This document shows positions 1 to 45,953 of a stretch of 45,953 nt of DNA, in pieces. Source of the stretch: a bacterium (GTDB lineage: Bacteria > Patescibacteriota > Patescibacteriia > SG8-24); the NCBI GenBank assembly GCA_023246225.1, contig JAHFIV010000004.1, forward strand, positions 1 to 45,953. The letters run 5' to 3'. Each line of letters opens with the position of its first letter. Position 1 is the stretch's first letter. Both the position numbers and the translations under genes were made by a program. The notes beneath the pieces were generated by a model, which had not been told where the DNA came from, ran no database searches, and saw only the letters and a program-made list of their open reading frames with translations.

Positions 1-464
1 CGCAGATTCCGCCGACGCAGACCGGTTACGCCGACTGGGAGAGTGAACAGCGCGCGCAGCTCGAGGCGATCTCTACCGTGTTGCTTGCGCGTGCTGCAGG
101 CTGACCGGCGATCCTTGTCGGTGATTTGAGTACTGGCGACGGCTCGCACGGTCTCACGGGAACGTCACCGTCAGTCTGGGATGACGCGCGTCGCCTCGGT
201 TACCGCGATGCGATGGCGACTGCCGGTGCATCGTTTTGCACCGAATGCGGCGAGAACACGCTCGCGCCGACACCGAACGAGGATGCGACGATCGATCACG
301 TGCTCGTCGCTCCTGATCTCGGATCAGGGCAGGAGAAACTCACACCGACCTGCGCCCAGCGACTGTTCACCGATAAGGTGGTCATTCGTGGATACAACGG
401 CGAACCGGTGAGAACGAACCTCTCCGATCACTACGGCTTCAAGGCGAAATTCAACGTGCGATAA
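1..464 (+). pseudogene. Broken EEP-family (endonuclease/exonuclease/phosphatase) paralogue, 5' end off window
   Basis: The frame starting at base 3 encodes a protein clearly parallel to the C-terminal half of the next gene (540-1799). It has a matching WES/DEQRAQ stretch, a GD-x-x loop, an IDH motif and a C-terminal NLSDHY motif. The frame is interrupted by a TGA at 102-104, where the paralogue has Arg in its GRPVIF segment, which fits a CGA to TGA change. After the stop the same frame runs open to TAA at 462-464. The paralogue's GDMN metal/catalytic loop reads GDLS here, so the catalytic Asn is also lost. A TTG at 126 could restart translation, but it would give only the last 112 residues with no full active site. 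I read this as a decaying tandem duplicate. The 5' part lies outside the window. Confidence 0.75.
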
Positions 465-466
465 AC

Positions 467-499
467 GAGCCGCCCTCTGAGGCGGCTCTTTTCTTTTTA
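467..499 (+). terminator. Intrinsic terminator after the broken EEP copy
   Basis: An 8-bp GC-rich stem, GAGCCGCC/GGCGGCTC, with a 6-base loop is followed by TTTTCTTTTT. Confidence 0.85.
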
Positions 500-539
500 C
501 CGACGCGCGTTGTACAGTGGTTCCCTAGGAGGAAAAACG

Positions 540-1799
540 ATGCGAAGGTTGATCATGCCTCTCGTTCTCGCGATTACGCTCGCGAGTGTGACGAGCGACA
601 CACCGCTTCCACCCGTACCGCAACCGGAACAACTCCCCGTTGCTTTTATTGGCGCGACTTGTGCCGAAACCAAAGCGCCGCTTTCTGCGATCACTTGGAA
701 TGTTGCGATGGCACCAGGGATGAATCCGATGTACGCCGAGCGGCGCGCACCGATCGCGCGCGTACTGCAGCAGTTGGAGTACGATGTGCTGTGCGTGCAA
801 GAAGCGTGGCTCGACAACGACAAGCGATTACTCACGCTTGCGTCCGGACTTCCACCGGCGAACGTTTTCGTTCATGACACGACAGGTCTTAATGAAGATG
901 AGGAAGATACGTGCAAAAATGTTCCTCTCGATTCGCTCCTTGAGTGCGTGAGTGCGCAGTGCGTGGACGTCGTGAAAGAAGAAACAACGATCTGCGCGAT
1001 AGAGAGATGTCGCGGAGAGTTAAGAAAGGTGTTGGTGCATGATCGGCGTTGTTTGAACTGTCTCGCGTCGCAAGTTGGCGAGGGAGTTGAAACGATTGGG
1101 CACGCATGCGTGCACGGGACTGCATCGCGTATCTACAGCGGACGCAACGGGGTGATGTTGCTCTCTCGGTGGCCACTCACCGATCGCGAAGTCGCATTTC
1201 TTCCGTCATCATATGCGAATCGTCCGGTGCTGCTCGCGCAAGTGCGCGTTCCCGGCATGCGCACCGCTGTTGAAGTCGCGTGTACGCACGTCTCTTCTCC
1301 GCAGCCGATTCCGCCGTTTCATCGGGGATTCGTGACGTGGGAAGACGAGCAGCGTGCGCAAGTGCGCGTTGCTACAGAGCATCTTCTGTCGCGTGCCGAG
1401 GGACGTCCAGTGATTTTCATGGGCGACATGAATTTTGGTGCAGGAAACGGCACGACGGTCGTCGATTATTCGCGCGATGCGTTGGACGATCTGTACGCCG
1501 AAGGATGGAGTGATCCTGCAGCAGGAGCGGTGCCACCGTTTTGCAGCGTGTGTGGCGGGAACACTGTGCGTGGCATCTCTGGCGGTCCGGGGTTTCTCCT
1601 CGATCATATTTTTTACGTTTCTGGATTCCGGCTCGGAGGCCGGAATGACAGAAGAGAGAGTTCGGGAGTGACGCTTCAACCGCTCTGCGTCGATCGCTTG
1701 CTCGATCGCAAGGTCTCCGTGATCGATCACGCTGGACGTGATCGATCAACCAATCTTTCGGATCACTACGCTGTTCGTGTAAAATTCGGCTTTCAATAA
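540..1799 (+). CDS. Exported EEP-superfamily phosphodiesterase/nuclease with Cys-rich insert and an in-frame repeat
   Basis: Predicted 419 aa. ATG at 540 is chosen because AGGAGG (527-532) lies 7 bases before it; an upstream TTG at 510 has no such site. The N-terminus is short, basic and hydrophobic (about residues 1-20), suggesting export. EEP landmarks appear in order: TWNV (N54), CVQEAW (E88), GRNGVMLLSRW, ACTHV, GDMN (D296, N298), LLDHIF (D355/H356) and SDHY (D408/H409). The family includes sphingomyelinase-like and DNase I-like enzymes; the substrate cannot be told. Between E88 and the GRNG motif is a Cys-rich insert of about 60 residues, likely disulfide-bonded outside the cell. Residues about 358-373 are encoded by a half-copy of the interspersed palindromic repeat, absent from the paralogue upstream. 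Confidence 0.85.
   Translation: MRRLIMPLVLAITLASVTSDTPLPPVPQPEQLPVAFIGATCAETKAPLSAITWNVAMAPGMNPMYAERRAPIARVLQQLEYDVLCVQEAWLDNDKRLLTLASGLPPANVFVHDTTGLNEDEEDTCKNVPLDSLLECVSAQCVDVVKEETTICAIERCRGELRKVLVHDRRCLNCLASQVGEGVETIGHACVHGTASRIYSGRNGVMLLSRWPLTDREVAFLPSSYANRPVLLAQVRVPGMRTAVEVACTHVSSPQPIPPFHRGFVTWEDEQRAQVRVATEHLLSRAEGRPVIFMGDMNFGAGNGTTVVDYSRDALDDLYAEGWSDPAAGAVPPFCSVCGGNTVRGISGGPGFLLDHIFYVSGFRLGGRNDRRESSGVTLQPLCVDRLLDRKVSVIDHAGRDRSTNLSDHYAVRVKFGFQ
1611..1653 (+). repeat. Half-copy of the interspersed palindromic repeat inside the EEP coding sequence
   Basis: Stem ATTCCGGC (1625-1632) and GCCGGAAT (1639-1646) around TCGGAG, flanked by TACGTTTCTGG and GACA exactly as in the intergenic copies near 21665, 29200 and 35205. 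It is read in frame with no stop and adds roughly 9-10 residues compared with the paralogue at 1-464. Confidence 0.85.
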
Positions 1800-1829
1800 A
1801 AAGCCCTCCGATGATCATCGGAGGGCTTT
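1800..1829. terminator. Bidirectional terminator between convergent genes
   Basis: Perfect palindrome of arms AAAGCCCTCCGATGA / TCATCGGAGGGCTTT. It lies between the EEP gene stop (1799) and the stop of the reverse-strand CYTH gene (1834) and can serve both. Confidence 0.85.
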
Positions 1830-1833
1830 CGTG

Positions 1834-2958
1834 TTATTTTTTCGCAGCGCGCTCGATGCACTTCAGCAGCGCGGCGCGCGCGGCGGACACCTTCTCCTCG
1901 ATGGAGCCGGCGCGAATGTAGTGGAAGTTCGGATGTTCATGCCAGACGTCGAGAATACGCGCGCCGAGCTTCTTCGCTTTTTCGTGGGTTTCTGATCGCG
2001 CTGGATGCTTTGCGGTGTCGGTGTCGTAGACATCCAGCGACGGCACGACCTCGAGACAGATCACTCCGTCGTATCGCGCGAACTCCTCAGAAACCGTCGT
2101 TTCGCAGATACGTTCGAGGTCGTGGAGACCTCTCGGCATGTAGGCAGCACCATCGACCGTGCCACGATCGAGTAGGAGCGCTGCTTTCTTGTCGCGATCA
2201 GCTTGGCGATGCGACGCTTTTTCGAAGCTGTGCTGCACACGGTAGATCGTGCGCTGGAAATCACGCATGGCGATCGGATCGTCGATCGGCGGTTTGGCAC
2301 CGACGCTGTCGATGATGATCGTTGCGGTTTCGGGAACGCAGTGTAGCAAGTTGCCGAACTCTGCGCGGAGGAGCGCCATGATCGTGGTTTTTCCGGAACA
2401 CGGTCCGCCGGTGAGCACGATGCTCGGCACCTTCTTCGGAAGGTAGTCCTTGATCGGACGACGCTCGCCGTCAGCTTCGCAGCTGAGGTCGTAGGCGATG
2501 TGCGCAAGCAGGCGATTCGAGAGCGTGTCGGTCACTTCGACCGAATCTTTCATCCACTTGGGGATGATGATGATCTGCTGCTCGCTTTTCATCTCGAACT
2601 CCGCGAGCACGAGGCCGGAGAGCGGTCCTTCGAAGAAGTCCACCTCCCAACCGTCGATCAGATGTCGTCGCTTGCGGATGACGTACGGTGTTGAGTCGTG
2701 GAGAAACCGTCCGGTTGAGAGCGGTGTGGGGTGCGGCTTTTCTTTGCGCGCGACGCCGCGACCGATCTTGTTTGCGAGGATCGCCTTTTTTCCATCGATG
2801 ATGCGTACGCGCAGATCGCGCGTTTTGTCGAAGTAGGCTTGCTCGAACAGCTGTGAAGGACGCTTGCGCACTTTCGGATCGATCGTGCGGACGAGCCATC
2901 TTCGTTCGAACTCGTTCTCGTAACCGTCGTCGTCTTTTTCTGGTTTTGATTTCGCCAT
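1834..2958 (-). CDS. CYTH-like domain fused to an AAA-type P-loop ATPase/kinase
   Basis: Predicted 374 aa. ATG at 2958 is preferred to an upstream in-frame ATG because GGAG lies about 7-8 bases before it. Residues about 14-160 look like a CYTH triphosphate-tunnel domain: an E-x-E-R start (NEFERRWLV), alternating charged strands with K/R, and an LAEFEM strand with acidic residues. From about 185 comes a P-loop, GGPCSGKTT, followed by an ATPase/kinase-like domain. CYTH domains bind triphosphate substrates. Fusions of CYTH with an AAA_28-type ATPase are known, but their role is not. It may be cotranscribed with the HAD gene 80 bp upstream, since no terminator is visible between them. Confidence 0.75.
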   Translation of the reverse strand: MAKSKPEKDDDGYENEFERRWLVRTIDPKVRKRPSQLFEQAYFDKTRDLRVRIIDGKKAILANKIGRGVARKEKPHPTPLSTGRFLHDSTPYVIRKRRHLIDGWEVDFFEGPLSGLVLAEFEMKSEQQIIIIPKWMKDSVEVTDTLSNRLLAHIAYDLSCEADGERRPIKDYLPKKVPSIVLTGGPCSGKTTIMALLRAEFGNLLHCVPETATIIIDSVGAKPPIDDPIAMRDFQRTIYRVQHSFEKASHRQADRDKKAALLLDRGTVDGAAYMPRGLHDLERICETTVSEEFARYDGVICLEVVPSLDVYDTDTAKHPARSETHEKAKKLGARILDVWHEHPNFHYIRAGSIEEKVSAARAALLKCIERAAKK

Positions 2959-3038
2959 CGCGCTATCTCCGGTGAGATGGTGGAAAGAACGTATGAGAAT
3001 AGAAACAGAAAAATCGTGATTTGTCAATGCTTGAATGT

Positions 3039-3596
3039 TTACGAACGCTGCACGTAAGCCGCAAGTTCATCCCAAGAAGAAACACGTTCAGCGATACCAG
3101 ACGCATCGATGTGTGCGTTGTACCCCCACGAAAAAAGTAAGCGATGTGGTACAACATCGATGAGTTGTGCCAGTTTATCAAGATCATCATCAACAAACAG
3201 ATCAAACCCTGCGGCTGCGCCCGCTTTACTCAACCCAAAACCGACACCGATGAAATCGAGCGCGAGACCTTGCGTGGCGCTCCACTCTTTTGCAACATCG
3301 AGCTGCACACCGTCGCGCGAGGTGATAATTTTTATATAATGGCCATCGGCGATCAGACGAGGCAGTATGTGCAACATTCCCGCAACAGGCTCCATCAACA
3401 TACCTAACTCGCGCGTGGCGTAAATTTGGTACTGTAGGTCGCGGTATTGTTCGAGAGTGAGCAGTCCGCCATCAACGACTAATTCTTTTTTGAATCGTTC
3501 TGCTGGAATATCTACACCAAAAAGTTTGCGAGCAGCGTCGCATTTTAATTTTCCGCAATTGGAGATCACTCCATCGAAATCAAGTCCGATTTTCAT
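3039..3596 (-). CDS. HAD-superfamily hydrolase, 5'-nucleotidase-like
   Basis: Predicted 185 aa. HAD motif I is at the N-terminus (GLDFDGVIS, nucleophile D6 and D8). A helical cap region follows, then a motif II-like ITSRDG and an acidic motif LFVDDDLDKLAQ. Size and layout resemble the small NT5C/YqfW-like phosphatases; the substrate is unknown. No clear Shine-Dalgarno precedes the ATG, only an A/T-rich stretch. It is followed on the same strand by the CYTH/P-loop gene. Confidence 0.75.
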   Translation of the reverse strand: MKIGLDFDGVISNCGKLKCDAARKLFGVDIPAERFKKELVVDGGLLTLEQYRDLQYQIYATRELGMLMEPVAGMLHILPRLIADGHYIKIITSRDGVQLDVAKEWSATQGLALDFIGVGFGLSKAGAAAGFDLFVDDDLDKLAQLIDVVPHRLLFSWGYNAHIDASGIAERVSSWDELAAYVQRS

Positions 3597-3652
3597 ATGA
3601 AAAGAAAAATATTTCTGCGCTCACCATAACTTTTTTATTCTATTCGTGCAAT

Positions 3653-3681
3653 CAAAAATCCCGCATCTCGGTGCGGGATCG
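3653..3681 (-). terminator. Terminator of the hydroxylase gene (reverse strand)
   Basis: Stem ATCCCGCA / TGCGGGAT with A-rich bases on the low-coordinate side, which read as a T-run after the hairpin on the reverse strand. It directly follows the stop at 3683. Confidence 0.8.
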
Positions 3682-3682
3682 A

Positions 3683-4384
3683 CTATGACTTACGTTCACG
3701 CAGCGCTTTGCGACGCTCTGCGAGCAACTTTTTCGGAACGAACGTGCCGAGAACGAAATCCGCGAGAGGAATCGTGACGTTGAAGTTCCACCGACCCATG
3801 AATGTGGGATCGTGATGGCGTGCGTGATGCTCTGCGAGTCGATCCACGAACGGCAGACGATGAATCGGATGGTTCTTTGGAAGATGATACGAGAGATGCG
3901 TCATCTCATACATGATCACGTACAGCGCCATCGTCATGAGTGCGATCCATCCGACGTTTGCGCCGAAGATCAGTCCGAGTACGAGCGCGACCGGCGAGGC
4001 GGAGAGCACGATGCCGAGTACGCCAGAGGCGGGGATCAGCACGAATCGCAGTTCGCGGCGATCGCGAATCGCCATATCACCCCAGCGGTAGATGCGGTGA
4101 TGGAGCGGCGTGTGTTTCTCGTAGAGGTCGCGAAGAAAACGGCGCGGGTGATGGAGGATGTTTTTGTGCGCCCACCATTCGAAGAAGTTGGCGAATACGA
4201 ACGCGATCGGCGCCACGAGGAACTCGTACCAGTGCACGTGGTGCATCATGATGAGCGCGATCGTGACCGCGAGTACGCCGACACTCAGCGTGCCGGTGAG
4301 ATGCGCGAACGGCGAGTACCAGCGCGGCATCGTAGCGATCTGCGCTGCGCGAAAATCTTCCGCGGAGGTGCGCGGTTTGTTCAT
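3683..4384 (-). CDS. Membrane fatty acid hydroxylase/sterol desaturase-like protein
   Basis: Predicted 233 aa. ATG at 4384 has AAGGAG 8 bases upstream, so the longer start at 4447 is rejected. Two to four hydrophobic spans are visible, with histidine clusters typical of the di-iron integral-membrane hydroxylase superfamily: HKNILHHP, HTPLHHR, HLSYHLP and HHARHHDP. These enzymes hydroxylate or desaturate acyl chains, sterols or carotenoids; the substrate here cannot be told. It stands alone between a terminator and a palindromic repeat. Confidence 0.8.
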   Translation of the reverse strand: MNKPRTSAEDFRAAQIATMPRWYSPFAHLTGTLSVGVLAVTIALIMMHHVHWYEFLVAPIAFVFANFFEWWAHKNILHHPRRFLRDLYEKHTPLHHRIYRWGDMAIRDRRELRFVLIPASGVLGIVLSASPVALVLGLIFGANVGWIALMTMALYVIMYEMTHLSYHLPKNHPIHRLPFVDRLAEHHARHHDPTFMGRWNFNVTIPLADFVLGTFVPKKLLAERRKALRERKS

Positions 4385-4504
4385 GACGTTTACTCCTTGG
4401 AAGGAACGGTCTTCTTTGAGCCTAGGGTGGATGGGGCCGAACGTCAACTGGCGGGAAAAAGTACCAGGTACTTTTTCGCATGGGCGGGGACCCAGAATGA
4501 TTAA

Positions 4505-4587
4505 AAAAAGACCAAACGTGATTACGTTTGGCTTTACGATTCTGGATTTCGCCCCGGATCAGGTCCGGGGTCGGAATGACAGAAGAA
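4505..4587. repeat. Composite palindromic repeat, copy 1 (lacks one outer arm)
   Basis: The inner module pairs AGACCAAACGT with ACGTTTGGCT around GATT. It is followed by one outer module, CTGGATTTCG-[CCCCGGA tcagg TCCGGGG]-GGAATGACA. The mirror outer module on the left is missing. It lies between the start of the hydroxylase gene and the 3' end of the GNAT gene. Confidence 0.8.
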
Positions 4588-4604
4588 GGGGGGCGAAATG
4601 ACAA

Positions 4605-4636
4605 TAAAAAAGAGACCTCGATCACCGAGGTCGCTA
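4605..4636 (-). terminator. Terminator of the GNAT gene (reverse strand)
   Basis: Stem GACCTCG / CGAGGTC with an A-run at 4605-4611 that reads as a T-run on the reverse strand. Confidence 0.85.
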
Positions 4637-4637
4637 T

Positions 4638-4970
4638 TCACACAAGATCGATCCGAAACTCCTTCCCGTAATCCTTGAACCCAAGGGCGACGTACAGCGC
4701 ATGCACCCTCGGACGCTCGGCGCGGCTGGTTGCGACCAGTTTGTAGCATCCGCGCGCGCGAGCCTCCTTGATCACCGCTTCGACGAGCGCTCGGCCGATG
4801 CCGCTCCCGCGCAGCGTCTCATCGACGAACACGTCTTCCATGAATCCGAACGGCTCCTCATGGAGATCGTTGTTCAAGATGTAGAGGTATGCGCGGCCGA
4901 CCTCCACACCTTTCACGCGTCGAATGAATTTCACTCCGCTCGCAGAGACGTATATTTTTTCGAATCGCAT
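4638..4970 (-). CDS. GNAT-family N-acetyltransferase
   Basis: Predicted 110 aa. ATG at 4970 follows AAGGAG with 6-base spacing; an upstream ATG at 5018 is rejected. The core matches GNAT motif A, DETLRGSGIGRALVEAVI, with the R-G-x-G-I-G acetyl-CoA pyrophosphate loop. It then has a helix ending in GCYKLVATS and a motif B-like LYVALGFKDYGKEF. It transfers an acetyl group from acetyl-CoA to an unknown amine. It is a stand-alone gene with its own terminator. Confidence 0.85.
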   Translation of the reverse strand: MRFEKIYVSASGVKFIRRVKGVEVGRAYLYILNNDLHEEPFGFMEDVFVDETLRGSGIGRALVEAVIKEARARGCYKLVATSRAERPRVHALYVALGFKDYGKEFRIDLV

Positions 4971-5035
4971 CGCCACTCCTTTCGAACCCATAGTAGAAGA
5001 ACGTCGATTATCTGGCAAACCGATTCGAAGAATAG

Positions 5036-5067
5036 AAAAACCGGTCCGACGTTACATCGGACCGGCG
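5036..5067 (-). terminator. Terminator of the protease gene (reverse strand)
   Basis: Nine-bp stem CCGGTCCGA / TCGGACCGG, with AAAAA on the low-coordinate side giving a T-run on the reverse strand. Confidence 0.85.
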
Positions 5068-5071
5068 CGTG

Positions 5072-5995
5072 TCACTCCTGCTCGTTCGTGGGCAGGGTGA
5101 GCTGAGGACCGAAGTCCTTGTAGATGATGGAGTGGTGCGACTGTACACGCCGCAAGATGCGCGCGATCGCGGCGGCGTCCTGGCCGTTGCTCGTCATCTC
5201 GGCGCTGGCGGTGGTTTCGGCGCGGTACCAGGGGTACTTACCGTCAGCGACGCCTTGGTTGAACTTCTGGAACTTGCTCACTGGAATCGATACAACATTC
5301 TCGGAACCGCGGTTGCTGATGCGGCCGACGAGGATCGAAGTGATGCCGCTCTGGCTCGTGCTCACGATCGCGGAGCCCGACGAACCGGGACCGGAGTTGA
5401 TCTGCAGGAGCGTCGTGTCTCTCCAGTTGAGACCAGCGTCGATGATCGGTCTGTCGAGTCGCTCCATGGTCACGTGACCGCGGAACAGCTGCTTGCCGAG
5501 GCCGAGTGGTGACGCCACATTGGACACCGACTCCCCGAGCGACGGATCCTTGCTTGCGAGCGGGATCACGGGAACGGGCTTGTCGAGCGTCACCTCGAGC
5601 ACCGCGAAGTCGTCGCCGCGGCTCTGATAGCCGGCACGGAGGATCTTCGCGTGGATGAAGTTCTTCGTTCCTCGCTGGTCGAACGAGATGAACCAGTCGA
5701 CCGGCGCGAGCTCCACTCGCCTGTGGTCGTGGTTGTCCTCGGCGACGCAGTGCGCGGCGGTGACGAAGTGGTACACCATCTCCTTTTGCTCGAACGCGGT
5801 CGTGGTGCACACCATGATGTAGGTGCCGCCGCCGATGCGCGCGTAGAGAAGCGCAGTCGCCTGGCTGAACTTGTTCTCCAGGTCAGACGTGAACGGCGAC
5901 TGAGTGGGTCCTGCGGCGGGGCGCGGTGCACCGCAGCCGAACATCGTGATTATGAGCAGCCCGATGAGCGCGAGAGAGAAAGAACGGATACGCAT
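5072..5995 (-). CDS. Lipoprotein trypsin-like serine protease
   Basis: Predicted 307 aa. ATG at 5995 has AAGGAG upstream at good spacing. The N-terminus is a lipoprotein signal: basic start, hydrophobic core and a TMFGC lipobox (Cys about residue 20), so the mature protein should be anchored outside the membrane. The trypsin-fold catalytic triad is visible: VTAAHC for His, GDDFAVLEV for Asp, and GPGSSGSA for the nucleophilic Ser. No PDZ domain is apparent. A likely role is extracytoplasmic protein turnover. A good reverse-strand promoter lies about 75 bp upstream. Confidence 0.85.
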   Translation of the reverse strand: MRIRSFSLALIGLLIITMFGCGAPRPAAGPTQSPFTSDLENKFSQATALLYARIGGGTYIMVCTTTAFEQKEMVYHFVTAAHCVAEDNHDHRRVELAPVDWFISFDQRGTKNFIHAKILRAGYQSRGDDFAVLEVTLDKPVPVIPLASKDPSLGESVSNVASPLGLGKQLFRGHVTMERLDRPIIDAGLNWRDTTLLQINSGPGSSGSAIVSTSQSGITSILVGRISNRGSENVVSIPVSKFQKFNQGVADGKYPWYRAETTASAEMTSNGQDAAAIARILRRVQSHHSIIYKDFGPQLTLPTNEQE

Positions 5996-6069
5996 GACAT
6001 GCTCCTTTGTGGATCTAGGAAATCGCCCTAACACAAGAACGATTCGTAGAGGTCTTTTTACCTAGGAGA

Positions 6070-6097
6070 ACTATAGCGACTAAGTCGAAAAGGTCAA
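6070..6097 (-). promoter_or_regulatory. Sigma70-type promoter for the lipoprotein protease
   Basis: On the reverse strand TTGACC (6097-6092) and TATAGT (6075-6070) are separated by 16 bases. This gives a leader of roughly 65-70 nt to the ATG at 5995. Confidence 0.65.
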
Positions 6098-6146
6098 GTT
6101 CGTGGGTGTGCTATGCTAAATACGGACATTTGGAAGGTCCGTGAGT

Positions 6147-6719
6147 ATGCTGCAGATTCTTCAAGTATTCCTCGCAATTTTTGGCGTGATGGATCCGGTC
6201 GGCAACGTGCCGGTGTTTATCACGCTCACCGGAAAAATGGAACGCGCAGAGCGTGAACGACTCGCAACGTCAGCGGTGCTGCGTGCGGGAGTGATTCTCG
6301 TGATTTTTGTGTTTCTCGGTTCAGCGATTTTGAGTGCATTTCAAATTTCGATCGAAAGTTTTCGCATCGCCGGCGGATTGATTCTCGTCTTGCTTGGACT
6401 TCAGATTCTTTTCGGAAAAGAACACGTGGTGGAGGGGGAGCAAGTTGACATCAGCGTGGTACCACTCGCAACGCCGCTGATCGCCGGACCAGGGATGATC
6501 ACGTCCGCGGTAATTCTTGCGAAGGAGTACGGCTACCTCGTCACACTTATAGGAATTATTGCGAATCTTCTTTTGACGCGCCTTGTCTTCCGGTACTCCT
6601 ACCTCGTCGTGCGATTGCTCGGTAAAAAAGGCGCGCTCGCCTGCGCAAAAGTGATGGGACTGATCATCACCGCGATCGGCGTGGAATTTATTCGGAATGC
6701 ACTGGGGGTTGGGACTTGA
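6147..6719 (+). CDS. marC: MarC-family integral membrane protein
   Basis: Predicted 190 aa. ATG at 6147 is preferred to GTG at 6141 because GGAAGG (6131-6137) is better spaced from the ATG. The MarC/UPF0056 family signature is clear: VMDPVGNVPVFITLT near the N-terminus, then PLATPLIAGPGMITSAVIL in the middle, with six hydrophobic spans at the usual family length. The transported substrate of this family is not firmly known, and a link to multiple antibiotic resistance has been questioned. An extended -10 (TGCTATGCT, about 6108-6116) lies upstream. The stop at 6717-6719 is TGA. Confidence 0.85.
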   Translation: MLQILQVFLAIFGVMDPVGNVPVFITLTGKMERAERERLATSAVLRAGVILVIFVFLGSAILSAFQISIESFRIAGGLILVLLGLQILFGKEHVVEGEQVDISVVPLATPLIAGPGMITSAVILAKEYGYLVTLIGIIANLLLTRLVFRYSYLVVRLLGKKGALACAKVMGLIITAIGVEFIRNALGVGT

Positions 6720-6784
6720 CTTTTTCTGCTTTTTTTGCCAACGTATCGCCATACGGTTTTCCCGTATCCGCAAAGGAGTCTTAC

Positions 6785-7336
6785 GTGACAACAACAAAAG
6801 TTTCGAAATCGAATCGGCATAACGCGCTACTGTTCGCGCTCACGGTTCTCTGGCCGGTCTTCGCGTGTGGGTTCTTGTTGTTCCTGTACTCTTCGAAAGA
6901 AGCGGGGCTGGGGACATCTCAGCTTCTGATCAGTGGGATCGGCTCTCTCGCGTTGTTCAGCAATCTCTACGGGACGACAGATCCCCTCGACGAAGAGGTG
7001 GCCGCTTCCCGCGTCTTCATCGCAGGGCACGTGGTCGCAAGTACGGCGCTGATCGCAGTGTTCGTTCCATTTCTGTTGAATGCTCTCTCCTCGACGTGGT
7101 GGCAGATCGCATCGAGTGCGGGGTTCATCATCTGTACAGCGTTCGGCGCGTGTATCGCCGCGAGACATGGAGCACGCAAGCTGTCGATCGCCACACTAGT
7201 GGTCGTGCTCGGCGCAGTGTTCCAGTTCATGGCGTTTCAGCTGCTCGCGTGGGGCCTGCCGATCGTCGCTGGCATCACCTTGGGCGTATGCGTCGTCGCT
7301 TTCTTCGTGCTGATGATCTTGCTCATGTGGTCGTAA
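6785..7336 (+). CDS. Unrecognised integral membrane protein
   Basis: Predicted 183 aa. GTG at 6785 is chosen: AAGGAG lies 6 bases upstream, whereas the longer TTG start at 6716 lies inside the MarC stop region. About six hydrophobic helices follow a short basic N-terminus, with a charged loop (TTDPLDEEVA) between helices 2 and 3. I see no known signature. It may be cotranscribed with marC, since 65 bp separate them with no terminator. The 3' end has a strong hairpin. Confidence 0.75.
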   Translation: MTTTKVSKSNRHNALLFALTVLWPVFACGFLLFLYSSKEAGLGTSQLLISGIGSLALFSNLYGTTDPLDEEVAASRVFIAGHVVASTALIAVFVPFLLNALSSTWWQIASSAGFIICTAFGACIAARHGARKLSIATLVVVLGAVFQFMAFQLLAWGLPIVAGITLGVCVVAFFVLMILLMWS

Positions 7337-7354
7337 CGACATCACATGAACACA

Positions 7355-7388
7355 AAACGGGCAGCCTTCTGGGCCGCCCGTTTTTTCT
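7355..7388. terminator. Terminator between convergent genes
   Basis: Stem ACGGGC-AGCC / GGCC-GCCCGT followed by TTTTTTC on the plus strand. The low-coordinate side carries AAAA, so it may also serve the reverse-strand gene that ends at 7391. Confidence 0.8.
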
Positions 7389-7390
7389 TT

Positions 7391-7723
7391 TTACTTTTTG
7401 CTTGTCTTCTTTTTTGTCATCATCTTTTGCACTTCTTCCCAGCCCGCTTTCAATTCATCTTTGAGATCATCGAGCTCGGCAGCAGAAAGTGCTTTCACTC
7501 CGCGAAATTCTCCCACTGTGGTGTCAACGATTTTTCCATACGCACCTTTGGAAAGTTTTCCGAGCGTCTTCGCATGTTTCGCAACTTTAGTTTTGATGCG
7601 CTGCGCTGCCTTTTGCACTTCTTTGGTGTTTAGATCGCGACCTTTCATCTCATGAATGAGTGCGGCGACACCAGCGAGCACTGCACCGAGTGCGAGACCT
7701 TTCACAAATATTTTCTTTCCCAT
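7391..7723 (-). CDS. Small membrane-anchored helical protein (YtxH-like)
   Basis: Predicted 110 aa. ATG at 7723 gives MGKKIFVKGLALGAVLAGV, a short hydrophobic N-terminal span. After it comes a long lysine-rich amphipathic helical region ending MTKKKTSKK. The layout resembles YtxH/general-stress-like proteins, but I cannot assign a family firmly. No Shine-Dalgarno is seen. On the reverse strand TATACT (7736-7731) lies just upstream of the ATG, and an extended TGCTATAAT lies a little further up. Confidence 0.6.
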   Translation of the reverse strand: MGKKIFVKGLALGAVLAGVAALIHEMKGRDLNTKEVQKAAQRIKTKVAKHAKTLGKLSKGAYGKIVDTTVGEFRGVKALSAAELDDLKDELKAGWEEVQKMMTKKKTSKK

Positions 7724-7809
7724 AATACAGAGTATAGATGAATATTTTCTATTATAGCATATTGACATGCGGCTAGACTAAAGCTAGGTTCCTATCAAGG
7801 AGGTGAGGT

Positions 7810-8454
7810 ATGCGTTCTTTTCTCGTTTGTTCTTTTTTGCTCGCGACATTTTTAGTGACCGTGAAGTCTGACGCTGTCGACCGGTCGCTCTCTGATGAAG
7901 AAGTTCTCGCCGGTTCGCCCGCCGCACTCGCGACAGAAAATCGTGTCGCTGATCAGCGCGATCTCACGCGACTGAGTGATGCCTCACAGCTGCGTCGATT
8001 CATCGCTGCAGGACTGCTCGTAAAGATTACGAGCGCGACGGGGTACTTCATCGACGAAACGCTCGGTGAAGCGGACACTACGAACATCGCGCTCTATTCG
8101 TACGCGCGACCGTGGGTGAAAACGTTTCTCGACGATCTCGCTGCGGATCCTTTGCGACCAGCAGGGTTGAAGCTGAAGGTCACTTCACTCGTTCGCACCG
8201 TTGCGTATCAAGAGCAATTGCGAAAGAAATATCCTGCAGCGACAAGCGCAACCGAACCGGGAAGGCGATCATCGCATCTCACCGGTTCGACCGTCGACAT
8301 CTCAACGAAAGAGATGTCCGAAGAGGGTAAGGCGTGGCTTCGCAAAAAACTTGCGGCGCTCGAGCGGCGTGATCTGATGCAGGCAACCGAAGAGAAATCG
8401 ACCAGTCTGTGTTTCCATGTGATGGTTTTTCCGGAGTATCCTATAAAACGGTGA
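7810..8454 (+). CDS. Exported peptidase M15/DUF5715-like protein
   Basis: Predicted 214 aa. AAGGAGGTGAG directly precedes the ATG. The N-terminus is a signal peptide (MRSFLVCSFLLATFLVTV). The C-terminal half has the metal-ligand layout of D-Ala-D-Ala carboxypeptidase/VanY-like M15 folds: SSHLTGSTVDIS (H and D) and CFHVMVF (second His). This matches the pattern in DUF5715 proteins. A role in peptidoglycan trimming is inferred. TTGACA (7762-7767) lies upstream with a weak -10. Confidence 0.65.
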   Translation: MRSFLVCSFLLATFLVTVKSDAVDRSLSDEEVLAGSPAALATENRVADQRDLTRLSDASQLRRFIAAGLLVKITSATGYFIDETLGEADTTNIALYSYARPWVKTFLDDLAADPLRPAGLKLKVTSLVRTVAYQEQLRKKYPAATSATEPGRRSSHLTGSTVDISTKEMSEEGKAWLRKKLAALERRDLMQATEEKSTSLCFHVMVFPEYPIKR

Positions 8455-8457
8455 TCT

Positions 8458-8486
8458 TGGCCCGGGTGCATCCGGGCTTTTTTAAA
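8458..8486 (+). terminator. Terminator of the M15-like gene
   Basis: GCCCGG / CCGGGC stem around GTGCAT followed by TTTTTTA. Confidence 0.85.
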
Positions 8487-8487
8487 C

Positions 8488-8496
8488 TGTGGATAA
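8488..8496 (-). promoter_or_regulatory. Perfect DnaA-box-like 9-mer
   Basis: TGTGGATAA on the plus strand, which is TTATCCACA on the reverse. It sits 10 bp before the -35 of the threonine-operon promoter. Confidence 0.5.
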
Positions 8497-8505
8497 GTAA
8501 GACAT

Positions 8506-8533
8506 TTGACGCTCGATGGTACGCTGTCATACT
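8506..8533 (+). promoter_or_regulatory. Promoter of the threonine operon leader
   Basis: TTGACG (8506-8511), 16 bp, CATACT (8528-8533). Transcription would begin about 8540, only about three bases before the leader-peptide ATG, so the leader peptide may be translated leaderless. Confidence 0.55.
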
Positions 8534-8542
8534 TCTTTCTAT

Positions 8543-8602
8543 ATGCAGCGCTCTCGCAGCACTTCGACGACCTCCACCACGACGACTTGTTCGGCGGGGT
8601 AG
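8543..8602 (+). CDS. thrL: Threonine-operon leader peptide (thrL-like)
   Basis: A 19-codon ORF, MQRSRSTSTTSTTTTCSAG, ends at TAG 8600-8602. Seven of 19 residues are Thr and five are Ser, and codons 7-15 hold all seven Thr. It sits directly upstream of lysC-hom-asd. This matches the logic of the Thr/Ile-rich thrL leader of enteric bacteria, although the peptide here is rich in Thr and Ser. The last sense codons contain GGCGGG (8593-8598), which can pair with the 5' arm of the terminator at 8640-8657. Its assignment rests on composition, position and this alternative pairing. Confidence 0.75.
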   Translation: MQRSRSTSTTSTTTTCSAG

Positions 8603-8666
8603 TCTCTGCTTGCGAAGGTAACTGCAAGAGAAAGATGAACCCGCCCACAAAGGCGGGAGTTTTTAT
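8593..8666 (+). promoter_or_regulatory. Transcription attenuator of the threonine operon
   Basis: The terminator stem is CCCGCC (8640-8645) and GGCGGG (8652-8657), loop CACAAA, then AGTTTTTA. The competing antiterminator pairs GGCGGG (8593-8598), inside the last codons of the leader ORF, with the same CCCGCC (8640-8645). A small hairpin CTTGC (8609-8613) / GCAAG (8624-8628) lies in between. A ribosome stalled on the early Thr codons would leave 8593-8598 free and allow readthrough. A ribosome reaching the stop codon would cover it and let the terminator form. Confidence 0.7.
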
Positions 8667-8677
8667 ACTCACGAGAT

Positions 8678-10066
8678 ATGATAGTCATGAAATTCGGTGG
8701 AAGTTCAGTGGGAACCGCGGACGCGATGTCGAAAGTTGCGAATATTGTGGCGCGACACCACCATGTGCAGCCGATACTTGTGGTGTCTGCGCTGCAAGGA
8801 GTGACCGATGCGTTGCTCGCGCTCGCCGAGGCGGCAAAAAACGGTGACGATGTTCGCGAGAGTTTGATCGTGCTCAGAAAAAAACATCAGGAGATCGCAG
8901 ATGTGTTCGAAGAAAACGATGTATGCGACGGACTTTTCACTGAACTCGAAAAAGTACTTGCAGAGGTTGCGGCGCACAAACAACTTTCCACGCGAGAGCA
9001 AGATTTGATTGTGTCGTTCGGCGAACGTCTCTCTGCACCGCTCGTCGCGGCGGCACTACGAGGCAGCGGCATCGATGCGGTTGCGGTAGACGCGCGGACA
9101 CTTATTGTTACCGATGATCATTTTACTTCTGCGAGTGTTGCTTTCGATGCAACGAATGAGAAAATCATAGCGACACTGGCGCCGATTATTGCGCGCGGTG
9201 TGGTTCCGGTGATTACGGGGTTCATCGGTGCAACAGCAACAGGAGATACAACGACGCTCGGTCGCGGTGGTTCTGATTACAGCGTGTCGATCATCGCTGC
9301 GGCGCTTGAGGCGAAAGAAATTTGGATTTGGAAAGAAGTCGACGGGATCATGACCGCAGATCCGCGCGTTGTTGCTGAAGCAGCGTTACTTTCTGCGATC
9401 AGTTACGACGAAGCGGCGGAGATGTCGTACTTCGGCGCGAAGGTGCTGCATCCGAAAACGATGATCCCTGCAGTGAGCGCAGGAATTCCGATTCGCATGC
9501 GCAACACGTTCAAGCCAGACGCGCCGGGAACGGTGATCGGTACACGAGCAACACCTTCTCCTTTCGGTGTGAAAGTGACCACTGCTATCAAAAAACTTTC
9601 CATGGTGACCGTAGAAGGAAAAGGGATGATCGGTATGGCGGGATTTGCTGCGCGCGTGCTCGCGGTCGCGGGAAAATTGCGTGTGAACATCGTGATGTTC
9701 AGTCAGTCGTCATCAGAACAAAATATTTGTCTCGTTGTTGAATCGGCGGGGAGTCGCGCGTTCACCCAAGCGCTCGAACAAGAGCTCTCTTTAGAAGTGG
9801 GGATGCAACTCATCGATCACATCACTGAGCAAGACGATGTCGCTGCGGTTGCGATCGTCGGTGAGGAGATGCGCGGAAAAATCGGTGTTGCAGGAAAATT
9901 ATTTACCGCGGTCGCAGATGCAGGAGTGAACGTTCTTGCGATCGCGCAAGGTTCATCGGAGCGCAACATTTCTTTTATCGTCCATGGTGCTGATGCAGAT
10001 CGCGTCGTCCGTGCGGTGCACGCAGCGTTCCGTCTTCATGAACTGTTCCATAAAATACAAGTATGA
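8678..10066 (+). CDS. lysC: Aspartate kinase
   Basis: Predicted 462 aa. It phosphorylates L-aspartate to aspartyl-4-phosphate, the first step to threonine. The N-terminal KFGGSSVG is the amino-acid-kinase signature; FGERLSAPL, RGGSDYS and the KEVDGIMTADPR segment follow. The last about 165 residues contain two ACT-type regulatory repeats (around VEGKGMIGMAG and VGEEMRGKIGVAG), so feedback inhibition is likely. No Shine-Dalgarno is obvious before ATG 8678, while TATACT lies at 8664-8669. The stop TGA overlaps the start of hom (ATGA). First gene after the attenuator. Confidence 0.95.
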   Translation: MIVMKFGGSSVGTADAMSKVANIVARHHHVQPILVVSALQGVTDALLALAEAAKNGDDVRESLIVLRKKHQEIADVFEENDVCDGLFTELEKVLAEVAAHKQLSTREQDLIVSFGERLSAPLVAAALRGSGIDAVAVDARTLIVTDDHFTSASVAFDATNEKIIATLAPIIARGVVPVITGFIGATATGDTTTLGRGGSDYSVSIIAAALEAKEIWIWKEVDGIMTADPRVVAEAALLSAISYDEAAEMSYFGAKVLHPKTMIPAVSAGIPIRMRNTFKPDAPGTVIGTRATPSPFGVKVTTAIKKLSMVTVEGKGMIGMAGFAARVLAVAGKLRVNIVMFSQSSSEQNICLVVESAGSRAFTQALEQELSLEVGMQLIDHITEQDDVAAVAIVGEEMRGKIGVAGKLFTAVADAGVNVLAIAQGSSERNISFIVHGADADRVVRAVHAAFRLHELFHKIQV

Positions 10067-11157
10067 TTTCTGTAGTGATTCTCGGAAAAGGGACCGTCGG
10101 TCGCGCGTTCATCCGTCAAATCGCAGATATACGCGCGCCGCTTTTAGAACGTGGTATCGATCTGCGTGTGCACGGTATCGTGGGAAAAACGAATTTTCTT
10201 TTTTGTGCGGAAGGGATCGATGAGGAATGTTTGCGTGATGTTGCGGATGGGCGCGGAGAGTTTGTGGCGCGAGACGAGGTGCAGGACGCAGCTGATGTCA
10301 CTGAAGCAGTGAGGGGAATCCACGCGGACCACCACCTCATCGTCGATCTCACCGCCGAACCGAACATCGCTGCGCATACGACATGGATCCGCGCAGGATG
10401 GCATGTCGTGACGGCGAACAAACATCCGCTCGTCGCTTCTTTTAGAGAGTATGACGCACTGATGACGCATGCGCGACGCGGCGGTGATCGCATGTATCGT
10501 TACAGCACCACCGTCGGTGCGGGACTTCCGATCATCAGCACGCTCCAGTCGATGGTCGGTGCAGGAGATGAGGTTCTTGAAATTCGCGCGGCGGTTTCAG
10601 GAACACTCGGATTCATTTTTTCTGCATGCGAAGAGGGGATGACGTTTGCAGACGCGGTTCGTGAAGCGAAAGAACGCGGTTACAGTGAGCCCGATCCACG
10701 TGAAGATCTTTCTGGAAAAGACGTTGCGCGCAAAGCGTTGATCATGGCGCGCGTTCTTGGGTCGCGCGCAGAATTCGACGACATGACGATCGAGTCGCTC
10801 GTCCCCGAAAGTTTGGAACGCGGCACGGTCGAGGATTTTTTTGCCGCACTACCCGACGCGTCGCGTCACATCGATGATCGATTCCGCGCACTGCGCGAAC
10901 GAGGCCGCACGTTGCGCTATCTCCTTACCGTCACGCCAGAATCGGTGCGCGTCGGTGTTGAAGAGGTCGAAAAAGAAAGCGATTTCGGTCGGTTGCACGG
11001 TCCAGAAAACATGTTCGTCGTGCGCAGTCGTCATTATGCGACCGTGCCGCTCGTCATTCGTGGGCCTGGCGCCGGCGCTGAGGTCACGGCAGCACGCGTG
11101 CTCGCAGACCTGCTCCATGTCGCGATGCAATCTACATTTACCCACGCACAAGTATGA
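10063..11157 (+). CDS. hom: Homoserine dehydrogenase
   Basis: Predicted 364 aa. It reduces aspartate semialdehyde to homoserine with NAD(P)H. A Rossmann start (VILGKGTVGRAFIRQI) is followed by the TANKHPLV segment, the TVGAGLPIISTL substrate-binding region, GTLGFIFS, and a conserved stretch around YSEPDPREDLSGKDVARK. There is no C-terminal ACT domain, so it is the short form. It overlaps lysC by ATGA and asd by ATGA, so the three genes are translationally coupled. Confidence 0.95.
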   Translation: MISVVILGKGTVGRAFIRQIADIRAPLLERGIDLRVHGIVGKTNFLFCAEGIDEECLRDVADGRGEFVARDEVQDAADVTEAVRGIHADHHLIVDLTAEPNIAAHTTWIRAGWHVVTANKHPLVASFREYDALMTHARRGGDRMYRYSTTVGAGLPIISTLQSMVGAGDEVLEIRAAVSGTLGFIFSACEEGMTFADAVREAKERGYSEPDPREDLSGKDVARKALIMARVLGSRAEFDDMTIESLVPESLERGTVEDFFAALPDASRHIDDRFRALRERGRTLRYLLTVTPESVRVGVEEVEKESDFGRLHGPENMFVVRSRHYATVPLVIRGPGAGAEVTAARVLADLLHVAMQSTFTHAQV

Positions 11158-12209
11158 ACAAAAAAATGTATAAAGTCGGTGTACTCGGTGCGACCGGTAT
11201 GGTCGGTCAGCGAATGATCGCGCTTCTTGATAACCATCCGTGGTTTACCGTGACCGCGCTCGCCGCTTCTGAACAATCCGCAGGAAAAAGTTACGCGGAC
11301 GCTGCGACATGGCAACTCGACACACCTGTACCTTCATGGGCTGCGAGCATGATCGTGCAAAAATCTGCACCACCGCTCGATTGCGATTTCGTTCTCTCAG
11401 GACTCGACAACGCGGTCGCAGGAGAGATCGAAGAACAGTTCGCTGCGGCGGGATATCCGGTGATTTCGAACGCAAAAAATCATCGCATGGCAGCAGATGT
11501 GCCGCTCCTGATTCCCGAAGTGAACGCAGCGCATCTTGATGTGATCGATCGTCAACGAAAAAATCGCGGTTGGAACAAAGGGTTCATCGTGACGAATCCG
11601 AACTGTTCGACGATCGGACTGGTGTGCGCGCTCAAACCGCTCCAAGAAGCGTTCGGTATCACGAAAGTGCTGGTCACGACGATGCAAGCGATCTCTGGTG
11701 CGGGGTATCCGGGCGTGGCATCGCTCGACATTCTCGACAACGTCGTGCCGTTTATAAAAGGTGAAGAAGAAAAGGTGGAGACGGAGACGCGGAAATTACT
11801 CGGTGGGTTTGATGGAGAGCGGTTTATTGATGCAGAGATCGCGGTGAGTGCGCAGTGCAATCGCGTGCATGTGCGTGACGGACATCTCGAATGCGTTTCT
11901 GTGGAATTTTCGGAACAAGCGGAACCTGAAGCGGTCATTCGTGCGTGGCGATCGTTCGCGCCAGAGACAACGAAGCTCGGTCTCCCGAGCATCCCCGATC
12001 CTTTCATTATATATAAGGAAGAGGAGAATCGTCCGCAGCCACGTCGCGATCGCGATGCGGGGTGGGGGATGGCGGTGACCGTCGGGCGGCTGCGTCGGTG
12101 TCCGATTCTGCACTACAAATTTGTAGTGCTCTCGCACAACACCATCCGCGGCGCAGCGGGCGCAGCGATCGCCGATGCGGAGCTCTTGGCCGCGAAGGGG
12201 TTGTTATAA
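11154..12209 (+). CDS. asd: Aspartate-semialdehyde dehydrogenase
   Basis: Predicted 351 aa. It converts aspartyl-phosphate to aspartate semialdehyde. The N-terminal VGVLGATGMVGQRM is the NADP-binding loop. NPNCSTIGLV carries the catalytic Cys, and SAQCNRVHVRDGH fits the substrate-binding His region. The length and the CNR-x-x-x-x-DGH pattern fit the archaeal/fungal-type subfamily. In pathway order it precedes hom, although it lies third in the operon. It is followed by a hairpin shared with a convergent reverse-strand gene. Confidence 0.92.
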   Translation: MNKKMYKVGVLGATGMVGQRMIALLDNHPWFTVTALAASEQSAGKSYADAATWQLDTPVPSWAASMIVQKSAPPLDCDFVLSGLDNAVAGEIEEQFAAAGYPVISNAKNHRMAADVPLLIPEVNAAHLDVIDRQRKNRGWNKGFIVTNPNCSTIGLVCALKPLQEAFGITKVLVTTMQAISGAGYPGVASLDILDNVVPFIKGEEEKVETETRKLLGGFDGERFIDAEIAVSAQCNRVHVRDGHLECVSVEFSEQAEPEAVIRAWRSFAPETTKLGLPSIPDPFIIYKEEENRPQPRRDRDAGWGMAVTVGRLRRCPILHYKFVVLSHNTIRGAAGAAIADAELLAAKGLL

Positions 12210-12236
12210 AAAATCGTCCCGCAGTACTGCGGGACG
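12207..12236 (-). terminator. Terminator of the 91-aa gene (reverse strand)
   Basis: CGTCCCGCAGT/ACTGCGGGACG near-perfect palindrome (12214-12235). The A-run at 12207-12212 is a T-run for reverse-strand transcripts; the plus strand lacks a T-run. Confidence 0.8.
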
Positions 12237-12247
12237 ACGCGGAAGCA

Positions 12248-12523
12248 TTACGTGCGGCGTGGTCGTTTCAGCGGAACGATCGGACCGGTCTCCTGCACGT
12301 CGAGCTCGATCCCTTCGGCCGTTGCTTTTTTCCTGAATTCCTCGATCTTCGCTGCGATTCGAGGAGTGATCTTCAGAGGACGAAGAGCGAGCCTCGGTTT
12401 GCCACCCGCTTTTTCCGGAGCGCCGACGCCGGTCGCGGTGTTCGGGAGCTCGCGCACGATCCAGTTGCGGTGACGCGCTCTGAAATCTTTGATTTTCTCG
12501 ATATGGTCGTTGTCGTCGGACAA
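12248..12523 (-). CDS. Small hypothetical protein
   Basis: Predicted 91 aa from TTG at 12523, which follows AAAGGA at about 7 bases. The protein is highly charged: an acidic start (SDDNDHIEKIKDF), then a basic region with many Pro and Arg, ending LKRPRRT. There is no signal or membrane span and I recognise no domain. It lies in the reverse orientation inside the threonine gene cluster, between asd and thrB. Confidence 0.55.
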   Translation of the reverse strand: MSDDNDHIEKIKDFRARHRNWIVRELPNTATGVGAPEKAGGKPRLALRPLKITPRIAAKIEEFRKKATAEGIELDVQETGPIVPLKRPRRT

Positions 12524-12593
12524 GTCCGATCCTTTTGTGAGAAAACGTTCACCGTTGGTGAAGCAGTACTTTTATATCATGCGTCTCGCAATA

Positions 12594-12624
12594 AAAAAAG
12601 AGGGCCGCAGTGTGCGGCCCTCGA
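12594..12624 (-). terminator. Terminator of the 243-aa gene (reverse strand)
   Basis: GAGGGCCGCA / TGCGGCCCTC stem with an A-run (12594-12599) at its low side. Confidence 0.85.
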
Positions 12625-12639
12625 GTGATGAGTGATTGG

Positions 12640-13371
12640 TCAGCCGCGAGGCCAGATCGTGGCGAGCACGTCGGGGATGCGGCGCATCATCCGTTCGCGG
12701 GCGTTGCCCAAGAAGGCGGCGATGAACACGGGGTCGTTCAGGTTCGCATCGGATGCGATGATGCGTGCCTCGTCGACGTTCGGGAACTCGCGCTCGATCG
12801 CACTCTTGGTCTCGGTGACGAGCGTCTGCTCGTCGATGAGGCTTGCGATGAATCTCATCAGCTGTGCGCGGTGGGCGGTGGGGTCGGTCGTGCGTCGGCG
12901 GAACGCACAGCGCTGACTATCGTCCAGACCCGCGAGCGTCATGTCGTGGTCACGCACGAACATCGCGAGCATGTCCACCTCCGTTGCGAGCTCGTCGGCC
13001 GGCTCGATGCAGTACCGCGCGACCTGGGGAGTCCAGGCGCGTGCGAAGCTGAGCATCGACGCGCGCTCGGCGCGTAGATCGTGGTTGTGCGTCCAGCTCT
13101 TGTTTCCCCAGAACACCAGGGAGGCGACGAGCGGGGCGAGGATGATCTCGGCGTCGGTCGCGGTGAGCGACGGACCGTCGACCCCAGGCTTCTTGTTGGT
13201 CGCAATCACTGCGACAGCGTTCGTGAATGCGGCGCGCGCCGCCTTGATCGTCGAGACGACTTCGGGCTTCTGTTCGACGCCGCGCGGGGTGCGGAGCGCT
13301 AAGCACTCGGTGAGCCGCCAGTCGATGACCTTCGAGAGCAGGTCGCGTCCCAGTCCAGTTCGCATGTTCAT
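12640..13371 (-). CDS. Hypothetical soluble protein, family not recognised
   Basis: Predicted 243 aa, ATG at 13371 with AAGGA 6 bases upstream. It looks alpha-helical and soluble, with no signal peptide or membrane segment and three Cys. It has the segments GNKSWTHNHDLRAE and VRDHDMTLAGLDDSQ, which do not match any family I know. It lies between asd and thrB on the opposite strand and shares its upstream region with thrB, where the 161-bp fold-back element sits. Confidence 0.6.
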   Translation of the reverse strand: MNMRTGLGRDLLSKVIDWRLTECLALRTPRGVEQKPEVVSTIKAARAAFTNAVAVIATNKKPGVDGPSLTATDAEIILAPLVASLVFWGNKSWTHNHDLRAERASMLSFARAWTPQVARYCIEPADELATEVDMLAMFVRDHDMTLAGLDDSQRCAFRRRTTDPTAHRAQLMRFIASLIDEQTLVTETKSAIEREFPNVDEARIIASDANLNDPVFIAAFLGNARERMMRRIPDVLATIWPRG

Positions 13372-13412
13372 TGTCGATCCTTTCGTTGGTGCCTTGTTGG
13401 CGTGCTATCCTA

Positions 13413-13573
13413 AGAGTCTAGTTCAAGAATCCTTCTCGTCCGTATGATCAAAAATAGTGGCCTAGAATTGCAAAACGCTTGTTGCGATACTCCCAGTATC
13501 GCGCCGCACGTTTTGCAATTCTATTCTCACAATTTTTGCCATACGGTCAGAGAATTATTTTGAACTAGACTCT
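13413..13573. repeat. 161-bp long imperfect inverted repeat (fold-back element)
   Basis: The arms pair almost end to end: a 14-bp outer stem AGAGTCTAGTTCAA (13413-13426) with TTGAACTAGACTCT (13560-13573); then CCGTATG and CAAAAAT with their complements near 13531-13546; a stem AGAATTGCAAAACG (13464-13477) with CGTTTTGCAATTCT (13508-13521); and at the tip GCGATACT / AGTATCGC (13484-13491, 13495-13502) around CCC. It fills the space between divergent genes. It could be a MITE-like element or a large regulatory structure. Confidence 0.9.
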
Positions 13574-13584
13574 ATCATATCTTT

Positions 13585-14520
13585 ATGCGCTCGTCAATGT
13601 TCGCTGCAGCATCGGCTCCCGCAACCGTCGCAAACGTCGGTCCGGGTTTTGATGTGTTTGGGTTTGCGCTCGAGGGACCTTGCGATCATGTGCAGGTGCG
13701 ACGTGTTTCCACACCCGGTGTGCGACTTGTCGGTGCGGTTGATCCGACGTTACCGCGCGTGGTCACGAAAAATGTTGCGACAGCGGTCGCGCTTCGGATG
13801 CTCCGTGCGGTGAACGCGCGATTCGGTGTTGAAGTCACGCTCACAAAAGGTCTTCCGCTCGGCAGCGGACTCGGCTCGTCATCTGCATCGGCAGTCGCTG
13901 CTACAGTTGCGATGCATCGCTTGCTCGGCGAACGATTCACCGACGATGAACTGCTCGACTTCGCGCGGTTCGGCGAAAAAGTTGCGTGCGGTGCGGCGCA
14001 TGCAGACAACGTTGCGCCGGCGCTTTTCGGTGGGTTTACTTTGGTGCGCGGAGGATCTCCTGTGGAAATTATTCGCATCGATGTTCCAAAAAATTGGCGC
14101 GTTGTCGTTGTGCATCCGCACCTCGAACTTCCTACAAAAAAAGCGCGCGCTGCGCTTCCTCTCTCCGTCGCACTGAGAACGATGACTGCAAACGTCGCAA
14201 ACGCCGCGTCGCTCATCGCCGCATTGTACAAAAAAGATCTCGCGCTTTTTGGTCGCGCACTCATGGGTGATGCGATCGTGACGCCGGTGCGCAAACGATT
14301 GATTCCCGGATGTGACGTGGCGATGCGTGCAGCGATCCAGGCTGGCGCTGCGGGAGTGTCTATCTCTGGCGCCGGTCCTTCAATTTTTGCATTGACTGAT
14401 TCCGATGCACATGCAAAGCTCGTCGCACGGAGAATCGCTGCGGTGTGGCGTCGACATGGCATAAAAACCGATGTTTTTGTGAGTCGTATCGGCGCACGCG
14501 GCGCACTTCAGAGGAGGTAA
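13585..14520 (+). CDS. thrB: Homoserine kinase (GHMP family)
   Basis: Predicted 311 aa. It phosphorylates homoserine using ATP. It has the GHMP N-terminal SAPATVANVGPGFDVFGFAL, the ATP loop GLPLGSGLGSSSASA, and the C-terminal GVSISGAGPSIFAL motif of homoserine kinases. No Shine-Dalgarno precedes the ATG. TATCAT (13573-13578) sits 6 bases before the start, suggesting a leaderless transcript that begins at the edge of the fold-back element. Its end contains the AGGAGG that starts thrC. Confidence 0.93.
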   Translation: MRSSMFAAASAPATVANVGPGFDVFGFALEGPCDHVQVRRVSTPGVRLVGAVDPTLPRVVTKNVATAVALRMLRAVNARFGVEVTLTKGLPLGSGLGSSSASAVAATVAMHRLLGERFTDDELLDFARFGEKVACGAAHADNVAPALFGGFTLVRGGSPVEIIRIDVPKNWRVVVVHPHLELPTKKARAALPLSVALRTMTANVANAASLIAALYKKDLALFGRALMGDAIVTPVRKRLIPGCDVAMRAAIQAGAAGVSISGAGPSIFALTDSDAHAKLVARRIAAVWRRHGIKTDVFVSRIGARGALQRR

Positions 14521-14522
14521 CG

Positions 14523-15830
14523 ATGGAAACGGAATCGCATCTTTCCTGTGTTCGTTGCAATCAAAAGTATCCGCTCGCTGCGGGCGGTGTGAAGTTCACC
14601 TGCGACTGCGGGGGACTTCTCGATGTCGTTCATGATTTTTCGGTGCTGCCGATACAGGACGAGCGGATTTTGAAATCGGTTTTTATGCAGCGGCGCTGGT
14701 TTCAGGATACGCGCGGCGATAAAAGCGGCGTGTGGCGATTTCGCGAGTTGGTTCTTCCTGGACTGAAGGATCACGAGTTCGTCACGCGCGGCGAAGGGAA
14801 CACGCGTTTGTACGGCCCTGATCTTTTCACGAGGACGAACCGTTACATCGGCGGACCGCACGTGTACTGTAAACACGAAGGCGAAAACCCGACTGGATCG
14901 TTCAAAGATCGCGGCATGACCGCAGCGATTACGTACGCGAAGCGTAGTGCAGGCCGTATCGTCGCGTGCGCATCGACGGGAAACACCGCAGCCTCCGTTG
15001 CGTCGTATGCTGCGCTCACCGGAATGCCGGCGGTGATCCTCATCCCCGAAAAAGGTGTTGCGATCGGAAAAGTTTCGCAGTCACTCGCGTACGGCGCGAA
15101 GACGGTGAAAGTGCGCGGTGATTTCGATGCAGCGCTCGCACTGCTTCTTGCAGCGAGCGAACAGATCCCTGGACTTCGCATTCTGAATTCCGTGAACCCA
15201 TTCCGACTCGAGGGACAAAAAACGATCGTGTGGGAAGCGTTCGAGCAACTCGCGTGGAACGCGCCGGATTGGATCGTTGTCGCTGCGGGAAATCTCGGCA
15301 ACGGTTCCGCGTTCGGCAAAGCGATCAGCGAGGCACGTGCACTCGGGTTGATCACGAAGACGCCGCGCATCGCAATGGTGCAAGCGGCGGGCGCAAATCC
15401 GTTTTGGGGAGCGTCGCAGAACGGATGGAGAAAGTGTGTCGTGCGCGCAGACACGATCGCGAGCGCGATCAAAATCGGTGACCCGGTCAATTACGACAAA
15501 GCGGTTCGTGCGATTACGAGTACCGATGGAGTGGTCGTGCAGGTGACCGACCAGGAGATTATGGACGCAAAAGCTGTACTCGATTCCGACGGTGTCGGTG
15601 CAGAACCGTCATCGTGCGCAGCGATTGCAGGACTCAAAAAGATGGTTGATGTCGGTGTTGCGAAGTGGAATCAGACCGTGCTCGTGGTGCTCACGGGACA
15701 CATGCTCAAAGATCCCGACGCGACGGTCGGGTACCACTCATCCTCGTTACCGAATCTCGCGTGCTCGCGCGCGAATGCGCCGGTGACGATCGATCCGACC
15801 GTCGAGGCGTTCAAAAAAATCATCACATAA
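14523..15830 (+). CDS. thrC: Threonine synthase
   Basis: Predicted 435 aa. PLP enzyme converting O-phosphohomoserine to threonine, the last step of the pathway. ATG 14523 is preferred over an upstream in-frame ATG (14445) because AGGAGG at 14512-14517 is correctly spaced. The N-terminus is a small zinc-ribbon-like region (CVRC...CDCGG). NPTGSFKDRGMTAAI contains the PLP-binding Lys, and CASTGNTAASVASYA is the phosphate-binding loop. The start lies 2 bp after the thrB stop, so the two are coupled. Confidence 0.95.
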   Translation: METESHLSCVRCNQKYPLAAGGVKFTCDCGGLLDVVHDFSVLPIQDERILKSVFMQRRWFQDTRGDKSGVWRFRELVLPGLKDHEFVTRGEGNTRLYGPDLFTRTNRYIGGPHVYCKHEGENPTGSFKDRGMTAAITYAKRSAGRIVACASTGNTAASVASYAALTGMPAVILIPEKGVAIGKVSQSLAYGAKTVKVRGDFDAALALLLAASEQIPGLRILNSVNPFRLEGQKTIVWEAFEQLAWNAPDWIVVAAGNLGNGSAFGKAISEARALGLITKTPRIAMVQAAGANPFWGASQNGWRKCVVRADTIASAIKIGDPVNYDKAVRAITSTDGVVVQVTDQEIMDAKAVLDSDGVGAEPSSCAAIAGLKKMVDVGVAKWNQTVLVVLTGHMLKDPDATVGYHSSSLPNLACSRANAPVTIDPTVEAFKKIIT

Positions 15831-15832
15831 AA

Positions 15833-15863
15833 AATGCCCTCGACGATTGTCGAGGGTTTTTAT
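15833..15863. terminator. Bidirectional terminator between thrC and the metallopeptidase
   Basis: CCCTCGACGA/TTGTCGAGGG stem with AAAAAA on the left and TTTTTA on the right. The stop of the reverse-strand gene overlaps the right edge. Confidence 0.85.
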
Positions 15864-16321
15864 TGCTCGCGTTTTCGTGGTGCGAGGCGGTCACTGATCA
15901 GATAGTGCAGTCGCGTCGCCTGCGTACGCGACATGTACTGCATCATCATTTTTTCGAGTCGTTGTACCTCAGCTTCCTCTGCCTTGTAGGCCTTTTTACT
16001 CGCATCGTATCGATCACCGATGATGATGTGGAGACATTCGTGAACGACGGTAGACAAAACGTCTTCACGGAAGTCGACGTAGATTATTTGACGTTCGTCA
16101 TCGACAGTGCCGACGTATCCATCGGAATCAAGTCCGAGCTTTGCACAAAGTGCGACATTGCCGTTCATGCGACAATAGCGCACCTGCCACTCGTCATCTC
16201 TTAGGATTTTGTAGACGCGGTGCATGAGCCGGTAGTGTAGCCGTTGCTCACTCTTGTTTTTGATGAACGGTGGCGCGCTTTGCGAATCCTCAGAAGAAAC
16301 GTGACAACCCGGTGTTCTCAT
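15860..16321 (-). CDS. Small HExxH zinc metallopeptidase-like protein
   Basis: Predicted 153 aa. AAGGAG lies about 6 bases before ATG 16321. The active-site motif STVVHECLHIIIG (HExxH) is followed about 25 residues later by an acidic helix (KAEEAEVQRLEKMMM), which could supply the third ligand as in gluzincins. There is no signal peptide, so it is probably cytoplasmic. The size and HECLH motif recall SprT/ImmA-like proteins, but I cannot place it in one family. Confidence 0.65.
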   Translation of the reverse strand: MRTPGCHVSSEDSQSAPPFIKNKSEQRLHYRLMHRVYKILRDDEWQVRYCRMNGNVALCAKLGLDSDGYVGTVDDERQIIYVDFREDVLSTVVHECLHIIIGDRYDASKKAYKAEEAEVQRLEKMMMQYMSRTQATRLHYLISDRLAPRKREQ

Positions 16322-16405
16322 CTTCGCTCCTTTTGAGGAAAAAGAACTTGTAACTATAGTCGCAGACTACAGTCTTCCACGCAACTCTTCTTCTCGTCGT
16401 AGCAC

Positions 16406-16433
16406 TTGCAGCAGCGTTTGGCACTGGTATACT
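16406..16433 (+). promoter_or_regulatory. Promoter of the DUF5752 operon
   Basis: TTGCAG (16406-16411), 16 bp, TATACT (16428-16433). The ATG at 16444 follows 10 bases later with no Shine-Dalgarno, so the transcript would be nearly leaderless. Confidence 0.65.
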
Positions 16434-16443
16434 ATAAAAATCT

Positions 16444-16761
16444 ATGGCTGAAACGTGCACGGTGAATGCAGAGACAGCGCGGTTGTATTTGAAAGACGTT
16501 GATCCTCCATGGCAAGGCTTTTGGTTTCATATGCATTTAGTTGCGATGAATCTCGCGCAGTTCGCGGACGGTCTCGAGCAGATCAGCGACGAAGTGTTCG
16601 CCTATCATCTCGGTGGTCAAAAGAACGATCTTGCACGATGGGTGCAAGAGGTGATCGGTGACGCAGAACTCGCTGTGGCGTTAAAAAATGTACAAAATAA
16701 AGAAGAAGCGACGAGAGTAACACGCGACCGAGTAAACGAACTCAAAAAAGCGGTAGTATAA
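16444..16761 (+). CDS. DUF5752-like small protein
   Basis: Predicted 105 aa. The segment around FADGLEQISDEVFAYHLGG and KNDLARWVQEVIGDAELA resembles the conserved core of DUF5752 proteins (EEVFxYH ... NDFxxWVxxVxGDxxLA). Their function is unknown. It is soluble and helical. First gene of a probable three-gene operon with the 57-aa Cys-rich protein (15 bp later) and the exonuclease. Confidence 0.65.
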   Translation: MAETCTVNAETARLYLKDVDPPWQGFWFHMHLVAMNLAQFADGLEQISDEVFAYHLGGQKNDLARWVQEVIGDAELAVALKNVQNKEEATRVTRDRVNELKKAVV

Positions 16762-16776
16762 TATACTTATTTTTTT

Positions 16777-16950
16777 ATGGCAGACGAAGACGTTGTGGCG
16801 ATAGCGTGTACGGTGTGCGAACACGAACACGAAGAGGACGGCACTTGTAAATGTGGATGCGAAGTCGAACAACAAATGGAGCAGCTCTGCTGGAGTTGCG
16901 CGCACCCGGAACATTATGACCGGGAGTGTAAATGTGGTTGTCCCGGATAA
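16777..16950 (+). CDS. 57-aa Cys/His-rich protein with two repeated metal-binding-like modules
   Basis: Starts MADEDVVAIACTVCEHEHEE and ends ECKCGCPG, with TAA at 16948-16950. It contains two parallel modules: CTVC-EHEHEEDG-TCKCGC and CWSC-AHPEHYDR-ECKCGC. Each has a CxxC, one or more His, and a CKCGC ending. There are ten Cys in 57 residues, which suggests two bound metal ions (zinc-knuckle or ribbon-like), but I know no family that matches. TATAAT (16757-16762) lies just upstream. The stop is separated by one base from the ATG of the exonuclease gene, so translation is probably coupled. Confidence 0.75.
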   Translation: MADEDVVAIACTVCEHEHEEDGTCKCGCEVEQQMEQLCWSCAHPEHYDRECKCGCPG

Positions 16951-16951
16951 T

Positions 16952-17527
16952 ATGCGCAATGAACTCGTTCTCGATATCGAAACCGCAAATAGTTTTGCTG
17001 ACGTAGGAAAATATGACCCGTCGCTTTTAAAAGTTTCGCTTGTCGGTGTGTACTCATACGCGACCGACAAGTACGAATCGTTTCTTGAGCCGGATCTGCC
17101 GAAGTTGTGGCGCATGGTTGAGTCTGCCGATCGCGTGATCGGGTACAACATCATCGGTTTTGATTGGCCGTGTCTCAATTCGTATTACCCAGGTGATTTG
17201 CTGAAGCTCCCGACCCTCGATTTGCTGGTTGAAATTGAAAAGTCGTTAGGGTTTCGTATCAAGCTGGATGATGTTGCGCACGGTTCGCTCGGTGTAGGAA
17301 AATCGGGGAACGGTTTACAGGCGATCGAGTTTTTTCGACGCGGAGAGATTGATAAGTTGCGTGAATATTGTTTGCAGGATGTGAAGGTTACCAAAGAAGT
17401 GTACGAGTTCGGTCTCGCGAATAATCTGGTGAAGTATAAGGACCGTATGGATCGGCTGATTCCGGTGTCGGTGAACTTTGCAATGAAAGATGAAAAGAAA
17501 CCGGTGTCGATGACGCTGCCGCTGTAG
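16952..17527 (+). CDS. RNase H-like/DEDD 3'-5' exonuclease (YprB-type)
   Basis: Predicted 191 aa from ATG 16952, chosen because it lies 1 bp after the previous stop; an upstream extension would overlap the Cys-rich gene. The DEDD motifs are visible: LVLDIETAN (D8, E10), VIGYNIIGFDWPCL (second Asp) and YCLQDVKVTKEVY (third Asp). This is the arrangement of YprB-like RNase H-fold exonucleases. The adjoining Cys-rich protein may be a partner, inferred from coupling only. Confidence 0.8.
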   Translation: MRNELVLDIETANSFADVGKYDPSLLKVSLVGVYSYATDKYESFLEPDLPKLWRMVESADRVIGYNIIGFDWPCLNSYYPGDLLKLPTLDLLVEIEKSLGFRIKLDDVAHGSLGVGKSGNGLQAIEFFRRGEIDKLREYCLQDVKVTKEVYEFGLANNLVKYKDRMDRLIPVSVNFAMKDEKKPVSMTLPL

Positions 17528-17541
17528 TTGGGATGAGTAAA

Positions 17542-17578
17542 GCCGTCCCGCACTTCGTGAAGAGTGGGGCGGTTTTAT
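17542..17578 (+). terminator. Terminator of the exonuclease operon
   Basis: CCGTCCCGCACTT pairs with GAGTGGGGCGG around a short loop (one G-U allowed), followed by TTTTAT. Confidence 0.8.
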
Positions 17579-17641
17579 AATTTTCTCTTTATTGAGGGCT
17601 TTTTTTGTGTCGTTTTTTGTGCGTGGAGTTTTCCACAGGTA

Positions 17642-17657
17642 CCACAAGATATTGTGG
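17642..17657 (+). promoter_or_regulatory. NrdR-box-like palindrome 1
   Basis: CCACAAGATATTGTGG resembles the NrdR operator (ACAC-AT-rich-GTGT). TATAGT follows at 17658-17663 and may be the -10 of nrdJ. Confidence 0.65.
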
Positions 17658-17674
17658 TATAGTTCATTCAACAG

Positions 17675-17690
17675 ACACTATATGTTGTGG
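17675..17690 (+). promoter_or_regulatory. NrdR-box-like palindrome 2
   Basis: ACACTATATGTTGTGG, 33 bp after box 1, about three helical turns, as is usual for paired NrdR boxes. It would sit at or just past the transcription start, as expected of a repressor site. Confidence 0.7.
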
Positions 17691-17694
17691 ATAA
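17686..17694 (-). promoter_or_regulatory. Perfect DnaA-box-like 9-mer overlapping NrdR box 2
   Basis: TGTGGATAA, i.e. TTATCCACA on the reverse strand, shares five bases with the right half of NrdR box 2. Ribonucleotide reductase genes of some bacteria are controlled by DnaA, so dual control is possible. Confidence 0.5.
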
Positions 17695-17785
17695 GGTGGG
17701 GATGGCGCACTACTCCCACTTCATCCTCTTCCATGCTATCTTTCCAATCCGTTCTCATTCTCCTTCTTACTCTCATTATTCGTCT

Positions 17786-20700
17786 ATGAGTACTCCGTTT
17801 CCGTATCCCACAAAAAACACCGCAGATGCAACGACAAATGAAACTACTGTCGTTGCCTCGATCCTCGAACAGATTCCGGATCTCACCAAAGTGACGCAGG
17901 TGCGGAAACGCGACGGTGCGCTCGTTCCTTTTGCACCAGAAAAAATTGGCCTCGCTCTTCAGGGCGCGTTGAACGACGCCGGTGTGCGCGACAGTACGGT
18001 GCTTGCGCGTGCGACGCATCAAGTGATAATGCGTATCGATCGCGAGTTTGATGGTCATGCAATTCCAACCACCGAAGACATTGCGCGGACTGTGGCGCTC
18101 GTTCTTATCGACAACAACTTACCATTCGCAGTTAAAAAATATTTTCAATCGATTGCGACGTCGCATGCTGCACCGCGCACGATCAGTAAAGGTGTGCGCA
18201 TGCACCGCCGTTTCACTCGTAGCGGTGTGCATCCGTATGATGAGATCGAATGGGATCGTCGTGATGCGGTGATCACGAATGAAAAAGGGAAAGTGGTGTT
18301 CGAGCAACGCGGTGTTGAAATGCCGAAGACGTGGAGTCAGTCCGCGACGAACATCGTTGTGTCAAAATATTTTCGTGGTGAGATCGGACAGCCTGAGCGC
18401 GAAGTGTCGGTTCGCGAGATGGTCGATCGCGTTGCGCAGACGATCGCCGGTTGGGGTCGGCAAGGCGGATACTTTTCGACCGATGCTGATGCGGAAACGT
18501 TCGAGGCAGAGCTCACGCACATACTCGTCAATCAAAAAGCCGCTTTTAATAGTCCGGTATGGTTTAACGTCGGTGTGACCGCGCGCCCGCAATGCTCGGC
18601 GTGCTTCATCAACTCAGTGAAGGACGACATGCGATCGATTCTCGGTCTCGCGGTAACAGAAGGGATGTTGTTTAAATATGGTTCGGGCACCGGTTCGAAT
18701 CTTTCTTCGCTGCGTTCTTCGAAGGAAAAACTTGCGCATTCGAGCGGAAAATCTTCCGGTCCGGTGAGTTTCATGAAAGGATTTGATGCGTTCGCAGGAG
18801 TGATCAAGTCTGGCGGAAAAACACGTCGCGCCGCGAAGATGGTGATTTTGAACGTCGATCATCCCGACATCGAGGAGTTTGTGGAGTGTAAAGCAAAAGA
18901 AGAAAAGAAAGCGCATACGCTGATCAAGGCGGGTTACGACAGCTCGATCGATGGCGATGCGTACGGCTCCATCTTTTTTCAGAATGCGAACAACAGCGTG
19001 CGTGTGACCGACGAATTCATGCGCGCGGTGCTCGAAGATCGCGACTGGCAGACCAAAGCAGTTGTGACCGGTGCGGTCGTCGACACGATGCGTGCGCGTG
19101 ATTTGATGCGAAAAATCAGTCAGGCAGCGTGGGAGTGTGGCGATCCAGGATTGCAATATGATACGACGATCAACCGTTGGCACCCCGCGTCGAATTCCGG
19201 CCGCATCAACGGATCGAATCCTTGCAGTGAGTACATGTTCCTCGACGATACCGCTTGCAATCTCGCATCATTGAACTTGATGAAATTCCGTCGCGAAAAC
19301 GGCGACTTCGATGTCGAGGCGTACAAGCACACCGCCGAGGTGGTGATCACTGCGATGGAAATTCTTGTGGGTAGTTCAAGTTATCCGACGCCAGCGATCG
19401 AGGAAAACAGTTTTGATTTTCGACCGCTCGGTATCGGCTACGCAAACCTCGGCGCGCTTCTCATGTCGAAAGGGCTCGCGTACGACTCGGTCGATGGCCG
19501 CAACTACGCCGCCGCGCTCACTTCGCTGCTCTCCGGACATTGTTACTATCAGTCCGCAAAAATTGCGGAGGCTTTGGGATCGTTCCGTTACTACGCATTG
19601 AATGAAAAACCGTTTCTTAAAGTAATCGGCATGCACCGCGATCATGCGTACGCAGTTTCAGATGTCGGCGTCCCGGCGGATCTGCTCGCGGAGTCGCGAC
19701 GCGCGTGGGACAACGCGCTCGAACACGGAATGACGCACGGTTTCAAGAACGCGCAGATATCAGTGCTCGCGCCGACCGGCACGATCGGATTTTTGATGGA
19801 CTGCGACACGACCGGCGTCGAGCCAGACATCGCGCTCGTAAAATATAAGTGGCTGGTCGGCGGCGGTCTCATGAAGATTGTGAACAACACGGTGCCGGAA
19901 GCGCTCGCGCGACTCGGATACACCGAAGCAGAGTGCAAAGAAATTCTAGAGTTCATCGACAAGAACGACACGATCGAAGGCGCGCCACATCTCAAAGAGG
20001 AGCATCTCGCGGTGTTTGATTGTGCGTTTAAACCGGCGAAAGGACAGCGGTCGATCAACTATCTCGGGCATATCAGAATGATGTCCGCGGTGCAGCCGTT
20101 TCTTTCTGGCGCGATTTCAAAGACGGTGAACTTGCCGAGCACAGCGAGCGTTGAGGATGTCGAGAACGCGTACATCGAAGGATGGAAACTTGGACTGAAA
20201 GCGATCGCGATTTACCGCGACGGTTCGAAGGGGCAGCAGGTGCTCACGACCACCGCGGAGAAAAATTCAGACAAGAAAGAGGCCGCGCCAGTTGCACCAG
20301 AAGTGCGCATCGAATACCGACCGCTCCGCCGCCGTCTCCCTGATGAGCGCCGATCGGTAACCCACAAATTCGCGGTGGGTGGACACGAAGGGTACATCAC
20401 TGTGGGGTTGTATGACGACGGCACTGCGGGAGAAATTTTCATCCGCATGTCAAAAGGTGGATCGGTGGTAAGTGGTCTCATGGATTCTTTTGCAACATCC
20501 ACATCGATTGCGCTGCAATACGGCGTGCCGCTGAAGGTGCTTGCAAATAAATTCGTGCATGTACGCTTTGAACCATCAGGCTACACCGCACATCCAAACA
20601 TTCGCATCGCGAAATCGATCGTTGATTATTTGTTCCGCTGGCTGGCGTTTAAATTTCTTTCTCCAGAAGAACAGCGCAGCCTCGGAGTGAACATGGATGT

Positions 20701-20959
20701 GGAAACGCTCGGTGAGACAGGGGAGAAAGAAGTTGAGGATTCGGTGAATCACGCTGTTGCTGCGGCGCCGATACCGCAGCCAACGACACAACTCAATCTC
20801 GGTGATGCGGTGGAACGCGCGCGTACGTCGAACGCGCTTACGATGACGTTTGATGTGTCCTCTGATGCACCGGCATGCGATACGTGCGGATCGATCATGG
20901 TGCGAAGTGCAGCATGTTACAAATGTATGAACTGTGGGTCGACGAGTGGATGCTCATAG
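17786..20959 (+). CDS. nrdJ: Adenosylcobalamin-dependent (class II) ribonucleotide reductase
   Basis: Predicted 1057 aa. It makes deoxyribonucleotides with adenosylcobalamin. ATG 17786 is chosen because everything upstream in frame is low-complexity and overlaps the operator region. In order: an ATP-cone (about residues 33-125, starting VTQVRKRDGALVPFAPEKIG); the class II barrel with QCSACFINSV, GSGTGSNLSSLRSS and NPCSEYMFLDDTACNLASLN; the APTGTIGFLMDCDTTG segment; a linker rich in Lys/Glu/Pro; the NrdJ C-terminal domain with HKFAVGGHEGYITVGLYDDG; and a zinc-ribbon tail (CDTCG...CYKCMNCG). Two NrdR-like boxes precede it, and the cofactor-making adenosyltransferase follows. Confidence 0.95.
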   Translation: MSTPFPYPTKNTADATTNETTVVASILEQIPDLTKVTQVRKRDGALVPFAPEKIGLALQGALNDAGVRDSTVLARATHQVIMRIDREFDGHAIPTTEDIARTVALVLIDNNLPFAVKKYFQSIATSHAAPRTISKGVRMHRRFTRSGVHPYDEIEWDRRDAVITNEKGKVVFEQRGVEMPKTWSQSATNIVVSKYFRGEIGQPEREVSVREMVDRVAQTIAGWGRQGGYFSTDADAETFEAELTHILVNQKAAFNSPVWFNVGVTARPQCSACFINSVKDDMRSILGLAVTEGMLFKYGSGTGSNLSSLRSSKEKLAHSSGKSSGPVSFMKGFDAFAGVIKSGGKTRRAAKMVILNVDHPDIEEFVECKAKEEKKAHTLIKAGYDSSIDGDAYGSIFFQNANNSVRVTDEFMRAVLEDRDWQTKAVVTGAVVDTMRARDLMRKISQAAWECGDPGLQYDTTINRWHPASNSGRINGSNPCSEYMFLDDTACNLASLNLMKFRRENGDFDVEAYKHTAEVVITAMEILVGSSSYPTPAIEENSFDFRPLGIGYANLGALLMSKGLAYDSVDGRNYAAALTSLLSGHCYYQSAKIAEALGSFRYYALNEKPFLKVIGMHRDHAYAVSDVGVPADLLAESRRAWDNALEHGMTHGFKNAQISVLAPTGTIGFLMDCDTTGVEPDIALVKYKWLVGGGLMKIVNNTVPEALARLGYTEAECKEILEFIDKNDTIEGAPHLKEEHLAVFDCAFKPAKGQRSINYLGHIRMMSAVQPFLSGAISKTVNLPSTASVEDVENAYIEGWKLGLKAIAIYRDGSKGQQVLTTTAEKNSDKKEAAPVAPEVRIEYRPLRRRLPDERRSVTHKFAVGGHEGYITVGLYDDGTAGEIFIRMSKGGSVVSGLMDSFATSTSIALQYGVPLKVLANKFVHVRFEPSGYTAHPNIRIAKSIVDYLFRWLAFKFLSPEEQRSLGVNMDVETLGETGEKEVEDSVNHAVAAAPIPQPTTQLNLGDAVERARTSNALTMTFDVSSDAPACDTCGSIMVRSAACYKCMNCGSTSGCS

Positions 20960-20997
20960 CGCCGAGAGCCTTGCGTTGCTTATGATTAATAATAAGT

Positions 20998-21058
20998 AAA
21001 GGAGGTGATCAAAAAGAAAGGTGCTCGGTCCGCGAGGGCTGAGCACTATTCTTTTTAC
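20998..21058 (+). terminator. GNRA-capped hairpin after nrdJ, preceded by a perfect anti-SD match
   Basis: An 11-bp stem GTGCTCGGTCC (21021-21031) / GGGCTGAGCAC (21036-21046), with two G-U pairs and a GCGA tetraloop, is followed by TATTCTTTTT. This looks like an intrinsic terminator for nrdJ. Just upstream, AAAGGAGGTGATC (20998-21010) is fully complementary to the usual 16S 3' end, and a five-codon ORF, MINNK (20982-20999), overlaps it. Confidence 0.6.
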
Positions 21059-21067
21059 GAAATATCT

Positions 21068-21637
21068 ATGGAAGAACGTCAATCAGCAAAAACACCGAAA
21101 TCGAAGGGCTTGATCCAGGTGTACACGGGGAATGGCAAAGGGAAAACGACTGCGTCGCTCGGACTTGCGATGCGTGCGGTGTCTGAGGGGATGCGCGTTG
21201 CGATCGTGCATTTCGATAAGGGGGGAGATCATTACGCGGAGCGAAAAATTATCGCCGAGCGGTTTCCGGAGATCGAACTGCACGCTTCTGGTCTCGATCG
21301 CATCGATCCGGTGACGAATCGTTTTCGTTTCGGTGTGACACCAGAAGACAAGGCTGAAGCGGAACGCGGACTTGGCATCGTGCAAGAAATTTTTTTGAAC
21401 GGTAAGCACCATCTCGTTATTCTTGATGAAATCAACTCGACGGTGAGTCTCGGCATGCTCGATGAAGGTGCCGCACTCGATGTGCTAAAAAATAAACCGT
21501 CGGAGGTTGAGTTGGTGCTTACTGGTCGCAACGCACCGGAATCATTTAAAGAAATCGCAGATCTTGTGAGCGATGTGACGCTCGTCAAACATTATTTCTA
21601 TCACGGCGTTCCTGCGCGTTTTGGATTGGATTATTAA
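21068..21637 (+). CDS. cobO: Cob(I)alamin adenosyltransferase, CobA/BtuR type
   Basis: Predicted 189 aa. It adenosylates cob(I)alamin with ATP, giving the cofactor of the neighbouring NrdJ. ATG 21068 is preferred to GTG 21005, which lies directly on the ribosome-binding sequence and would translate through the hairpin. The P-loop GNGKGKTTASLGLAMRA is typical of the family, followed by RVAIVHFDKGG, HLVILDEINSTVSLGML (Walker-B-like) and ELVLTGRNAPESFKEIADLVSDV. The length is normal for CobO/BtuR. Confidence 0.92.
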   Translation: MEERQSAKTPKSKGLIQVYTGNGKGKTTASLGLAMRAVSEGMRVAIVHFDKGGDHYAERKIIAERFPEIELHASGLDRIDPVTNRFRFGVTPEDKAEAERGLGIVQEIFLNGKHHLVILDEINSTVSLGMLDEGAALDVLKNKPSEVELVLTGRNAPESFKEIADLVSDVTLVKHYFYHGVPARFGLDY

Positions 21638-21645
21638 TTTTTTCT

Positions 21646-21779
21646 CTGTCATTCCGGCCTACCTTTTTGTCATTCCGGCCTCCGAGCCGGAATCCAGAAA
21701 CGTAAAAATAGACCGAACGGAAATCGTTCGGTCTATTTATTTTTCTGGGTCCTGAATCAAGTTCAGGATGACAAAGATG
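21646..21779. repeat. Composite palindromic repeat, copy 2
   Basis: Left arm GTCATTCCGGC-ctccga-GCCGGAATCCAG; inner stem AGACCGAACG / CGTTCGGTCT with AAAAAT and ATTTATTTTT flanks; right arm CTGGG-[TCCTGAA tcaag TTCAGGA]-TGACA. It lies between the convergent stops of cobO and the reverse-strand gene that ends at 21784, and can terminate both. Confidence 0.85.
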
Positions 21780-21783
21780 GGTG

Positions 21784-22242
21784 CTAGACGCCGAGCCATC
21801 CAAACGGCGGAATGTGGCTGAGTGCACGTCGCCAGAGTGGTTTACGAGCGAGTGTTTCTCTTGGTGGTGCGGGTGGAAGCTGCGTCATGCGCTTCGTCGC
21901 CCAGTCGTGCAGAGCGTCGTTGATCGCCCACGCAGCCATGCTTGGGCACCACATGATGTTGTTTGTGAACAGCGGAACGGTTGCGGTCGTACGACCCTTG
22001 ACGTGAGACACGATCGCGGTGGCGATAGCGACAGACTCACGAACATCGTACTCGTCATCATCGTAGAGGCATCGTGCGTCCACGATCACGCCGCTCTCGA
22101 CCTTCACCTGGAGAACGATACGCACGCGCCAGAGATTCTGGTCAATGTAGTCCGTCGTACCGACGGTGTCATCATCGATGTCCATCCACGCATCACCGAC
22201 TTGTGGCGCGGGCAACTTCGACACTTCGATCTTTTCTTTCAT
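21784..22242 (-). CDS. IscU/NifU_N-fold-like protein lacking the usual cysteine ligands (copy A)
   Basis: Predicted 152 aa; AAGGAGG 6 bases before ATG 22242. The middle, LQVKVESGVIVDARC ... SVAIATAIVSHVKGRT ... MWCPSMAAWAINDALHDW, follows the IscU/NifU_N pattern (xVxxxGVIxDAxF...SAIASSxxxxxVKGKT...HCSxLAEDAIKAA). The first two ligand positions of IscU are not Cys here; only the WCP Cys matches the third. If the resemblance is real, cluster assembly by the normal route is unlikely. This is a pattern match by eye, not a proven homology. Confidence 0.45.
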   Translation of the reverse strand: MKEKIEVSKLPAPQVGDAWMDIDDDTVGTTDYIDQNLWRVRIVLQVKVESGVIVDARCLYDDDEYDVRESVAIATAIVSHVKGRTTATVPLFTNNIMWCPSMAAWAINDALHDWATKRMTQLPPAPPRETLARKPLWRRALSHIPPFGWLGV

Positions 22243-22291
22243 CTATCACCTCCTTCAGAAGGACACTAGATTATCAGGACAGTGTCAAGGT

Positions 22292-22321
22292 CTTGCGGAT
22301 ATTTTATAAACCGCGCAAGAT
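22292..22321. repeat. Inverted repeat in the divergent intergenic region
   Basis: TCTTGC-GG / CC-GC-GCAAGA around ATATTTTATAAA, between the start of the reverse-strand gene (22242) and the plus-strand gene (22387). It could be an operator; no function can be stated. Confidence 0.4.
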
Positions 22322-22386
22322 CGTTGCAGCGAGGAAAATAATTCTTTCGTCTCAGTTTTGCGTGGCGTCGTAAGGAGAACATCCGG

Positions 22387-22647
22387 GTGATCAAAGTCAA
22401 GAGAATCGAAAAGGTGCGGCGCGCTAAATGTCTCATCGTCGCAGGTGCGTGTGCATTGGCCGAGATTTTTTTGGCGATGTTCTTCATTCTCGATTGGGTA
22501 CTCTTTCTTTATTCCGAGCAGAAGTTGCCGGGCAGAGGATATCCACTGCTAATCGGATCGGTCGCATGTTTTTTTGGGTGGAAGCTCATGCAGTCCTTTG
22601 GCAAACGTGGTGTAGAAGAAATAAAAGAGCCCACGGACGATCCGTGA
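22387..22647 (+). CDS. Small two-helix membrane protein
   Basis: Predicted 86 aa from GTG 22387, which follows AAGGAG (22372-22377) by 9 bases. A basic N-terminus (KVKRIEKVRRAK) is followed by two hydrophobic spans (about residues 16-41 and 52-68) and an acidic tail, IKEPTDDP. No family recognised. It is followed by a terminator and transcribed opposite to its neighbours, both of which encode IscU-like proteins. Confidence 0.6.
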   Translation: MIKVKRIEKVRRAKCLIVAGACALAEIFLAMFFILDWVLFLYSEQKLPGRGYPLLIGSVACFFGWKLMQSFGKRGVEEIKEPTDDP

Positions 22648-22658
22648 GCGATGACGTG

Positions 22659-22688
22659 ACGCCTTGCAGCACTGCGAGGCGTTTTTTA
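22659..22688 (+). terminator. Terminator of the 86-aa gene
   Basis: Stem CGCCT-GCAG / CTGC-AGGCG with single-base bulges, followed by TTTTTT. Confidence 0.8.
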
Positions 22689-23315
22689 ACAGTCGTCCGA
22701 TTCGAACGGGTCGAATACTTCCCACGTTCTCGGTGTCGTTGTCGGAGACTCCGTATCGGCGGCGGCAGGAGGTGATGCGACGGGGAGGTGAACGGCCGGC
22801 AGGTGCATGCGACCGATCCGCTCCTTCTGTATCTGTTCGCGTTTATAGCGCGGAACCATGATGTAGGTGTCGTCATTTCTTGGTGCTCGTGTTTCTCTGA
22901 GCGCTTCGTTTTTTGTGCGGTAGGTAGCGACCACTACTTTCAGTGCGTGCTCTATGAGCGCTGCGCTCTGTGCTTGCGCAGGAGAGAGATGCAATTTTTT
23001 GACGATCTCTAGGTGAGTGAGCTCTTCGGCTTCTTCTAGAGTCGTGCCTTTTAGCAACTCGATCGTAGTAGCACTGCTCGCGCCTTGCAGCCGCGCGTCC
23101 ACGATCACGTCTGCGTACAGCACCTTGAACGAGTCGTGTGCGCAAGGAAGAGTGAAGGTCCCCGGAATGGCGCCGTGGAGAAGTTTCGTTTCTCCGTAAC
23201 ATGTTCTGCACTGCGTATTGACCGCTCGCTCCTTGACGCTGATGTGCAAAGTGATGACCTCACCACTCGCGGCCGTGCCAACAACCGACGATCCGTCGCT
23301 GTCCATGTCCGTCAT
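22686..23315 (-). CDS. IscU/NifU_N-fold-like protein lacking the usual cysteine ligands (copy B)
   Basis: Predicted 209 aa; ATG 23315 follows AAAGGA by about 8 bases. The central ADVIVDARLQG ... ELLKGTTLEEAEELTHLEI followed by VKKLHLSPAQAQSAALIEHALKVV fits the IscU/NifU_N pattern, including the KGKTLDEA helix and the LPPVKxHCSxLAEDAI helix. The HCS Cys is replaced by QSA. A CRTC pair lies near the N-terminus and a Pro/Thr-rich tail ends in DDC. Together with copy A it suggests a repurposed scaffold family. Homology needs profile comparison. Confidence 0.45.
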   Translation of the reverse strand: MTDMDSDGSSVVGTAASGEVITLHISVKERAVNTQCRTCYGETKLLHGAIPGTFTLPCAHDSFKVLYADVIVDARLQGASSATTIELLKGTTLEEAEELTHLEIVKKLHLSPAQAQSAALIEHALKVVVATYRTKNEALRETRAPRNDDTYIMVPRYKREQIQKERIGRMHLPAVHLPVASPPAAADTESPTTTPRTWEVFDPFESDDC

Positions 23316-23469
23316 CTGACCATTCCTTTTGTGATGTGAGAATCAACTTATTCGACATGCTACCTCAATTTTAAGAAAAGGCAATTTTTTGAAGACACCG
23401 TAGCTTTCCGATAACGCTTTTCTTTAGTAAAATAAGAGAGATATTTTACACAGTAATCGTTCCGTGTCT

Positions 23470-25269
23470 ATGGCTGTTCGTCACCAATCGCACACCAAAC
23501 TCGGACAAGTTCTCGCGACCGCCGTATGCGGCAACGACATTCTCAGTTCGGCGTTGTACGTTTCCGGCATCGCTGCGATCTTTGCGGGTACGTACGCACC
23601 GCTCGTGCTGCTCAGTATCGCTGGTGTGTTGTTTCTCTACCGCACCGTGTATCGCGAGGTGGTCGAAGCACTGCCGATCAACGGTGGTGCATATAACGCA
23701 CTGCTGAACAGCACACTAAAACCATCGGCGGCGATGGCGGGGGTGATGACGATTCTGTCGTACGTCGCGACCGCCGTGATCTCTGCAAAAACCGCGGTCG
23801 AATATCTTTTTTATTTTCTCAAACAAGAACTGCCAAGGGTCGGGTACGGCACGTTCGCGGAACGGATGGACCTCTTGGTGATCCCTGTCGTTATCGCGAT
23901 CCTTTTCGGTTTTGCAGTGCTCGTTATTTCTGGCGTGAAAGATTCCGCAAAAGTTGCCGCCGGTATTTTCTTTTTGCACATCGCCTCTCTAACCGCTTTC
24001 GTCGTTGTCGCGGCGCTGTACATCATGAAGAGCGGTGGCGCGGTCGCCGCAGCTAACGCCCTCGCGACAACGACAATCCTTTCGCATAACGGCGGATTGT
24101 GGCCCACGCTGTTTCTTGCGTTTTCTGCCTGTCTCCTCGGCGTCTCCGGATTCGAGAGCTCTGCGAATTTCGTTGAGGAACAAGAGCCGGGAGTGTTTCG
24201 TAAGACACTTCGTAACATGACGATCGGTGTGATGGTGTTCAACCCGCTGATTGCCTACGTCACGCTGAAAATTCTTCCGCTACCGAATATCGTCATGGCA
24301 AAAGATTTCGTTCTCGCCGAAGTTGCGCTCACTATCGGTGGAAGTCTGCTCCTCGGTTTAATCGCGATCGATGCTTTCCTGGTGCTGTGTGGTGCGGTGC
24401 TCACGAGCTACGTCGGCGTCTCGGGACTCGCGCAGCGTATGTCGCTCGACGGTTGTCTCCCCGGATTTTTATCAAAAGGGAGTTCAAAAAATTCACGTGT
24501 CGCGATTATTTTTTCCTTCTTCGCCCTGTGCGTGTCGATCCTGCTCATGACGCACGGTGAATTATTGTCACTCGCCGGCGTTTACACGATCAGTTTCCTT
24601 GGTGTGATGTCACTGTTCGCAATCGGGAACTTGATTCTGCGAAAAACGCGCGATGAGTTAAAGCGCCCCTATAAAGCGCCGCTTGTGTTCGTAATCATCG
24701 CTTTGCTCGCCACTATCTCGGGACTGATCGGCAACATCGCGATCGATCGTAGAAATGCTACGTTTTTCTTGATGTATTTTATTCCTGCGATGGTTCTCGT
24801 CTTCTCGATCATTTTTCAAAAAGATCTTTACGAAAACCTTTCTAGTATCTTTAAGTCATGGGGTCCGATCGGTGCGTTTTTTCGTCGAAAGTTTTTCATT
24901 GCGAGTCGCGAGCGGGTGTATGTTTTTGTCCATCGCACCGAAGCGTTGTTTAGAATTCTTCAATACATCAACAATAACGAAGGGGCGCACAACGTAACGA
25001 TCGTCCACTGTGCCGATCTCGGCCACGCAGATCATCAGACGGAACGAAAAAAAGAGATCGAAGAAATTTTACCGTTTATTCGTAAAGCTGGCGTATTTCC
25101 GCATCTTAACATCGAATTTGAATACATATCGAAACCGTTCGGACCGGAAGCGATTAACTATTTTGCTCATGAACACAGTGTGTCGAACAATAAAATTTTT
25201 ATTGGCTCGATCCACGAATCTCACGACTTCGAATACTCTGATCTTGGTGGAGTGAGGATTATTTTGTAA
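23470..25269 (+). CDS. APC-superfamily amino acid permease with C-terminal cytoplasmic domain
   Basis: Predicted 599 aa. ATG 23470 was preferred to GTG 23464; neither has a Shine-Dalgarno. Some 12 hydrophobic spans fill residues about 15-455. Near the start, GNDILSSALYVSG fits the unwound helix-1 of amino acid-polyamine-organocation transporters, and ALPINGGAYNALL fits helix 2-3. After the last span, a soluble region of about 125 residues (from ASRERVYVFVHRTEALFRIL) has alternating strands like a universal-stress/USP-like domain. A possible promoter is TTTCCG-17-TAAAAT (23405-23433). The amino acid carried is unknown. Confidence 0.85.
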   Translation: MAVRHQSHTKLGQVLATAVCGNDILSSALYVSGIAAIFAGTYAPLVLLSIAGVLFLYRTVYREVVEALPINGGAYNALLNSTLKPSAAMAGVMTILSYVATAVISAKTAVEYLFYFLKQELPRVGYGTFAERMDLLVIPVVIAILFGFAVLVISGVKDSAKVAAGIFFLHIASLTAFVVVAALYIMKSGGAVAAANALATTTILSHNGGLWPTLFLAFSACLLGVSGFESSANFVEEQEPGVFRKTLRNMTIGVMVFNPLIAYVTLKILPLPNIVMAKDFVLAEVALTIGGSLLLGLIAIDAFLVLCGAVLTSYVGVSGLAQRMSLDGCLPGFLSKGSSKNSRVAIIFSFFALCVSILLMTHGELLSLAGVYTISFLGVMSLFAIGNLILRKTRDELKRPYKAPLVFVIIALLATISGLIGNIAIDRRNATFFLMYFIPAMVLVFSIIFQKDLYENLSSIFKSWGPIGAFFRRKFFIASRERVYVFVHRTEALFRILQYINNNEGAHNVTIVHCADLGHADHQTERKKEIEEILPFIRKAGVFPHLNIEFEYISKPFGPEAINYFAHEHSVSNNKIFIGSIHESHDFEYSDLGGVRIIL

Positions 25270-25284
25270 TAATACACGCTGCCC

Positions 25285-25313
25285 TTGTCATAATTTTTAC
25301 GGTTTGTAATTAT
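25285..25313 (+). promoter_or_regulatory. Promoter of the Lys-rich protein gene
   Basis: TTGTCA (25285-25290) with TAATTA or AATTAT 16-17 bp downstream. Confidence 0.5.
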
Positions 25314-25346
25314 ATCTAGGCCAGGTTTTTTTCGATGGAGTGAATC

Positions 25347-25679
25347 ATGGCAGACGACAAGCCGGCAGAGAAGAAAGACGCGCCACTCAAGAATCCTGAG
25401 GTGCACATCGAAGTGACGCCGAAGGAAAGAGGGGACAAAGAGTACGCGCAAAAAGTGAAGGAAGGCCTTAAGGGAGAGGTCAAGAAGGAGCTGAAAGCGG
25501 CGGAGAAGGACGGTGCGAAGAAGCAGCTCGACGCTGCAGAGAAAGTCGCGGACGATGCAAAGAAAGGGGTTGATCCGTCGAAGATCACAAAGATCAGGAT
25601 CAAGGTCGAAGGTGAAGTCGGTACGGATGGCGATAAGGTATCGCGCGAAAAAACAATCATTCCGAAAGAGGGCGGCTAA
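25347..25679 (+). CDS. Small highly charged Lys/Glu-rich protein
   Basis: Predicted 110 aa. Starts MADDKPAEKKDAPL. It has very high Lys, Glu, Asp and Ala, a probable long helix or coiled coil (about residues 30-75), and a more strand-like end, ITKIRIKVEGEVG. It has no Cys, no signal and no membrane span. TGGAG lies about 6 bases before the ATG. Family not recognised; it may be disordered or nucleic-acid-associated. Confidence 0.6.
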   Translation: MADDKPAEKKDAPLKNPEVHIEVTPKERGDKEYAQKVKEGLKGEVKKELKAAEKDGAKKQLDAAEKVADDAKKGVDPSKITKIRIKVEGEVGTDGDKVSREKTIIPKEGG

Positions 25680-25687
25680 ACCACGCT

Positions 25688-25716
25688 GCGATCCGATGCT
25701 TGTCGGATCGTTTTTT
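25688..25716 (+). terminator. Terminator of the Lys-rich protein gene
   Basis: CGATCCGA / TCGGATCG stem around TGCTTG followed by TTTTTTA. Confidence 0.85.
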
Positions 25717-25724
25717 ATTCTCGT

Positions 25725-25905
25725 GTCATTCCGGCCCCTCTTCTGTCATTCCGGCCTCCGAGCCGGAATCCAGAAATATAAAAAAGAAGACCAAACGGAT
25801 TTCGTTTAGTCTTTTTATTTTCTGGATTCCGGATCCCGGTCCGGAATGACATGTTCCGGATCAAGTCCGGAATGACAAAGAGGAAGGCCGGGATGACAAA
25901 GTAGA
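25725..25905. repeat. Composite palindromic repeat, copy 3, with extra outer modules
   Basis: Left outer arm CATTCCGGC-ctccga-GCCGGAATCCAG; inner stem AGACCAAACG / CGTTTAGTCT (one C-A mismatch) flanked by A- and T-runs; right arm CTGGATTCCGGA-tcccgg-TCCGGAATGACA; then another outer module, TTCCGGA-tcaag-TCCGGAATGACA. It lies between convergent gene ends (25679 and 25912). Confidence 0.85.
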
Positions 25906-25911
25906 GAACAT

Positions 25912-26595
25912 TTACATGTGATCGAGTCGTAGCGAACCACCACAGTTACGCGCAACCTGATATTTCCTGAACGGATCTTCTTGTTGTACCACTCGATCCC
26001 AGACCAGGTTTGCTGTTGCGGTGGGATCGATGATGTTACCGGTCATCGGTAGGTGGAACACTGTGGTTTTTGAGCCGGGGAGTTCGTAGGCGAGGTCGAT
26101 CGCAAACCGACTGACGAACGCTGCGATCGCTGCGTGCGTCGCTCCTCGTACCGCGTGTTCTTTTTCACCGTCTTTCGCGGAGGAGTCGATGAGCACGGTG
26201 AGATGGTACGGAGCGCCAGGTGCATCGGCGAGCGGTTTAGACTGCAAACGCAGACGATGGAACGCGTTGATTGCCGCGATCGGTCCGAGAACATGCTTTT
26301 CGAACACATGTCGAAGATCTTCAGGAAGATAGTTGGTCAGTCGATTCGAAAGGAGCGGGGACGCAACGAAGAACAGATGCGTGAATCGATCCCAGCAACC
26401 GCACATCGTGCGCGGGAGTGCATAAGGATCGATCAGATCGACCTGATGAAAGGTTGCGCCGGAGAGGGCGGGAGCTTTATGGAGATGTCGAGCGGCATCT
26501 CCGGCGAGCGTGGTGGGAAACCCTCGTTTTAACGACGCTTCTGCAAGCGTGTCCGCGAACGTGATCACGCTACTGAGGACTAATGTACGGTTCAT
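25912..26595 (-). CDS. Degenerate SDR-like Rossmann protein
   Basis: Predicted 227 aa; AAGGAG precedes ATG 26595. The succession of strands resembles a short-chain dehydrogenase: TLVLSSVITFADTLAEASLKRG, HLFFVASPL, YHLTVLIDSSAKDGE, then a long helix (VRGATHAAIAAFVSRFAIDLAYEL) and a TVFHLPMTGNI end. The TGxxxGxG nucleotide loop and the YxxxK catalytic pair are not visible, so activity as a dehydrogenase is doubtful. It stands alone, next to a composite repeat. Confidence 0.5.
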   Translation of the reverse strand: MNRTLVLSSVITFADTLAEASLKRGFPTTLAGDAARHLHKAPALSGATFHQVDLIDPYALPRTMCGCWDRFTHLFFVASPLLSNRLTNYLPEDLRHVFEKHVLGPIAAINAFHRLRLQSKPLADAPGAPYHLTVLIDSSAKDGEKEHAVRGATHAAIAAFVSRFAIDLAYELPGSKTTVFHLPMTGNIIDPTATANLVWDRVVQQEDPFRKYQVARNCGGSLRLDHM

Positions 26596-26672
26596 CAGTG
26601 CTCCTTTCGTCAGTGCAGAGTAGCATACACATCGTCAAACAACGAAAAATCTGCCATGATAGAGGTAATATT

Positions 26673-27179
26673 ATGCAAAATACCTCTCTTTCACGCACAG
26701 AAAAAATAATCGTCGCGCTCGCTGCTGTTGGTGTCGTGGTGATGGGATACCTTATTTACGTGCACTACGAAAAAACCGGTAGCACGCTGTGTGATCTTGC
26801 GCCGGGTTTTTCTTGCGAAGTCGTGAATAAAAGTATCTACGCAGAGATTTTTGGTGTGCCGGTATCGGTGCTCGGACTCGCATATTTTTTTTCCGTCATC
26901 GTGCTTGTCGCAGGAAGAATTCGTCATGGCGCGAAAGCGATCGAACTGTTCACGCTCGGCGCGCTCGTTTTTTCTCTGTACCTCACGGTCGTTGAAGTGT
27001 ATCTGCTCGGGACGATCTGTCTTTTTTGTGAATTTTCCAAAGTACTCATGTTCATCATTCTTGGGGTGACGCACCGCGCAAGTCGCCGATCCGGCACACC
27101 GGTACCCGCAAAATTTCACGCGGCAGCACTCGTTGCAGGCGGAGTGGGAACGGTCGTTTTACATTTTATCCAACGATGA
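26673..27179 (+). CDS. Vitamin K epoxide reductase (VKOR) family protein
   Basis: Predicted 168 aa. ATG 26673 has GAGG about 7 bases upstream, so the longer ATG at 26583 is rejected. Four hydrophobic spans, with the VKOR loop CDLAPGFSCEVVNKS and the active-site CLFC at the end of a later helix. It reoxidises periplasmic or extracellular thiol oxidants by passing electrons to quinone. Its stop overlaps the ATG of the CcdA-like gene. Confidence 0.9.
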   Translation: MQNTSLSRTEKIIVALAAVGVVVMGYLIYVHYEKTGSTLCDLAPGFSCEVVNKSIYAEIFGVPVSVLGLAYFFSVIVLVAGRIRHGAKAIELFTLGALVFSLYLTVVEVYLLGTICLFCEFSKVLMFIILGVTHRASRRSGTPVPAKFHAAALVAGGVGTVVLHFIQR

Positions 27180-27889
27180 TGCCAATCTTTTTTCTTGCGA
27201 TCGCAGCGGGATTTCTCACCATTCTTGCACCGTGTATTCTTCCAGTGTTACCGATTCTTCTCGGTACGAGCGGTGGAAAATCCCGATGGAAACCGTTTCT
27301 CACAATTATCGGATTCGTAGGGAGTTTCAGTATTCTCGGTGCAGCGTTTGCAACCGCAGGAAATTTTTTGGGGATCAGCAACGCTGTCGCCAGGGACGTT
27401 GCGGTCGTGCTTCTGCTTTTGTTCGGCCTCTCGCTATTGTTTGAGAGTGTGTATGACCGCGCCATGATACGGCTACAGCCGATACTGGCAGGATGGAGCG
27501 CAAAAATTTCTGGTGGTGCGATATTTCGCACCGATGCGCTCAGCGGACTTCTCGTCGGTGTGTCGCTCGGACTTGTGTGGACACCGTGCGCTGGTCCGAT
27601 TCTCGGCACGATTCTCACCATTGCGACGCGGAGCAACGATTATGTGACAACGTTACTTCTCATGATCGCGTACTCTCTCGGTGCAGGAATCCCGATGGGA
27701 CTGATCGCATACGGTGGACAGAAATTTCAGAAAAAATTATTGACGTTCGGTGCGTGGCATTCGATCGTGCAAAAATTTTTTGGCGCGCTTGTCATTGCGA
27801 TGGCGATCGCGATCTTTACCGGCTACGATACGCACATCATCACGAGCCTCATTCATTTGTATCCGTCCAACTTTACTTCAAAGTTATAA
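27176..27889 (+). CDS. CcdA/DsbD-like thiol electron transporter
   Basis: Predicted 237 aa with six membrane spans. The two conserved Cys sit in Pro-flanked motifs, TILAPCILPVLPILLG and LVWTPCAGPILGTILT, which is the CcdA signature. It moves reducing power across the membrane. It overlaps the VKOR gene by 4 bp and is followed after 3 bp by a membrane-anchored redoxin, so the three act in one operon. Confidence 0.9.
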   Translation: MMPIFFLAIAAGFLTILAPCILPVLPILLGTSGGKSRWKPFLTIIGFVGSFSILGAAFATAGNFLGISNAVARDVAVVLLLLFGLSLLFESVYDRAMIRLQPILAGWSAKISGGAIFRTDALSGLLVGVSLGLVWTPCAGPILGTILTIATRSNDYVTTLLLMIAYSLGAGIPMGLIAYGGQKFQKKLLTFGAWHSIVQKFFGALVIAMAIAIFTGYDTHIITSLIHLYPSNFTSKL

Positions 27890-27892
27890 CCT

Positions 27893-29017
27893 ATGAAAGA
27901 AAAGTCAAAAATTGCACTCGTGGTCGTGCTCGGTCTCATCGTGCTTGTATTCATGGCGTGGATCGCTGGTCGTCGTGCGGAGAAACTGGGGCTCATCGGC
28001 AACACCGCCGTCCCTTCTCAAGAATCGCCAAAGGATGGAGCAGTAACCGGTGCGCTCCCTGTGCTTCAGGACCACATGCCAGAGTTCAAAGGGATCACTG
28101 CATGGCTGAACTCCGCGCCACTCACATCGGAATCGCTCAAAGGAAAAGTGGTTCTCATCGATTTTTGGACGTATTCCTGTATCAACTGCATTCGCACGTT
28201 GCCGTACGTCACCGCTTGGCATGAGAAGTATCACGATAAAGGTTTGGTGATCGTCGGTGTGCACACGCCAGAATTTGCGTTCGAAAAAGAACAGAGCAAC
28301 GTTGAGAAAGCGATTCGTGATCACCTGATTCACTATCCCGTTGCGATGGATAATAACTACGCAACGTGGGACGCGTACAACAATCAGTACTGGCCGGCAG
28401 AATATCTTTTTGATAGCAAGGGACGACTACGCCACACGCATTTTGGAGAAGGGCAGTACGATGAAACCGAATCCGCGATTCGTGCGTTGCTTGAAGAGGC
28501 GGGGAACGACGTAGCGAAGGCACCGGTGACCGATATTACCTCGACAACCCTTTTTTCTCGTATTAATTCGCCGGAGACATACATCGGTTACAGTCGACAA
28601 GAATATTTTGCGAGCAAAGTCGATGTTGGGCGGGATAAGCCGCGAGAGTACGCCTTTCCCGGAGTCGTAACGATCAACCGATTTTCGCTCGCGGGTACAT
28701 GGAAGATCGAAAGCGAACGTGCGGTGCTGCAAAAAGCGGTGGGATCGATTTTTTATTATTACGATGCATCAAATGCAAATCTTGTGATGGGTGGCGGAGG
28801 AAACACCGTTCGGGCGGTGGTGACTCTCGATGGAAAACCGGTACCAAAAGAATTTCGTGGAGGAGATATTATTGAGAGCGAAGGAAAAACGTATGTGGAC
28901 GTGCGCGACGAGCGTCTGTACTCACTGATCGATGGAAAAGGAAACTACGGTGAACACAAATTGCAAGTTGATTTCTTGAGCCCGGGAGTGGAGTGCTACG
29001 CTTTTACTTTTGGGTAA
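27893..29017 (+). CDS. Membrane-anchored DipZ-like thioredoxin (redoxin plus C-terminal domain)
   Basis: Predicted 374 aa. One N-terminal span (residues about 4-22) anchors it. A TlpA/redoxin domain (about 55-205) has the active site TYSCINCIRTLPYV (CxxC), then VGVHTPEFAFEKE and YPVAMDNNYATWDAY. The C-terminal about 150 residues match the carbohydrate-module-like domain of DipZ (TYIGYSRQEYFAS ... GGGGNTVRAVV). With the CcdA-like protein upstream it equals a split DipZ. Confidence 0.9.
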   Translation: MKEKSKIALVVVLGLIVLVFMAWIAGRRAEKLGLIGNTAVPSQESPKDGAVTGALPVLQDHMPEFKGITAWLNSAPLTSESLKGKVVLIDFWTYSCINCIRTLPYVTAWHEKYHDKGLVIVGVHTPEFAFEKEQSNVEKAIRDHLIHYPVAMDNNYATWDAYNNQYWPAEYLFDSKGRLRHTHFGEGQYDETESAIRALLEEAGNDVAKAPVTDITSTTLFSRINSPETYIGYSRQEYFASKVDVGRDKPREYAFPGVVTINRFSLAGTWKIESERAVLQKAVGSIFYYYDASNANLVMGGGGNTVRAVVTLDGKPVPKEFRGGDIIESEGKTYVDVRDERLYSLIDGKGNYGEHKLQVDFLSPGVECYAFTFG

Positions 29018-29048
29018 CTTGAATCCAACGGGTCTGCGGGTCCTGTTA

Positions 29049-29112
29049 GGGTTTTTACCCCGTCAGTGCTCGCCCCTTCGGGTCTGCGCGCCGTCGGGGT
29101 CCCCAAAAACCC
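29049..29112. repeat. Large hairpin after the DipZ-like gene
   Basis: GGGTTTTT (29049-29056) pairs with AAAAACCC (29105-29112), and CCCCG (29058-29062) with CGGGG (29095-29099). A bulge of TCCCC lies on the right arm and a GC-rich loop inside. It may act as the operon terminator or be part of another repeat family. Confidence 0.6.
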
Positions 29113-29123
29113 CGCCACCTCTC

Positions 29124-29260
29124 TGTCATTCCGGGCCGTGACCCGGAATCCAGAACGTAAAAAAGACCAAACGAAATCCGTTTGGTCTTTTTATTTCTGG
29201 ATTCCGGCTCGGAGGCCGGAATGACAACAGAGGGGAGGCTGGAATGACAGAGAAAACGTA
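29124..29260. repeat. Composite palindromic repeat, copy 4 (complete)
   Basis: Left arm CATTCCGGG-ccgtga-CCCGGAATCCAG; inner stem AGACCAAACG / CGTTTGGTCT with A- and T-runs on both sides; right arm CTGGATTCCGGC-tcggag-GCCGGAATGACA. It lies between convergent gene ends (29017 and 29266). Confidence 0.9.
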
Positions 29261-29265
29261 GGAAT

Positions 29266-29952
29266 CTACTTCGCTGGTATCACCGTCGAGCAACGCACCT
29301 GCGCCGGATAACTTTCAGCGATCGTGCATGGTCCGGGACATCCTGCAGCGAGGCATTCTTTTCCTTGGGGGACACAGGCGGTGCCGCGGCGGCCCGGGAG
29401 TACAGCGCAGGTTTGTCCTGCTGCGCATGGGTTTGTCAGTCCGCAGAGTTGTGGTGGAAGATGTGCGGACGCGTCGAGGGCAAAGCAATGGCGACCTGCG
29501 CTGTGTGTCCAATCAACCTGCGGGATCGCGCCGTACGGTTCTGGTGCGCGCATCGGCATCGATGGCGCTGGTCCATCTGCAGCATTTTTTTGTGTGGGGA
29601 GCGCGAACATCGTGCATAGTTCGTACGTCGAACCGCCAGTCACGCGATACTCGTATGGCACTTTCGTTTCAGGATCATTGAACGAATTCACGGCGTACTG
29701 CATTTTTCCACTGCTCGTCACGTCGTGGAGATTCGTCGGAACAGCATTTGTGGTGTCGAAGTATGCGTCGATCGCATTCGAAATTTGTTGCAGATCGTTC
29801 AGACGTTGGTTATCAAAATTTTGTGACCGGACCGAGCGTGGTGATCCTGCGAGATACAGTCCGCCAACAACCGCGGCGGCAACCATCGCGACGACGCATC
29901 CAACGAAGACGCGGAAACTATTTATTCCTTTTCTTCTTTTCTCAGATCCCAT
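29266..29952 (-). CDS. Membrane-anchored pilin-like/Cys-rich exported protein
   Basis: Predicted 228 aa. A basic start is followed by one hydrophobic span (about residues 13-35) and a region starting NFDNQRLNDLQQISNAIDAYF. That region looks like the helical stem seen in pseudopilin-like CPR proteins next to DUF5671. The last about 70 residues are Cys-rich with many Pro/Gly, probably disulfide-bonded outside the cell. It overlaps the end of the DUF5671-like gene by 31 bp, in the same direction. Function unknown. Confidence 0.6.
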   Translation of the reverse strand: MGSEKRRKGINSFRVFVGCVVAMVAAAVVGGLYLAGSPRSVRSQNFDNQRLNDLQQISNAIDAYFDTTNAVPTNLHDVTSSGKMQYAVNSFNDPETKVPYEYRVTGGSTYELCTMFALPTQKNAADGPAPSMPMRAPEPYGAIPQVDWTHSAGRHCFALDASAHLPPQLCGLTNPCAAGQTCAVLPGRRGTACVPQGKECLAAGCPGPCTIAESYPAQVRCSTVIPAK

Positions 29953-30545
29953 AAGTAATAACCAAAGATGAGTAGCGCGATCACGAGCACGGTGAGTACT
30001 TTGAGTAAGAAACGCAGAGTGAGTTCACCGCCAAGCAGATTGAAAAGCAGTGTGATGAGATCACCGATGATCACGCCGGCCGCAACGAACAACGTGAGAT
30101 ACGTCAGCCACTTGCGAATTTTTGAACTTTTCTTTTCAGAATCTTTGCGGATCGCCGTCATCATGATCGAAGTCAGCCACAGGTATAGGGGGAACGCGAC
30201 GATCAGCGACGCGACGGACATGCGCACGCCGGTCACATCGGTTGCGCCGTAGTTTTGGAGGTCGGGCAACCAGCGATTGATGAAATTAAAAAGTAACGCA
30301 CCGAAATTAAACGCGCTGATGTACAGACAGACGAAAAGAAGCAGATACATGAACGTCTCGCGCGCAGAGAAATACGGTTTGTAGCGCGGTACCGCGATCG
30401 GAAAATCGACGTCGGCGTACAGGCCCAGCGCGGCGGCGATCTGATCCTCCTGCCAACCCGCGGCGAGCAATGCGTGGTGGATGTCATGACGCGGGATTTT
30501 TCGTTCGAGTGCGTCTTTGACGAACGATTGAAGCTCATTGGTCAT
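29922..30545 (-). CDS. DUF5671-like membrane protein
   Basis: Predicted 207 aa. ATG 30545 (MTNELQSF) is preferred; the extra upstream TTG is not needed. The N-terminal about 45 residues form a small helical domain (ALERKIPRHDIHHALLAAGW). Four hydrophobic spans follow, the layout of DUF5671. No Shine-Dalgarno is visible; TATACT (reverse strand, about 30560-30555) lies 9 bases before the ATG. Its last codons overlap the start of the pilin-like gene. Confidence 0.7.
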   Translation of the reverse strand: MTNELQSFVKDALERKIPRHDIHHALLAAGWQEDQIAAALGLYADVDFPIAVPRYKPYFSARETFMYLLLFVCLYISAFNFGALLFNFINRWLPDLQNYGATDVTGVRMSVASLIVAFPLYLWLTSIMMTAIRKDSEKKSSKIRKWLTYLTLFVAAGVIIGDLITLLFNLLGGELTLRFLLKVLTVLVIALLIFGYYLWDLRKEEKE

Positions 30546-30647
30546 ATACAAACCAGTATAACCCGAGAAGAGAGTTTTGAGGAGGTTCTCTAGTCATTTA
30601 CACGCACCTGTGCGAAAATAGTCATTGGAAACATCACTCATCTATTT

Positions 30648-30797
30648 ATGGACTCGCTCCGTATCCGTGAAGCGTGGCAAAAATTTTCTGAAAAAATGCG
30701 CGCTTTACGCGCAAGGCAATTAGAGTTGTTGCAACGTTTTTCCAAAAAACAAGAAGAGGCGCGGATTGAAAAACTTCGTAAGGAAATCAAGGGTTGA
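30648..30797 (+). CDS. 49-aa basic helical protein
   Basis: ATG 30648 to TGA 30795-30797. Starts MDSLRIREAWQKFSEKMRAL and is dominated by Arg, Lys, Glu and Gln, so it is probably one long helix. The stop lies 2 bp before the ATG of the giant protein, suggesting coupling. No Shine-Dalgarno is clear and no family is recognised. Confidence 0.45.
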   Translation: MDSLRIREAWQKFSEKMRALRARQLELLQRFSKKQEEARIEKLRKEIKG

Positions 30798-30799
30798 AT

Positions 30800-33700
30800 A
30801 TGTCTGATTCTCAGGACGGCGAAAAACCGCATCCAGACCAAAATCCGGATCAAAAACCACCAGATGGGGGGCTGGAAGTTTCGGCTATCGAAACATTTTC
30901 TGAGGAACAAGTTGATGCGATCGTTCAAGAAGCTGATGATGAAGTTCGTGCATTAGAGGATGGTGGTGAGACGACTGCTACGAAGATCGCCGAGACACTC
31001 GACACGGAGATCGATCCTGAGACAAGCGGCGCGCTTCGTGAAATTGAGACAGAGGCAGAGACCGCCGAAGCAGAACTAAACACCGCGATCGTCGAAGCGG
31101 AAAAAGTGCATGATTTTACAAGTCTGATCGTAGAATTGAACGACGCAGCGAAGGGCTGTGTGGGTGCCGATGGTGAGCTTGATGAAAATATATTTGGTCA
31201 GCTGTCACCAGAAGAAAAGGAAAGAATTCAAGTGGCGTTTTCTTCTTTTGAGGAAGCCATCCAGAGTGATCCGATTGAATTTTTTGCTGCAACCGAAGCG
31301 CTACAAATTTTAAAAAATGGCGTACTCAAAAAAGATTACCTAGGCACCCTTTGTCGAGCGGCAGAGAAAATTGCCGAAAGCGATCCAGGCGCAGCGTTTG
31401 ATGCATACAGAAATGCGACAGACGATGCAGCAGCGCAAGAACAACGAAAGAGGTTCGATGTTCGCTTTTTTGAAACTGAACGTAAAAAAATCGCGCAAAT
31501 TCTCACGGAGAATCCGATCGCTGCTGCGAACGATTTTGTAAAAATTGAAGGTCGCGCGCGAGAGCTTGAACTCATCGGACTCGATCGCGATGCAGCAGAA
31601 ATCGCTGAAAAGATAAAAGAGGAAGTTCGGAAAGCGATCGAGGGTGGAGCGGATGGGGTCGCGTTGTACCGACAACTCGCCGATACTGCTCCTGGTGACC
31701 AAGTCGTAGCGAGCATTCTCGTAGAAAAGGCGCTTGCAAAAGAACCGAACAAAGATTGGGAGGGGAGAAAACAGGTGGCGATCGCAACGCTCGGTGAGAC
31801 TGCGCCTGAAGCGCTACTCGTTGCAGCGATCGGCCAGTATACTTACATGGCGTGGACACCCGAGGAACGCGCCACGATCATTGAAAAAATTAGCCGTCTC
31901 CCCGATGCAAAAACATCGATTCTTGCAGAAGTGGGGCCTGGCCTTCCAGAAAATCTTAGCCGAGAGGTTCGTCGAGCACTTTTTGATGCGTATCTCAGGC
32001 ATAAACCAGAATCGATCATCAATTATGCGGGACGATTTCCAGAAGAGATCGCTGCCCTTCCTGAACAAGAGCGCAATCAGATGATCGATGGCGCCATTAA
32101 AGGGGATCCGTTCTCGATCGTTCGCCAAGCTGATGCGTGGCGGAGCGTTCTCACCGACGAGCAGCGAAAAAATATAGTGCTTTCGATAGTGGAGCAAAGG
32201 ATCCTTGATCAGGGTAATCAAGGAGAATTTTTGCTGACAAAAATGCCGGAAGTGGCGGCGGCTTTCACACCAGAAATAATCGATATGGCCATCAGTGCGC
32301 AACCGCATACTGTGCTCCAGCTGATGGACAGGGGGCGCATCATCCTCACTGTACCGCAACAAAAAGAAATGGTGATTTCGTTGGCGGTGCACGGCATGTT
32401 GTATCCTGACTCAATTAAACAACTTGAGAAAGTTGGCGCACTGTCGAGCGAGGCAATCGATGCCGTTATCGATTTTCAACCCGCGTTGATGCTCAGGTTT
32501 ATCGCGGAGAAAAAGTTGCAAGTTACCGCATCACAAGCGAAGCAGGCGATGGTGAGGCGGTTTACTGCAGACACCTCGCCGACGTTTTCCACGGAGAACG
32601 TCGAGAACGTTGCTGTAGAATTTGGAGTGAAATTTTCTGAGGAGGAGGCGTGGAAGATTCTTGATACCATGATGGAGAACGGATACATCACGAATAGTGA
32701 TGCGCTTGGCTGTCTCAAGCGGTTGCTCTCCGCGGGAGAGGTGGAGCCGCGACTCACCAAGCTCGTGAACGCTGCGGAGCGCATCGTGAACTCACCTTCC
32801 GCATCTCTTCGTCGCCTTTCCCGAGAATTACTCGGTCAACTGCGTTCGGTGGAAGACCCCGAGGCTGCGTTTTCGCAGATCGAAGGAATTTTTGAACGTA
32901 ACCAACTGCCGCTCACAGGAAAACTTTATAAAGTGTTCGAGACGCTGTACCCGAAAGAACGGTTAGAAAAAATGGCGCAAGCAGAACACTGCAGTCCGAC
33001 GCTTCGTGCAGAGAGTCATCGCGGAAGGATGCTCACTATTTATAAAGATCTGCTCAGCGTGCAACTCGACTCCGCAAACCCATCGCTTCGTAGCTACTTG
33101 GAAACGCTGAGGGGTGGCGAGGACCTGATGAACAAAGTCGATACCGAGGGGATCGATGCACTTACGGTAGATGAACAACGGCTTTTTGAATCGTTCGTTG
33201 AAAAAATAAAACGGCTCCATCAAACATCGCTCGCCGGTCGATTGCAAGAGGGTGGTGCACCTGCAAATAAAGAGGAGACAAGCGATGTGTATCGCGGCCT
33301 TCGAGAGAGTCTCTCGGTAAAAGAGGGACAGACGTTGAATGGCCGTATCGCGGAGATGTATCTGAAGCCGCTCGGACTTGAAACGATCGCGCAGGCGCTC
33401 GAGAGAATGGGCACTGCCCGTGCGTCAGCCGATCAGCGGAATCGAGAATCGGTCGCGAACGGAAACGGACAGATCGAAATGAAACCTGGTGATTTGATCA
33501 AAGGTTTCGAGAGTTACCACCTTCGCAATATTTTGGAAAACGGTTCCGTTGCGAGGGAATTTCTTGGGGGAGATGCGGATTCTGACCGGACACCTTTTGA
33601 TACCGACCTGTGGCGTCTTCAGCCCGGTGATACCGAGGCCGGTTTTGCTGGTGCAGTGGCATTAACCTCGGTCGGCACGTACGGCGATACGTTCATGGTC

Positions 33701-34909
33701 GTGCGCGATCGTGGCCAATTCCAAGAAACAACGGCCACCGATGACCCTGCGACATTGCAACGCGAAGCGCGTAAACGTGAATCACGACTCGAACTTTTCA
33801 AAACCGGTGTATGGGGTGAACGCCACTTTGGCATACGAACCGGACTTCCCTCAACCGAAATCGCCGCGATCGGATTCTCAAAGAAGGTCACCGACGATCC
33901 ACAACGTTTTGAAAGTCGCGTCATGGATATCGTTGCAAACGGTGTGTACATCCCAGTCGTTGATCAGGAAGGGCAGATCCTTCTCACCCCTGAACAGTTT
34001 GATGAATATCGCGCGCGATATTTTGGCGGCATCGACGGCGAACCGTTCCGTAAAAAAGAATCGGCGATGGAGAATGCGCGCATGCACGCCGACGCGGTGC
34101 AAGCGGTCATCGAGGAGAAGCGGAAAGAAAAGGCTGTGGTCGAACGGATGAATACCGAGCTGCGCGATCTCATCGCTGCCGTACTCACTGCGCAAGGCAT
34201 TGAGATGAGTGCGGGATTCGATGAGATCCTCACGAGCGCGGAGATTTATGACACCGGTTCATCGAGTCGCGATACGAACGTTCCGGGATCATACGATTTC
34301 GATTTCATTCTCAAACTTAACGCGATCGACTTACCGAAGGCTGCAGCGTTGAACGCAGCGATCGTTGCAAAGCTCGGTGGCACGCTTCACGAAGGACACC
34401 GACCGAAGCAGCTGCGCGTACTTGGTGCGCCGGTCGGTGGTGAGACAGTGGACGTTGACGTTGGTTTCGTGAGTAAATCTGAGGGTGCGCAATATGAATC
34501 GCATGATGCTGCGAACGATCGTCTTGATGCGGTACGTCGTGATTTCGGCGATGAAGCCCACGAACGCGTTGTGGCGAACATCGTTCTCACCAAGAAAATT
34601 CTCAAAGAGGGACATGCGTACAAAAAAGTTGAGGACGGTGGTATCGGTGGAATCGGTGTAGAAAATTGGATTCTTTCCGAAGGTGGGAGCGCTCTTGTGG
34701 CATTCGAATCGTTCGAGAAAGCTGCGTTTGATGGAGAAAAACTTCGTTCACTCGAGGAATTTAAAAAAGACTATAAAGTTTTGGATCCTGGTATCAATGC
34801 AAAAACCGGCGACCACGGCAATTTCATCGAGCATTTGACAGGGGACGGGTATAGAAAGATGGCCGAGACGATTCAACAGTATCTCAAAAAAGTACGCGCG
34901 TCGGCGTAA
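30800..34909 (+). CDS. Giant helical protein with C-terminal CCA-enzyme/OAS-like nucleotidyltransferase
   Basis: Predicted 1369 aa from ATG 30800 (a TTG two codons earlier is ignored). Residues 1-60 are acidic and disordered. About 60-850 are helical, with repeated LP/APE-like units recalling HEAT-type repeats. About 898-1110 form a mixed domain beginning LIKGFESYHLRNILENG and ending near VYIPVVDQEGQILLTPEQF; I do not recognise it, though the start loosely recalls ADP-ribosyltransferase openings. From 1153 comes GSSSRDTNVPGSYDFDF (G1153, S1154, D1166, D1168), a third acidic strand ETVDVDVGF (D1218/D1220), and GGIGGIGVENWIL (1280-1292). This is the order seen in archaeal-type CCA-adding enzymes and OAS-like nucleotidyltransferases. 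The substrate is unknown. Confidence 0.75.
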   Translation: MSDSQDGEKPHPDQNPDQKPPDGGLEVSAIETFSEEQVDAIVQEADDEVRALEDGGETTATKIAETLDTEIDPETSGALREIETEAETAEAELNTAIVEAEKVHDFTSLIVELNDAAKGCVGADGELDENIFGQLSPEEKERIQVAFSSFEEAIQSDPIEFFAATEALQILKNGVLKKDYLGTLCRAAEKIAESDPGAAFDAYRNATDDAAAQEQRKRFDVRFFETERKKIAQILTENPIAAANDFVKIEGRARELELIGLDRDAAEIAEKIKEEVRKAIEGGADGVALYRQLADTAPGDQVVASILVEKALAKEPNKDWEGRKQVAIATLGETAPEALLVAAIGQYTYMAWTPEERATIIEKISRLPDAKTSILAEVGPGLPENLSREVRRALFDAYLRHKPESIINYAGRFPEEIAALPEQERNQMIDGAIKGDPFSIVRQADAWRSVLTDEQRKNIVLSIVEQRILDQGNQGEFLLTKMPEVAAAFTPEIIDMAISAQPHTVLQLMDRGRIILTVPQQKEMVISLAVHGMLYPDSIKQLEKVGALSSEAIDAVIDFQPALMLRFIAEKKLQVTASQAKQAMVRRFTADTSPTFSTENVENVAVEFGVKFSEEEAWKILDTMMENGYITNSDALGCLKRLLSAGEVEPRLTKLVNAAERIVNSPSASLRRLSRELLGQLRSVEDPEAAFSQIEGIFERNQLPLTGKLYKVFETLYPKERLEKMAQAEHCSPTLRAESHRGRMLTIYKDLLSVQLDSANPSLRSYLETLRGGEDLMNKVDTEGIDALTVDEQRLFESFVEKIKRLHQTSLAGRLQEGGAPANKEETSDVYRGLRESLSVKEGQTLNGRIAEMYLKPLGLETIAQALERMGTARASADQRNRESVANGNGQIEMKPGDLIKGFESYHLRNILENGSVAREFLGGDADSDRTPFDTDLWRLQPGDTEAGFAGAVALTSVGTYGDTFMVVRDRGQFQETTATDDPATLQREARKRESRLELFKTGVWGERHFGIRTGLPSTEIAAIGFSKKVTDDPQRFESRVMDIVANGVYIPVVDQEGQILLTPEQFDEYRARYFGGIDGEPFRKKESAMENARMHADAVQAVIEEKRKEKAVVERMNTELRDLIAAVLTAQGIEMSAGFDEILTSAEIYDTGSSSRDTNVPGSYDFDFILKLNAIDLPKAAALNAAIVAKLGGTLHEGHRPKQLRVLGAPVGGETVDVDVGFVSKSEGAQYESHDAANDRLDAVRRDFGDEAHERVVANIVLTKKILKEGHAYKKVEDGGIGGIGVENWILSEGGSALVAFESFEKAAFDGEKLRSLEEFKKDYKVLDPGINAKTGDHGNFIEHLTGDGYRKMAETIQQYLKKVRASA

Positions 34910-34929
34910 GTTTCCACGCGCGTATAGAG

Positions 34930-34958
34930 AAAAACACCCTCTTTAGAAGGATGTTTTT
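34930..34958 (+). terminator. Terminator of the giant-protein gene
   Basis: ACACCCTCTT pairs with AGAAGGATGT, with two mismatched pairs that could be A-C or G-U on RNA, followed by TTTTTC. The stem is weaker than most in this window. Confidence 0.55.
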
Positions 34959-34960
34959 CA

Positions 34961-35035
34961 TGGTCGGGGCGACAGGGATTGAACCTGCGGCCTCTCGGTC
35001 CCGAACCGAGCGCACTACCACTGTGCTACGCCCCG
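34961..35035 (-). tRNA. tRNA-Pro (CGG)
   Basis: On the reverse strand the acceptor CGGGGCG (from 35035) pairs with CGCCCCG, followed by discriminator A and an encoded CCA ending at 34961. The anticodon stem CTCGG / CCGAG encloses TTCGGGA, giving anticodon CGG. The T arm is GCAGG-TTCAATC-CCTGT. Confidence 0.92.
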
Positions 35036-35104
35036 ATGTGCCATATAAGATAGAAGAGTTTGCGATAATTATCAAGTTTTTGGGATGAACGCATGTTTTT
35101 CTCA

Positions 35105-35262
35105 TTCCAGACTCCTTTCTTTGTCATTCCGACCCCCGGATCTGATCCGGGGCGGAATCCAGAACGTAAAAAAAGGCCAAACGGATTTCAGTTGGCCTTT
35201 GTATTTCTGGATTCCGGCTCGGAGGCCGGAATGACAAGGAGGGGAGTCGGAATGAAAGAGGG
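35105..35262. repeat. Composite palindromic repeat, copy 5
   Basis: Left arm CATTCCGA-[CCCCGGAT ctg ATCCGGGG]-CGGAATCCAG; inner stem AGGCCAAAC / GTTGGCCT, where the A-to-G and T-to-C changes keep pairing; right arm CTGGATTCCGGC-tcggag-GCCGGAATGACA. It lies directly past the stop (35267) of the reverse-strand 99-aa gene. Confidence 0.88.
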
Positions 35263-35266
35263 GGGT

Positions 35267-35566
35267 CTAGTCCTCATCGGACGAATTCGGATCACGAATG
35301 AACGGTTTGGAAGGGCGTTCTCGCGCCTCTTCGATCAGCCAGTCGAGCAGGTCCAGTGCCTGCACTTTTCCGTAGTCCTCGAACAACATCTCCGAGAGTG
35401 CGTCGCGACAATCCTCGACGTATTCCTGTGGATAGGGATGTGCCAGCTCACCACCTGCAGCACGGTCGTATCGGACATACTCGCCCACACGTTCATCGAG
35501 CGGCGTCGAGCGAAACTTATTTTTGAGGCGTTCGACGCGGTCATCTCGCGTTTCGTTGGGCGGCAT
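35267..35566 (-). CDS. Small hypothetical acidic protein
   Basis: Predicted 99 aa; AGGAGG precedes ATG 35566 by about 6 bases. Starts MPPNETRDDRVERLKNKFRS. It is acidic and helical, with a VQALDLLDWLIEEARERP segment, and has no signal or membrane span. Family not recognised. It is divergent from rarA. Confidence 0.6.
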   Translation of the reverse strand: MPPNETRDDRVERLKNKFRSTPLDERVGEYVRYDRAAGGELAHPYPQEYVEDCRDALSEMLFEDYGKVQALDLLDWLIEEARERPSKPFIRDPNSSDED

Positions 35567-35624
35567 GCGTACCTCCTCTCACGTCCGCGCTGAGCTTACC
35601 CGCGTGTGCAAAAATGAGCAACTG

Positions 35625-35633
35625 TTATCCACA
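35625..35633 (+). promoter_or_regulatory. Perfect DnaA-box-like 9-mer upstream of rarA
   Basis: TTATCCACA, 25 bp before TATACT (35658-35663), the presumed -10 of rarA. Confidence 0.5.
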
Positions 35634-35671
35634 CCTGCCTGTTCAGCGATAGTCGCCTATACTGAGCAGGT

Positions 35672-36961
35672 ATGGACCTCTTCGCCTATAAGGCCGAAAT
35701 TCGGAGAAAAAAAGAAGCGCCGCTCGCTGATCGGATGCGACCAGAGACGCTCGACGAGATCGTGGGGCAGCGCGAGGTCGTTGGTCCAGGGAGTGCGTTA
35801 CGTATCATCCTCGAACGCGACGAAATACCATCGATGATTTTTTGGGGACCGCCAGGAGTGGGAAAGACGACGCTTGCGCGCGTGATCGCACGCACGACGA
35901 CATCGCGGTTCGTCGCAATGAGCGCAACATCGAGCGGTGTCGCTGAACTTCGTAGTGTCGTCGCAGAAGCAGAAGATCGCATGAAATTGCACAACGAACG
36001 CACGATCGTGTTCGTTGACGAGATTCATCGATGGAACAAAGCGCAACAAGATGCGTTTCTTCCGTATGTGGAAGACGGTACAGTGACGCTCATCGGCGCT
36101 ACTACAGAAAATCCTTCCTTTGAAGTGAACTCCGCGTTGCTTTCGCGATGTCGCGTTTTTGTATTAACCAAACTCGACACTGCGGATATTGAAGGATTGC
36201 TCACGCGTGCGATGACCGATCCTCGCCGCGGATACCACGAAACGACGTTTGATCTCGAAGATGGCGTGCTGCATTTTATCGCAGATGTCGCGGATGGCGA
36301 CGCACGTACCGCATTAAATGCATTTGAAATGGCGGTGCAATTTGCGGAAGGTAGCGTCGACGACCACGCGCAGCACGTGGTACGATTGCGTCGCGAAGAC
36401 ATCGCGAAAATGCTTCGTCGATCACACGTACTGTACGACAAGAAAGGTGAAGAGCACTACAATATTATTTCTGCGCTGCATAAAAGTATGCGCGGATCTG
36501 ATCCGAACGCGGCGTTGTATTGGCTCGGGCGAATGCTCGAAGCGGGGGAGGATCCTTTATATGTTGCGCGACGGCTCGTGCGGTTTGCGTCTGAAGATGT
36601 TGGACTTGCAGATCCGCAAGCGCTTGTGATCGCAACAGCGGCGTTTGAAGCCGCGCATCAACTCGGTATGCCGGAGTGCGATGTATGTCTCGCGCAGTGT
36701 GTTGCTTATCTCGCGCAAGCACCGAAGTCGGTCGCGGTGTACGCAGCATACGGACGCGTTAAAAAAGATATCGCGGAGTCACCGAACGACCCTGTTCCGC
36801 TGCACATTCGCAACGCTTCGACCACACTCATGAAAAATCTCGGGTACGGCAAGGGGTATGTGTATCCTCCCGCCGCCGCAAAAAATGAAAAACAGGAGTA
36901 CCTTCCCGACCGGCTACGAGGTAAACGATATTTCGAACGCGAAGAAAAACGTGAGATATGA
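35672..36961 (+). CDS. rarA: Replication-associated recombination AAA+ ATPase RarA/MgsA
   Basis: Predicted 429 aa, a normal length. It acts at stalled replication forks. An N-terminal segment PLADRMRPETLDEIVGQ is followed by Walker A GPPGVGKTTLARVIAR, Walker B IVFVDEIHRWN, sensor-1 LIGATTENPSFEVN and the arginine-finger region ALLSRCRVFVL. The C-terminal tetramerisation domain contains DPNAALYWLGRMLEAGEDP and RRLVRFASEDVGLADP. There is no clear Shine-Dalgarno; TATACT sits 8 bases upstream. ATGA overlap with the next gene. Confidence 0.95.
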   Translation: MDLFAYKAEIRRKKEAPLADRMRPETLDEIVGQREVVGPGSALRIILERDEIPSMIFWGPPGVGKTTLARVIARTTTSRFVAMSATSSGVAELRSVVAEAEDRMKLHNERTIVFVDEIHRWNKAQQDAFLPYVEDGTVTLIGATTENPSFEVNSALLSRCRVFVLTKLDTADIEGLLTRAMTDPRRGYHETTFDLEDGVLHFIADVADGDARTALNAFEMAVQFAEGSVDDHAQHVVRLRREDIAKMLRRSHVLYDKKGEEHYNIISALHKSMRGSDPNAALYWLGRMLEAGEDPLYVARRLVRFASEDVGLADPQALVIATAAFEAAHQLGMPECDVCLAQCVAYLAQAPKSVAVYAAYGRVKKDIAESPNDPVPLHIRNASTTLMKNLGYGKGYVYPPAAAKNEKQEYLPDRLRGKRYFEREEKREI

Positions 36962-38202
36962 AAAAGTGGTACGCCAACGTTTACATACTACTCACCATCC
37001 TGATTTCGCTCACCGCAATAGCAACATCTTCTTTGTTATTTTTGTTGATCCCGCAATCATCAGAGATCATGCGTTTGATGCAATGGCGCATGATGAACGC
37101 ACGCGCGTTCGCTATGCAAGGCGAGGTGCGCTATAAAGGAACGGCTTCTGTAAAAAATGCACAAAATGTGATAGAGACGCATGCAGAAGAGTTTGTCTTT
37201 TCTTCAGAAGGTTTGCACGACGTTTTTGATCAAAAATCACCGAAGATGCAGCAGGCGTTTTCACTCGCGATCGGTGCGACGGATCCGCTCACATTTATCG
37301 GAAATTATTCAAGTATTAGTGATGCGCGATTTTTTAAATTCACTGTGCTTCCCACGCGCATCGGGTCGTTGCATTTTGATACATTGAAAAATCGATGGCT
37401 TCGTGTTGATCTCGGGATGTTGTTTAAAGACACGACGCTGCCGATTGTCGGTGGTGGATACCCACCAATCTCTGATGAAGATCATCTGTATTTGCGTGAG
37501 CAGTTTCGGATCACACCATTTTTTAATTTGCGACAAAAGTTGCGTAGTGAAAAGTTAGACGGTGTGTCGACTTACCACTACCAAGTCGAACCAGTCACAT
37601 TATTTTTTAAAGATTATTTTGTACTTGCTGAAACAAAACGTCTCGGGCGCGAACTCACAAATAAGGAACGTGATGTAGTAGATATCTTTTTTTCAAACAT
37701 TACACCAGACGCTTCGGGTTCAGAACTTTGGATCGGTACGCACGATTACTATCTTTACAGGATTCGCGCGCGCGCATTGTACGATGATGGTGTGGGGAGG
37801 AAAGGAGTGATCACTTTCACTGCGAATTTTTCTCATTTTAATGAGCCGGTGGTGCTCGATACACCAACGAGTGACGTCGAAGATATCACCCCGCTCCTTG
37901 TATCACTTCTTCCTGGGCTTTCCGGACATCTTCCGCTTGCAAAAAATGGATCGGTTCCACGAGAGATGCGCAGTGCGGGCGGCGGACTACATGTCGATGT
38001 GCAACAACCCGGTGATATCGACGCAGATCACGACGGGCTTACTACTTCTCTCGAAAGTTTTTATGGGATCGATCCGAATAATCCCGATACGGACGGTGAT
38101 GGGGTGAAAGATGGTGACGAGGTGAGTGCAGGATGCAATCCACTTGGTACCGGTGCACTTTTTGGGTTCGGTCTCAGCGGCGGTAGCACAAAGTGCAAGT
38201 AG
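36958..38202 (+). CDS. Exported/anchored protein with C-terminal thrombospondin-type-3 Ca-binding repeats
   Basis: Predicted 414 aa. One N-terminal span (about residues 5-33) anchors it, with the bulk outside the cell. The middle (about 40-310) has many beta strands and no family I recognise. Near the end, DADHDGLTTSLESFYGID and NPDTDGDGVKDGDEV are TSP type-3 calcium loops (DxDxDG). It overlaps rarA by 4 bp and precedes the PBP gene by 7 bp, so it belongs to the rarA-PBP-murF run. Confidence 0.7.
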   Translation: MKKWYANVYILLTILISLTAIATSSLLFLLIPQSSEIMRLMQWRMMNARAFAMQGEVRYKGTASVKNAQNVIETHAEEFVFSSEGLHDVFDQKSPKMQQAFSLAIGATDPLTFIGNYSSISDARFFKFTVLPTRIGSLHFDTLKNRWLRVDLGMLFKDTTLPIVGGGYPPISDEDHLYLREQFRITPFFNLRQKLRSEKLDGVSTYHYQVEPVTLFFKDYFVLAETKRLGRELTNKERDVVDIFFSNITPDASGSELWIGTHDYYLYRIRARALYDDGVGRKGVITFTANFSHFNEPVVLDTPTSDVEDITPLLVSLLPGLSGHLPLAKNGSVPREMRSAGGGLHVDVQQPGDIDADHDGLTTSLESFYGIDPNNPDTDGDGVKDGDEVSAGCNPLGTGALFGFGLSGGSTKCK

Positions 38203-38209
38203 GGTTTAT

Positions 38210-39979
38210 ATGTCTTTTGGGCGTACGCACGCAGGATCTAACGAAAAAAAACCTCGGCGAACGACCGCGGACTGGCGGTTATTGATAGGAAAAATTCTAA
38301 TCGCGCTTGCGATGATCGCGATCGCATCACGATTGTTCGTTTTGCAGGTATTGTCACACTCGTTTTATTCCGCACTCGCCACCGAACAACACGGTTTTTT
38401 TTCGAATCTTTTTCCTGATCGCGGTGAGGTGTACGTTCGTGATCCAAAATCTGCGGATGGAAAATTTCCTGCGATTTTGAATCGTACGGTGTATGTTGCG
38501 TATGCAAATACTCGTCAGGTAAAAAATGTGCACGATGTCGCAGCAAAACTTGCACCTGTGCTTGGTGAAGATGTCACAGTGCTCGCGGAGAAACTTTCTA
38601 TCCCGAACGATCCGTACGTTCCACTCGCAAAAAAACTTGATGATGTGAAAGCCGAGGAAGTGCGTAAACTCAGCATTCGTGGTATCGGACTCGCGGAAGA
38701 AAAAGAACGATACTATCCCGAAGGGCATTCGCTTTCACATATCACCGGTTTTCTTGGATACGACAATAAAGGCGGACTCACCGGCCACTACGGCATTGAG
38801 GGATACTGGAATACCCCGTTGCGGGGCGAACGCGGAATGCTCGAGGGTGATGATAATTCGCTTGGAGGAATTATCGGTACGCCAAGCAAAACATTTCATC
38901 CCGCAAAGGACGGTGACGAGCTCACCCTCACAATCGACCGTACTATTCAATTCGTCGCGTGCGATAAATTGAAGCACGCAGTGGAGCAACATAACGCCGA
39001 CGGAGGCTCACTTATTATTGCGGAGCCAAAAACCGGTGCGATCATTGCGATGTGCGGCGTTCCTGATTTTGATCCAAACGATTTTTCAAATGTAAAAGAT
39101 ATTCGCGCGTTTAATAATCCGTCCGTGTTCGATGCGTATGAACCGGGTTCGATTTTTAAAGCGATCACGCTCGCCTCGGCGATCGATGCGGGGAAGATTG
39201 TGCCGAATTCTACGTATGTCGATACAGGGAGCGTTCAGCTCGGTCCGTTCACCATTAAAAATTCTGATGGTAAAGCGCACGGCACACAAACCATGACACA
39301 GGTGCTCTCTGAATCGCTCAATACCGGAACGATGTATGCGGTGGGTCTGCTCGGAGCGAAACCATTTTTGAACTACGTCGAAGATTTCGGTTTTGGGAAA
39401 CCGACAGGGATCGATGTTGATACCGAATCGAGCGGTACCATCGAATCGTTGCGAAAAAAAGGTGATATTTGGAGCGCAACAGGATCGTTCGGTCAGGGAA
39501 TTACCGCGACGCCGATACAAATGATCGCTGCGTACGGTGCGCTTGCAAACGGGGGAAAGTTGATGCAACCGTATGTGGTTGGTGAGGTGCGGCACGCGGA
39601 TGGCACTGCGCAGAAAACACAACCGAAGGCGGTGCGGCAGGTGATCACGAAACGCGCGGCGACATTGATCAGCGGGATGCTCGTCGATGTCGTGGAGAAC
39701 GGCCACGGAAAACATGCGGCCGTTCCCGGATACTGGGTTGCAGGCAAAACAGGGACAGCGCAGATTCCGAAGGCAGGTGGCGGGTATGAAAAAGATGCTG
39801 CGGTCGGTTCGTTTGTGGGTTTTGCGCCAGCCGACGATCCTGTATTTGTGATGCTTGTGCGCATCGATCGTCCGCGTGACGTGCAGTGGGCGGAGTCTTC
39901 AGTGGCCCCTGCCTTTGGTGAGATCGCGAAATTCCTGTTACAATATATGGAGATTCAGCCTGAACGGAAGGTAAAATAA
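38210..39979 (+). CDS. Class B penicillin-binding protein (FtsI/PBP2-type transpeptidase)
   Basis: Predicted 589 aa from ATG 38210. A short basic cytoplasmic start is followed by one membrane span (about residues 27-45) and a dimerisation domain. The transpeptidase domain has SIFK (SxxK, in YEPGSIFKAITLASAID), SLN (in SESLNTGTMY) and KTGT (in VAGKTGTAQIP), all intact. It crosslinks peptidoglycan. I cannot separate FtsI from PBP2/SpoVD by motif alone. A long fold-back sequence begins at its stop codon and runs to the murF start. Confidence 0.9.
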   Translation: MSFGRTHAGSNEKKPRRTTADWRLLIGKILIALAMIAIASRLFVLQVLSHSFYSALATEQHGFFSNLFPDRGEVYVRDPKSADGKFPAILNRTVYVAYANTRQVKNVHDVAAKLAPVLGEDVTVLAEKLSIPNDPYVPLAKKLDDVKAEEVRKLSIRGIGLAEEKERYYPEGHSLSHITGFLGYDNKGGLTGHYGIEGYWNTPLRGERGMLEGDDNSLGGIIGTPSKTFHPAKDGDELTLTIDRTIQFVACDKLKHAVEQHNADGGSLIIAEPKTGAIIAMCGVPDFDPNDFSNVKDIRAFNNPSVFDAYEPGSIFKAITLASAIDAGKIVPNSTYVDTGSVQLGPFTIKNSDGKAHGTQTMTQVLSESLNTGTMYAVGLLGAKPFLNYVEDFGFGKPTGIDVDTESSGTIESLRKKGDIWSATGSFGQGITATPIQMIAAYGALANGGKLMQPYVVGEVRHADGTAQKTQPKAVRQVITKRAATLISGMLVDVVENGHGKHAAVPGYWVAGKTGTAQIPKAGGGYEKDAAVGSFVGFAPADDPVFVMLVRIDRPRDVQWAESSVAPAFGEIAKFLLQYMEIQPERKVK

Positions 39980-40051
39980 AGAGGTTAAAAGGTGTAAAGG
40001 TTTAGAGGTCCGGATCTTTAAACCTTTACATCTCTAACCTTTTAACCTCTT
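39979..40051. repeat. 73-bp fold-back sequence filling the PBP-murF gap
   Basis: AAGAGGTTAAAAGGT (39979-39993) pairs with ACCTTTTAACCTCTT (40037-40051), and GTAAAGGTTTA (39994-40004) with TAAACCTTTAC (40019-40029). A 7-base bulge is on the right arm. It begins at the last base of the PBP stop codon and ends 4 bases before the murF ATG. No T-run follows. Confidence 0.9.
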
Positions 40052-40055
40052 AGAA

Positions 40056-41327
40056 ATGAAACTCTTCATCCAAAAATACCTCGCGGCATGTGCACGGAAG
40101 GTTATCGCAAGAGAAAAGCCAGCGGTTATTGCAGTGACCGGATCGGTAGGAAAAAGTTCAACAAAAGAAGCGATCGCTGCAGTGCTTCGTGCAAAATTTT
40201 CTGTACGTGCAAGTACGGGAAATTTGAACACAGAATTCGGATTGCCACTTGCAGTGCTCGGGTTTGAGAAGCCGACGAGTTCTTTTGGTTGGTTGCGCGC
40301 AACGCTTGCGGCGAGCGGAGCGGCGCGTGAAAAAGATTTTCCAAAGATGCTCGTTCTTGAGATGGGCGCGGATCATCCCGGTGACATCGCGCGGCTTTGC
40401 GATATTGCGCCACCGAACATCGGCGTTGTCACTGCGGTCGGTGAATCACACATGGAATTTTTCGGATCGATAGAAAATATTAGTAAAGAAAAACGCGTGG
40501 TACTCGAACGACTCGGTCGCGATGGTGTTGCGGTTCTGAATCGTGACGATGAAAACGTATGGGCGATGCACGCAAAAACAAAAGCAAAAATTGTGAGTTA
40601 TGGGTTTCATTCTGATGCCGATGTTCGTGCGCACGATGAACTGAGTTACGTCTGCGCGGAGGATACGGAGTGCGGCATGCATTTTAAAGTGTCTGCGAAC
40701 GGCGCAACGGTGCCGATGTACATTCCTGGCATGCTCGGTCGTCAAGCGATCTCCGCAGCGCTCGCTGCGATCGCTGTCGGTATTGAAAAAGGGATGAATC
40801 TTGTGGAGATCGGTGATGCGCTACGCGGATTTCAAGGCGCGCCGGGAAGAATGCGCTACGTTCCAGGTATAAAACATGCGATGCTGATCGATGATACCTA
40901 TAACGCTGCGCCACGCTCGACGCTTGCGGCACTGCATGTGCTGCGCGAGGTGCCGATCGGCGAATACAAAAAACGATTCGCGGTGCTTGGCGACATGCTT
41001 GAGCTCGGGGACGCATCAGAACAAGGACATGTGCAGGTTGGGCGCGAGGCCGCAGCGTGCGCGGATGTACTGGTGTTTGTTGGTGGAGGAATGGTGGCAG
41101 CAGAAAAAGCTGCGCGTGCTGCGGGTGCGAGCGAGGAGCAAGTGTTTCATTTTTCAACGAACGACGAAGCGGGAAGGTTTGTGCAGGAACGCATGCACCA
41201 AGGTGATATCGTACTCGTGAAAGGCTCTCGCGGAATGCATATGGAGCAGATCGTCAAAGAGCTGATGGCAGAACCGCTTTCTGCCGCAATGCTGCTTGTT
41301 GGTGGTAAGGAGGAGTGGGCCCGCTGA
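40056..41327 (+). CDS. murF: UDP-N-acetylmuramoyl-tripeptide--D-alanyl-D-alanine ligase-like Mur ligase
   Basis: Predicted 423 aa. The ATP loop AVTGSVGKSSTKEAI is the Mur-ligase P-loop. It continues with VLEMGADHPGDIARL, GVVTAVGESHMEFFGS, AVLNRDDENVWAM and DDTYNAAPRSTLAAL, all typical of MurF, which adds D-Ala-D-Ala to the peptidoglycan precursor. No normal Shine-Dalgarno is present: the bases before ATG 40056 are the 3' arm of the fold-back sequence. The stop TGA (41325-41327) is the loop of a strong hairpin. It follows the PBP gene, a logical cell-wall operon. Confidence 0.92.
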   Translation: MKLFIQKYLAACARKVIAREKPAVIAVTGSVGKSSTKEAIAAVLRAKFSVRASTGNLNTEFGLPLAVLGFEKPTSSFGWLRATLAASGAAREKDFPKMLVLEMGADHPGDIARLCDIAPPNIGVVTAVGESHMEFFGSIENISKEKRVVLERLGRDGVAVLNRDDENVWAMHAKTKAKIVSYGFHSDADVRAHDELSYVCAEDTECGMHFKVSANGATVPMYIPGMLGRQAISAALAAIAVGIEKGMNLVEIGDALRGFQGAPGRMRYVPGIKHAMLIDDTYNAAPRSTLAALHVLREVPIGEYKKRFAVLGDMLELGDASEQGHVQVGREAAACADVLVFVGGGMVAAEKAARAAGASEEQVFHFSTNDEAGRFVQERMHQGDIVLVKGSRGMHMEQIVKELMAEPLSAAMLLVGGKEEWAR

Positions 41328-41338
41328 GCGGGCCTTTG
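41318..41338 (+). terminator. Hairpin overlapping the murF stop codon
   Basis: GGCCCGC (41318-41324) / GCGGGCC (41328-41334) with the TGA stop as the loop, then TTT. First of five similar CGCT-n-AGCG palindromes in 500 bp. Confidence 0.75.
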
Positions 41339-41348
41339 AATATTGAAG

Positions 41349-41363
41349 CGACGCTTAGCGTCG
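41349..41363. repeat. Short palindrome of the CGCT-n-AGCG family
   Basis: CGACGCT-T-AGCGTCG, 32 bp after the start of the previous palindrome and before the GIY-YIG gene end. Confidence 0.7.
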
Positions 41364-41404
41364 TCCATGCTGGACCGTTCAGTGCGGGCGATAGTTATGA
41401 ATTT

Positions 41405-41650
41405 TTAAAGTGAGTGGCAATTGATTTTTAACTGTTCGTGACCCGCACCTCCTTTGAGGAATTTTTCACGACGCCGTGCCTCGAGAACGGTCAAATATAT
41501 TTCTGTGTATATGAGTTTGAGAGGCCTTCGCCAGATCGTCGATGGCACTTTCCCGACCGTGTGTTTGAGGAGCCTACTCCTTAGATCAGATGAATATCCG
41601 ATATAGAGCTTACGATCTTTTAGACTCAATAAAACGTAAACAAAATACAT
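41405..41650 (-). CDS. Small GIY-YIG nuclease-domain protein, active residues intact
   Basis: Predicted 81 aa. YFVYVLLSLKDRKLYIGYSSDLRSRLLKH shows the GIY-YIG start (VYVL ... YIG) and the conserved Arg, but I break it here as VYVL, LYIG and DLRSRL. The Glu-bearing helix EARRREKFLK is also present. It is typical of the single-domain UPF0213/YhbQ-like family; the target DNA is unknown. No Shine-Dalgarno is seen. The gene is flanked on both sides by CGCT-n-AGCG palindromes. Confidence 0.85.
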   Translation of the reverse strand: MYFVYVLLSLKDRKLYIGYSSDLRSRLLKHTVGKVPSTIWRRPLKLIYTEIYLTVLEARRREKFLKGGAGHEQLKINCHSL

Positions 41651-41734
41651 AAAAACAGGCTTTCACCTGCTCCATCTCATTTTTTATTTTTTGCGTCAAG
41701 TTTTTTATTTTGGATACATTTTTTGGTGCATCCC

Positions 41735-41808
41735 GGCCCGCTCAGCGGGCCCTTATTGTAGCGACGCTGAGCGTCGCTTTCCTTTCTTGAAACCCCGCTT
41801 AGCGGGGT
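41735..41808. repeat. Cluster of three CGCT-n-AGCG palindromes before tRNA-Glu
   Basis: GGCCCGCT-C-AGCGGGCC (41735-41751), GCGACGCT-G-AGCGTCGC (41761-41777) and ACCCCGCT-T-AGCGGGGT (41792-41808). The last shares one base with the encoded CCA end of the tRNA and may terminate it. Confidence 0.8.
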
Positions 41809-41885
41809 GGTAGTCCCAAGGGGATTCGAACCCCTGTTTTCTCCGTGAGAGGGAGACGTCCTAGACCGGGCTAGACGATGGGACC
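41808..41885 (-). tRNA. tRNA-Glu (CTC)
   Basis: On the reverse strand the acceptor GGTCCCA (from 41885) pairs with TGGGACT (terminal G-U pair), then A and an encoded CCA. The anticodon stem TCTCC / GGAGA encloses CTCTCAC, giving CTC. The T arm is CAGGG-GTTCGAATCCCC-type with the standard TTCGAAT loop. Confidence 0.92.
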
Positions 41886-41965
41886 ATATGTTTGCGAGTA
41901 CCAACGTATCAGAACCGCAGTGATTTGTCGAGTCGAATGTTGTGGTGAAAATGGTTGTTTCATCA

Positions 41966-41994
41966 TTGACAGGAGCCTCGGTTCTCGCTAAGAA
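41966..41994 (+). promoter_or_regulatory. Promoter of the 73-aa membrane protein gene
   Basis: TTGACA (41966-41971), 17 bp, TAAGAA (41989-41994). Confidence 0.65.
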
Positions 41995-42046
41995 GGATCG
42001 GTATTCGCCGCATCGCAACGAGGCTGGTGAGTATAAGGAGGAGATC

Positions 42047-42268
42047 ATGGCCATATTCGTTTCGTTGTGGTGGGTGTACATGCTCGTCACGATCGTCTGC
42101 TGGGGGATCGGCATCGGTAACCAGCTCAGGATGATGTTCTGGACCGGCTTCAGAACAAGAAGCCTGCTCGCATCTGCAGCGATGACGATTATCCCGATCT
42201 TCGTCGGAACGATCACCTTCAGCATGTTCGTCGTCGCCTGCGTCGCTCATTTCATCGGGCACGGCTGA
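42047..42268 (+). CDS. Small two-helix membrane protein
   Basis: Predicted 73 aa; ATG 42047 is fixed by AAGGAGGAG 6 bases upstream, so the longer start at 41942 is rejected. Two hydrophobic spans (about residues 3-24 and 39-66) separated by a short basic loop with FRTRS. No family recognised. It has its own promoter and terminator. Confidence 0.65.
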   Translation: MAIFVSLWWVYMLVTIVCWGIGIGNQLRMMFWTGFRTRSLLASAAMTIIPIFVGTITFSMFVVACVAHFIGHG

Positions 42269-42281
42269 CACTTCACACCGT

Positions 42282-42313
42282 TCCACTCTTCTCTGTTGAA
42301 GAGTGGACTTTTT
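42282..42313 (+). terminator. Terminator of the 73-aa membrane protein gene
   Basis: CCACTCTT / AAGAGTGG stem around CTCTGTTG followed by ACTTTTTTA. Confidence 0.85.
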
Positions 42314-42439
42314 TATGGGGCCTCTCAAAAATTTCTCATTTTTCCCGCCTTAGGGCGGGACCCCGCCCTTCTCTCATAAAGAGATCATAGCGGCGGGGCA
42401 GCTTCGGAACATACTTTTACAGAGGCCACTTATAAGAAA

Positions 42440-42469
42440 GAGCGCCCGCTTAGTAAGACGGGCGCTCGG
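42440..42469 (-). terminator. Terminator of the Cys-rich lipoprotein gene (reverse strand)
   Basis: GAGCGCCCG / CGGGCGCTC stem. The low-coordinate flank (TATAAGAAA) reads TTTCTTATA on the reverse strand. Confidence 0.7.
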
Positions 42470-42480
42470 TGCGCGGTGGG

Positions 42481-42969
42481 TTACCGCAGCTTGTGGAGGA
42501 GCGTGCAGCCGTAGGGGTGGATGCACGTCTGGAGTGGGCGCTTGGCGACGAGGCACTCCTGGCTCACCCCGCATCGGTAGTGCTGGCAGGTGTCCGCGAC
42601 GTGGAGCGACTTCGGGAGGTACGGGTGCGCCTTCAGGTCGGTGGTTGTGGCATCGTACTGCTCGGAGTAGTTCTGCGCGCCCGGGGTTGCGATGACGTTG
42701 TACTCGACGGAGATGATGTGGAATCCGCGTTGCGCACGGACGTCGTCCAGGAGTTCGGGGCACTGCTCACCGGCGGAACAGCCGTACTCTTCTTGCGAGG
42801 TGCCCTCCTTGCACTGGCTGGCGATCGACGCGCTAACCACAGACCTCACCATGACGCCGTTTTCTGCGGGAGTGGCGGGCGGCGGTGTCTCCGGAGGCGC
42901 GGGCGGCGTTGTTGTGGCGCAGCCGAGAGTCGTGCCGATGCACGCGAGGGTGACGAGAAACGTTCGCAT
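42481..42969 (-). CDS. Cys-rich exported lipoprotein, unrecognised
   Basis: Predicted 162 aa. ATG 42969 is chosen because AAGGAG precedes it by about 5 bases and because it starts a lipoprotein signal: MRTFLVTLACIGTTLGC, where the TLGC lipobox gives the lipidated Cys (residue 17). A Pro/Thr linker follows, then a Cys-rich body with eight or so Cys (e.g. CKEGTSQEEYGC, DTCQHYRCGVSQEC). It is likely disulfide-bonded at the cell surface. No family recognised. It faces the 43155 gene across divergent promoters. Confidence 0.7.
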   Translation of the reverse strand: MRTFLVTLACIGTTLGCATTTPPAPPETPPPATPAENGVMVRSVVSASIASQCKEGTSQEEYGCSAGEQCPELLDDVRAQRGFHIISVEYNVIATPGAQNYSEQYDATTTDLKAHPYLPKSLHVADTCQHYRCGVSQECLVAKRPLQTCIHPYGCTLLHKLR

Positions 42970-43023
42970 GAGGTCTCCTTCTGATGTGGTGTGGCAGCTC
43001 TCCTTGCTGCGTGGGCTATCCTT

Positions 43024-43032
43024 TGTGGATAA
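43024..43032 (-). promoter_or_regulatory. Perfect DnaA-box-like 9-mer in the lipoprotein gene leader
   Basis: TGTGGATAA, i.e. TTATCCACA on the reverse strand, just downstream of the presumed start of lipoprotein transcription. Confidence 0.5.
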
Positions 43033-43038
43033 CTTGGC

Positions 43039-43067
43039 AAGATAGCAGTAAAGAGGGTTCATGTCAA
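43039..43067 (-). promoter_or_regulatory. Promoter of the Cys-rich lipoprotein gene
   Basis: Reverse strand TTGACA (43067-43062), 17 bp, TATCTT (43044-43039). Confidence 0.7.
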
Positions 43068-43073
43068 TCACCA

Positions 43074-43102
43074 TTGACATTTTTGATATCTCTGTATATG
43101 CT
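43074..43102 (+). promoter_or_regulatory. Promoter of the 124-aa gene
   Basis: TTGACA (43074-43079), 17 bp, TATGCT (43097-43102). Only 6 bp separate its -35 from the divergent -35. Confidence 0.7.
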
Positions 43103-43154
43103 AACGGCACCTGCTTTTTACAGGGAATCTCACCACAAAAAGGAGACGGAACTG

Positions 43155-43529
43155 ATGATATCGATCGGAAAGGCATGGAAAACGCGTCTGCAGACGAGGA
43201 GGATCCCCGCGGGATCACGGGCACACCAGCGGGCGGAGGGGATCATTCAGGAGCTTCAGAGAATGCTCAAGAGAGAGACCGGACGCCAGTACATGGTTAT
43301 GGACCTTTACACCGAGGAAGCACTCGTAAGCTTTGCGGAGCTTCGCGGCAAGCAACATCAGTCATCCGAGTTGTTTCTCGGCGCTGCCAAGGCTGTTGTC
43401 GACTACTGCCTAGAGAGCGATCTCGACGTATACGTTTGGGGTGCGAGTCTCAGTCGCCCCGATCTTAGCTCTGTCGGTGCGGCGATCTGGGTCACTGCTC
43501 GCGGGGTCTCACCCCATCTACCCGGATAA
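43155..43529 (+). CDS. Small hypothetical protein
   Basis: Predicted 124 aa. ATG 43155 follows AAGGAG by about 10 bases and lies downstream of a strong promoter; a longer reading frame from 42984 would run through that promoter and is rejected. The start, MISIGKAWKTRLQTRRIPAG, is basic. The rest is a soluble alpha/beta-like sequence with a helix around ELFLGAAKAVVDYC and a strand DLDVYVWGASL. No family recognised. It is followed by a terminator. Confidence 0.6.
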   Translation: MISIGKAWKTRLQTRRIPAGSRAHQRAEGIIQELQRMLKRETGRQYMVMDLYTEEALVSFAELRGKQHQSSELFLGAAKAVVDYCLESDLDVYVWGASLSRPDLSSVGAAIWVTARGVSPHLPG

Positions 43530-43542
43530 CTTTGAGGCAGAG

Positions 43543-43572
43543 TCCTGTACGCGTTCGCGTCAGGATTTTTTT
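43543..43572 (+). terminator. Terminator of the 124-aa gene
   Basis: TCCTG-ACGCG / CGCGT-CAGGA-type stem around TT, followed by TTTTTTT. Confidence 0.75.
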
Positions 43573-43639
43573 AATCCGCCTTATTTTTGCAAAAAGAGGT
43601 GGATGTCACCAGGATTGGACCTTCACGTGCGACAGGGGC

Positions 43640-43648
43640 TGTGGATAA
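43640..43648 (-). promoter_or_regulatory. Perfect DnaA-box-like 9-mer between genes
   Basis: TGTGGATAA, i.e. TTATCCACA on the reverse strand. The stretch 43573-43766 holds nothing else I can name. Confidence 0.45.
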
Positions 43649-43766
43649 CTCCATCTTTACAGCCGTAGTCAGATGGGGTTACGCTCTTGCCTGTCACGTC
43701 GTTTGCGAACAATGTGACCTACCCGGGGATTTTGGTATTAGTTTTTCTCTGTAATTAGCCAAATTA

Positions 43767-44045
43767 ATGTCCACAGGTCATCGCTACCTTTATGCACTGC
43801 GCTGCGCAGATGGATCCCTTTCCATCGGCGTTTCTCATGATGTCGCAGAAACCGTTGCATATATCAACAGGGGTGAAGACACCACTTTAAAAGCTCCAGT
43901 GTTTCTTGTGCATACCGAAGAATATATGAACGAGCGTGATGCCAAGAAAAGAGCGGCGGTGATCAGGGGTATGGAGACCCAGCAACAGGAACGTCTCGTT
44001 TCCACCCATGGTCTTGCGAGCGTGGAATTTGCGATAGTGCGATAA
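43767..44045 (+). CDS. GIY-YIG-fold protein with lost catalytic residues
   Basis: Predicted 92 aa. The pattern YLYALRCADGSLSIGVSHD matches the GIY-YIG start of UPF0213-type proteins, where a living copy reads YxYxLRCxDGxLYIG. Here YIG has become SIG, the Arg five or so residues later is gone (AETVAYIN), and the Glu of the REKxIK helix is Ala (KRAAVIRGM). The APVFLVHTEEY strand is kept. The fold is probably retained but the nuclease dead. No Shine-Dalgarno. Confidence 0.6.
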   Translation: MSTGHRYLYALRCADGSLSIGVSHDVAETVAYINRGEDTTLKAPVFLVHTEEYMNERDAKKRAAVIRGMETQQQERLVSTHGLASVEFAIVR

Positions 44046-44103
44046 TTGTAAATCGGCGTGAAAAATGGTACAGTGTCTCGGATGCCGTGTCCGGGTATTT
44101 TTT

Positions 44104-44769
44104 ATGTCAATCTGGCGAAAAGCAGCCGTAAATAAGGTGGTTCTCACGATGGTGTACGCCGATTTTTTGTTGATTTCGGCGACCGGATTCATTTCACCGA
44201 TTTCAGCGGTGTACATCACCACACACATCGCCGGTGCGACGATCGCGACCGTCGGTTTTGTGACAACGCTGTTTTGGGTGGTGAAGTCCGCAGTACAGGT
44301 CCCTGTCGCTGCGTATGCCGACGCCAAGCCAGGAGAACGCGACGATTACATGCTCATGGTAGCGGGGAGCGTCATCATGGCGATCGTTCCATTGCTGTAT
44401 TACTTTTTTATTCGAGAGGTGTGGCAGGTGTTTGCTGTCGAAGCGCTTAACGGTATCGGTTATGCGATGAGCGTTCCGACTTGGCTCGCGATTTTCACTC
44501 GGCACATCGACAAGCATCGCGAAAGTTCTGAGTGGACGCTGCATTCGAACGCTGTCGGTCTCGGATTCGCGGCGACGGCGGCGATCGGTGGCGTTCTCGC
44601 GGATCGATTCGGATTCAAAGTATTATTTTTGCTTCTCTCAGCGTTCACTTTTCTCGGTATCATCGCGCTTCTTTATATAAGAAAAGAGATGGTGAGTCCT
44701 CGTGGTCGTGATGGGCGCTTTTCAGAAGCGTTTGCAATGGACGCAAAAAAATCAAAATCTTCCCCGTAA
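44104..44769 (+). CDS. Half-length MFS-like transporter
   Basis: Predicted 221 aa from ATG 44104. Six hydrophobic spans instead of the twelve of a normal major facilitator. The loop after helix 2 (AAYADAKPGERDDYM) resembles the MFS loop 2-3, and GGVLADRFGFKVLF resembles the DRxGxR-type loop near the end. It may dimerise to form a full transporter, or be a reduced form. The stop lies 4 bp before the yidC ATG. Confidence 0.65.
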   Translation: MSIWRKAAVNKVVLTMVYADFLLISATGFISPISAVYITTHIAGATIATVGFVTTLFWVVKSAVQVPVAAYADAKPGERDDYMLMVAGSVIMAIVPLLYYFFIREVWQVFAVEALNGIGYAMSVPTWLAIFTRHIDKHRESSEWTLHSNAVGLGFAATAAIGGVLADRFGFKVLFLLLSAFTFLGIIALLYIRKEMVSPRGRDGRFSEAFAMDAKKSKSSP

Positions 44770-44773
44770 ACTT

Positions 44774-45475
44774 ATGGCCCATATTTGGCATGACTGGCTC
44801 TACAACCCCCTTCTGAATTTTTTGTTTTTTCTGTACTCGGGCCCAGCGTACAATAATCTCGGCGTCGCAATTATAGAACTCACTGTGTTGCTTCGCACCG
44901 CACTTCTTCCACTTACCGTCCTCGAAGAGCGCAGCCGGTTTCGTTTCGAAAAGCTGAATCAACGTTTTGAATCGATCGATCGTGATTTTAAAACCGATCA
45001 CGTGATGAAAAAAGAAAAAATTCGCGAGTTGCTCAAGACGCACAAAGTGAGTTACTGGTCGAAAGTGATCGTCCTTGGTGTGCAGCTGCTCGTGCTTATA
45101 TTGCTGTACCAGGTGTTCGTCGGTGGCATACGGTTCACGTATTCTGAAGTGCTGTATTCTTGGGTGAGCATACCATTACAGATTAACACGCAATTTTTTG
45201 GTTTCGATATCGGACAAAAAAGTTCGTTATGGGCGCTCGTTGTCGGCGCGGTGTTGTTCGCGCAGATTTATACTGTACAAAAACAACGTGCGCATCTCGT
45301 CACGCGATCGGATGTGATATACATGTTTCTCTTTCCGATCTTTAGCGTTGTGATTCTACTCCTTCTCCCGATGGTGAAGTCGTTGTTCGTACTCACGTCA
45401 CTTTTTTATTCGATGATCGTTTTTCAATTTCGAAGAATATTTTTTCACGTTCCTTCGAACGGACCATTGCATTGA
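44774..45475 (+). CDS. yidC: YidC/Oxa1-family membrane protein insertase
   Basis: Predicted 233 aa; ATG 44774 is chosen, just after the previous stop; an upstream start would overlap it. WLYNPLLNFLFFLYSG and the helix with ELTVLLRTALLPLTVLEER carry the conserved positive Arg in the insertase groove. A charged cytoplasmic loop and four more hydrophobic spans follow, as in short Gram-positive/CPR YidC. It inserts membrane proteins. No Sec signal cleavage site is evident. Confidence 0.8.
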   Translation: MAHIWHDWLYNPLLNFLFFLYSGPAYNNLGVAIIELTVLLRTALLPLTVLEERSRFRFEKLNQRFESIDRDFKTDHVMKKEKIRELLKTHKVSYWSKVIVLGVQLLVLILLYQVFVGGIRFTYSEVLYSWVSIPLQINTQFFGFDIGQKSSLWALVVGAVLFAQIYTVQKQRAHLVTRSDVIYMFLFPIFSVVILLLLPMVKSLFVLTSLFYSMIVFQFRRIFFHVPSNGPLH

Positions 45476-45534
45476 TTGCGGGTCAGCGAATTTCCTGATA
45501 CGTTGAGGTTGATTCATGAATAGTACGCATATAT

Positions 45535-45953
45535 ATGAGCGACAGCCTAGATAAAATCATGTACTCCTTCGTCGTCGAAGACGTTCTTAAAGGACTGTTT
45601 ATTTATGTGCCGCCGGGGTATGTCGCATGCGTGTACGATCTCGGACGCGGTGTATTGAAAAAAGTGTTGACGCCTGGTCTACATTTGAAAATCCCGTTTT
45701 GGCAAAAAGCGAAATTGTTTAACACGCAAACTCTCGAGTATTCGATCAACAAAAAATTCAATCCGGAGAACGAACAAGGCCTCGGTGACCGGCCGATCGT
45801 TGCACAGACGCTCGATGGAAAACAGATCTCGATCGAAGGAACGGTGTTGCTTCGTCTCGACATCAACCAAGTACCGACCATTTGGCAGAACGTCGGTGAG
45901 GATTTCGTGTCAAAATTGTGCGTCCAACGATTCGTAGCCGTATGCGCATGATC
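45535..45953 (+). CDS. SPFH/band-7 (prohibitin-like) protein, 5' part, with apparent frameshift at the window edge
   Basis: The frame starts MSDSLDKIMYSFVVEDVL. It has a VPPGYVACVYDLGRG segment, a PGLHLKIPFWQ loop and QTLDGKQISIEGTVLLRLD, which are SPFH features. Read straight, it stops at 45951 after an aberrant tail. From about 45915, the frame one base back gives IVRPTIRSRMRMI, exactly the sequence expected of SPFH proteins. So an A has been lost from the run at 45912-45915, by mutation, sequencing error or slippage. The gene continues off the window. Confidence 0.75.

Follow-up and report, generated by a model that had tools for sequence, protein, structure and literature searches.

Bacterial non-autonomous transposable elements (MITEs) are usually confined to narrow lineages, with little conserved past their ends. 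Several small mobile repeats have been described in detail in other bacteria. ERIC (RU-1, 127 bp) and YPAL (RU-2, 168 bp) are mobile intergenic repeats of enterobacteria whose RNA folds, and the effects of ERIC on transcripts depend on its orientation (PMC2229807, PMC10969869); YPAL lacks TA termini and carries its inverted repeats internally (PMC2229807). In Streptococcus pneumoniae, RUP is a 107-bp MITE with insertion sequence-like ends that inserts at TA and whose ends match IS630-Spn1 (PMC2229807). The RPE of Rickettsia are palindromic mobile elements that can lie within genes (PMC2229807, PMC10969869), and REPs have a length of 20-40 bp (PMC3733652).

The present study concerns a 161-bp fold-back in front of thrB in a 45,953-nucleotide stretch of DNA (the window; contig JAHFIV010000004.1, assembly GCA_023246225.1) from a member of the Patescibacteriota. 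Our main reading, to which we give a probability of roughly 0.85, is that it is a MITE forming a hairpin from end to end and belonging to a class-wide family of ~157-161 bp. The family resembles ERIC and YPAL in being small, intergenic and RNA-folding, but differs from them in its hosts and from YPAL in having terminal, IS5-type terminal inverted repeats (TIRs). Like RUP, it comprises MITEs with insertion sequence-like ends that probably insert at TA, whereas its ends are of the IS5 type and its core covaries across the class. RPE are noted for inserting in frame into protein genes, whereas the surveyed copies of the family were intergenic or in an RNA gene. There is also a likeness to REP and CGTC-tagged repeats, as a pyrimidine loop of the family often holds CGTC beside a small hairpin, although TIRs, TA duplication and the ~160-bp length separate it from REPs. 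The family differs from ERIC, RUP and YPAL, as these have been described, in its ends and length. In comparison with IS5-family insertion sequences and the MITEs derived from them, the TIR GAACCTATCTCAAAAAT and the TA duplication are shared with an insertion sequence of one genome of the class (G149), but the elements lack a transposase, have a fully palindromic core whose structure is conserved in its own right, and differ in their ends between lineages. No report on MITEs or palindromic elements in CPR/Patescibacteria was found in the literature accessible without subscription, and this self-folding family of ~160 bp is apparently undescribed.

The fold-back in front of thrB

The interval folds back on itself nearly end to end, with a predicted energy of -52.6 kcal/mol as DNA (z -13.5) and -83 kcal/mol as RNA (z -12.05), and 0 of 200 shuffles was as stable. 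The near-complete fold-back, the 14-bp outer arms and the three-base tip described in the earlier note were thus all recovered; the inner arms are interrupted, and positions 13440-13491 pair with 13495-13546 around the tip (Table 1). The element, hereafter copy A, takes up 161 of the 213 bp that separate a divergent 243-aa ORF from thrB and, as oriented by the core model described below, lies on the sense strand relative to thrB. With regard to transcription, the hexamer TATCAT was located as previously noted (13573-13578, 6 nt upstream of the thrB ATG at 13585). The accompanying proposal that the element may provide the thrB promoter gained no support, as a consensus scan found no thrB-directed sigma-70 promoter there and returned a single site, on the minus strand and near chance level.

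At 161 bp, copy A is too small for a transposase ORF and is thus not an autonomous IS5-family element with a DDE transposase; it is short, has a 14-bp perfect TIR and lacks transposase coding capacity, as a MITE does. For the edges, a TA occurs directly to the left, and the TA on the right (13573-13574) overlaps the final base of the TIR, which leaves copy A without a clean TA target duplication. The direct repeat CTATC, previously noticed at both edges, is indeed present there, but is not supported as a target duplication, that of the family being TA. Copy A had no match among 72,556 plasmid records. The exact tip pattern matched twice in the database of genome contigs, close to the chance expectation for 19 bases, and 0 times in that of viral contigs. 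In Rfam, the matches of copy A and its family stayed below the gathering score and were to unrelated microRNA hairpins; the only matches above it were to an RNase P RNA and a tRNA that surround or adjoin elements.

Table 1. Features in and around the fold-back in front of thrB (positions in the window)
Feature	Position	Strand	Basis or remark
Copy A of the fold-back MITE, both TIRs included	13413..13573	+	Folding, second copy, core-model match
Left TIR AGAGTCTAGTTCAA	13413..13426	+	Variant of the IS5-type end GAGCCTATCTCA of copy B
Right TIR	13560..13573	-	14/14 complementary to left TIR
Structured core, three-base tip 13492-13494	13430..13555	+	Covariance model R1, 46.7 bits
TA, left edge of copy A	13411..13412	.	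TA flanks most other exact-TIR copies
91-aa orphan ORF within the asd-thrB stretch of 1.37 kb	12248..12523	-	
Orphan ORF, 243 aa, divergent neighbour of copy A	12640..13371	-	No Pfam match; absent from 94 relatives
thrB (homoserine kinase)	13585..14520	+	Start codon 11 nt past copy A

A second copy, its empty site and the thr locus

A search of the genome and its relatives, proposed in the earlier note, brought further copies to light at both levels. The only other copy in the host genome (G000; 1.12 Mb, 72 contigs) was copy B (G000:C35:7527-7687), which is 88% identical to copy A and has different flanks. Its site is the spacer, in the S10 operon, between two genes that we take from their translations to be rpsJ and rplC, and both copies are sense to their downstream gene. 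The ends of copy B are the exact IS5-type TIR GAGCCTATCTCA, and neither copy has a clean TA duplication. Comparison of the two copies over 66 pairs revealed 57 unchanged, five changed on both sides with pairing kept, one changed on one side with pairing kept, and three broken.

Relatives from the host family have a long, structured rpsJ-rplC spacer from which the element is absent. After removal of the 160 bp of copy B, the 383-nt spacer of G000 aligned with those of G003, G006, G008 and G004 across the junction, which lies shortly past a conserved GGAAAACCTCCG stretch; the insertion-free site that had been called for was thereby found for copy B in four relatives. The spacer itself (~300-750 nt) carries the motifs CGGAGAAAGATCC...GGAAAACCTCCG family-wide (L069 958-1500, homologues L070-L078), as well as a terminator-like GGCTAGAAGTT...AACTTCTGGCTTTTC hairpin. 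It had no match in Rfam and is a candidate ribosomal-protein leader. As a separate observation, the 13-mer TGAATCAAGTTCA within the palindrome TCCTGAATCAAGTTCAGGATGAC occurs 23 times in G000 (window 21753-21765 and 22 others; reversed control 0) and is a separate repeat family.

For the thr locus, hom, asd and thrB are contiguous in G008 and G020, where asd and thrB are spaced by ~40 and ~3 nt and the element is absent, so the earlier suggestion of a split thr operon is right, but copy A is only one part of the gap. This gap measures 1.37 kb in G000 and also contains two minus-strand ORFs without Pfam match, the larger of which (243 aa) had no homologue among 94 relatives. The position of copy A just upstream of thrB, in sense orientation, would also suit a thr-specific regulatory RNA or attenuator. 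Such a role is, however, very improbable, given that copy B sits in a ribosomal protein operon, that thrB in G008 and G020 directly follows asd with no element conserved upstream of it, and that the family is found in many other contexts.

Ends, length and insertion sequences across the class

Copy B in BLAST searches over the class gave weak matches of ~25 bp, most of them chance-like, and two led to the family; the entry was a match in G067, from another family of the class, which is a 161-bp fold-back with similar ends. The end consensus GARYCYATCTCARAAAT was present in 12 of 381 class genomes (reversed control 0/381). Paired ends lay 157-160 bp apart in G086, G363, G349, G311, G121, G013 and G000, and element length is nearly fixed family-wide, at 157-161 bp. 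Outside G000, nearly all paired-end copies had TA on both sides, with the exception of G121, and G086 harbored three near-identical, TA-flanked copies at different sites.

The same ends (GAACCTATCTCAAAAAT) bound a complete 844-bp insertion sequence with TA duplication in G149 (L197 1501-2344), whose transposase lies in two frames and matches Pfam DUF4096 and DDE_Tnp_1 and, in NCBIfam, the IS5 family (transpos_IS5_3). The TIR is thus shared, via the copy B-type ends, with an autonomous insertion sequence in a different genome, and on this likeness of ends the 844-bp element is likely the kind of source from which the transposase would come. No PF13340 transposase was found in G000, G067 or G311. 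In addition, the right end of a G311 copy shares an identical 24-nt stretch with the end of an IS5-family element carried by plasmids of Leptospira weilii. Another IS5-family insertion sequence with GAACCTATCTCAAAAAT, one end of it exact, was observed in G104 (L198 from 1181), which belongs to the same family of the class as G149. In the viral contigs, the TIR pattern gave 28 matches, none forming ~160-bp pairs and two being copies of the Leptospira-type insertion sequence, and the core-motif pattern gave none.

With two copies in G000, up to nine scored elsewhere and an empty site for copy B, the element shows the dispersal of a MITE, and comparison of sequences establishes its mobility and family membership. 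The earlier idea of a MITE-like insertion is accordingly upheld by the second copy, the empty site in relatives, the IS5-type TIRs, the TA duplications in relatives and the multi-genome family. Shared ends and TA targets further suggest that an IS5-type transposase moves the element, in that it would recognise the terminal repeats and carry the element into TA sites. Shorter fold-backs of ~47-72 bp with the same end type were also observed (L158 1033-1090 in G172, L155 2868-2939 in G235, L153 1005-1051 in G311). Two of these closely precede tuf and an L14-like gene, and all are possible deletion forms of the family.

A covarying core beneath changing ends

Nine elements, none of them from G000 and each represented by its inner 123 positions without TIRs, served to build a covariance model (R1), which scored copy A at 46.7 bits and copy B at 50.2 bits. 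On 130 kb of loci, all matches with E <0.04 were elements or their reverse strands. As true members also score 35-49 bits on their reverse strands, the R1 score alone is weak proof for the two copies, and it is their ends, length and fold that complete the case. At E 0.01 per genome, where ~4 genomes would be expected by chance, R1 matched 65 of the 381 class genomes, from 60 of 291 genera; the copies of G000 were not among the nine candidates scored per genome, and the 65 genomes are therefore a lower bound. Many of the matched genomes carry at least 5-9 copies among these nine candidates.

In a sequence-only MAFFT alignment of 54 cores, 30 of 30 consensus pairs showed compensatory changes, and 87.8% of cells were paired compared with 59.8% in shuffles. 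The covariation score was 0.702, against 0.215 for shuffles and at most 0.194 for slid partners; related copies inflate such scores, but both the margin and the contrast with the slide control are large. Two mismatched internal loops are kept within the helix, namely GGCTGCA opposite TTTTCGCTC (28/54 each) and a pyrimidine loop of CTCGTC opposite CCTCCTC, whose motif is absent from copies A and B. A small antisense-strand ORF seen in some cores was rejected because, by eye, it was not conserved.

Matched arms could also result from template switching between the arms of a palindrome during replication, with no selection on structure, which would yield the paired changes that distinguish copy A from copy B as well as covariation in general. 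The same mismatched loops nevertheless persist unrepaired across many families, and the pyrimidine loop retains a single pair among its mismatches, G opposite C in 39 cores and swapped to C opposite G in eight, leaving this explanation improbable.

The internal loops are conserved while the TIRs vary. Elements matched by the model share their cores and differ in their ends (GAGCCTATCTCA, AGACCTCTTGCA, AGAGCCTGTTTATAATC, GAGCCTATCCCAACAGG, AGAGACCTCTGCAAAAG and others), and the tie to an IS5-family element was seen only for the GAGCCTATCTCA type; the varying ends have either co-evolved with different transposases or been exchanged. This combination is relevant to the main rival, in which the hairpin acts as DNA: extruded or single-stranded, it would aid the pairing of ends by the transposase or be recognised itself, and its mismatches would prevent the cutting seen with perfect hairpins. 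A palindrome that includes the TIRs, a length held nearly constant at 157-161 bp and a covarying core common to elements with different ends are all consistent with such a role. By contrast, the gene-relative strand bias described below is not expected from DNA structure alone, and we know of no need for a hairpin in IS5-type transposition, so that we regard a role of this kind as unlikely.

Position of copies relative to genes

All 37 surveyed copies lay outside ORFs. The G067 copy (161 bp, L154 997-1157) is inserted in a hairpin loop of RNase P RNA, in a helix that we take to be P9 by comparison with E. coli, and the RNA still matches RF00010 (class A) over its full length. Other copies lie 5 nt past tRNA-Leu and ~13 nt past tRNA-Val, and several occupy precisely the interval from a stop to a start codon. 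With copies oriented by the core, 30 of 137 had a start codon no more than 12 nt from their 3' end, compared with seven that had one equally close to the 5' end (p 0.0002), an asymmetry that held when counted by genome (18 vs 5, p 0.011). Between co-directional neighbours, the sense strand prevailed by 51 to 30 (p 0.026). In 17 of the 30 start-codon cases, an AGG-type motif from the element end was in range; thrB is among the 30, but without such a motif. The genes neighbouring family copies are unrelated to each other.

Strand bias and conserved loops together suggest a role for the structure at the RNA level, in tolerance or in expression. One form of this would be a core that is primarily a functional cis-regulatory RNA (a leader, an attenuator or a translational control), kept for regulating the downstream gene, with the transposon ends as its vehicle. 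Strong covariation with conserved internal loops, a conserved core between variable ends, and the sense-strand bias with start codons at the 3' end all point in this direction. It is nonetheless doubtful, considering that the neighbouring genes are unrelated, that many antisense copies remain (51 vs 30), that no Rfam family fits, and that copies occur behind tRNAs and within RNase P RNA. The large regulatory RNA or DNA structure that the earlier note had raised as an alternative to insertion is likewise partly right, in that the core covaries strongly and has conserved internal loops.

The family thus consists of structured fold-back MITEs, probably tolerated for their self-folding RNA. The RNA of the element would form, on its own, a helix interrupted by conserved mismatches and leave the host transcript usable, and for this reason copies would survive mostly between genes. 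When a copy lies in sense, its end closest to the following gene may often supply an AGG-type ribosome-binding motif just ahead of the start codon, by which the downstream gene would remain translatable; copy A has this sense orientation, 11 nt before the thrB ATG, but lacks the AGG-type motif. More tentatively, and at less than even odds, the family may be a mobile one with a conserved, strand-specific RNA payload, hitchhiking on locally recognised IS5-type ends and settling in sense between cistrons, where the RNA and the end-encoded ribosome-binding motif keep or tune downstream expression.

Compared with the usual bacterial MITE, the family stands out by a core that covaries across no fewer than 60 of the 291 genera sampled from the class, by ends that change and by a strand bias at start codons. 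It makes testable the selection of a mobile element for harmless or useful folding in host transcripts, and it accounts for long hairpins of these organisms, in leaders, at operon junctions and even in an RNase P RNA, that would otherwise be taken for regulators.
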